Below, one piece after another: positions 1 to 34,028 of a stretch of 34,028 nucleotides of DNA (positions are counted from its first letter, which is position 1; the number at the start of each line of letters is the position of its first letter). Below the pieces are notes generated by a model that was given only the letters and a program-made list of their open reading frames with translations, was not told the DNA's origin and did not search any database. Source of the stretch: an uncultured Eubacteriales bacterium (GTDB lineage Bacteria; Bacillota; Clostridia; Lachnospirales; Lachnospiraceae); contig ONFL01000083.1 of assembly GCA_900317095.1 (NCBI GenBank), forward strand, positions 1 to 34,028, given 5' to 3'. Made by a program: the position numbers and the translations under genes.

Positions 1-471
1 CCGCTCGCCAGGCAGGAGCAGCAGAAGTGGTTCCGCCGCCAGCTGGATCTGGCCCGCCGGACCCATCTTCCGGTGATCATCCATTCCCGGGAGGCGGCAG
101 CCGACACTCTGGCGATCGCCAGGGAAGAGAAGCTGGGGGATATCGGCGGCGTCATCCACTGCTTTTCCTACTCGAAGGAAATGGCTCGGGAATACCTTTC
201 CATGGGCATGTTCCTGGGGATCGGCGGCGTTCTGACCTACAAGAACGCCCGGGTGCTGAAGGAGGTTGTGGACTATGCTCCCATGGAGAATCTGGTTCTG
301 GAGACGGACTGCCCCTACCTGACCCCGGTTCCCAACCGCGGAAAGCGCAACAGTTCCCTCAATATCCCCTATGTAGTCAGCGAGATCGCCCGCATAAAGG
401 GCATTTCCAGGGAGAAGGTGGAAGAGATCACCTGGGATAATGCCCTGCGGCTTTACCGGATGGACAGCTGA
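1..471 (+). CDS. tatD: TatD-family metal-dependent hydrolase (DNase), 3' part only
   Basis: The reading frame is open from base 1 to the TGA at 469-471, giving the last 156 residues; the start lies upstream of the window. TatD proteins are TIM-barrel, two-metal hydrolases with 3'-5' exonuclease or related phosphodiesterase activity in the cytoplasm. Family motifs visible in order are PVIIHSREA, then GGVIHCFSYS, then the C-terminal metal-site motif ETDCPYLTP, followed by the usual NIPYVV helix and a W-DNALRLY ending. rsmA follows after a single base. In many Firmicutes rnmV (RNase M5) sits between these two genes and it is absent here. Confidence in the family is high; substrate specificity within the family cannot be told. 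Confidence 0.93.
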   Translation, partial: PLARQEQQKWFRRQLDLARRTHLPVIIHSREAAADTLAIAREEKLGDIGGVIHCFSYSKEMAREYLSMGMFLGIGGVLTYKNARVLKEVVDYAPMENLVLETDCPYLTPVPNRGKRNSSLNIPYVVSEIARIKGISREKVEEITWDNALRLYRMDS

Positions 472-472
472 T

Positions 473-1336
473 ATGGAGAAATTATCGAATCCGCAGACCA
501 CGATCGCTGTTCTGCAGAAATACCAGATCCGCTTCCAGAAAAGGTTCGGCCAGAATTTTCTGATAGATCCTCATGTCCTGGAAAAGATCATTGCCGGTGC
601 GGGCATCAGCAATGAGGACATGGTCCTGGAGATCGGGCCGGGCATCGGGACCATGACCCAGTACCTGGCCGAGGCGGCGGGAAAGGTCGTGGCTGTAGAG
701 ATAGACCGCAATCTTCTGCCGGTCCTGGGCGACACGCTGGCCGGATATGACAATGTGCGGGTGATTAGCGGCGACATCATGAAACTGGATCTGCTGCAGC
801 TTGTCCGTGAGGAGAACGGCGGCCGGCCCATAAAGGTGGCCGCGAACCTTCCCTACTACATCACAACGCCGATCATCATGAAGCTTTTCGAGGAAAGCGT
901 CCCGCTGGATAATGTGACCGTGATGGTGCAGAAGGAAGTGGCTGCCCGCATGAAGGCAGGACCCGGCTCCAAGGACTACGGAGCCCTGTCCCTGGCGGTC
1001 CAGTATTATGCTGAGCCCTATATAGTGGCAAATGTTCCCAGGAACTGCTTTATCCCCAGGCCGAACGTCGATTCGGCGGTCATCCGCCTGACGCGGCTGC
1101 CGCATCCGCCGGTGGACCCGCAAGATGAAGCACTGATGTTTGCCATCATCCGGGCCTCCTTCGGCCAGAGGCGCAAGACACTGGTCAACAGTGTCAGCGC
1201 GGGGACAGATATCAGCAGGGAGGATCTGGCCTGGGCCCTGGAGGCGGCAGGACTGCCGGCGGCTGTGCGGGGAGAGGCACTTTCACTGGAGCAGTTCGCC
1301 CTGCTTACCAGGCAGGTCCTGAAGCTGAGGACCTGA
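473..1336 (+). CDS. rsmA: 16S rRNA (adenine1518-N6/adenine1519-N6)-dimethyltransferase RsmA (KsgA)
   Basis: RsmA dimethylates two adjacent adenines in the 3' hairpin of 16S rRNA during late small-subunit assembly, using S-adenosylmethionine. From the ATG at 473 the protein has 287 residues, the usual size. Visible motifs are the KsgA signature FGQNFL (about 26-30), the SAM-binding loop EIGPGIGT (53-60), the acidic ribose-binding VEIDR (75-79), and the catalytic NLPYYITTPI (125-134). The frame stays open to base 440, but the extra residues would overlap tatD, and ATG 473 sits one base after the tatD stop, typical of translational coupling. The two genes probably form one transcript ending at the hairpin at 1395-1435. 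Confidence 0.95.
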   Translation: MEKLSNPQTTIAVLQKYQIRFQKRFGQNFLIDPHVLEKIIAGAGISNEDMVLEIGPGIGTMTQYLAEAAGKVVAVEIDRNLLPVLGDTLAGYDNVRVISGDIMKLDLLQLVREENGGRPIKVAANLPYYITTPIIMKLFEESVPLDNVTVMVQKEVAARMKAGPGSKDYGALSLAVQYYAEPYIVANVPRNCFIPRPNVDSAVIRLTRLPHPPVDPQDEALMFAIIRASFGQRRKTLVNSVSAGTDISREDLAWALEAAGLPAAVRGEALSLEQFALLTRQVLKLRT

Positions 1337-1394
1337 TAAAAAGAGATGAAACGCGCTGCCCGCGTAAATAATACAAAGCCGCGGGATGCGGCAT

Positions 1395-1435
1395 GAACCG
1401 TGGAGGAATTTTTTGTTTCTTCACGGTTTTTTTTA
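1395..1435 (+). terminator. Rho-independent terminator after rsmA
   Basis: Inverted arms AACCGTG (1396-1402) and CACGGTT (1422-1428) are followed by an unbroken run of T. The hairpin separates the tatD-rsmA unit from the polyamine transport unit. Confidence 0.75.
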
Positions 1436-1485
1436 TATGCGGATATACGGGACAGGCCGGCGAATTTTTGACGCGGTGCACAAAA

Positions 1486-1553
1486 CTAAACTTTATGTTT
1501 AGAAATACTTGACTTTTTTCACACTTTTTTTATAATTAGTTTGTTTAGAAATA
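1486..1553 (+). promoter_or_regulatory. Promoter and probable operator of the XRE-cupin/pot unit
   Basis: A near-consensus sigma-A promoter is visible: TTGACT (1509-1514), a 16-base spacer, TATAAT (1531-1536). Just upstream is a perfect inverted repeat, CTAAAC (1486-1491) and GTTTAG (1497-1502), spaced by five bases. The 12-base word TGTTTAGAAATA occurs at 1496-1507 and again at 1542-1553, close to the expected transcription start. Repeated GTTTAG half-sites bracketing the promoter suggest binding by the regulator encoded immediately downstream. The promoter is read directly; the operator role is inference. Confidence 0.7.
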
Positions 1554-1615
1554 GAAAACAAATAGTTTACAATATGTCGGCTGCGGCAGCCGGTAAGAAG
1601 GAAGGGACCGGACAG

Positions 1616-2149
1616 ATGGATATCGGGGACAGGATAAGACGGCTCCGGAAGACAAACGGGCTTACGCTGCAGGAGCTGGCGGACCGCAGTGAGCTCACAA
1701 AGGGATTTCTCTCCCAGGTGGAACGGAATCTTACGTCGCCTTCTATAGCGACTCTGATAGATATCCTGGAAGCTCTTGGGACGACGCCGGCGGAATTTTT
1801 CCGCGAGGACCGGGAGGAACAGATTGTGTTCACGTCCAGAGACTTTTTCGTAAAGGAAGAGGAGGACTACGGCGTCACCTTCATTGTGCCCAACGCACAG
1901 AAGAATATGATGGAGCCGATCGTGCTGACCCTGAAGGGCGGCGGGATCTCACCGCAGTATGAACCTATGGAAGCCGAGGAGTTCGGCTATGTCCTTGCCG
2001 GCAAGATAGAACTGCATTACGGCAGCAGGGTCTTTTCCGTAAGGAAAGGACAGAGCTTTTATTTTCCCTGCGATCAGGTGCATTATCTGAAGAATCCCGG
2101 CAGCAGCGAAGCAAAAGTCATCTGGGTGACCAGTCCGCCCTCATTTTAA
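1616..2149 (+). CDS. XRE-family regulator with C-terminal cupin domain (polyamine-linked type)
   Basis: A cytoplasmic DNA-binding regulator of 177 residues. An N-terminal lambda-repressor-type helix-turn-helix covers about residues 3-60 ([18 protein letters not shown], then GFLSQVERN). A C-terminal cupin barrel covers about 100-175 ([32 protein letters not shown]), probably the effector-sensing part. I chose ATG 1616 because AAGGAAGGG lies at the right distance and [11 protein letters not shown] is the normal start of this family; the frame continues upstream to 1541 without a good ribosome site. XRE-cupin proteins upstream of potABCD are common in Clostridia and in related systems (PuuR) answer to polyamines. 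The gene lies 23 bases before potA, so regulator and transporter are probably co-transcribed. Confidence 0.88.
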
Positions 2150-2172
2150 GAACACCCGATCTGGAGGAAGCC

Positions 2173-3216
2173 ATGGATAAGATCATAGAATTGAAAAATC
2201 TGACAAAAAATTACGGAGACCAGCAGGTCCTGCGCGGCATTAATCTGGACATCCATCAGAATGAGTTCCTGACCCTGCTGGGGCCCAGCGGCTGCGGCAA
2301 GACCACGACCCTGCGCATCATCGCCGGCTTTGAGGAACCCAGCAGCGGCCAGGTCCTCTTTGACGGCATGGACATTACGCCGGTTCCCTCCTACAAGAGG
2401 GAGGTCAACACTGTTTTCCAGAAATACGCCCTCTTTCCCCATATGAACGTATTCGACAACGTGGCCTTCGGCCTCAATATCCGCAAGATAGACAAGAATG
2501 TGGTCAAGACCAAAGTGGACCGCATGCTTGCCCTGGTGGGGCTGGCGGATTTCGGGACACGGGATGTGACCCGGCTTTCCGGAGGGCAGCAGCAGCGCGT
2601 GGCCATAGCCCGGGCCCTGGTAAATGAACCCAAGGTCCTGCTGCTGGATGAGCCGCTGGGCGCCCTGGATGCCAAGCTGCGCAAGGAGATGCAGGTGGAG
2701 CTGAAAAAGATCCAGCAGGAAGTGGGCATCACATTTGTCTTCGTAACCCACGACCAGGAGGAGGCGCTGACCATGTCCGACACGGTGGTCGTCCTCAACG
2801 AGGGAACGATCCAGCAGATCGGCACCCCCATAGATATATACAATGAACCCGAGAACCGCTTTGTGGCCAATTTTATAGGCGAGTCCAATATCATAGACGG
2901 TATCATGAACCATGATCTTCTGGTTACATTCGATGACGTGCAGTTTGAATGCGTGGACAAGGGCTTTCCGGAAAATGAGCCTGTCGATGTTGTTCTGCGT
3001 CCGGAAGATATCGATATCGTAAAACCCGAAGACGGAAAGCTGACCGGCGTGGTCCGCTCTGTCGTTTTCAAGGGCGTCCACTACGAGATCAGCGTTGAGA
3101 CAAAATACCGTACATATAAGATCCACACTACAGATTACTGCGCGGTGGGAACGCCGGTAGGGCTGACCCTGACGCCGGATGATATCCACATCATGTGGAA
3201 GATGGGGAGCTATTAA
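2173..3216 (+). CDS. potA: Spermidine/putrescine ABC transporter, ATP-binding protein PotA
   Basis: The ATPase of a polyamine importer, 347 residues, acting on the inner face of the membrane. Visible are Walker [10 protein letters not shown] (37-45), Q-loop [12 protein letters not shown] signature LSGGQ (135-139), Walker B LLLDEP (156-161), the D-loop, and the switch histidine in VTHDQEEAL (H193). The C-terminal ~110 residues form the TOBE-type regulatory domain typical of PotA/MalK-like subunits ([12 protein letters not shown]). The start has a strong GGAGGAAG site. Its stop overlaps the potB start as TAATG, indicating translational coupling. The identity of potB and of the fused potCD gene supports polyamine rather than another substrate. 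Confidence 0.95.
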
Positions 3217-4043
3217 TGAAAGAGTACAGAAAGCTGTCAATTCCTTATCTGGTCTGGACTGTTATATTCATAGTGATCCCGCTGATCCTGATCGTGCTCT
3301 ATGCCTTTACGGTCGGGGGCAATCCGGTGCGGACCCTGAATTTTACCCTGTCCAATTTTGCCAAGGTCAATGAGCCGACCTATATCCGGGTCTTTATAAA
3401 ATCGCTGGAGCTGGGCGTGCTGACGACGGCCATCTGCCTCTTTGCAGGCTATCCTCTGGCCTATATCATATCAAGATTTCCGGACGAGCAGCAGGATATC
3501 CTCATACTGGTGGTTACCATCCCCACCTGGATCAATATGCTGCTGCGCACATATGCCTGGATGAACCTGCTTTCCGATAACGGCATTATAAACGGTCTGC
3601 TGGCGAAGCTGGGCCTGGGCAGCCTGCATATGATGTATACAGACTTCGCGGTGATCATCGGCATGGTCTGCAACTTCATGCCCTTTATGATCATACCCAT
3701 CCACACATCTCTGCAGAAGATGGATCCCTCCCTGATAGAGGCTGCCATGGATCTGGGGGCCAGCCCTCTGCAGACATTCCGCAAGATCATCCTGCGCCTG
3801 TCCATGCCGGGCGTGATCAACGGGATCGTCATGGTATTTCTGATGGGCATTTCCTCCTTCGTCATCCCCAAGCTGCTGGGCGGCGGACAGTATGTGCTCA
3901 TAGGAAATCTCATAGAATCCCAGTTTATAACCGTGGGAGACTGGAACTTCGGTTCAGCCATCTCCACCATCCTGGCGGTCATCATCCTTATTGCCATGCG
4001 GCTGATGAAGAAGATGGACCTCAAGGAAGCGGACGGGGAATAG
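3216..4043 (+). CDS. potB: Spermidine/putrescine ABC transporter permease PotB
   Basis: An integral membrane permease of 275 residues with six predicted hydrophobic segments. The first follows KEYRKLSIPYLVWTVIFIVIPL, and the EAA loop that contacts PotA is visible as EAAMDLGASPLQTFRKIILRLSMPG. I chose ATG 3216, which overlaps the potA stop, rather than the upstream in-frame ATG 3195; GGGGAG precedes it at a suitable distance. PotB pairs with the PotC half of the next gene to form the membrane channel. Confidence 0.94.
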   Translation: MKEYRKLSIPYLVWTVIFIVIPLILIVLYAFTVGGNPVRTLNFTLSNFAKVNEPTYIRVFIKSLELGVLTTAICLFAGYPLAYIISRFPDEQQDILILVVTIPTWINMLLRTYAWMNLLSDNGIINGLLAKLGLGSLHMMYTDFAVIIGMVCNFMPFMIIPIHTSLQKMDPSLIEAAMDLGASPLQTFRKIILRLSMPGVINGIVMVFLMGISSFVIPKLLGGGQYVLIGNLIESQFITVGDWNFGSAISTILAVIILIAMRLMKKMDLKEADGE

Positions 4044-4053
4044 GAGGCAGGGC

Positions 4054-5925
4054 ATGCAGAAAAAGTCAAAAGGAATCTTTTCGAAGATATACATCGCTCT
4101 GTGCTTTGCTTTCTTTTACCTGCCGATCGTGGTAACCATCGTCTTTTCCTTCAACTCTTCCAAGTCTCTCTCGAATTTTACGGGATTTTCCCTGCGCTGG
4201 TATGCTTCCCTGCTGCAGAACGGAGAGGTTGTCAAGGCAGTCTATGTGTCTGTTACCATAGCGGTGCTGGCAACGATCATTTCCACGGTCCTGGGAACGA
4301 TCACCGCCATCGGCCTGTCAAAAACCAGAAAGATCCTCCGGGACGCGATGCTGAGCCTGAATGATATCCCCATCCTCAACCCGGATATTGTTACGGCTAT
4401 TTCTCTGATGCTGCTCTTCTCCTCCCTGGGAATGGAGAAGGGCTATATGACCATGCTGCTGGCCCATATAGGCTTCTGTACGCCCTTTGTCATAACAAGC
4501 GTCTATCCCAAGGTGAGAGGACTGGATCCCAGCCTGGCCGATGCTGCCATGGATCTGGGCGCCACGCCCTTCCAGGCTCTGACAAAGGTCATCCTGCCTA
4601 TCCTGCGGCCGGGCATTTTCGCGGGCATTCTGCTGTCCTTTACCATGTCCTTCGATGACTTCGTCATTTCCTACTTTGTATCCGGAAACGGCGTAAAAAA
4701 TATTTCCATCGTGGTCTACAACATGACAAAGCGCATCAATTCGACCATCAACGCCCTGTCTACCCTGGTGATCCTTGTCATTATCCTGGTGCTGGTCGCA
4801 TTCAGGATCCTGCCCAGGGTCCACAGGAAGAGGCATCCTGAGGAGGCGGGCAAAGACAAGAGCAGGAAGAACCGCAATCTGGGTATCGGCATGGCCGCCC
4901 TGGCAGGTCTGCTGGTACTGGGGACCTGGGCAGCGGTCCACACCAGCGGAGCCAGCAGGGAGCTGCGGGTCTACAATGCCGGTGAGTACATGGATCTGGA
5001 CCTGCTCAAGGAATTTGAGCAGAAATACAACTGCACGGTCATCTACGAAACATTTGAATCAAATGAAACAATGTATACCAAGCTGCTGGCCGGTGATCAG
5101 TATGACATCCTGGTGCCCTCCGACTACATGATAGAGAGGCTGATAAAGGAAGATTACCTGCAGCCCCTGGACTGGGACCTGATAAGCAATAAGGACGCGA
5201 TAAACCCTGATGTACTTGGGAAGGACTATGATCCCGACAATACATACAGCGTGCCCTATTTCTGGGGAAATGTCGGCATCCTTTATGATAAGAGAGTGGT
5301 TTCCCAGGAGGATGCTGCCCAGGGCTGGGATCTGCTGATGAACCCCAAATACGCCGGCCGCCTTTATATGTATGATTCCGAGCGCGATTCCATGATGGTA
5401 GCCCTCAAGGCCCTGGGCTATTCCATGAACACCTCAGATCCGCAGCAGCTGCAGGAGGCCTACGATTGGCTCATTAAGCAGAGAGATACCATGAAGCCCA
5501 TCTATGCCGGCGACGATGTCATAGACAACATGATCTCCGGCAACAAGGCCATCGCTGTAGTTTATTCCGGCGACGCCACCTATATCATGTCCGAAAATCC
5601 CAATCTGGGCTACATCATGCCGGACCAGGGAACAAATCTCTGGTATGACGCCATGGTCATGACAAAGAGCTGCCGCAATACGGAGCTGGCCGAGGAGTTT
5701 ATGGACTTTTTCCTGGAGAAGGACAATGCCCTGCGCAACACGCAGTTTGTCGGCTATTCATCTCCCGTGGAATCTGTCTATGAACAGATGCAGAATGAGG
5801 ATTACGAGGGCATCTCCGCTTACGTGCCGCGGGTCGGCTATGAGAAGGATGAAATATTCCACTATCAGGATGCAGAGACCAAAAAGCTTTTTGCCCAGCT
5901 GTGGACAAAAGTCAAAGCCCAGTAG
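4054..5925 (+). CDS. potCD: Fused polyamine permease PotC and substrate-binding protein PotD
   Basis: A 623-residue single frame joining two normally separate subunits. Residues 1-255 are a PotC-type permease with the EAA loop AAMDLGATPFQALTKVILP (164-182). A basic, charged linker follows (about 256-275), then a hydrophobic segment at about 276-294 that probably re-enters the membrane in place of the PotD signal peptide. From about 300 on it is a periplasmic-binding-type domain (LRVYNAGEYMDLDLLKEFEQ, then IVPSDYMIERL-like and DAMVMTKSC), matching PotD. The binding protein is thus tethered to the permease on the outer face. There is no frameshift or stop in the linker region. The unit ends at the strong hairpin at 5974-6010. 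Fusions like this occur in some Clostridia; how common they are I cannot check. Confidence 0.92.
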   Translation: MQKKSKGIFSKIYIALCFAFFYLPIVVTIVFSFNSSKSLSNFTGFSLRWYASLLQNGEVVKAVYVSVTIAVLATIISTVLGTITAIGLSKTRKILRDAMLSLNDIPILNPDIVTAISLMLLFSSLGMEKGYMTMLLAHIGFCTPFVITSVYPKVRGLDPSLADAAMDLGATPFQALTKVILPILRPGIFAGILLSFTMSFDDFVISYFVSGNGVKNISIVVYNMTKRINSTINALSTLVILVIILVLVAFRILPRVHRKRHPEEAGKDKSRKNRNLGIGMAALAGLLVLGTWAAVHTSGASRELRVYNAGEYMDLDLLKEFEQKYNCTVIYETFESNETMYTKLLAGDQYDILVPSDYMIERLIKEDYLQPLDWDLISNKDAINPDVLGKDYDPDNTYSVPYFWGNVGILYDKRVVSQEDAAQGWDLLMNPKYAGRLYMYDSERDSMMVALKALGYSMNTSDPQQLQEAYDWLIKQRDTMKPIYAGDDVIDNMISGNKAIAVVYSGDATYIMSENPNLGYIMPDQGTNLWYDAMVMTKSCRNTELAEEFMDFFLEKDNALRNTQFVGYSSPVESVYEQMQNEDYEGISAYVPRVGYEKDEIFHYQDAETKKLFAQLWTKVKAQ

Positions 5926-5973
5926 GCAGCTGCAGCCGGACCGGGAACGGATATTACGGACTTTCGCAGCAGC

Positions 5974-6012
5974 AATAGGGCACCGCCATCAGCGCGGTGC
6001 CCTATTTTGTCT
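5974..6012 (+). terminator. Rho-independent terminator of the pot operon
   Basis: Arms AATAGGGCACCGC (5974-5986) and GCGGTGCCCTATT form a 13-base-pair stem with a short loop, followed by TTTGT. It isolates the pot operon from the iron region. Confidence 0.85.
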
Positions 6013-6024
6013 TCTGGCAGTTAT

Positions 6025-6039
6025 TGAAAATAATTATCA
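6025..6039. promoter_or_regulatory. Fur box 1 (7-1-7, one mismatch)
   Basis: TGAAAAT-A-ATTATCA matches the 7-1-7 Fur consensus TGATAAT-N-ATTATCA at 13 of 14 defined positions. It lies about 20 bases upstream of the -35 of the Fur-like gene promoter. Confidence 0.7.
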
Positions 6040-6054
6040 ATAGCCGCCACAGAA

Positions 6055-6105
6055 GTTAGTTGGCTTTAACCGACCCTCAATTTATAATAATGATAGTTGT
6101 TATCA
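6055..6105 (+). promoter_or_regulatory. Promoter of the Fur-like gene, with second Fur box over the start site
   Basis: The -35 TTGGCT (6060-6065) and -10 TATAAT (6083-6088) have 17-base spacing. Directly downstream, TGATAGT-T-GTTATCA (6091-6105) matches the 7-1-7 Fur consensus at 12 of 14 positions, placed so that a bound repressor would cover the transcription start. A separate motif, GTTAGTT followed by TTTAACC (6055-6071), overlaps the -35; a similar word occurs at two other promoters of this region. Confidence 0.7.
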
Positions 6106-6153
6106 AGTACATGCAGAATGATGCTGCCACCGGGAAAAGAGTGAGATCAGAAA

Positions 6154-6630
6154 GTGAAGGATTATGAGAATGGCGCAAGCCGGGATTTCCCGTCCGAAGA
6201 TAAATGGAGCGGCACAGACTCCCGCTTCCGGAGAGCGGACATCTCTGACGGCAGGGAACGCGTACAGGGGATGCTGCGCAAAAAAGGTTTTCGGGTGACC
6301 CGCCAGAGACAGATCATCCTGGATGTGATCTTTGATAATGATTGTTCCAGCTGCAAGGAGATTTATTATCTGGCGGCCCGCAAAGATCCGGGTATAGGCA
6401 TGGCAACGGTCTACCGCATGGTGAACACGCTGACGGAGATCGGTGTTCTGCAGGCGGCGGCGCTGCGGCCCGCGCAGGGCTGCGGTCTGGCAGCGGGTCT
6501 TGATATAGAGCTGAGCGACGGAGACGTGGTCCATCTGAATAAAGAAGAGACCATGAGTGTCATTAATACCATTCTGCGGCGGAAAGGGATCCGAGATAAC
6601 CGCCCGGTCCGGGGCCTGCGCCTGAAGTAG
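6154..6630 (+). CDS. Fur-family winged-helix regulator with divergent, metal-ligand-poor C-terminus
   Basis: 158 residues from GTG 6154, the first possible start after an in-frame TGA at 6142; ATG 6271 (119 residues) is the alternative, and neither has a strong ribosome site. The DNA-binding half is clearly Fur-like: LRKKGFRVTRQRQIILDVI, then EIYYLAARKDPGIGMATVYRMVNTLTEIGVL (about residues 41-107). After the wing the protein departs from the family. The normal HHHHLICxxC-type metal-binding and dimerisation half is missing, and only a short stretch rich in D/E with one H (LDIELSDGDVVHLNKEE) and a basic tail follows. Canonical Fur is near 140-150 residues with several His/Cys ligands. It could be a metal-independent or differently sensing member. 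Two Fur boxes upstream imply control by Fur or by itself. It has its own terminator at 6677-6707. Confidence 0.8.
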   Translation: MKDYENGASRDFPSEDKWSGTDSRFRRADISDGRERVQGMLRKKGFRVTRQRQIILDVIFDNDCSSCKEIYYLAARKDPGIGMATVYRMVNTLTEIGVLQAAALRPAQGCGLAAGLDIELSDGDVVHLNKEETMSVINTILRRKGIRDNRPVRGLRLK

Positions 6631-6676
6631 ATCTGCTAAAGAGACACGGTATGCAGAGTATAAGAGAATATCTGGC

Positions 6677-6707
6677 GGGAGATGCAGGCACTGCTTTCTC
6701 CCTTTTT
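6677..6707 (+). terminator. Rho-independent terminator after the Fur-like gene
   Basis: Arms GGGAGA (6677-6682) with GCAG, and CTGC with TCTCCC (6697-6702), form a stem with a small internal bulge, followed by TTTTT. It separates the regulator from the DUF6110/ATPase genes, which have their own promoter. Confidence 0.75.
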
Positions 6708-6742
6708 GTCGCTGTTGATAGAATTTCATCAATAAGCGGAAC

Positions 6743-6830
6743 GGTTAGTTTCTGTTCGATTCCGCGATGATGCTATAATCCTTTTAACAGCAAAAATCAT
6801 TAATACGCAGCCGCTGTGCTGCGATTTTTT
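6743..6830 (+). promoter_or_regulatory. Promoter and leader of the DUF6110-ATPase operon, with terminator-like hairpin
   Basis: An extended -10, TGCTATAAT (TATAAT at 6774-6779), is clear; the -35 position (6751-6756, TCTGTT) is poor, as is usual for extended -10 promoters. GGTTAGTTTCTGTT (6743-6756) covers that -35. In the leader, CGCAGC (6806-6811) and GCTGCG (6818-6823) form a six-pair stem with a six-base loop followed by ATTTTTT (6824-6830). The hairpin ends about 23 bases before the start codon, leaving AAAGAAAGGACGG as ribosome site. It has the shape of an intrinsic terminator inside the leader, so attenuation is possible. Confidence 0.6.
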
Positions 6831-6853
6831 ATTAAAGAAAGGACGGATGTTTT

Positions 6854-7147
6854 ATGTTTAACTGGCGTGGATTTGTTTGTGGTGTACTGGCAGGAACTGT
6901 AGGGATCCATATTCTCTCAAGCCGCGAGGCTAAGACGGTATATGCTCATGTAGGAGCCGCTATCCTGCATGGAAAGGATGATATCGTAAAGCAGGGGCAG
7001 ATCCTGCAGGAGAACTGCGCTGATATCGGAGCCCGCGCGAAGAAGATAAATGAAGAGAGCTACGCGAAAGAAAGAGAAAGCATGATCAGCAACGTTTACG
7101 AGAAGAAGGCAGAACAGGAAGCGGCCCAGGCAGAGTCAGCGCAGTAA
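6854..7147 (+). CDS. DUF6110 family small membrane-anchored protein (ferrosome-type partner candidate)
   Basis: 97 residues. An N-terminal hydrophobic helix spans about residues 5-24 (FVCGVLAGTVGIHILSS). A conserved-looking REAKTVYAHVGAAILHGKD stretch follows, then a long charged helical tail with Gln, Glu and Ala, likely coiled coil. I recognise it as DUF6110, a Firmicute family found next to heavy-metal P-type ATPases; its biochemical role is not established to my knowledge. It lies 15 bases before the P-type ATPase with its own GAAAGGACGG site, so they form one operon. In ferrosome loci a small hydrophobic protein, FezA, accompanies the FezB ATPase; this protein occupies that position, but equating the two is inference. 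Confidence 0.75.
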   Translation: MFNWRGFVCGVLAGTVGIHILSSREAKTVYAHVGAAILHGKDDIVKQGQILQENCADIGARAKKINEESYAKERESMISNVYEKKAEQEAAQAESAQ

Positions 7148-7162
7148 GGAGCGGGGCTGCAT

Positions 7163-9439
7163 ATGAAAGGATATATTGCGGACCGGACACCCGGGCGTGT
7201 CCGGGTTGTATTAGACTGTGAACCACTGTCATTCAGGGAAGCAGATGTCCTGGAATACTATCTTGAAAAGATTCCCGGTGTGAAAAGGGCTTATGCCCAT
7301 GATCTCACCCATTGCGTGACCGTGATATTAAGGAGGCCGGAGCAGGAACTGCTGCAGGCGGCTTCCGGAAAATATTTCCGGGAAGAGGGGATCCCTTCCC
7401 GGGCAGCCCTGCTTTATGACCGGGCACAGAGCGGGCGGCCCTATGCGCCGGGGGCCTATCTGGATATGGTGATCCAGCCCCAGCGCCGGACTACCTGCGC
7501 GGCTCTGCAGGCAGAAAGGGATTTTTACCGGGATACAGAGGAACAGATCCTGCAGGCCCTGCGAATCTATGAGGGGCCGACGCAGGATCTGCTCCAGTCC
7601 TGCCCTGAAAATCCGGGCCGGCAGATAAACCGGGAGTACCAGATGAAACTGATCGATCTTGTGGGATGGAAGCTTTTCCGTATGTTCATCCTGCCGGCGC
7701 CGATAGAGAACATCTGGACCATCGTGCAGAGCCTGCGCTGTATCTGGAGAGGGCTGAGAACAGTGAAAGACAGAAAGCTGCGGGTAGAGCAGCTGGATGC
7801 CATTTCCGTCGGGGTATCTGTTCTCCGCGGTGATTATGCTACAGCCGGAACGGTCATGTTCCTGCTGCAGCTGGGCGACCTGATAGAGGAGTGGACCCGC
7901 AAGAAGGCCGTCAGCGATCTGGCCCGGAGCATGTCTCTGCATGTGGATAAAGTCTGGATCCGTGAGGGCAGCACTGAGATGGAAGTTCCCATTTCCGGGG
8001 TAAAGGCCGGTGATACCATTGTGGTCCGCTCCGGCAGCGTAATTCCTCTGGACGGGAAGATACTTGAAGGCGAGGTTCTGATAAACCAGGCCTCCATGAC
8101 CGGCGAGTCCATGCCCGTGCGGGGCCGCGGCGGCGATCCGGTCTATGCCGGAACCGTGCTGGAAGAGGGCGAGTGTACCATTGAGGTAACATCCGGTGCG
8201 GGCAGCGGCCGCTATGACAAGATCGTCCACATGATAGAGGGAACTGAAAAGATGAAGTCAGATACGGAGAATAAAGCCGTTCATCTGGCGGACCGGCTTG
8301 TTCCCTTCAGTCTGGCCGGTACTGCCCTGACGCTGCTGCTGACCCGGAACGTCAACAAGGCAGTGTCGGTCCTCATGGTCGATTATTCCTGCGCTCTAAA
8401 GCTGTCCATTCCGCTGGCTGTATTGTCAGCCATCCGGGAGTGCGGGGAAGAAAGGATCGTTGTCAAGGGCGGGCGCTATATGGAGAGTGTCGCCAAAGCC
8501 GATACCATCGTCTTTGATAAGACCGGAACCCTGACACGGGCTGTGCCCAGGGTTGTCGGGATCACACCTTTCGGCGGCAGCAGTGAGGAGGATGTATTGC
8601 GGATCGCTGCCTGCCTGGAGGAGCATTATCCCCATTCCATGGCCAGCGCGGTCGTAAAGGAAGCTGCCAGCCGCGGCATTACTCATGATGAGATGCATTC
8701 CCAGGTGCAGTATGTTGTCGCCCACGGGATCGCCAGCCATATTGACGGCAGGAAAGCCATTATCGGCAGCGCGCATTTTGTCTTTGAGGACGAGAAGACT
8801 GTGATCCCGGAGGGAGAACAGGAGAAATACGACTGCCTTGCACCCGAATATTCCCATCTCTATATGGCGATAGACGGAGTACTGGCAGGCGTCATAAGCA
8901 TTGCGGATCCTATCCGCGATGAGGTGCCCCAGGTGCTGGCAAAGCTGCGGGCCCTGGGCATCAGCAATATTGTCATGATGACAGGGGACGGTGAGAAGAC
9001 TGCGGCAGCCATAGCCCGCAAGGCCGGGATAGACCGCTATTTTGCCGAGGTCCTGCCGGAGGACAAGGCCGGATATGTCACGAAGATGCGGCAGGAGGGC
9101 CACACCGTTATCATGGTCGGTGACGGTATTAACGATTCACCGGCCCTGTCAGCAGCAGATGCCGGCATTGCGATCAGCGACGGCGCCGCCATTGCAAGAC
9201 AGATCGCAGACATCACCATGCGGGCCCGATCCCTGGAAGAACTGGTCTTCCTGCGCCGGATCAGCATGGCCATGAACCGGCGGGTAAAGAGAGACTTCCG
9301 TTTTGTTGTCGCTTTCAATACCCTGCTGATCGTGCTCGGCGTCATGGGGATACTGCCCGCGCAGACTTCCGCGCTGCTGCATAATTCCTCGACTCTGCTG
9401 CTCGCTGGATACAGCATGACAAATCTGCTGCCCCAGTAG
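7163..9439 (+). CDS. P1B-type metal-transporting ATPase with SCA motif (FezB-like / P1B-6 candidate)
   Basis: 758 residues. The N-terminus (1-75) resembles a ferredoxin-fold HMA domain without the CxxC motif and carries TPGRVRV at 9-15. Then come membrane helices, the actuator TGES (near 313), the membrane metal site DYSCALKLS (407-415), phosphorylation motif DKTGTLT with D452, and the hinge GDGINDSPAL (653-662). CPC or SPC, the usual P1B motif, is replaced by SCA with no proline. As I recall, this and a GR(I/V)R motif near the N-terminus mark the P1B-6 group that includes FezB, the ATPase needed for ferrosome (iron storage organelle) formation in Desulfovibrio and Clostridioides difficile. 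Substrate is therefore most likely iron(II). It forms an operon with the DUF6110 gene; a terminator follows at 9462-9504. Confidence 0.85.
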   Translation: MKGYIADRTPGRVRVVLDCEPLSFREADVLEYYLEKIPGVKRAYAHDLTHCVTVILRRPEQELLQAASGKYFREEGIPSRAALLYDRAQSGRPYAPGAYLDMVIQPQRRTTCAALQAERDFYRDTEEQILQALRIYEGPTQDLLQSCPENPGRQINREYQMKLIDLVGWKLFRMFILPAPIENIWTIVQSLRCIWRGLRTVKDRKLRVEQLDAISVGVSVLRGDYATAGTVMFLLQLGDLIEEWTRKKAVSDLARSMSLHVDKVWIREGSTEMEVPISGVKAGDTIVVRSGSVIPLDGKILEGEVLINQASMTGESMPVRGRGGDPVYAGTVLEEGECTIEVTSGAGSGRYDKIVHMIEGTEKMKSDTENKAVHLADRLVPFSLAGTALTLLLTRNVNKAVSVLMVDYSCALKLSIPLAVLSAIRECGEERIVVKGGRYMESVAKADTIVFDKTGTLTRAVPRVVGITPFGGSSEEDVLRIAACLEEHYPHSMASAVVKEAASRGITHDEMHSQVQYVVAHGIASHIDGRKAIIGSAHFVFEDEKTVIPEGEQEKYDCLAPEYSHLYMAIDGVLAGVISIADPIRDEVPQVLAKLRALGISNIVMMTGDGEKTAAAIARKAGIDRYFAEVLPEDKAGYVTKMRQEGHTVIMVGDGINDSPALSAADAGIAISDGAAIARQIADITMRARSLEELVFLRRISMAMNRRVKRDFRFVVAFNTLLIVLGVMGILPAQTSALLHNSSTLLLAGYSMTNLLPQ

Positions 9440-9461
9440 GGCAGAAAGATACATACGAAGA

Positions 9462-9504
9462 CCCCGGACGAACGATATGAGTATATTGTTTGTCCGGGAT
9501 TTTC
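9462..9504 (+). terminator. Rho-independent terminator after the P1B ATPase
   Basis: Arms CCCGGACGAAC (9463-9473) and GTTTGTCCGGG (9488-9498), one mismatch or wobble, are followed by ATTTTCTTAT. Confidence 0.75.
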
Positions 9505-9545
9505 TTATATTTTTCGTGGTTTTGACAGTAAAAAGCAAACATTAT

Positions 9546-9560
9546 TGATAATCATTATCA
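9546..9560. promoter_or_regulatory. Perfect 7-1-7 Fur box
   Basis: TGATAAT-C-ATTATCA matches the Fur consensus at all 14 defined positions. It lies ten bases upstream of the -35 of the DUF2325 gene, which makes iron repression by Fur very likely. Confidence 0.9.
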
Positions 9561-9569
9561 CAAACATAG

Positions 9570-9640
9570 TTGCACAGGCTCCCGGAATCTGATATTATAA
9601 AAACAAAGTTAGACAGAACTAACCACATAAATCGGTTAAT
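9570..9640 (+). promoter_or_regulatory. Promoter of the DUF2325 gene with inverted repeat in the leader
   Basis: TTGCAC (9570-9575), 17-base spacer, TATTAT (9593-9598). Just after the expected start is GTTAG-N6-CTAAC (9608-9623), an inverted repeat, followed by TCGGTTAA (9632-9639). The reverse complement, GGTTAGTTCTGTC, resembles the word at 6743-6756, suggesting a second shared regulator besides Fur. Confidence 0.65.
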
Positions 9641-9667
9641 ATCGGATTTGAACAGGAGCGGGGAACT

Positions 9668-9949
9668 ATGAGTGTTGTAATCATCGGGGGCCATGACCGC
9701 ATGGCAAGTCATTATAAGAAGATATGCAAGAACCACAAGTGTAAGGCGAAAGTATTCACACAGATGCCGGCAGACCTGTCCAGACAGATCGGATGTCCGG
9801 ATCTGTGCATCCTTTTTACCAGCACGGTATCTCACAAGATGGTGCGGGTTGCGGTAGACGAGGCCTGCAGGCGTAATTTCAAGCTTGTCCGCAGCCATAC
9901 CAGCAGCCAGGCAGCTCTGGAAGAGATCCTTGCTGCAAACGCAGGCTGA
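9668..9949 (+). CDS. DUF2325 family protein, Fur-controlled
   Basis: 93 residues, small soluble protein. It starts SVVIIGGHDRMASHYKKICK, a Rossmann-like strand with a GGHDRM motif, and continues AKVFTQMPADLSRQIG, then CILFTSTVSHKMVRVAVDEACRR and VRSHTSSQAALEEIL. These are the recurring motifs of DUF2325, whose function is unknown to me; the fold suggests a small nucleotide- or sugar-phosphate-binding-like domain. The cysteines in the middle (KICKNHKCKAK) could bind metal. A strong AGGAGCGGGG site precedes the ATG. It is a single-gene unit between a perfect Fur box and a bidirectional terminator, so a role in iron limitation is the best guess. Confidence 0.85.
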   Translation: MSVVIIGGHDRMASHYKKICKNHKCKAKVFTQMPADLSRQIGCPDLCILFTSTVSHKMVRVAVDEACRRNFKLVRSHTSSQAALEEILAANAG

Positions 9950-9980
9950 AGACTGACAGAGAAAAGACAATATATCGTTA

Positions 9981-10031
9981 AAAAACAGGCACGGGAGAAG
10001 CTTTTGATCCGCTTCTTCCCGTGCCTGTTTT
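9981..10031. terminator. Bidirectional terminator between DUF2325 gene and DtxR-family gene
   Basis: A long stem, AACAGGCACGGGAGAAGC pairing with GCTTCTTCCCGTGCCTGTT, is flanked by A-run on the left and T-run on the right, so it can stop transcription from both sides. Confidence 0.9.
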
Positions 10032-10048
10032 CGCGTAACTGAGATGTC

Positions 10049-10420
10049 TCAGTTCTTATTCTCCAGATAGATCTGCTTGATCCTGTCAAATGTCTCGTCA
10101 CTGATGACGTGCTCTATCCGGCAGGCATCCTTTTCCGCGGTCTGGCTGCTGATGCCGATGGACTGCAGGTAGTCTGTGAGAATGCGGTGGCGCTCGTAGA
10201 TCTTGCGGGCGATCGCCAGCCCTTCATCTGTGAGGAAAAGATAATTCTGGTCATCCATATCCACGTAGCCATTCTCCCGCAGGCGCTTCATGGCAACGCT
10301 GACAGAAGGCTTGGAAAAGCCCAGATGGTGTGCCACATCAATGGACCGCACTTCCGGTTTCTCTTTGGAAAGCACAAGGATTGCCTCAAGATAATCTTCG
10401 GGTGATTCCTGCATCTTCAT
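10049..10420 (-). CDS. DtxR/MntR-family metal-dependent transcriptional repressor
   Basis: 123 residues; an N-terminal winged helix (about 1-62, with IDVAHHLGFSKPSVSVAMKRL as the recognition region) and a helical dimerisation and metal-binding domain (63-123). It lacks the SH3-like third domain of DtxR, so it has the short MntR/TroR-like form. Putative ligands by comparison with MntR are D9, E12, H78, C100, E103 and H104. D9 is as in MntR, while cysteine at 100 is as in DtxR (CxxEH), so iron(II) rather than manganese is plausible. The minus-strand start has AAAGGAAG at good spacing. Transcription converges with the DUF2325 gene. It may bind the GGTTAGTT-type words nearby, which is inference. 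Confidence 0.88.
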   Translation of the reverse strand: MKMQESPEDYLEAILVLSKEKPEVRSIDVAHHLGFSKPSVSVAMKRLRENGYVDMDDQNYLFLTDEGLAIARKIYERHRILTDYLQSIGISSQTAEKDACRIEHVISDETFDRIKQIYLENKN

Positions 10421-10504
10421 GGGACAACTTCCTTTCTAAATAAATAACCTGAATAAATATCCTGGAAAAACACCTGGGGGTGTCTTTGTATAGTCGGTAT
10501 TTTT

Positions 10505-10533
10505 ACTTTATCACATTTTGATGAAAGGGTCAA
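10505..10533 (-). promoter_or_regulatory. Probable promoter of the DtxR-family gene
   Basis: On the minus strand, TTGACC (10533-10528), 17-base spacer, TAAAGT (10510-10505). The leader to the ATG at 10420 is about 80 bases and contains a small hairpin (ACACC/GGTGT, 10470-10483) with T-run on the minus strand. Confidence 0.5.
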
Positions 10534-10553
10534 AGCCGGCACAGCTTTTTGGA

Positions 10554-10582
10554 TGGACGGGAAGGGAGGTTTATGCTATGAT
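10554..10582 (+). promoter_or_regulatory. Probable promoter of the membrane protein-Nudix pair
   Basis: TGGACG (10554-10559), 17-base spacer, extended -10 TGCTATGAT (TATGAT at 10577-10582). The start codon of the next gene is 40 bases downstream. Confidence 0.45.
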
Positions 10583-10621
10583 GGCAATAGTACTTTCGAA
10601 AAATGAGGGAGAATAGAACAG

Positions 10622-11059
10622 ATGGATGTTTTTCACATGATTTTCAACGGCACGAACCTCCTGCTGCTGGTTTTTGTCCTGCTGGTCATGTACGGCTTCT
10701 GGAGGCCTTTTTTCAGAGGAGAGAAGCGGACAGGCAAGGTAGAGAAGTATATTCATCCGGTCAAGGGCAAGAACAGCAGCCTGACCTGGTGCGTACAGTT
10801 TGAGTACAGGGATCCGAACGGGGGCAAGAAGAAGCACTGCGTGTCCAAGCGGGTCTATAATACCATCAATGAGGCCCGCAAGGCTTATCCGGTAGGCAAG
10901 ACGGCCAGGATCCAGGTCTATATAAATCAGGATGATTACAGAGAGTGCATGATCCTTTCAGACGGGCAGGATTCCCGGACGGCCATGTTCTATTCTGCTG
11001 TCGCCATCATAGCCGGCTTCGGCGTCGCGGCTGCCTACTATCTTGTCACGAATCAGTAG
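10622..11059 (+). CDS. Membrane protein of unknown function (DUF3592-like layout)
   Basis: 145 residues with a hydrophobic helix at each end: about 10-27 (GTNLLLLVFVLLVMYGFW) and about 121-141 (AMFYSAVAIIAGFGVAAAYYLV). Between them lies a soluble, basic region of about 90 residues with beta-type sequence (SLTWCVQFEYRDPNGGKKKHCVSKRVYNTI, ARIQVYINQDDYREC). This TM-domain-TM layout with a motif like VGKTARIQVYINQDD is reminiscent of DUF3592 proteins, but I do not recognise it firmly. The Nudix gene begins 11 bases after its stop, so the pair is probably co-transcribed. No function can be stated. Confidence 0.7.
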   Translation: MDVFHMIFNGTNLLLLVFVLLVMYGFWRPFFRGEKRTGKVEKYIHPVKGKNSSLTWCVQFEYRDPNGGKKKHCVSKRVYNTINEARKAYPVGKTARIQVYINQDDYRECMILSDGQDSRTAMFYSAVAIIAGFGVAAAYYLVTNQ

Positions 11060-11070
11060 GGGGCCGCGGG

Positions 11071-11604
11071 ATGCTGCTGACAACATTGTGCTACATGGAG
11101 AAGGACGGCCGCTATCTGATGCTGCACCGGACCAAGAAGCAGCACGATATCAATAAAGATAAATGGATCGGTATCGGCGGAAAGTTCGAGGACAAGGAGA
11201 GCCCGGAGGACTGCCTGCTCAGAGAATGCCGGGAGGAGACCGGCCTTGTGCTCACGGATTACCGTTTCCGGGGCATCGTTACCTTTGTTACCGACCGTTA
11301 TGAGACGGAATTCATGCACCTGTATTCGGCCTATGACTGGACGGGGGACATGATCGTCTGTGATGAGGGCGACCTGGAATGGCTGGATATGGAGAAAGTC
11401 TTCTCCCTGCGGATCTGGGAAGGGGACAAGATCTTCTTCTGGCTGATGCAGCATGATGCTCCCTTCTTTTCTCTTAAGCTGGAATATATAGGAGATGATC
11501 TGGTCTGCTACGCCCTGGACGGCGTCTATCACCGGCGCAGCCGGGAAGGCCAGAATATGTATGAAGAATTTTTGAACTGCTATGGAACAGGGGCAGAGGA
11601 CTGA
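11071..11604 (+). CDS. Nudix hydrolase (MutT / 8-oxo-dGTP diphosphatase type)
   Basis: 177 residues from ATG 11071. The Nudix box is complete, G37-x5-E43-x7-R51-E52-C-R-E55-E56-x-G58-L59 (GIGGKFEDKESPEDCLL then RECREETGL), which binds Mg2+ and cleaves nucleoside diphosphate-X compounds. The sequence around it, LCYMEKDGRYLMLHRTKK and KWIGIGGKFE, is typical of the MutT/YtkD-like group often called 8-oxo-dGTP diphosphatase. The true substrate cannot be told. The frame is open further upstream, but that part overlaps the previous gene and lacks a ribosome site. The last codons lie inside the terminator stem at 11592-11627. Confidence 0.88.
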   Translation: MLLTTLCYMEKDGRYLMLHRTKKQHDINKDKWIGIGGKFEDKESPEDCLLRECREETGLVLTDYRFRGIVTFVTDRYETEFMHLYSAYDWTGDMIVCDEGDLEWLDMEKVFSLRIWEGDKIFFWLMQHDAPFFSLKLEYIGDDLVCYALDGVYHRRSREGQNMYEEFLNCYGTGAED

Positions 11605-11627
11605 ATAGCCGGTCTTCTGCCTTTTTT
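11592..11627 (+). terminator. Rho-independent terminator overlapping the Nudix stop codon
   Basis: Arms GGCAGAGGAC (11592-11601) and GTCTTCTGCC (11612-11621) pair over ten positions with one wobble, followed by TTTTTT. The TGA at 11602-11604 lies in the loop. Confidence 0.8.
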
Positions 11628-11731
11628 CTGCCCGGACGAGGCCGGCACCGTTTTTGCGGCAGGAGAAAAGATCTTGTAGATTTGCACAGGATCAGGGGCT
11701 GCTTTTTGCCTGAAAAAATTTATCAAAGGCA

Positions 11732-11815
11732 TTGACAGGAGGGATGAGGGTGCTATACTGAAACCAACATATGAACAGTTGAACATATGATGATTTAATG
11801 AATGATCATTCATTA
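11732..11815 (+). promoter_or_regulatory. Promoter with ArsR/SmtB-type operator and a 20-base palindrome
   Basis: TTGACA (11732-11737), 16-base spacer, extended -10 TGCTATACT (TATACT at 11754-11759). At 11769-11788 lies ATATG-N2-CA-N2-TG-N2-CATAT, a gapped dyad of the kind bound by ArsR/SmtB zinc/cadmium repressors, placed just after the transcription start. A second, perfect 20-base palindrome centred on ATGATCAT occupies 11796-11815, immediately before the AGGAGGG ribosome site. Confidence 0.7.
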
Positions 11816-11833
11816 TTCAGGAGGGATTTTCAG

Positions 11834-12052
11834 ATGAAGAAAACATATAAGATCGATGTGGACTGTGCCAACTGTGCTGCCAAGATGGAAGAGGCCGCGA
11901 AGAAAGTAGAAGGCGTAAAGGATGCCAATGTCAACTTCATGACCCTGAAGATGAAGGTGGAATTTGAGGACGGCCATACACCGGAGGAGGTTATGCCCAA
12001 TATCCTTAAGGCCTGCCGCAAAGTTGAGAGCGACTGCGAGATTTTCTTCTAG
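11834..12052 (+). CDS. Stand-alone heavy-metal-associated (HMA) domain protein
   Basis: 72 residues, a ferredoxin-like HMA domain with the metal-binding CxxC as DCANCAAKME (C11, C14), followed by VEGVKDANVNFMTLKMKVEF. A second acidic-Cys stretch near the end (KACRKVESDCEIFF) may add ligands. It starts at ATG 11834 after AGGAGGG. The ATPase starts 11 bases after its stop and lacks an N-terminal HMA domain, so this is most likely the detached metal-binding domain of that pump; a CopZ-like chaperone role is the alternative. DC in front of the CxxC fits the zinc/cadmium group (ZntA/CadA) better than copper. Confidence 0.88.
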   Translation: MKKTYKIDVDCANCAAKMEEAAKKVEGVKDANVNFMTLKMKVEFEDGHTPEEVMPNILKACRKVESDCEIFF

Positions 12053-12063
12053 GAAGTGGGGAA

Positions 12064-13977
12064 ATGAACCGAAAACAGAAAAAAGTTCTGGTCCGTATCA
12101 TTATTTCCGCAGCCCTGCTGGTCATTTTCAGCCTGCTGCCGGTCAGGGGCTGGCTAAGATTCTTTCTGTTCCTGATCCCCTACCTTATTATCGGTTATGA
12201 TATTCTGAAGAAGGCCGGAAAGGGCATCCTCAACCGGCAGGTATTCGATGAGAATTTCCTCATGGCGGTGGCCACCATCGGGGCCATTATCCTGGGTGAG
12301 TATGTTGAGGGCTCCGCGGTCATGCTTTTCTATCAGGTCGGGGAACTCTTTCAGAGCTTTGCGGTGGGCAGGAGCCGGAAGAATATTACCGAGCTCATGG
12401 ATATCCGGCCGGATTATGCGAATCTGGAGACGGAAGACGGGACGGAAGAAGTCGATCCGGATGACGTGGAAGTCGGCAGCATTATTGTTGTAAAGCCCGG
12501 TGAGAAGATTCCCATAGACGGCCTTGTAGTGTCCGGAAGGTCTGCGCTTAACACCAGCGCGCTGACCGGCGAGAGCGTTCCCCGGGATGTGGGGCCCGGC
12601 GAACAGGTACTGAGCGGCAGTATCAATCAGAACGGTCTGCTGCGGATCCGCACGACACAGGAATTCGAGGAGTCTACGGCTTCGAAGATCCTGGATCTGG
12701 TGGAGAATGCCAGCTCCCGCAAGTCCCGGTCTGAGAACTTCATCACGAAATTTGCCCATTATTATACACCGGCAGTCTGCTACAGTGCCCTGGCTCTGGC
12801 CGTGGCGCCGCCGCTGGTGCGCATGGCTTTCCTGGGGCTTGCCCCCGAATGGGGGGACTGGATCCTGCGCGCACTGACATTTCTGGTCATCAGCTGCCCC
12901 TGTGCGCTGGTCATCAGCATTCCACTCAGCTTTTTTGCAGGTCTGGGCTGCGCCAGCCGCAATGGGATCCTGGTAAAGGGTTCCAACTATCTGGAGGAGC
13001 TGGCGTCCACAAAGTATGTGGTATTTGACAAGACCGGGACCATGACCCGGGGCGTCTTTGAAGTCAGCGGGATCCACCACAGCAGTATGCCTGAGGAGGA
13101 GCTGCTTGAATACGCGGCTCTGGCAGAGATGTATTCAAGCCACCCCATCAGCCAGAGTCTGCGCCGCGCCTGCGGCAGGGATCTGGACGAGCACCGGGTA
13201 AAGAACCTCGAGGAGATAGGCGGCCGGGGCATTACCGCCGAGGTGGACGGCCATAAGATCGCCGCCGGAAACGCAGGGCTCATGCAGGAGATGGGTATTG
13301 ACTACATGGACTGCCACAGTGTGGGCACGGTTGTACATGTGGCCATGGACGGGCAGTACGCCGGCCATATTCTGATCGCGGATCTGATAAAGCCGACTGC
13401 CCGGTCAGCAGTCCGCCAGCTGCATGAGGCAGGTGTAAAGAGCACGGTCATGCTGACCGGCGACAGCCGCCGGGTCGGCGAATCTGTGGCGCAGACACTG
13501 GGCATAGATGAAGTCCACGCACAGCTGCTGCCGGCCCAGAAGGTGGAGCTGGTAGAGCAGATGATCCAGAAGAAGGGAAAGGGAGAGATCCTGGCCTTCG
13601 TCGGGGACGGCATAAACGACGCACCGGTACTGGCCCGGGCAGACATCGGCATCGCCATGGGAGCCATAGGGTCGGATGCGGCCATAGAGGCGGCGGACGT
13701 GGTCCTTATGGATGATAACCCCGAGAAGATCTCTCTGGCGATCCGCATTGCCAGAAAATGCATCCGCATAGTCTATGAGAATATCATTTTCGCCATAGGC
13801 GTCAAAGTCCTCTGCCTGATCCTGGGCGCGCTGGGCATAGCCAATATGTGGGCGGCTATATTTGCTGATGTAGGCGTTATGGTCATCGCGGTCATCAATG
13901 CCATCAGGGCTCTGCGGATCCGGCAGGACAGACCGGCCGCTGATGCAGCGGCGGAGCAGGAAGCCGGACAGGCATAA
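12064..13977 (+). CDS. Zn2+/Cd2+/Pb2+-type P1B-2 efflux ATPase (CadA/ZntA family), lacking N-terminal HMA
   Basis: 637 residues. It begins directly with membrane helices. Key motifs are TGES in LTGESVPRD, the membrane site CPC (C278-P279-C280) within ISCPCALVISIPLSFFAGLG, phosphorylation site DKTGTMT (D322), and GDGINDAPVLARADIGIAMG. The last helices carry ADVGVMVIAVINAIRALR; the Asp there is a ligand in ZntA and marks the P1B-2 group. It exports divalent soft metals across the cytoplasmic membrane. The preceding gene supplies an HMA domain. The two form one operon from the promoter at 11732-11759, with a terminator at 14018-14045. No ArsR-type repressor gene lies in the window. Confidence 0.93.
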   Translation: MNRKQKKVLVRIIISAALLVIFSLLPVRGWLRFFLFLIPYLIIGYDILKKAGKGILNRQVFDENFLMAVATIGAIILGEYVEGSAVMLFYQVGELFQSFAVGRSRKNITELMDIRPDYANLETEDGTEEVDPDDVEVGSIIVVKPGEKIPIDGLVVSGRSALNTSALTGESVPRDVGPGEQVLSGSINQNGLLRIRTTQEFEESTASKILDLVENASSRKSRSENFITKFAHYYTPAVCYSALALAVAPPLVRMAFLGLAPEWGDWILRALTFLVISCPCALVISIPLSFFAGLGCASRNGILVKGSNYLEELASTKYVVFDKTGTMTRGVFEVSGIHHSSMPEEELLEYAALAEMYSSHPISQSLRRACGRDLDEHRVKNLEEIGGRGITAEVDGHKIAAGNAGLMQEMGIDYMDCHSVGTVVHVAMDGQYAGHILIADLIKPTARSAVRQLHEAGVKSTVMLTGDSRRVGESVAQTLGIDEVHAQLLPAQKVELVEQMIQKKGKGEILAFVGDGINDAPVLARADIGIAMGAIGSDAAIEAADVVLMDDNPEKISLAIRIARKCIRIVYENIIFAIGVKVLCLILGALGIANMWAAIFADVGVMVIAVINAIRALRIRQDRPAADAAAEQEAGQA

Positions 13978-14017
13978 ACAGAAAGTAAAAACAGTACAGT
14001 TTTTCTCCATTATTGCA

Positions 14018-14045
14018 AAAGCACAGGTACAGCCTGTGCTTTTTG
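14018..14045 (+). terminator. Rho-independent terminator of the HMA/ATPase operon
   Basis: Arms AAGCACAGG and CCTGTGCTT enclose a five-base loop, followed by TTTG. Confidence 0.75.
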
Positions 14046-14127
14046 TATTATTATACAGGGGGATAGAAATAAGTTCTGTAGTCTGAAATGTAAAATTATG
14101 GTATGATGTAGGTAAACTGGAGGCAAA

Positions 14128-15060
14128 ATGATGGAAAAAACAGAGTACTATATCCATTCGACGAATGGAAAAAACAGACTTCATGTTATAGAGTGGAAGC
14201 CAGAGGGACAGCCAAGGGCTATTGTTCAGATCTCGCATGGTATGTCTGAATATGTCGGCCGTTATGACCGGTTTGCCTCTTTTCTGGCGGATAACGGTTT
14301 CGTCGTGACCGGCAATGATCACCTCGGCCATGGACAGAGTGTAAAAGATGACGGAGAGCTCGGATATTTTCCTGCAGTGCAGGGTTCGGAGACGGTAGTG
14401 AATGACCTTTACAAGGTCACCCGGACCGTGCGCGCAAAGTATCCGGGGCTCCCTTTTATTATGTTTGGACACAGTATGGGGTCTTTTCTGGCCCGGCGTT
14501 ATATCATGACGCACGGGCAGGGAACAAGCGGCGCGGTCTTGATGGGAACCGGCCTGCAGCCGGATGCGGCTCTGAAAGCCGGCAGATCTATAGCCGGTAT
14601 GATTGGCAGATTCCGGGGGGATCGTCATATCAGCCCGCTGCTGCAGGTCATGGCGTTCGGCTCCTATGCCGCCAGGATCCACCCGAAGCGGACGGACTTT
14701 GACTGGCTCTCCAGAAACAAGGAGAACGTGGACCGTTATATTTCCGATAAATACTGTGGCTTTCCCTTCACTGTGAACGGCTTTCTCACGCTTTTTGATG
14801 TGCTGTCCTTCATCCAGAAGGAAGAGAATATCCGCCGGATTCCCAAAGATCTTCCGGTTATGATGGTCAGCGGCGGGGACGACCCGGTAGGCCATTACGG
14901 GAAAGATGTGAAGGAGATAGCCGGCCAGCTGCGGCAGGCGGGACTGCGCAGAGTAGAGATGAGGATCTATCCGGATGACCGGCATGAACTTCTCAATGAG
15001 GATGACTATGCCAGGGTGCAGCAGGATATTCTGACTTTTATAGAGAGCTGTCTGATCTAG
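14128..15060 (+). CDS. Alpha/beta hydrolase, monoacylglycerol lipase / lysophospholipase type
   Basis: 310 residues, no signal peptide, probably cytoplasmic. The nucleophile elbow is GHSMGS with S116; the upstream oxyanion-type motif is ISHGMSEYVGRYDRFASFLADNGF and NDHLGHGQS, both characteristic of the Hydrolase_4 (PldB/MGL-like) group. Candidate acid and His residues are in SGGDDPVGHYG and YPDDRHELLNE. The protein would hydrolyse mono-acyl lipids or related esters; the true substrate is unknown. The ribosome site CTGGAGG precedes two adjacent ATG codons; I used the first. The next gene, on the same strand 52 bases on, has no obvious functional link. Confidence 0.88.
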   Translation: MMEKTEYYIHSTNGKNRLHVIEWKPEGQPRAIVQISHGMSEYVGRYDRFASFLADNGFVVTGNDHLGHGQSVKDDGELGYFPAVQGSETVVNDLYKVTRTVRAKYPGLPFIMFGHSMGSFLARRYIMTHGQGTSGAVLMGTGLQPDAALKAGRSIAGMIGRFRGDRHISPLLQVMAFGSYAARIHPKRTDFDWLSRNKENVDRYISDKYCGFPFTVNGFLTLFDVLSFIQKEENIRRIPKDLPVMMVSGGDDPVGHYGKDVKEIAGQLRQAGLRRVEMRIYPDDRHELLNEDDYARVQQDILTFIESCLI

Positions 15061-15112
15061 ACGGCAGACCGGAAGATCCGGCAGGCAAAAGGGATATTAT
15101 CTGGAGGTTTTT

Positions 15113-16915
15113 ATGGATATTTTCGGCTTACTGACTATGATCGGGGGCATTGCCCTATTCCTTTTCGGCATGCAGGTCATGGGGGACGGCCTTGGCCGGA
15201 TCGCCAACGGCCGGATGGGAAAGGTCCTGGAGAAGATGACGGACAGCCCCTATAAGGGTGTGCTGCTGGGCCTTTTGGTAACAGCAGTCATCCAGTCATC
15301 CAGCGCGACGACCGTTATGGTCGTGGGCTTTGTAAATTCCGGTGTCATGAAGCTGTCGCAGGCGGTCGGTGTCATCATGGGCGCCAATATCGGAACGACC
15401 GTTACATCCTGGCTGCTGTCCCTGACAGGAATTCAGGACGACAGCGTGTTCATGCAGCTGCTCAAGCCCAGTTCCTTTTCCCCTGTTCTGGCGGTCATCG
15501 GCGTGTTCTTCCTGATGTTCAGCAAGAGTGAGAAAAAGCATGACGCAGGCATGATCATGATGGGATTCGCAGTGCTGATGTTCGGCATGGAGACTATGAG
15601 CAGCGCGGTGGCTCCGCTGGCAGATGTGCCGGAATTCACGAACATTCTGACCATGTTCAAAAATCCCATACTGGGCGTGCTGGCCGGTCTTATCCTCACA
15701 GCGGCTATCCAGAGCTCTTCCGCTTCCGTCGGTATTCTCCAGTCCCTGTGCACGACAGGAGCGGTCACATACGGGGCGGTCTTCCCCATTATCATGGGCC
15801 AGAATATCGGAACATGCGTAACGGCGCTCATTTCCGCGGTAGGCGCCTCCAAAAACGCCAAGAGAGCGGCCTTTGTCCATCTCTATTTTAATATCATCGG
15901 TACGATCATTTTCATGGCAGGCTTTTATATCGCTCATGCTATTGTGGGCTTTGCCTTTTTTGACGAAGCGGCCACTCCGGCAGGCATTGCCGTGGTCCAC
16001 AGTACATTCAATATCGTGGCGACTCTGATCCTGCTGCCCTTTCATAAAGGATTGGAGAAGCTGGCCATCCTTACGGTACGGGATAAGCCGGGAGAAGCCG
16101 GCGAGGAAGCAGAGCAGGAAGCAGCCGACTCCGCTCTGGCACTGCTGGACAACCGTTTCCTGGCACAGCCGTCCATTGCTGTTGACAACAGCCGGGATGT
16201 AGCGGTCCGCATGGCTCATCTGTCCCGGAAAGCTCTCTTTAAGGCTCTGGAGAATGTCTTTCAGTTTGATAAAGAACGGGCAGGCCAGGTGGAGAAGCTG
16301 GAGAACAAGGTCGATCTGTTTGAAGACACGCTGGGGACATATCTGATCAAGCTCAGCAGCCGGGATCTGAATGAGGAAGACAGCCAGAAGCTGAGTATGC
16401 TTCTGCACAGTGTCAGCGATATTGAGAGAATTTCCGACCACGCCCTGAATATTTCCGAGAAGGCGCAGGAAATATATGATAAGAAAGTTACATTTTCCGA
16501 GCAGGGCCGCCGGGAGCTGGAGATCTTCACGAACGCGGTCAGGGATATCGTCAACATGGCTGTGGACGCGCTGGAGAATGATAATGTGGAGCTGGCAAGG
16601 CAGGTCGAGCCTCTGGAAGAAGTAGTCGACCGGCTCAATGACCTGGTCAAGAACCGTCATATCATGCGGCTGCAGACCGGGGAATGTTCTCTGGATTCCG
16701 GTTTCATCCTCAACGATCTTGCAGTGAATTACGAGAGGGTAGCCGACCACTGCTCCAATATTGCTGTTGACCTCATCCGTATCCATGAAAATGACTTTGA
16801 AGTCCATGAATATCTGGATGATGTGAAGAACAGCGAGGATCCTGAATTTATGGAGCTCTACAGAGAGGACAGGGATAAATACCGGCTGCCGGATGAGAAA
16901 AAGCCGCAGAAATAA
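15113..16915 (+). CDS. Na+/phosphate cotransporter (NptA/PNaS family) with C-terminal PhoU-like domain
   Basis: 600 residues. The membrane part (about 1-320) contains the two inverted repeat motifs of the PNaS family, QSSSATT (61-67) and QSSSAS (200-205), each preceded by a glycine-rich helix and followed by GANIGTTVT or GQNIGTCVTA. The soluble C-terminal part (about 345-585) is helical, with PhoU-type repeats (VSDIERISDHALNISEKAQEI, LAVNYERVADHCSNIAVDLIR) in which the acidic clusters can bind metal. It imports phosphate with sodium across the cytoplasmic membrane. A good GGAGG site precedes the ATG. A sodium gradient for it could be supplied by the V-ATPase further downstream, which is inference. 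Confidence 0.93.
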   Translation: MDIFGLLTMIGGIALFLFGMQVMGDGLGRIANGRMGKVLEKMTDSPYKGVLLGLLVTAVIQSSSATTVMVVGFVNSGVMKLSQAVGVIMGANIGTTVTSWLLSLTGIQDDSVFMQLLKPSSFSPVLAVIGVFFLMFSKSEKKHDAGMIMMGFAVLMFGMETMSSAVAPLADVPEFTNILTMFKNPILGVLAGLILTAAIQSSSASVGILQSLCTTGAVTYGAVFPIIMGQNIGTCVTALISAVGASKNAKRAAFVHLYFNIIGTIIFMAGFYIAHAIVGFAFFDEAATPAGIAVVHSTFNIVATLILLPFHKGLEKLAILTVRDKPGEAGEEAEQEAADSALALLDNRFLAQPSIAVDNSRDVAVRMAHLSRKALFKALENVFQFDKERAGQVEKLENKVDLFEDTLGTYLIKLSSRDLNEEDSQKLSMLLHSVSDIERISDHALNISEKAQEIYDKKVTFSEQGRRELEIFTNAVRDIVNMAVDALENDNVELARQVEPLEEVVDRLNDLVKNRHIMRLQTGECSLDSGFILNDLAVNYERVADHCSNIAVDLIRIHENDFEVHEYLDDVKNSEDPEFMELYREDRDKYRLPDEKKPQK

Positions 16916-16920
16916 TATAA

Positions 16921-16947
16921 GCCGGAGCTTACCGCTCCGGTTTTTTT
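16921..16947. terminator. Terminator shared by the phosphate cotransporter and the convergent EamA gene
   Basis: CCGGAGC (16922-16928) and GCTCCGG (16934-16940) form a seven-pair stem with TTTTTTT after it on the plus strand. The minus-strand stop codon of the convergent gene lies in the T-run. Confidence 0.85.
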
Positions 16948-17908
16948 ATGCCTTTTGTCTGTTTTTTGCGGGGATCTGGGCCAGCATGATGGCCAGGAAC
17001 ATGAGTCCGCATCCGGACAGTTCCCGGGCAGAAAGCTTCTGCCCCAGGATGACCCAGCCTGCCAGCAGGGAGAAGGAAGACTCCAGACTCATGAGCAGGG
17101 AGGCCACGACGGGATCCGTATCTTTCTGGGCTATGATCTGCAGGGTGTAGCCCACGGCGCTGGAGAGAGCGCCTGCGTAAAGGAGGGGCTTCCAGGCGGC
17201 AAGCAGGCCGGTCAGGCTGATATCTTCAAATATCAAAGCAGGGACCGTGCTCAGGACCGCGCAGACCAGAAACTGCAGCCAGGCCATGCGGATGCCGTCC
17301 ACCATAGGCGCATAATGATCTATGGCCATGATCTGCAGAGCAAAGAAAAAGGCACAGCACAGTTCCAGCAGATCCCCTGCCCCCAGGCTGACCCTGCCGC
17401 CTGCCAGACAGAGCAGGTAAAGACCGGCAATAGCCAGGCCGACGCTGATCCAGAGGCGGACGCCGGGCTTTTTTTTGAGAAATATGCCCAGCAGGGGGAC
17501 CAGAATGATGTACATGGCTGTGATGAAGCCGGCTTTGCCGACGGTAGTATACTTTATGCCGATCTGCTGCAGGCAGCTGGCCGCTGCCAGCAGGGCTCCG
17601 GAAAGGATCCCTGCCTGCAGAAGCCTCTTGCGGTCACGGCCGGAGGCCGGAAGAATATGGAAGGCGGTGTCAGAGGCAGCAGGACCGTCCTGGGTCTGTC
17701 CGCTGCTGCGGTCCAGAAAGCCCAGCAGGGGGAGCAGGATCAGGACAGCAATGTAATTGCGCACTGCTGTGAATGTAAAGGGTCCGACATATTTCATGCC
17801 GACGCTCTGGGCGACGAAGGCCACGCCCCAGATAAAAGCGGTCAGCAGCAGGAGCAGGCTGCCCCGGGTACTTTTCTTCTTAATATCTGCATATGTATCT
17901 TTTTGCAT
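16946..17908 (-). CDS. EamA/DMT-superfamily transporter
   Basis: 320 residues from the ATG at 17908, chosen because GAGGTG lies ten bases before it; the frame stays open to 17974 but that part is poor in coding character. Ten hydrophobic helices in two EamA repeats are visible: the first begins LLLLTAFIWGVAFVAQSVGMKYVGPFTFTAVR, the second near LLELCCAFFFALQIMAIDHY. The hydrophilic stretch near 95-115 (SSGQTQDGPAASD) is a loop longer than usual. Members export or import amino acids, nucleosides or other small metabolites; the substrate cannot be predicted. Single-gene unit. Confidence 0.9.
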   Translation of the reverse strand: MQKDTYADIKKKSTRGSLLLLLTAFIWGVAFVAQSVGMKYVGPFTFTAVRNYIAVLILLPLLGFLDRSSGQTQDGPAASDTAFHILPASGRDRKRLLQAGILSGALLAAASCLQQIGIKYTTVGKAGFITAMYIILVPLLGIFLKKKPGVRLWISVGLAIAGLYLLCLAGGRVSLGAGDLLELCCAFFFALQIMAIDHYAPMVDGIRMAWLQFLVCAVLSTVPALIFEDISLTGLLAAWKPLLYAGALSSAVGYTLQIIAQKDTDPVVASLLMSLESSFSLLAGWVILGQKLSARELSGCGLMFLAIMLAQIPAKNRQKA

Positions 17909-17945
17909 ACAGCAAAACACCTCTGTTTCCGGCGGAATTAGACAA

Positions 17946-17974
17946 ATAGTAGCATAAAGGCCTGCAAAATGCAA
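17946..17974 (-). promoter_or_regulatory. Promoter of the EamA transporter gene
   Basis: On the minus strand, TTGCAT (17974-17969), 17-base spacer, TACTAT (17951-17946) preceded by TGC (extended -10). Confidence 0.6.
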
Positions 17975-18020
17975 ATCGCGGGGTAAAATCCCAAAAAGAG
18001 TTTTGGAAAAGGTGTTTTAA

Positions 18021-18050
18021 TTGGCAAAGAGGCGGCGCCTGCAGTATAAT
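18021..18050 (+). promoter_or_regulatory. Promoter of the CoA-transferase gene
   Basis: TTGGCA (18021-18026), 18-base spacer, TATAAT (18045-18050). The leader is about 65 bases and ends in CACAGGAGG. Confidence 0.65.
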
Positions 18051-18122
18051 GAAAAGTAGTTTTTTCACAGAGAGGATCCCCGTTTCCGGTGTATATTCCG
18101 CGGAGGATCACAGGAGGTTTTT

Positions 18123-19667
18123 ATGAAAGTTGTTTCAGTAGAAGAGGCGGCAGCGGCAATTCCTGACGGCGCCACCCTGATGGCCACAGGCTTCACCGCG
18201 TCCGCAATTCCGGAATATGTCTTAAAGGGAATCGAGGACCATTTTCTGGCAGAAGGGAGTCCTAAAAATCTTACAGCTGTATGGGATGCGGCTCTGGGTG
18301 ACGGCAGAGGAGCCGGCATGGATCATCTGGCCCATGAAGGGCTGGTTAAGGAAGCTATTGCTTCCCACTGCAACCTGGTGCCCCATATGCAGGCCATGAT
18401 CGATGAGAACAAGATCCCTGCCCATATCCTGCCCCTGGGCACCATTTCCCAGATGGTCCGCGAGAGCGGTTCCGGCAGACCGGGCGTATTTACAAAGATA
18501 GGCCTGGGAACATTTGTAGATCCCAGACTGGCAGGCGGCAAGGCCAACGATATCACAAAAGAAGATATGGTAGAGGTTATGAATATTCACGGGGAGGAAT
18601 ACCTGTTCTACAAGGCGTTCCCTATCCAGGCAGCTGTGATCCGCGGTACGACCATAGATGAGCACGGCAATCTGACCTGTGAACACGAGCCCTGCATCTG
18701 CGATATGATGGTTGTGGCGCAGGCGGTAAAGCGCAGCGGCGGCGTTGTCATTGCCCAGGTGGAGAGCGTCTGCGAGTATGGCAGTCTGAATCCCCGGGAT
18801 ATTATTGTTCCCGGTTTCATGATAGACTACGCGGTTGTGGCTCCGAAGGAATACCACCCCATGACATGCGGGCATCCGGAGTATGAGCCCAACTGGGGTC
18901 AGGAATACCGGATTCCCTTAAGCAGCGTACCGGCTCTTCCTCTGAATGAGCGCAAGATCATTGCCAGAAGAGCGGCCATGGAGCTGGAGCCTGATCAGAT
19001 CGTTAATCTGGGCTTCGGCATGCCGGAGGGTGTTGCTTCTGTAGCGGCCGAGGAGGGCTTTGCGGATAAGCTGACGCTGACGGTAGAATGCGGCCATATA
19101 GGCGGAGTTCCGGCCGGCGGCCTGAATTTCGGTGCCTGCTTTAACTCTGACTACGTGGTCGATATGACCCGGCAGATGGACTGGTACGACGGCGGCGCTC
19201 TGGACTGCGCTTTCCTGGGCGCGGCGGAGATAGACCAGTATGGCAATGCCAATGTGACCCGGTTCGGCAAGACCGTGGGACCGGGCGGCTTCATCAATAT
19301 TGCCCAGACAGCCAAGAAGGTCTGCTACTGCGGCACCCTGACAGCCGGCGGCCTGAAGGTTGCTGTGGAGAACGGAAAGCTGATCATCAGCAGTGAGGGC
19401 CGGACAAAGAAGTATGTCTCTGACGTGGAACAGATATCCTTCAGCGGGCCGACTGCCCATAAGATGGGACAGGAAGTGCTCTATATCACCGAGCGCGCCG
19501 TATTCCGTCTGACAGAGGACGGGCCGGTGCTGACGGAGATCGCGCCCGGCATAGACCTGAAGAGCCAGGTCCTCGACCAGATAGATTTCGAAGTGAAGGT
19601 CGCGGATGACTTAAAGGAAATGGACGCGCGGATCTTCCGCAATGAGCCCATGGGGATCACGATTTAA
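18123..19667 (+). CDS. Acyl-CoA:carboxylate CoA-transferase (acetate/propionate or acetoacetate type, family I)
   Basis: 514 residues with alpha and beta domains fused in one chain, as in propionate CoA-transferase (Pct) and YdiF. The first half has the SGFTASAIPEY-like start (LMATGFTASAIPEYVLKGIE) and GTFVDPR with GKAND. The catalytic glutamate that forms the gamma-glutamyl-CoA thioester is E322 in LTVECGHIGGVPAGG. It moves CoA between short-chain carboxylic acids and acyl-CoAs in fermentation. Compared with usual Pct the motif reads VECG rather than VESG. Whether the donor is butyryl-, propionyl- or acetoacetyl-CoA cannot be told. Single-gene unit with its own promoter and terminator. Confidence 0.9.
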   Translation: MKVVSVEEAAAAIPDGATLMATGFTASAIPEYVLKGIEDHFLAEGSPKNLTAVWDAALGDGRGAGMDHLAHEGLVKEAIASHCNLVPHMQAMIDENKIPAHILPLGTISQMVRESGSGRPGVFTKIGLGTFVDPRLAGGKANDITKEDMVEVMNIHGEEYLFYKAFPIQAAVIRGTTIDEHGNLTCEHEPCICDMMVVAQAVKRSGGVVIAQVESVCEYGSLNPRDIIVPGFMIDYAVVAPKEYHPMTCGHPEYEPNWGQEYRIPLSSVPALPLNERKIIARRAAMELEPDQIVNLGFGMPEGVASVAAEEGFADKLTLTVECGHIGGVPAGGLNFGACFNSDYVVDMTRQMDWYDGGALDCAFLGAAEIDQYGNANVTRFGKTVGPGGFINIAQTAKKVCYCGTLTAGGLKVAVENGKLIISSEGRTKKYVSDVEQISFSGPTAHKMGQEVLYITERAVFRLTEDGPVLTEIAPGIDLKSQVLDQIDFEVKVADDLKEMDARIFRNEPMGITI

Positions 19668-19688
19668 GAGCTGACGTATGATAAATAC

Positions 19689-19731
19689 AGGGCGGCTGTC
19701 CCGGTTTCGTGCCGGGGCAGCCGCCCTTTTT
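19689..19731 (+). terminator. Rho-independent terminator after the CoA-transferase gene
   Basis: Long arms AGGGCGGCTGTCCCGG and CCGGGGCAGCCGCCCT, with a one-base difference, are followed by TTTTTAT. Confidence 0.9.
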
Positions 19732-19876
19732 ATGCTTTGTGCAGATATCCGGAAGGACATTTCTTTTTCCATATAAATTCCTATAAAAAAGTAAAACCAT
19801 TTGTGATATGATGTAATGGTATGGATTCTGAAAAAACGGGGGCCCGCGAGGAAGCCCTGACGGAGATGCTTTGAAT

Positions 19877-20638
19877 ATGAAGATCAGAGGACTTGAGATC
19901 GGCCGGGGAAGGCCGAAGATCTGTGTGCCTATCGTGGCCTCTTCTGTGGAGGAAGCCCTGCGGCAGGCACAGAGCCTGCAGTCTCTGCAGGCGGCTCAGC
20001 TGCTGGAGTGGCGCTGGGACTGTGTGGATAAGGAAGCTCTTTCGGGGGATATCTGCCCGGCGCTGACAGCCATGCGGGCTGCTGCCGGGGATAAACCCCT
20101 GCTGGTGACCATGCGGACTGCGGCTGAGGGCGGGAATATGGACCTGTCAGACAAAGCCTATGAGGATTTTTATGAGAAGGTGCTGGAGAGCGGAGCCGCT
20201 GACCTCATAGATCTGGAGCTTCTGGCTCATGACCGGGCCTGCCTGGACCGGATCAGCGCCCTGGCCCGCCGGGCGGGAGTCAGAGTGATCATGTCCAGCC
20301 ATGATTTCCAGAAGACGCCGCCCAGGCAGGAGATCCTGGAGAGGCTGCGGCTTATGGAGAAGGCCGGTGCTGATATACTGAAGATTGCCGTCATGCCGGC
20401 AGACATGGAGGATGTGCTGGAACTGCTGGCAGCCACGCAGCAGATGCATCGGGAGACAGACAGGCCGCTGATCACCATGGCCATGGGAGCCGCGGGCTGC
20501 GTGAGCCGCAGCTGCGGCGGTTTTTTCGGATCCGCCGTGACATTCGGGGCGGCCGGCCGGCAGTCGGCACCTGGACAGATGGATGCCGGGGATCTTGAGC
20601 AGGTCCTGAACCTGCTTTACCCGGACGATATTTATTAA
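19877..20638 (+). CDS. aroD: 3-dehydroquinate dehydratase, type I
   Basis: 253 residues from ATG 19877; TTG 19871, two codons earlier and nearer to the GGAG at 19862, is an equally possible start. The enzyme converts 3-dehydroquinate to 3-dehydroshikimate (shikimate or quinate pathway) through a Schiff base. Seen are the start motif GRPKICVPIV, EWRWD, the general-base His in SSHDF (H142), the Schiff-base Lys in LKIAVMP (K169), and the C-terminal ITMAMGAAGCVSR and SAPGQ. These match type I enzymes, where numbering in Salmonella is H143 and K170. No other shikimate gene is next to it. The DUF1846 gene follows at 59 bases. Confidence 0.93.
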   Translation: MKIRGLEIGRGRPKICVPIVASSVEEALRQAQSLQSLQAAQLLEWRWDCVDKEALSGDICPALTAMRAAAGDKPLLVTMRTAAEGGNMDLSDKAYEDFYEKVLESGAADLIDLELLAHDRACLDRISALARRAGVRVIMSSHDFQKTPPRQEILERLRLMEKAGADILKIAVMPADMEDVLELLAATQQMHRETDRPLITMAMGAAGCVSRSCGGFFGSAVTFGAAGRQSAPGQMDAGDLEQVLNLLYPDDIY

Positions 20639-20697
20639 TAGAAAAAACTGACGGGCCAGGCCCGGCTTGTAAAGTAATTTTAACAGAGAGCGGAATA

Positions 20698-22194
20698 TTG
20701 ATAGAGTTTGAGAGAAGAGTCGGTTTTGATAATGAGAAATACCTGAATATGCAGTCGGAGAGGATCCGGGAGCGGATATCCCGGTTCGGCGGGAAATTAT
20801 ATATGGAATTCGGCGGAAAGCTTTTTGACGATTTCCATGCCTCCCGCGTGCTGCCTGGTTTTGAGCCGGACAGCAAGCTGCGGATGCTGCTTAAGCTCAG
20901 GGATAAGGCGGAGATCGTTATTGCCGTCAGCGCGTCGGCCCTGGCCCGCAGCAAGAAGCGGGGCGATATCGGCATTACCTACGGCCAGGAGGTTCTGCGC
21001 CTGGCAGACCTTTTCCGGGCCGCGGGCCTGTATGTGGGCAGCGTAGTGGTTACCCAGTATGACGGCCAGCCGGCAGCAGACAGTTTCATCAGTCATCTGC
21101 AAAGCCTGGGCATGCCGGCATACCGGCATTATCTGATAGAGGATTATCCGGCGGATGTCCGCAGGATCGTCAGCGAGGAAGGGTTTGGAAAGAATGATTA
21201 TATCCCGACGACCCGCCCCCTGATCGTTGTGACAGCCCCGGGCCCCAGCAGCGGCAAGATGGCAGCCTGCCTGTCCCAGCTCTACCAGGAGAACAAGCGG
21301 GGCATCAAAGCCGGCTATGCCAAGTTTGAGACATTTCCGGTCTGGAACCTGCCCCTGAGCCATCCGGTCAACCTGGCCTATGAGGCGGCGACCGCGGATC
21401 TCATGGACGTCAATATGATAGACCCCTACCATCTGGAAAAATATGGAAAAACCACGGTAAACTATAACCGCGACATAGAGATATTTCCTGTGCTGGAGGC
21501 AATGTTCCGCGAGATCTACGGGAAGAGTCCCTACTCCTCGCCGACGGACATGGGCGTCAACATGGCAGGCATGTGCATTGTAGATGACGATTATGTAAGC
21601 CTCTGTTCCAGGCAGGAGATCGTCCGCCGCTATTTTCAGGCGGCCTGCGAGCAGAAGAAAGGCCGCGGAAGAGACGAGGAGCTGCGCCGCCTGCAGGTAC
21701 TGATGCAGAAAAGCGGATATGGGCCGCAGGATTATCCGGCGGCTGCCGCAGCAGAGGCGGCCCACGGGCAGCACGGGGAGCCGGCAGCGGCCCTGGAACT
21801 GGCGGACGGAACGATCATTACCGGCAGGAATAAGGAAATGATGGGAGCCGCTTCAGCCATGCTGCTCAATGCCCTCAAATATATAGCAGAAATACCCGAT
21901 GAAGTAAGACTCTTGTCCCCGGAGATCCTCCGGGCAGTACAGGATCTGAAAGTACAGCATCTTGGAAACCGCAACCCCCGCCTGCACGTCAAGGAGGCCC
22001 TGGTTGTTTTATCGGTCAGTGCGGCAAAGAATGAAGATGCCGCCAGAGCCCTGAAAGCTCTGCCCTGCCTGCGCCGCTGCAGCGCCCACAGCTCAGTCAT
22101 TTTATCAGAAGAGGACGCCGCGGCATTCCGCAGGCTGGGTGTAAATATGACCTGCACGCCGCAGTATTCGGAGAACCGGCTTTATCACGGCTGA
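20698..22194 (+). CDS. DUF1846 family protein
   Basis: 498 residues. The N-terminal half is strongly conserved in this family: GFDNEKYLNMQSERIRERI, FGGKLYMEFGGKLFDDFHASRVLPGF. A P-loop-like TAPGPSSGKMAACLSQLYQE occurs at 179-198 (GPSSGK at 182-187), and YAKFETFPVWNLPLSHPVNLAYEAAT follows. Function is not established, although the P-loop-like motif suggests nucleotide binding. The start is TTG 20698 with a weak site; no in-frame ATG lies before the conserved part. The C-terminal third (about 340-498) is more variable and rich in Ala and Arg. It is preceded by aroD and followed 29 bases on by aspartokinase; co-transcription is plausible. Confidence 0.88.
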   Translation: MIEFERRVGFDNEKYLNMQSERIRERISRFGGKLYMEFGGKLFDDFHASRVLPGFEPDSKLRMLLKLRDKAEIVIAVSASALARSKKRGDIGITYGQEVLRLADLFRAAGLYVGSVVVTQYDGQPAADSFISHLQSLGMPAYRHYLIEDYPADVRRIVSEEGFGKNDYIPTTRPLIVVTAPGPSSGKMAACLSQLYQENKRGIKAGYAKFETFPVWNLPLSHPVNLAYEAATADLMDVNMIDPYHLEKYGKTTVNYNRDIEIFPVLEAMFREIYGKSPYSSPTDMGVNMAGMCIVDDDYVSLCSRQEIVRRYFQAACEQKKGRGRDEELRRLQVLMQKSGYGPQDYPAAAAAEAAHGQHGEPAAALELADGTIITGRNKEMMGAASAMLLNALKYIAEIPDEVRLLSPEILRAVQDLKVQHLGNRNPRLHVKEALVVLSVSAAKNEDAARALKALPCLRRCSAHSSVILSEEDAAAFRRLGVNMTCTPQYSENRLYHG

Positions 22195-22223
22195 GGCAGA
22201 ATAAATCTGGAGGATGAGAGAGT

Positions 22224-23558
22224 ATGAAAATTGTTGTAAAATTTGGCGGCAGTTCCCTGGCGGATGCCGGACAATTTAAGAAAGTCGCAGATATTATCCA
22301 CGCCAACCCGGACAGGAGATATGTTGTCCCTTCTGCTCCCGGAAAGCGTTTTGACGGAGACCGCAAGGTAACAGACCTGCTTTATGACTGCTATGCGGCA
22401 GAGCAGGATCCTGAGAGACTCAGTACCTGCCTGGAGGCAGTCAGAGCCCGTTATGATGAGATCATCCGGGACCTGGGTCTGGACCTGTCCCTGGATCAGG
22501 AGTTTGAGACCATAAGGACAAATCTGGAAGAAGGCGCGGACAAGGATTACTGCGCTTCCCGCGGCGAGTATCTGAACGGGATCGTTCTGGCTGCCTATCT
22601 GGGTTATGAGTTTATAGATTCCGCCCGGGTGATCCGTTTTGACGACGCGGGGAATTTTGACGGAGACAAGACAAATATCATCCTCTCCAGATGCCTGGAG
22701 GATATAGACCGCGCTGTCATCCCCGGTTTTTACGGGGCTACGGACAGCGGCGTGATCACAACATTTTCCCGGGGCGGCTCCGATATCACCGGTTCCATCG
22801 TAGCCCGGGCTGTGTGCGCGGATCTGTATGAGAACTGGACAGATGTCCCCGGCTTTCTGGTGGCGGACCCCAGGATCATAGATGATCCGCAGATCATCCA
22901 TACACTGACATACAAGGAGCTGCGCGAGCTTTCTTATATGGGCGCGTCCGTTCTGCACGAAGACGCCATTTTCCCGGTGCGTTCCGAGGGCATTCCCATT
23001 CAGATCCGCAATACAAATAATCCCCAGGACGAGGGAACCATGATCGTGGAGAGCACAAGCCGCCGGCCTCAGTATATCATCACCGGCATAGCCGGCAAAA
23101 AGGGCTTCGCTTCCATCCTTGTCGAGAAAGACATGATGAACGAGGAAATCGGTTTCTGCCGCAAGGTCCTGCAGGTGTTTGAGGACAACGGTCTTTCCAT
23201 AGAACACATGCCCTCCGGCGTGGATACGATGACCGTATTCGTGAACCAGGAGAAGTTCCAGGAAAAGGAGCAGCGGGTCATTTCCGGCATCCACCGCATG
23301 GTGCATCCGGATCTTCTGGAGCTGGAATCCGGGCTGGCTCTGCTGGCCATAGTCGGCCGCGGCATGCGCGACACCCGCGGCGTCGCGGGCAGGGCTTTTA
23401 AGGCTCTGGCTTCCAAGAATATCAATATTAAGATGATAGATCAGGGCTCCAGCGAGCTGAATATCGTTATCGGTGTGAAGGAGAAATATTTTGAGGAAGC
23501 TATCCGCGTCCTTTACAAAGAATTTGTCCAGAACCCGGAGGACGGACAGGAAGATTAA
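22224..23558 (+). CDS. Aspartate kinase
   Basis: 444 residues. The kinase domain opens with KFGGSSLAD (6-14), then VVPSAPGKRFDGDRKVTD, and has the SRGGSDITGSIVARA substrate region and VPGFLVADPRI. Two ACT domains follow in the last 150 residues (FCRKVLQVFEDNGLSIEHMPSGVDTMTVF and LAIVGRGMRDTRGVAGRAFKALASKNINIKMIDQGSS), where lysine or threonine feedback inhibition acts. It phosphorylates L-aspartate, the first step to lysine, threonine and methionine. Monofunctional, with no homoserine dehydrogenase domain. Start ATG has GGAGGATGAGAG upstream. No riboswitch is visible in the 29-base space before it. Confidence 0.93.
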   Translation: MKIVVKFGGSSLADAGQFKKVADIIHANPDRRYVVPSAPGKRFDGDRKVTDLLYDCYAAEQDPERLSTCLEAVRARYDEIIRDLGLDLSLDQEFETIRTNLEEGADKDYCASRGEYLNGIVLAAYLGYEFIDSARVIRFDDAGNFDGDKTNIILSRCLEDIDRAVIPGFYGATDSGVITTFSRGGSDITGSIVARAVCADLYENWTDVPGFLVADPRIIDDPQIIHTLTYKELRELSYMGASVLHEDAIFPVRSEGIPIQIRNTNNPQDEGTMIVESTSRRPQYIITGIAGKKGFASILVEKDMMNEEIGFCRKVLQVFEDNGLSIEHMPSGVDTMTVFVNQEKFQEKEQRVISGIHRMVHPDLLELESGLALLAIVGRGMRDTRGVAGRAFKALASKNINIKMIDQGSSELNIVIGVKEKYFEEAIRVLYKEFVQNPEDGQED

Positions 23559-23591
23559 GCGGATAGAAATACAGAGCAACGGAGAAGGTAT

Positions 23592-24350
23592 ATGGATACA
23601 AGAAAACTGCTGGAAGATGTAAAAAGCGGTGCCGTCAGCATAGAGCAGGCCCAGAAGGAGCTCATTAAGCTTCCTTATGAGGATCTGGGTTTTGCAAAGC
23701 TGGACCATCACCGCCAGGTCCGTCAGGGCTTCGGCGAAGTTGTGTTCTGCAGCGGCAAGGCTGACGACCACCTTGTTAAGATATTTGAGTCTTTCTACAG
23801 GGAAGACGCGGAGGTCCTGGGAACCCGGGCCAGCCGCCGCCAGTATGAGCTGGTGAAGGCCCATGTCCCCCAGGTGACCTATGATGAACATTCGCAGATC
23901 CTCAAGATAGAGAAACCAGGCAAGAAGCATATCGGCCGCGTTGCTGTGTGTACAGCCGGAACCGCGGATATCCGCGTGGCTGAAGAGGCGGCGCAGGTCG
24001 CGGAGTACTTCGGGACCCGGGTCGACCGCTTTTATGATGTGGGCGTTGCCGGCATTCACCGGCTTTTCGCCAGACTGGATGACATCCGCAGGGCCAACTG
24101 TGTCATTGCCATCGCCGGCATGGAAGGGGCGCTGGCGGGCGTCATAGCGGGCCTTGTCGAGGTCCCGGTCATCGCGGTTCCCACATCTGTCGGTTATGGC
24201 GCGAATTTCGGCGGCGTCTCCGCCCTGCTTACAATGCTGAATTCCTGTTCCAACGGAATTTCCGTGGTAAATATTGATAACGGTTTCGGGGCCGGCTATA
24301 TTGCGACGCAGATCAACCGGTTGGCGCAGAAACAGGGGGAGGAAGAATAA
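23592..24350 (+). CDS. larB: Nickel pincer cofactor biosynthesis protein LarB
   Basis: 252 residues. LarB carboxylates and hydrolyses nicotinic acid adenine dinucleotide to pyridinium-3,5-biscarboxylic acid mononucleotide, the first step to the nickel-pincer nucleotide cofactor of lactate racemase and related enzymes. It has an N-terminal helical part and a C-terminal PurE-like domain (VAVCTAGTADIRVAEEAAQVAEYFG, IAGMEGALAGVIAGLVEVPVIAVPTSVGYGANFGG, NIDNGFGAGYIA). The start has GGAGAAGG. Its stop overlaps the LarC start (TAATG), indicating coupled translation. LarE, the sulfur transferase, and a LarA-type enzyme are not in the window. Confidence 0.93.
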   Translation: MDTRKLLEDVKSGAVSIEQAQKELIKLPYEDLGFAKLDHHRQVRQGFGEVVFCSGKADDHLVKIFESFYREDAEVLGTRASRRQYELVKAHVPQVTYDEHSQILKIEKPGKKHIGRVAVCTAGTADIRVAEEAAQVAEYFGTRVDRFYDVGVAGIHRLFARLDDIRRANCVIAIAGMEGALAGVIAGLVEVPVIAVPTSVGYGANFGGVSALLTMLNSCSNGISVVNIDNGFGAGYIATQINRLAQKQGEEE

Positions 24351-25714
24351 TGGGAAAGAAGTCACTGTATTTTGAATGCTACTCCGGTATCAGCGGAGAC
24401 ATGACCGTTGGCGCCCTGCTGGATCTGGGGGCGGATCCGCAGGTCCTGAAGAAGTCTCTGGACAGTCTGGAGATAGACGGCTATCAGATCCATATAGGAA
24501 GAACGAAGAAATGCGGTATAGATGCCTGTGATTTCGATGTGGAGATCCCGGACCAGCCTGAATATGACGAGGGCCATATGCATCACCATCATGATGAAGA
24601 GGAAGAGCATGAGCACCATCACCACCACGATGATGAGGAAGAGCACGAACATGAGCATCATCACCACCATGATGAGGAAGAGCATGAACACCATCATCAC
24701 CACGACGAGGAAGGCCATGATCATGACCACCACCATCATCACGTCCACAGGAATATCCATGACGTTTTTGCTGTCATAGACCGTCTGGACAATGAGCACG
24801 CGAAAGAGATCGCAAAGAAGATTTTTATGATCGTAGCTGAGGCAGAATCAAAGGCGCACGGCATTCCTATAGATGAAGTTCATTTCCATGAGGTCGGCGC
24901 CATAGATTCTATCGTGGATATCGTGGCGGCAGCTGTCTGCATTGACAATCTGGGAATAGACGACATCATCATTTCCGATCTCTATGAGGGCAGCGGCCAT
25001 GTGCACTGCGCCCACGGCCAGATGCCGGTTCCGGTGCCGGCCACGGCAAATATTGCGGCGGCAAATGACCTGCATCTGAAGATCACCGACGCCAGGGGAG
25101 AGATGGTTACCCCGACCGGAGCGGCCATCGCGGCGGCTCTGCGCACATCGGATACTCTTCCCGCCGACTATTCTATCCTCAAAATAGGCCTGGGCGCCGG
25201 CAAGAAGGATTTCCCCAGGGCCAATGTACTGCGGGTGATGATGATAGAGAGCCGGGACAATGCGTCTGCAAGAGACGAGCTCTGGGTCCTGGAGAGCAAC
25301 ATAGACGACAGCACGGGCGAGATGCTGGGGCACACCCTGAACCTGCTGATGGAGGCAGGCGCCAGGGATGCCTGGTTCAGTCCCATTTTCATGAAGAAGA
25401 ACCGCCCGGCCTATATGCTCAGTGTACTCTGCTGCGAGGATAAGCTGGAGGAGCTGGAGGGCATCATTTTCCGGGAGACCACCACCATCGGCATCCGCCG
25501 TCACAGCGTGGAGCGGACCATCCTCAGCCGCAGACCGGCGGCCGTCAGCACCCCTTACGGGGATGTGACCGTCAAGGTATGCGGTGAGGGCAGCAGGGCC
25601 TTTGCCTATCCCGAGTACGACAGCGTAGAAGAAGTCAGCCGCAGAGCGGGCGTCCCTTTTAAGACAGTCTACCGGGCGGCATGCGCATTTAATATCAAAG
25701 AGACAGAAGACTGA
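24350..25714 (+). CDS. larC: Nickel insertion protein LarC with very His-rich insert
   Basis: 454 residues in a single frame. LarC uses CTP and inserts nickel into the pincer nucleotide. The N-terminus SLYFECYSGISGDMTVGALLDLG is diagnostic. A His/Glu/Asp-only insert spans residues 76-133 with 32 His in 58 residues, much longer than the modest His-rich stretch in typical LarC. The remaining domain holds DEVHFHEVGAIDSIVDIVAAA, HGQMPVPVPAT, the C-terminal ESNIDDSTGEMLGHTLN, and IFRETTTIGIRRH. Some species encode LarC as larC1 and larC2 joined by ribosomal frameshifting; here no frameshift is required. The insert probably stores or delivers nickel. Confidence 0.94.
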   Translation: MGKKSLYFECYSGISGDMTVGALLDLGADPQVLKKSLDSLEIDGYQIHIGRTKKCGIDACDFDVEIPDQPEYDEGHMHHHHDEEEEHEHHHHHDDEEEHEHEHHHHHDEEEHEHHHHHDEEGHDHDHHHHHVHRNIHDVFAVIDRLDNEHAKEIAKKIFMIVAEAESKAHGIPIDEVHFHEVGAIDSIVDIVAAAVCIDNLGIDDIIISDLYEGSGHVHCAHGQMPVPVPATANIAAANDLHLKITDARGEMVTPTGAAIAAALRTSDTLPADYSILKIGLGAGKKDFPRANVLRVMMIESRDNASARDELWVLESNIDDSTGEMLGHTLNLLMEAGARDAWFSPIFMKKNRPAYMLSVLCCEDKLEELEGIIFRETTTIGIRRHSVERTILSRRPAAVSTPYGDVTVKVCGEGSRAFAYPEYDSVEEVSRRAGVPFKTVYRAACAFNIKETED

Positions 25715-25801
25715 AAAATATCAATATATAAATAAATAAGAAAAAGACGGCTGGCATGACCCAGTGGGGCCATGTCATCTGTCTATCCGGAGGCGTATCA
25801 A

Positions 25802-26857
25802 TTGGAAACGATTATCAGAAAATATGACAGTGAGGCGCCGGACGCGTCTGTTATGGAAGAGGCGGGGAAGATCCTGCGGGCCGGCGGCCTGGTAGCATTT
25901 CCCACGGAGACAGTCTATGGCCTGGGCGGGGACGCCCTCAACCCGCAGGCTTCCGAGAAAATCTACGCGGCCAAGGGAAGACCCAGCGACAATCCGCTGA
26001 TCGTCCATATAGCGGATCTGCAGGCTCTGCAGGTGCTGACCAGCCGAATTCCGGACAGGGCCAGGGTCCTGGCGGACCGTTTCTGGCCGGGCCCGCTGAC
26101 TATGATCATGCCCAAAAGCGATGTTGTCCCGCGGCAGACGACCGGCGGTCTGGATACGGTAGCGATCCGCATGCCCTCCGATCCCACGGCCTATGAGCTG
26201 ATCCGCAGCTCGGGCGTCTACATAGCGGCTCCCAGCGCAAATACCTCCGGCCGGCCCAGCCCGACTCTGGCAAGGCATGTGGCAGAGGATCTGAGCGGCA
26301 GGATAGACATGATCATAGACGGAGGACGCTGCGACATAGGTCTGGAGTCTACGATCGTCGATCTGACAGGGGATATTCCGGTCATACTGCGGCCGGGCTA
26401 TATTACAAAGGAAATGCTGGAAGAAGCGGTCGGCCGGGTCGATATAGACAGGGCTGTAACTGCATCCAGGCCGGATCCCAATCTGCGTCCCAAGGCGCCC
26501 GGCATGAAGTACCGGCATTATGCGCCCAGGGGCAGTCTGACCGTCGTACAGGGCAGCCGGGAGGCTGTCGCGGCAAAGATCAATAGTCTGGTAAAGGAAA
26601 AGCAGGCCCGGGGAAAGCGCTGCGCGGTCATCGCCTCCGAGGAGAATATGCGGCTCTACCAGGCAGAGCGGATCATGGACATCGGTTCCCGCCGGCATGA
26701 AGAGAGCATAGCGGCAAATCTCTATGACATCCTGCGGGAGATGGACGAGGAGGATATAGACTTTATCTACTCGGAGAGCTTCACCGGAGAGGGCCTGGGC
26801 TTTGCCATCATGAACCGGCTTCTCAAGGCAGCCGGCCATCAGATCATTCAACTTTAA
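25802..26857 (+). CDS. Threonylcarbamoyl-AMP synthase (Sua5 type)
   Basis: 351 residues from TTG 25802, chosen because GGAGG (25789-25793) is eight bases upstream and the normal start METIIRKY follows; an upstream in-frame ATG at 25772 has no ribosome site. The YrdC-like domain (about 15-200) has AGGLVAFPTETVYGLGGDAL, KGRPSDNPLIVHI, RFWPGPLTMIM, and PSANTSGRPSPTLA. The C-terminal Sua5 domain (about 235-351) makes it the long Sua5 form rather than TsaC. It makes threonylcarbamoyl-adenylate from threonine, bicarbonate and ATP for t6A37 in tRNAs. It is the first of three genes (with RpiB and dCMP deaminase) whose order is also found before ATP synthase operons in other Firmicutes. Confidence 0.92.
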   Translation: METIIRKYDSEAPDASVMEEAGKILRAGGLVAFPTETVYGLGGDALNPQASEKIYAAKGRPSDNPLIVHIADLQALQVLTSRIPDRARVLADRFWPGPLTMIMPKSDVVPRQTTGGLDTVAIRMPSDPTAYELIRSSGVYIAAPSANTSGRPSPTLARHVAEDLSGRIDMIIDGGRCDIGLESTIVDLTGDIPVILRPGYITKEMLEEAVGRVDIDRAVTASRPDPNLRPKAPGMKYRHYAPRGSLTVVQGSREAVAAKINSLVKEKQARGKRCAVIASEENMRLYQAERIMDIGSRRHEESIAANLYDILREMDEEDIDFIYSESFTGEGLGFAIMNRLLKAAGHQIIQL

Positions 26858-26864
26858 ATTTTCC

Positions 26865-26893
26865 TTGCACTTGCCTGCTCTGGCGAGTATTAT
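26865..26893 (+). promoter_or_regulatory. Promoter of rpiB
   Basis: TTGCAC (26865-26870), 17-base spacer, TATTAT (26888-26893), beginning eight bases after the stop codon of the preceding gene. Confidence 0.6.
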
Positions 26894-26966
26894 GGGTGTA
26901 AAGAGAAATTCAAAAAGATTCAACGGCCTGTATTGCATTTTTTTCAAAACAAAAAGGAGACTGGAT

Positions 26967-27401
26967 ATGATAGCACTTGGATGCGACCACGGCGGATTTC
27001 CGCTGATGAAGACTGTAAAAGATTATCTGGATGAGCATGGTCTGGAGTACAAGGATTACGGAACATATTCCGAAGAATCCGTGGACTATCCGGAGTATGC
27101 GAAGAAGGTCGCCCGCGCGGTGCTTTCCGGCGAATGCGACAGGGGGATCTTGATCTGCGGGACCGGCATCGGCATCACCATAGCCGCCAACCGCTTCAAG
27201 GGCATCCGCGCGGCCAACTGTACGAATGCTTTTATGGCTCAGGCCTGCCGGGAACACAACGATGCCAATATCCTGGGCATGGGTGCCCGCGTCATCGGAC
27301 CGGGAACAGCGGTTAAGATACTGGAAACTTTCCTTAATACACCTTTTTCAAACGGCGAGCGTCATATCCGCCGCATCCATCAGATTGATGAAGGAGTCTG
27401 A
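26967..27401 (+). CDS. rpiB: Ribose-5-phosphate isomerase B
   Basis: 144 residues from ATG 26967, after AAAAAGGAG; the longer frame to 26865 contains the promoter and is not coding. It interconverts ribose 5-phosphate and ribulose 5-phosphate. Seen are GCDHGGFPLM (C6-D7-H8) and the active-site motif GILICGTGIGITIAANR, with C64 as the catalytic base and GTGIG as the phosphate-binding loop. Also EHNDANILGMGARVIG, standard for RpiB. The RpiB/LacAB family includes galactose-6-phosphate isomerases, but the context points to RpiB. dCMP deaminase starts six bases after its stop. Confidence 0.92.
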   Translation: MIALGCDHGGFPLMKTVKDYLDEHGLEYKDYGTYSEESVDYPEYAKKVARAVLSGECDRGILICGTGIGITIAANRFKGIRAANCTNAFMAQACREHNDANILGMGARVIGPGTAVKILETFLNTPFSNGERHIRRIHQIDEGV

Positions 27402-27407
27402 TCATTC

Positions 27408-27896
27408 ATGACAACGCGCAAGAGAGCGGATTACATAAGCTGGGATGAGTATTTCATGGGAGTTGCCAAGCTGGCGGCCATGCGGTCCAAGGATCCCAAC
27501 AGCCAGGTCGGCAGCTGCATAGTCAGTCCGGATAATAAGATCCTTTCTATAGGCTATAACGGCTTTCCCACCGGCTGCTCGGATGACGAGTTCCCCTGGG
27601 CCAGGGAGGGAGATCCCCTGGATACAAAATACCTCTATGTGACCCACAGCGAACTCAACGCGATCCTGAATTTTCAAGGCGGGACGCTCAAGGGGAGCAG
27701 GATCTATGTGTCCCTCTTTCCCTGCAATGAATGCTCCAAGGCCATCATACAGAGCGGCATCAGCGAGATCATCTATGATGATGACAAGTATGCCGATACG
27801 GCAGCGGTTATAGCGTCCCGGAGAATGCTCAAAGCCGCCGGAGTGAAGGTAACCCGCTACGAAGGCAGCGGGAGGAAACTGCAAATAATAGTATAG
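27408..27896 (+). CDS. dCMP deaminase (ComEB family)
   Basis: 162 residues. Zinc-dependent deaminase that makes dUMP from dCMP, supplying thymidylate synthesis. Zinc ligands are H80 of HSELNAI (E82 proton shuttle), C106 and C109 of PCNEC. QVGSCIVSPDNKILSIGYNGFPTGCSDDEFPWARE is typical of the dCMP rather than cytidine or guanine deaminases. The HSE in place of HAE is a common variant. The frame starts at ATG 27408, close behind rpiB. Confidence 0.9.
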   Translation: MTTRKRADYISWDEYFMGVAKLAAMRSKDPNSQVGSCIVSPDNKILSIGYNGFPTGCSDDEFPWAREGDPLDTKYLYVTHSELNAILNFQGGTLKGSRIYVSLFPCNECSKAIIQSGISEIIYDDDKYADTAAVIASRRMLKAAGVKVTRYEGSGRKLQIIV

Positions 27897-27911
27897 TGTA
27901 TACAAAAAAAC

Positions 27912-27956
27912 GGGCGTTTTACACTCAATTTCAATAAATTGAGTTGCGAAATGCCC
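27912..27956. terminator. Long imperfect hairpin after dCMP deaminase, U-tract oriented to the minus strand
   Basis: A 45-base palindromic element: outer GGGC/GCCC, inner ACTCAATTT (27923-27931) pairing with AAATTGAGT (27936-27944), unpaired bases between. On the minus strand the closing GCCCG runs into TTTTTTT, as in an intrinsic terminator, whereas the plus strand after it reads TTAACTAT. It may stop the upstream genes poorly in the plus direction. Alternatives are a small repeat element or a structured RNA end. Surroundings to 28000 are AT-rich. Confidence 0.45.
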
Positions 27957-27993
27957 TTAACTATATGCAATAGTTCAAAAATTGCAAAATAGA

Positions 27994-28022
27994 TAGACAA
28001 TTTTACCTCTTTCTGGTAAAAT
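27994..28022 (+). promoter_or_regulatory. Probable promoter of the V-type ATPase operon
   Basis: TAGACA (27994-27999), 17-base spacer, TAAAAT (28017-28022). The leader is about 70 bases and contains ACCCTC-CTAT-GAGGGT (28061-28076), a six-pair hairpin just before the AGGGAGGTG ribosome site. Confidence 0.6.
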
Positions 28023-28096
28023 GGACTATACCATAAATGATAAATAATAGGGGTAGCAGCACCCTCCTATGAGGGTTGTCCCAGGGAGGTGAAGCA

Positions 28097-28405
28097 ATGA
28101 TTGAAGAGACCGTGAAAGCCGTAAAGGAAGCAGAAGCGAAGGCGGACGCAGCCATTGCTGAAGCAAGGTCGAAGGTTTCCGGGATCCTGAAGCAGTCCGA
28201 TGAGACCTGCAGGCAGATTCGCGAAGATGCCCGCCGCGAGGCTAAGGAAGCCTATGACGCGGTCATGGCCAGGGCCAGGGAAGATGGCGCGGCGGCAGCG
28301 GCGAAGGCCGATGCGGACGCAGCGCAGCAAGCCGCGGCTCTGAAGAGCGAAGCCTCCGGAAAGGAGGACGCTGCGGCAGACCGGGTGATCGAGAAACTGT
28401 TTTAG
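28097..28405 (+). CDS. V-type ATPase subunit H/G (peripheral stalk coiled coil)
   Basis: 102 residues from ATG 28097 after AGGGAGGTG. Nearly all helical with alternating Ala, Lys, Glu and Asp, no aromatic core: EETVKAVKEAEAKADAAI, ARSKVSGILKQSDETCRQIREDARREAKEA. This is the look of the G/H subunit that pairs with subunit E to form the peripheral stalks of A/V-type ATPases. Its place, first gene before subunit I, matches other clostridial V-ATPase operons. Sequence alone is low in complexity, so the call rests partly on context. Confidence 0.82.
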   Translation: MIEETVKAVKEAEAKADAAIAEARSKVSGILKQSDETCRQIREDARREAKEAYDAVMARAREDGAAAAAKADADAAQQAAALKSEASGKEDAAADRVIEKLF

Positions 28406-28528
28406 GGCGGATTTTGATGTTTGGAATGTCCGCTTCCCGGCACGGTTATCCGGGGAAGGAAGCCGGACAGGCAACTGTTGATGAGCGCGCAAGGCGCTTG
28501 GTGTTTTTTAACGAAAGCGGGATTTTGC

Positions 28529-31026
<2,498 letters not shown>

Positions 31027-31070
31027 CTGTACATTTGGATAGAAGACAGATTCATAAGAAGGAGATCAAG

Positions 31071-31661
31071 ATGGCAGGAGTAGAAAAGATTATAGATGAG
31101 ATCCTGCAGGATGCACAGGACAGAGCGCAGGCTCTGATCGCGGAGGGCGAAGAGAAGGCAGGGGCTGCCCGGGAGCAGGCGCAAAAGGAAGCGCAGGCTC
31201 TGAAGGAGCAGCAGCAGGCCAAAGCAGAGAAAGACGCGCAGCTCTACCTGTCGGGCGTCCAGTCTCAGATCGGTCTGCGCCGCCGTCAGACGCTGCTGTC
31301 CGCCAAGCAGGAGATCATCAGCGAGGTTATCGATAAGGCTTACCAGAAGCTGGCCGGCCAGGATGACGATGCCTACTTTGCCATGATCGGCAGGATGCTG
31401 CCGGCAGTGATCCGTCCCGAAGAGGGCGAGATCCTTTTTGGAAAGAAGGATCTGGACCGGCTTCCCGCGGATTTCGCGCAGAAGGCTGCGCAGCTGGCCG
31501 CCGCAAAGGGCGGCAGACTGACCGTGTCCGCTCAGCCGGCAGATATTGAGAATGGTTTTGTTGTCCGCTACGGAGGAATAGATGAGAACTGCACGCTCCG
31601 GGCTCTCTTTGATGAGAAACTCGGCCAGCTGCAGGACGAAGTAAACAAAGCACTTTGGTAA
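31071..31661 (+). CDS. V-type ATPase subunit E (peripheral stalk)
   Basis: 196 residues from ATG 31071 after AAGGAGATC. A long N-terminal helix rich in Ala, Gln, Glu and Lys (AREQAQKEAQALKEQQQAKAEKDAQ) is followed by a globular C-terminal half with ILFGKKDLDRLP and GFVVRYGGIDENCTLRALFDEKL. The GGID-N-T-AL-FD-K motif is the normal end of subunit E, where it contacts the catalytic head. It partners with the H/G subunit encoded first in this operon. Confidence 0.92.
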   Translation: MAGVEKIIDEILQDAQDRAQALIAEGEEKAGAAREQAQKEAQALKEQQQAKAEKDAQLYLSGVQSQIGLRRRQTLLSAKQEIISEVIDKAYQKLAGQDDDAYFAMIGRMLPAVIRPEEGEILFGKKDLDRLPADFAQKAAQLAAAKGGRLTVSAQPADIENGFVVRYGGIDENCTLRALFDEKLGQLQDEVNKALW

Positions 31662-31673
31662 GGAGCATCATAC

Positions 31674-32645
31674 ATGGGTGATAATGATTATTTATTCGCG
31701 GTTGCCCGGATCCATGTAAAGGAGAAGACCCTTCTTTCTGACATGGATGTTGCCCAGATGGCCGGTATGAAGACGGAGCAGGATGTGCTCAACTTCCTTA
31801 CCGACCGCGGCTGGGGCGATGGCAGCAGCCCGGTGGATGCGGCAGGCCTTCTTGCGGCAGAGGAGGCGAAGACCTGGGATCTGATGCGGGAGCTTCGTAT
31901 AGATCCGGCAGTTTTCCAGGTTCTGGAGCTGCCCAAGCTTTACCATAATCTGGGATGCGCCATCAAAGAGGCAGTCCTCGGCAAAGTGCCGGAGCGCGTT
32001 TATTTCGACATCGATAAGTATGACGGAGAAACGATGGGCCGCATCGTCCGCGAGAAGCGCTGGGAGGATCTTCCTTCTCATATGAAGGAGACTGCAAGGA
32101 ATGCTTACGAGCTGATGGCAAAGACCGGCGACGGCCAGCGCTGCGACAGTATTGTGGACCGGGGATGTATTCTTGCCTGCCTGGAGGCCGGGAAGAAGTC
32201 GAAGAACAGCCTGCTTGCCGAATATGAAGAATCCACGGCAGCTGTAACCGATATCAAGATTGCCGTGCGGGCAGCCCGGACCGGGAAGACGCTGAACTTC
32301 CTGAATGAAGCTCTGGCTCCCTGCAGTCAGGTCGATGTCCGCTACCTGGCTCTGGCAGCGGCGGAAGGGCAGGAGAAGCTGCTGAGCTGGCTGGAAGAGC
32401 ATGGATTCGGCAAGGCAGCCGAGGCTCTGAAGGATTCCCCGTCCGCCTTTGAGCGCTGGTGCGACAACCGGGTTATTGAGACGATTCTTCCCCAGAAGAG
32501 GAAATACAATTCCCAGGGTCCGGTCATTGCCTACTATCTCGCCCGCGAGAACGAGATAAAGACGGCAAGGATCATCCTCACGGCCAAGGCCAACGGTTTC
32601 TCGGAAGAATTTACAAAGGAAAGGGTAAGGAGGATGTATGGCTAA
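31674..32645 (+). CDS. V-type ATPase subunit C (central shaft adaptor)
   Basis: 323 residues, helical. It begins NDYLFAVARIHVKEKTLLSDMDVAQMAG, has the repeated three-lobed helical pattern of V-ATPase C/Vma6 (NFLTDRGWG, YFDIDKYDGETMGRIVREK, FLNEALAPCSQVDVRYLALAAAEG), and ends with [27 protein letters not shown], the conserved R-I-L-xK end. It joins the rotor ring (K) to the shaft. It starts 12 bases after subunit E and overlaps the start of subunit F by eight bases. Confidence 0.92.
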   Translation: MGDNDYLFAVARIHVKEKTLLSDMDVAQMAGMKTEQDVLNFLTDRGWGDGSSPVDAAGLLAAEEAKTWDLMRELRIDPAVFQVLELPKLYHNLGCAIKEAVLGKVPERVYFDIDKYDGETMGRIVREKRWEDLPSHMKETARNAYELMAKTGDGQRCDSIVDRGCILACLEAGKKSKNSLLAEYEESTAAVTDIKIAVRAARTGKTLNFLNEALAPCSQVDVRYLALAAAEGQEKLLSWLEEHGFGKAAEALKDSPSAFERWCDNRVIETILPQKRKYNSQGPVIAYYLARENEIKTARIILTAKANGFSEEFTKERVRRMYG

Positions 32646-32958
32646 GATCGCGGTCATGGGGGATTACGACAGCATCTACGGTTTTGCCGCGCTCGGCCTG
32701 TCCATTTTCCCCGAAACAGACAGGGACAGCGCGCAGCAGACGCTGCGCCGGCTGGTAGAGAATGAATTCGGGATCATTTATATCACCGAAGAACTGGCAG
32801 CTGTCCTTGAAAAAGATATAGAAAAATATGCAGATCGTGTGACACCTGCGATCATCCGGATTCCCGGCGTCAAGGGGAATACCGGAGATGGAATTAAATC
32901 TGTCAAGAAGTCAGTCGAACAGGCAGTCGGCAGCGACATACTGTTCGGAGATGATTAA
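32638..32958 (+). CDS. V-type ATPase subunit F
   Basis: 106 residues, alternating strand-helix (Rossmann-like) fold: [80 protein letters not shown]. It associates with the central shaft and helps regulate ATPase activity. Coupled to subunit C by an eight-base overlap, with AAGGAGG inside the subunit C end. Subunit A follows at 20 bases. Confidence 0.92.
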
Positions 32959-32978
32959 GGAAGGAGATCCGTTCACAA

Positions 32979-34028
32979 ATGAGCACAGGTACAATAAAAA
33001 AAGTAGCTGGCCCGCTGGTCATTGCCGAGGGTATGCGCGACGCGAACATGGGCGACGTTGTCCGTGTAAGCAGTGAGCGTCTGATCGGCGAGATCATCGA
33101 GATTCACGGAGACCAGGCTTCCATTCAGGTATATGAGGAGACCCAGGGCCTCGGCCCCGGCGAACCGGTAGAATCCACGGGAGCTCCGCTTTCCGCAGAA
33201 CTTGGACCGGGCCTTATCAGCTCTATATATGATGGAATCCAGCGCCCGCTGAACAAGATCATGGAAAAGACAGGAAGCAATCTGCTGGCCCGGGGCGTTG
33301 AAGTTCCGGCGCTGGACCATGATAAAAAGTGGGATTTTGTCGCGACGGCAAAGCCCGGCGACAAGGTAACGGCAGGAGATGTCATCGGTACGGTGCAGGA
33401 GACTGCGGTCGTAACCCAGAAGATCATGATTCCCTACCGTGTGAGCGGAACCATCAAGACCATCCAGTCCGGATCATTTACGGTAGATGATACGGTGGCT
33501 GTCCTGGTCAATGACAAGGGAGAAGAAGTGAATATCACCATGCTTCAGAAATGGCCGGTCCGTGTAGGCCGTCCCTATAAGAAGAAGCTCTCTCCCGACA
33601 TACCCCTTGTAACGGGACAGCGTGTTATTGACGCTTTCTTCCCCATCGCCAAGGGCGGCGTAGCGGCGATCCCCGGCCCCTTCGGTGCCGGCAAGACCGT
33701 AACGCAGCATCAGCTGGCCAAGTGGGCGGATGCGGACATCGTTGTCTATATCGGCTGCGGCGAGCGCGGCAATGAGATGACAGATGTACTGAATGAGTTC
33801 CCGGAGCTGAAGGATCCCCGTACCGGAGAGTCCCTGATGCAGCGGACCATCCTCATCGCCAATACTTCCGATATGCCTGTTGCGGCCCGTGAGGCTTCCG
33901 TATATACCGGTATCACCATGGCAGAATATTTCCGCGACATGGGCTACTCCGTAGCCCTGATGGCAGATTCCACATCCCGCTGGGCAGAGGCCCTTCGAGA
34001 GATGTCCGGACGACTCGAGGAGATGCCC
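32979..34028 (+). CDS. V-type ATPase catalytic subunit A, 5' part (runs off the window)
   Basis: 350 codons from ATG 32979 (AAGGAAGGAGATCC upstream) to the last base without a stop; the family is near 590 residues, so about 240 are missing. N-terminal barrel ([29 protein letters not shown]), then the bulge or non-homologous region about 110-190 typical of A subunits, then Walker A GPFGAGKT (233-240), followed by [18 protein letters not shown] and [25 protein letters not shown]. It hydrolyses ATP at the head. Subunits B and D are expected to follow outside the window. Confidence 0.95.

Follow-up and report, generated by a model that had tools for sequence, protein, structure and literature searches.

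A predicted ferrosome-type gene pair and a Fur-like protein without the HxHxxCxxC signature in an iron-related locus of an uncultured Eubacteriales bacterium

The described system closest to the locus reported here is the FezA/FezB pair of Clostridioides difficile, which one review describes as needed for ferrosomes (PMC12574912). In R. palustris CGA009, ferrosomes arise from six fez genes according to another paper (PMC12016538), and a review table enters the P1B-6 group of ATPases as Fe(II) (PMC7558416).

Here we describe a related locus in a 34,028-nt stretch of DNA (the window) from an uncultured Eubacteriales bacterium, whose assembly measures 2.07 Mb, is 93.9% complete and also contains a ferritin gene, which weighs against the ferrosome reading. 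We consider it probable, though well short of certain, that the locus is a fezAB pair of a Lachnospiraceae-like bacterium of the gut, placed among iron-starvation genes, that this pair fills a membrane-bound Fe(II) store, and that a Fur-like protein, named FurL, brakes or competes with Fur. The ferrosome reading of the pair is supported by homology, and the organelle itself is a prediction. On the plus strand, the locus encodes FurL (158 aa, 6154..6630), the small membrane protein DUF6110 as the putative FezA counterpart (97 aa, 6854..7147; Pfam 1.6e-19), a P1B-6 ATPase as the putative FezB counterpart (758 aa, 7163..9439; E1-E2_ATPase 9.1e-37) and DUF2325 (93 aa, 9668..9949; 2.2e-31). A repressor of 123 aa on the minus strand (10049..10420) is assigned to the DtxR/MntR family by both domains, DNA-binding and metal-binding (Fe_dep_repress, PF01325, 3.9e-12; Fe_dep_repr_C, PF02742, 1.7e-17; both above cut-off). 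The Pfam search bears out the gene set named in the preliminary description of this DNA; no known RNA family reaches its gathering score in the window.

In the ATPase, VLMVDYSCALKL precedes DKTGT, with the SCA motif in TM4, and ALLHNSST, which places HN in the last TM, lies close to the C-terminal end; GRVR occupies residues 11-14. Both SCA in place of CPC and GRVR near the N-terminus had been pointed out before and are present in the protein. A tree with other P1B groups had been proposed as a check on this assignment. In trees that took in Cu (CopA), Zn (ZntA) and TPC-type references, none of them P1B-4, the ATPase falls among P1B-6 ATPases of the SCA type, separate from E. coli CopA, E. coli ZntA and the S. 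meliloti TPC-type. It falls with the Clostridioides protein, which it matches at 45% over 758 columns, in a 13-row clade (100/99) nested in a 22-row SCA clade (100/100); the Clostridioides genome has one close ATPase (702 bits, next best 238). By motifs and tree position, the window protein is thus assigned to the P1B-6 ATPases with SCA and HN, as expected of a ferrosome locus.

DUF6110 lies directly upstream of the ATPase across a gap of 15 bp. Its orthologue in the Clostridioides genome (40% over 92 columns, E 9e-14) is the single DUF6110 there and adjoins the one close ATPase; taken as FezA/FezB by synteny, this pair would give the window the small membrane FezA upstream, in agreement with the FezA role earlier proposed for DUF6110. 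GR[VI]R, SCA and HN are common to both pairs. The pairing is widely conserved: a same-strand ATPase comes next after 111 of the 118 DUF6110 ORFs (median gap 20 bp), and the pair is also found on two Deinococcus plasmids. Because the ATPase groups with P1B-6 and DUF6110 occupies the FezA position in Clostridioides, nothing in these comparisons contradicts the ferrosome proposal of the preliminary description. The window differs from the C. difficile-type locus in adding FurL, DUF2325 and DtxR. Upstream of the Clostridioides pair there is a weak Fur-type site (2 mismatches, L180:7553), and no Fur-profile match in 900 bp; when the 1 kb around this site is shuffled, 6% of the shuffles contain one as good. 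The multi-gene P1B-6 operons of Gram-negative bacteria, which are probably of the fez type, have an SCA ATPase with HN that forms a sister branch in the tree, and one on an Arcobacter plasmid resembles the window in having DUF2325 nearby; they differ, however, in having no annotated DUF6110 and several other small proteins, including YtxH-like and HMA2.

FurL in the window matches Pfam FUR (PF01475) at 4.1e-12 and 46.8 bits, covering only profile positions 1-64 of 121. Compared with canonical Fur, FurL gives a profile match probability of 98.4% (E 7.9e-15), and the best fold match among Fur structures is 4rb3 (E 3e-5, with a low TM of 0.38). Like canonical Fur, FurL has the winged-helix half and recognition helix, of TVYR type in 44/44 members; unlike canonical Fur, it has the HxHxxCxxC signature of metal binding and dimerisation in none of the 44, whereas all three canonical Fur proteins checked carry it. 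What had been called a Fur-like metal regulator is therefore Fur-like in its DNA-binding half and not an ordinary Fur, the signature being absent and the C-terminal half degenerate; this degeneration had been overlooked. Judged from these features, FurL most likely still reads Fur-type boxes without Fur-style iron sensing. Fourteen of the 44 members stop shortly past the DNA-binding half, at 77-109 aa, and a single member carries a fused HD domain. A search of the 350 bp downstream of short FurL genes for lost C-terminal halves gave weak matches (L033 7.9 bits, L025 3.0, others lower), so most truncations look real. We found no account of FurL in the literature on ferrosomes, DUF6110, DUF2325, DUF3793, P1B-6 ATPases and Fur without its dimerisation domain, of which few subscription papers were covered.

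The sampled FurL members come only from the window's order and mostly from its family (probably Lachnospiraceae); they are not restricted to this family, since three genomes from elsewhere in the order (G037, G039 and G498) give matches above 100 bits. Nor is FurL strictly linked to fez: among the matches listed for 61 genomes, all assumed to be among the 116 genomes searched for FurL, 13 have both FurL and DUF6110, 6 FurL alone, 10 DUF6110 alone and 32 neither. Within the window's family, co-occurrence among the matches listed is weak (both 13, FurL only 4, DUF6110 only 8, neither 12; p=0.045). It is conceivable, if rather doubtful, that FurL uses C..CKE, together with the Cys-rich tails present in several longer members, to sense a cysteine-bound metal or an iron-sulfur cluster. 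CKE occurs in 41/44 members and C..CKE in 30/44, but the tails differ, the short forms have none, and the window FurL retains no cysteines beyond C64, C67 and a single one in the tail.

Fur-type boxes were scored by mismatches to TGATAATNATTATCA, the Fur box consensus. The window contains 8 sites with at most 3 mismatches, compared with 1.22 expected, and 0 of 100 shuffles reach 8. The consensus scan confirms the one perfect and two near-perfect boxes reported earlier, all on the plus strand: 9546..9560 (0 mismatches, 122 bp 5' of DUF2325), 6025..6039 (1 mismatch) and 6091..6105 (2 mismatches). The last is immediately 3' of the -10 of a promoter-like site, TTGGCT-17-TATAAT (10/12, 6060..6088, plus strand); another such site, TGCACA-16-TATTAT (9/12, 9571..9598, plus strand), lies before DUF2325, and region 5900-10600 has 10 promoter-like sites vs 3.9 expected from shuffles. 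In the whole assembly, only the sites at 9546 and 6025 have at most 1 mismatch (reversed-pattern control 0), and many more occur elsewhere at up to 2. We regard the Fur-type site at 31679 as a chance match, because it falls within the first bases of the gene for a V-type ATPase C/AC39 subunit (31674-32645). Two GTTAG-N6-CTAAC palindromes on the plus strand had not been noticed before: an exact one 60 bp 5' of DUF2325 (9608..9623), and one with 1 mismatch (6055..6070) covering the -35 region of the first promoter-like site. A looser form of this palindrome is not above chance.

Both palindrome types, the Fur-type box and GTTAG-N6-CTAAC, are enriched across relatives. Within 300 bp before DUF6110, Fur-type boxes occur in 16/123 cases (shuffle mean 0.12) and GTTAG-N6-CTAAC in 11/123 (0.00); the counts before FeoA are 10/38 and 13/38, respectively, and before DUF2325, GTTAG-N6-CTAAC occurs in 8/14 and a Fur-type box in 1/14, the window itself. 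A core Fur-type box precedes DUF6110 in 13/23 FurL loci vs 9/96 others (p=3e-6), and a full box in 8/23 vs 6/96 (p=9e-4), with FurL counted anywhere in the locus and shared ancestry ignored by the statistics. In the 350 bp preceding DUF6110, the window has neither operator type, its Fur-type boxes flanking the locus; 104 of 118 relatives likewise have no full Fur-type pattern there, and 106 of 118 no GTTAG palindrome. A terminator-like hairpin with a T run (6806..6823, plus strand) lies between FurL and DUF6110, and another hairpin lies 3' of the ATPase (9463..9498, plus strand). The former was considered as an attenuator and rejected: such hairpins are found within 120 bp before DUF6110 in 2/123 loci, and 10 shuffles gave 0-2. 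As it is rare in relatives and at shuffle level, we interpret it as the normal terminator of FurL. With the boxes in front of FurL and of DUF2325, and this hairpin between FurL and DUF6110, regulation of the pair would have to come by read-through or from a promoter that has escaped notice.

Both palindrome types are enriched in a recurring iron cluster of variable order, comprising FeoA, FeoB, a Fur-like gene, fezAB, DUF3793 and flavodoxin, with DUF2325 and DtxR. Among the 76 loci with 5 kb on each side, at least one cluster gene lies within 5 kb in 32 and none lies nearby in 44; the counts, window included, are FurL 16, FeoB 15, FeoA 14, DUF3793 12, flavodoxin 12, DtxR 6 and DUF2325 2, the last thus in one locus besides the window. 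DUF2325 and DtxR, earlier regarded as an extension of the ferrosome locus, are indeed present; they are not an ad hoc addition and belong to this wider cluster in other loci.

We regard it as unlikely that the pair instead expels iron or zinc as a platform of the mycobacterial PacL-CtpC kind, in which DUF6110 would cluster the ATPase and metal would leave the cell with no store formed. One paper relates DUF6110 to DUF1490/PacL and reports that DUF6110 genes typically accompany those of P1B6 transporters (PMC9374683); PacL/DUF1490 systems too have a small membrane protein 5' of a P1B ATPase, and the CtpC-like, DUF1490-linked ATPases, with HN in 2/3 checked, lie one branch further out in the tree. 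But these ATPases keep CPC rather than SCA, and some DUF1490 tails carry His, whereas the window DUF6110 has no His/Cys-rich tail, no DUF1490 by Pfam and none of the C-terminal metal-binding motif of the PacL platform. Homology of DUF6110 to PacL was not confirmed by a small-profile comparison (probability 10%, E 0.003, with only 4 DUF1490 rows). The reported requirement of FezA/FezB for C. difficile ferrosomes also argues against efflux, as do the operators in common with Feo uptake, which indicate starvation; storage primed in starvation therefore fits better than export in excess. It is similarly improbable that FurL is a decaying copy without a role, leaving regulation to the DtxR protein and the canonical Fur (133 bits) on contig C3: its C-terminal half is degenerate or missing, but the DNA-binding half has 15 invariant columns among 21 aligned members, truncation arises in several branches of a tree with weak support, a common module is present in the longer form (27/44 at >=45 bits, by a model built from longer members), and FurL adjoins Feo or Fez genes in many loci examined.

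In the ferrosome reading, Fur-type and DtxR-type repressors would release their boxes when iron is scarce, and the genes would be expressed. DUF6110 (FezA) would then assemble with the P1B-6 ATPase (FezB) in the membrane, and on the return of iron the ATPase would move Fe(II) into a membrane-bound store. FurL, a local Fur derivative whose own promoter carries boxes of both types, may brake or compete with Fur on the fez and feo promoters. We propose, tentatively, that FurL proteins are metal-blind Fur derivatives, produced at low iron, that read boxes without iron, so that storage would be set by the ratio of the two Furs and not by iron alone; the HD-fused member may couple this to a second messenger.

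The storage genes are of an already known kind, and the altered regulator FurL is the new element. DUF6110 with an SCA/HN ATPase offers a sequence rule for ferrosome-type genes in gut commensals, which makes it testable how widespread ferrosomes are in the healthy gut flora. If the proposal for FurL is true, a classic metal regulator would have had its sensor half worn down or lost, with its DNA-reading half retained beside defined boxes.

The locus lies in an assembly of 2.07 Mb (148 contigs, 93.9% complete) and comprises the genes for a Fur-like protein (FurL, 6154-6630), DUF6110 (6854-7147), a P1B ATPase (7163-9439), DUF2325 (9668-9949) and, on the strand opposite to the rest of the locus, a DtxR-family protein (10049-10420); 15 bp separate the DUF6110 and ATPase genes, here called fezAB. 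The Fur boxes that the preliminary description had placed around this gene set are borne out at 6025, 6091 and 9546, and in a scan of the whole assembly, 6025 and 9546 were the only sites with at most one mismatch to the Fur-type box. There is also a second palindrome, GTTAG-N6-CTAAC, perfectly matched at 9608 and with a single mismatch at 6055, and promoter-like hexamers (6060-6088 and 9571-9598) are interspersed with both types of box. Elsewhere in the window, a single ORF (4054-5925), as judged by eye, encodes both a spermidine/putrescine-type permease and a substrate-binding protein in a PotC-PotD-like fusion. At 11798-13977, a detached 84-aa HMA domain protein is encoded directly 5' of a CPC-type P1B ATPase in which a Pfam search found no HMA domain of its own; the two probably form a Zn/Cd exporter.

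Motifs were compared across the 46 ATPases of a first tree. Those adjacent to DUF6110 carry SC[AV] in TM4 (CCA in locus L121) and HN in the last TM, and SCA and HN also occur together in plasmid-borne ATPases of Arcobacter, Azospirillum and Vibrio. CPC is found in E. coli CopA and ZntA, in the window's second P1B ATPase and in the Mycobacterium, Rhodococcus and Pseudonocardia ATPases compared, and TPC in one S. meliloti pSymA ATPase, which, the source record being unannotated, we take for Nia on its motif and approximate location. In the P1B ATPases of Priestia plasmid pBMG7 (L171) and Bosea plasmid pB32-1 (L169), ICG or ACG replaces SCA, and the neighbours are HMA2 proteins, or a VIT1/CCC1 transporter with a ferric-reductase-like gene. 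The window ATPase fell inside a 31-row DUF6110-linked group (support 100/99), which with three plasmid SCA ATPases formed a 34-row group (100/99) apart from the Cu, Zn and TPC types, so that its expected placement outside the Cu and Zn clades holds in a tree lacking a P1B-4 (SPC) reference. A second tree of 30 rows, also without that reference, placed the window and Clostridioides ATPases together in a group of 13 rows (100/99). In both trees the program flagged long branches and uneven composition. At 758 aa the window ATPase exceeds most relatives listed (about 690-730 aa), with additional N-terminal residues at positions of about 45-125.

DUF6110 occurs in 29 of 391 same-class genomes (the window's own included), among them the Clostridioides genome G356 (4.26 Mb), whose RpoB (1238 aa) is nearly identical, in the portion compared, to PDB 7l7b chain C, of the C. 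difficile polymerase; the few RpoB differences suggest a sister lineage of C. difficile. The single DUF6110 gene of G356 lies directly 5' of the one closely related ATPase gene in that genome (702 bits, against 238 for the next match). According to a review (PMC12574912), C. difficile ferrosomes need FezA, a membrane protein, and FezB, a transporter, both of them under Fur repression. By synteny and family, we infer that the G356 pair is FezA/FezB. Aligned with these counterparts, the window ATPase is 45% identical over 758 columns and its DUF6110 protein 40% over 92 columns (E 9e-14), which, with the shared gene order and 13-row group, agrees with the earlier proposals of a FezB-type ATPase and of DUF6110 in the FezA place. 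At the level of sequence, the window pair has both sequence features tested for clostridial ferrosome-type loci.

The pairing itself is not new, since PMC9374683 already reports that P1B6 ATPases accompany DUF6110, chiefly in Firmicutes. Across 121 loci collected through a match to the ATPase or to DUF6110, the ATPase comes next on the same strand after 111 of 118 DUF6110 ORFs (median gap 20 bp), and some of the misses reflect contig ends or ATPases below the 700-bit cut. The pair is also on two Deinococcus plasmids; in the window's order and family, DUF6110 is patchy (23/61 genomes). The 80 named loci are the best 80 of 357 matches, so this set is biased to close relatives.

Neighbour clustering of 100 loci recovered DUF6110 (95), a Fur-like gene (31), an ABC-transporter ATPase resembling window 2173-3216 (16), FeoA, FeoB, flavodoxin, DUF3793 and an HMA/FeoB-associated Cys-rich protein (15 each), DtxR (9) and DUF2325 (7); the clusters also took in shadow ORFs, identities are by Pfam (the ABC ATPase by eye), and blastp clustered Fur-like genes less strictly than the profile (25 hits) or profile plus motif (23 loci) did. 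By profile cut-offs, at least one cluster gene lies within 5 kb in 32 of 76 full-flank loci. The proposal that DUF2325 and DtxR extend the locus needs changing, as both recur at other loci within a wider iron cluster; DUF2325 is rare within 5 kb (2/76, the window being one). L034, L126, L278 and L287 hold, in varying order, most of the set DtxR, FeoA, FeoA, FeoB, FurL, DUF6110, ATPase, DUF2325, DUF3793 and flavodoxin. In three of five genus-mates (L271, L272, L274), FurL is followed by DUF2325 and/or DUF3793 with flavodoxin, then DtxR, and fezAB is on a separate contig from FurL; of the other two, G003 has FurL adjoining Feo genes and lacks DUF6110, and G002 has DUF6110 without FurL. In the first tree the window ATPase falls with those of Anaerotignum, Gemmiger and Faecalibacterium and apart from genus-mates L118, L119 and L121, so this lineage may have received fezAB as an insertion between FurL and DUF2325. 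On Arcobacter plasmid p133_LEO_107 (L167:2063-6662), an SCA-type P1B ATPase is part of a run of several genes, accompanied by a DUF2202 gene and a divergent DUF2325 gene, so that DUF2325 adjoins a P1B-6 operon in a second phylum.

Operators were scanned in the 300 bp before start codons, identical upstream stretches being counted once. The Fur-type pattern TGANAANNNTTNTCA precedes DUF6110 in 16/123 cases (shuffle mean 0.12), FeoA in 10/38, DtxR in 5/25, FurL in 2/44 and DUF2325 in 1/14, the window. GTTAG-N6-CTAAC (shuffle means at most 0.02) precedes DUF6110 in 11/123, FeoA in 13/38, DUF2325 in 8/14, DUF3793 in 10/24, DtxR in 8/25 and FurL in 6/44; because FeoA and DtxR are often transcribed divergently from a shared promoter region, a number of sites are counted for each. 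When the stretch before DUF6110 is widened to 350 bp, the figures are 14/118 (Fur-type) and 12/118 (GTTAG), and the window DUF6110 has neither in that stretch. Across 1.78 Mb of loci, some overlapping, the scan counted 118 GTTAG sites and 62 Fur-type boxes, and a Fur-type box centre lies within 70 bp of nine GTTAG sites (eight distinct), a spacing common to the window (9615, -62) and genus-mate L274 (3887, -64). The DtxR protein is the presumed binder of GTTAG-N6-CTAAC.

A FurL model built from 21 members sets FurL apart from other Fur proteins: when it was run on 116 relatives' genomes, scores among the matches listed drop from 104.9 to 63.2 bits across an empty gap, and the 32 places above it fall in 31 genomes, of which 28 belong to the window's family and three to other families in the order. 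In the 391 same-class genomes, ten matches reach at least 91 bits, every one within the window's family; the remaining seven score at most 73 bits. FurL is confined to one order, rather than one family, in the genomes sampled; Blautia and Coprococcus are among the named FurL-bearing loci, from which we infer that the window's family is Lachnospiraceae. Among 44 members gathered at no less than 75 bits (the loci of 20 selected for having FurL), the TVYR-type recognition helix is kept in all 44, CKE in 41 and C..CKE in 30, and the HxHxxCxxC signature in none. Fourteen are 77-109 aa long, ending shortly past the DNA-binding half, and L273 is a fifteenth with almost no tail. A common module of about 50 aa (at least 45 bits, model made from longer members) is present in 27/44 and looks like a worn-down Fur dimerisation domain without ligands, as a profile comparison aligns it with that domain (98.4%, E 7.9e-15). 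An AlphaFold model (mean pLDDT 77, pTM 0.52) matched Fur structures at modest scores, and FurL stands apart in a tree of the DNA-binding half, in which little else is readable (80 columns; three canonical rows, two of one protein). An HD_5 (HD-GYP-type) domain is joined to a FurL DNA-binding half at L047:4677-5516, immediately 5' of DUF6110.

With FurL anywhere in the locus and p values that ignore relatedness, the Fur-type core box precedes DUF6110 in 13/23 FurL loci versus 9/96 others (p=3e-6), the full box in 8/23 versus 6/96 (p=9e-4) and the GTTAG box in 0/23 versus 13/96 (p=0.07); L041 (a FurL fragment) and L190 (a divergent short FurL), both with a core box, were scored as without FurL. 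The L041 fragment (4229-4438) is 69 aa, apparently cut short, and is followed by a DtxR gene.

As read from the genes, the variant part is that fezAB sits in an iron cluster that has operators of two types and a Fur derivative minus the sensor signature. FurL should still recognise Fur-type boxes and would be unable to sense iron in the manner of Fur; a role as brake or competitor is the most economical guess. A canonical Fur, two FeoB proteins and a ferritin are also encoded in this genome, which therefore does not depend on the fez locus alone for iron control or storage. Boxes shared with the genes of ferrous iron uptake and flavodoxin point to expression in iron starvation, a response reported in C. 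difficile, which would suit a store made ready in advance of iron's return.
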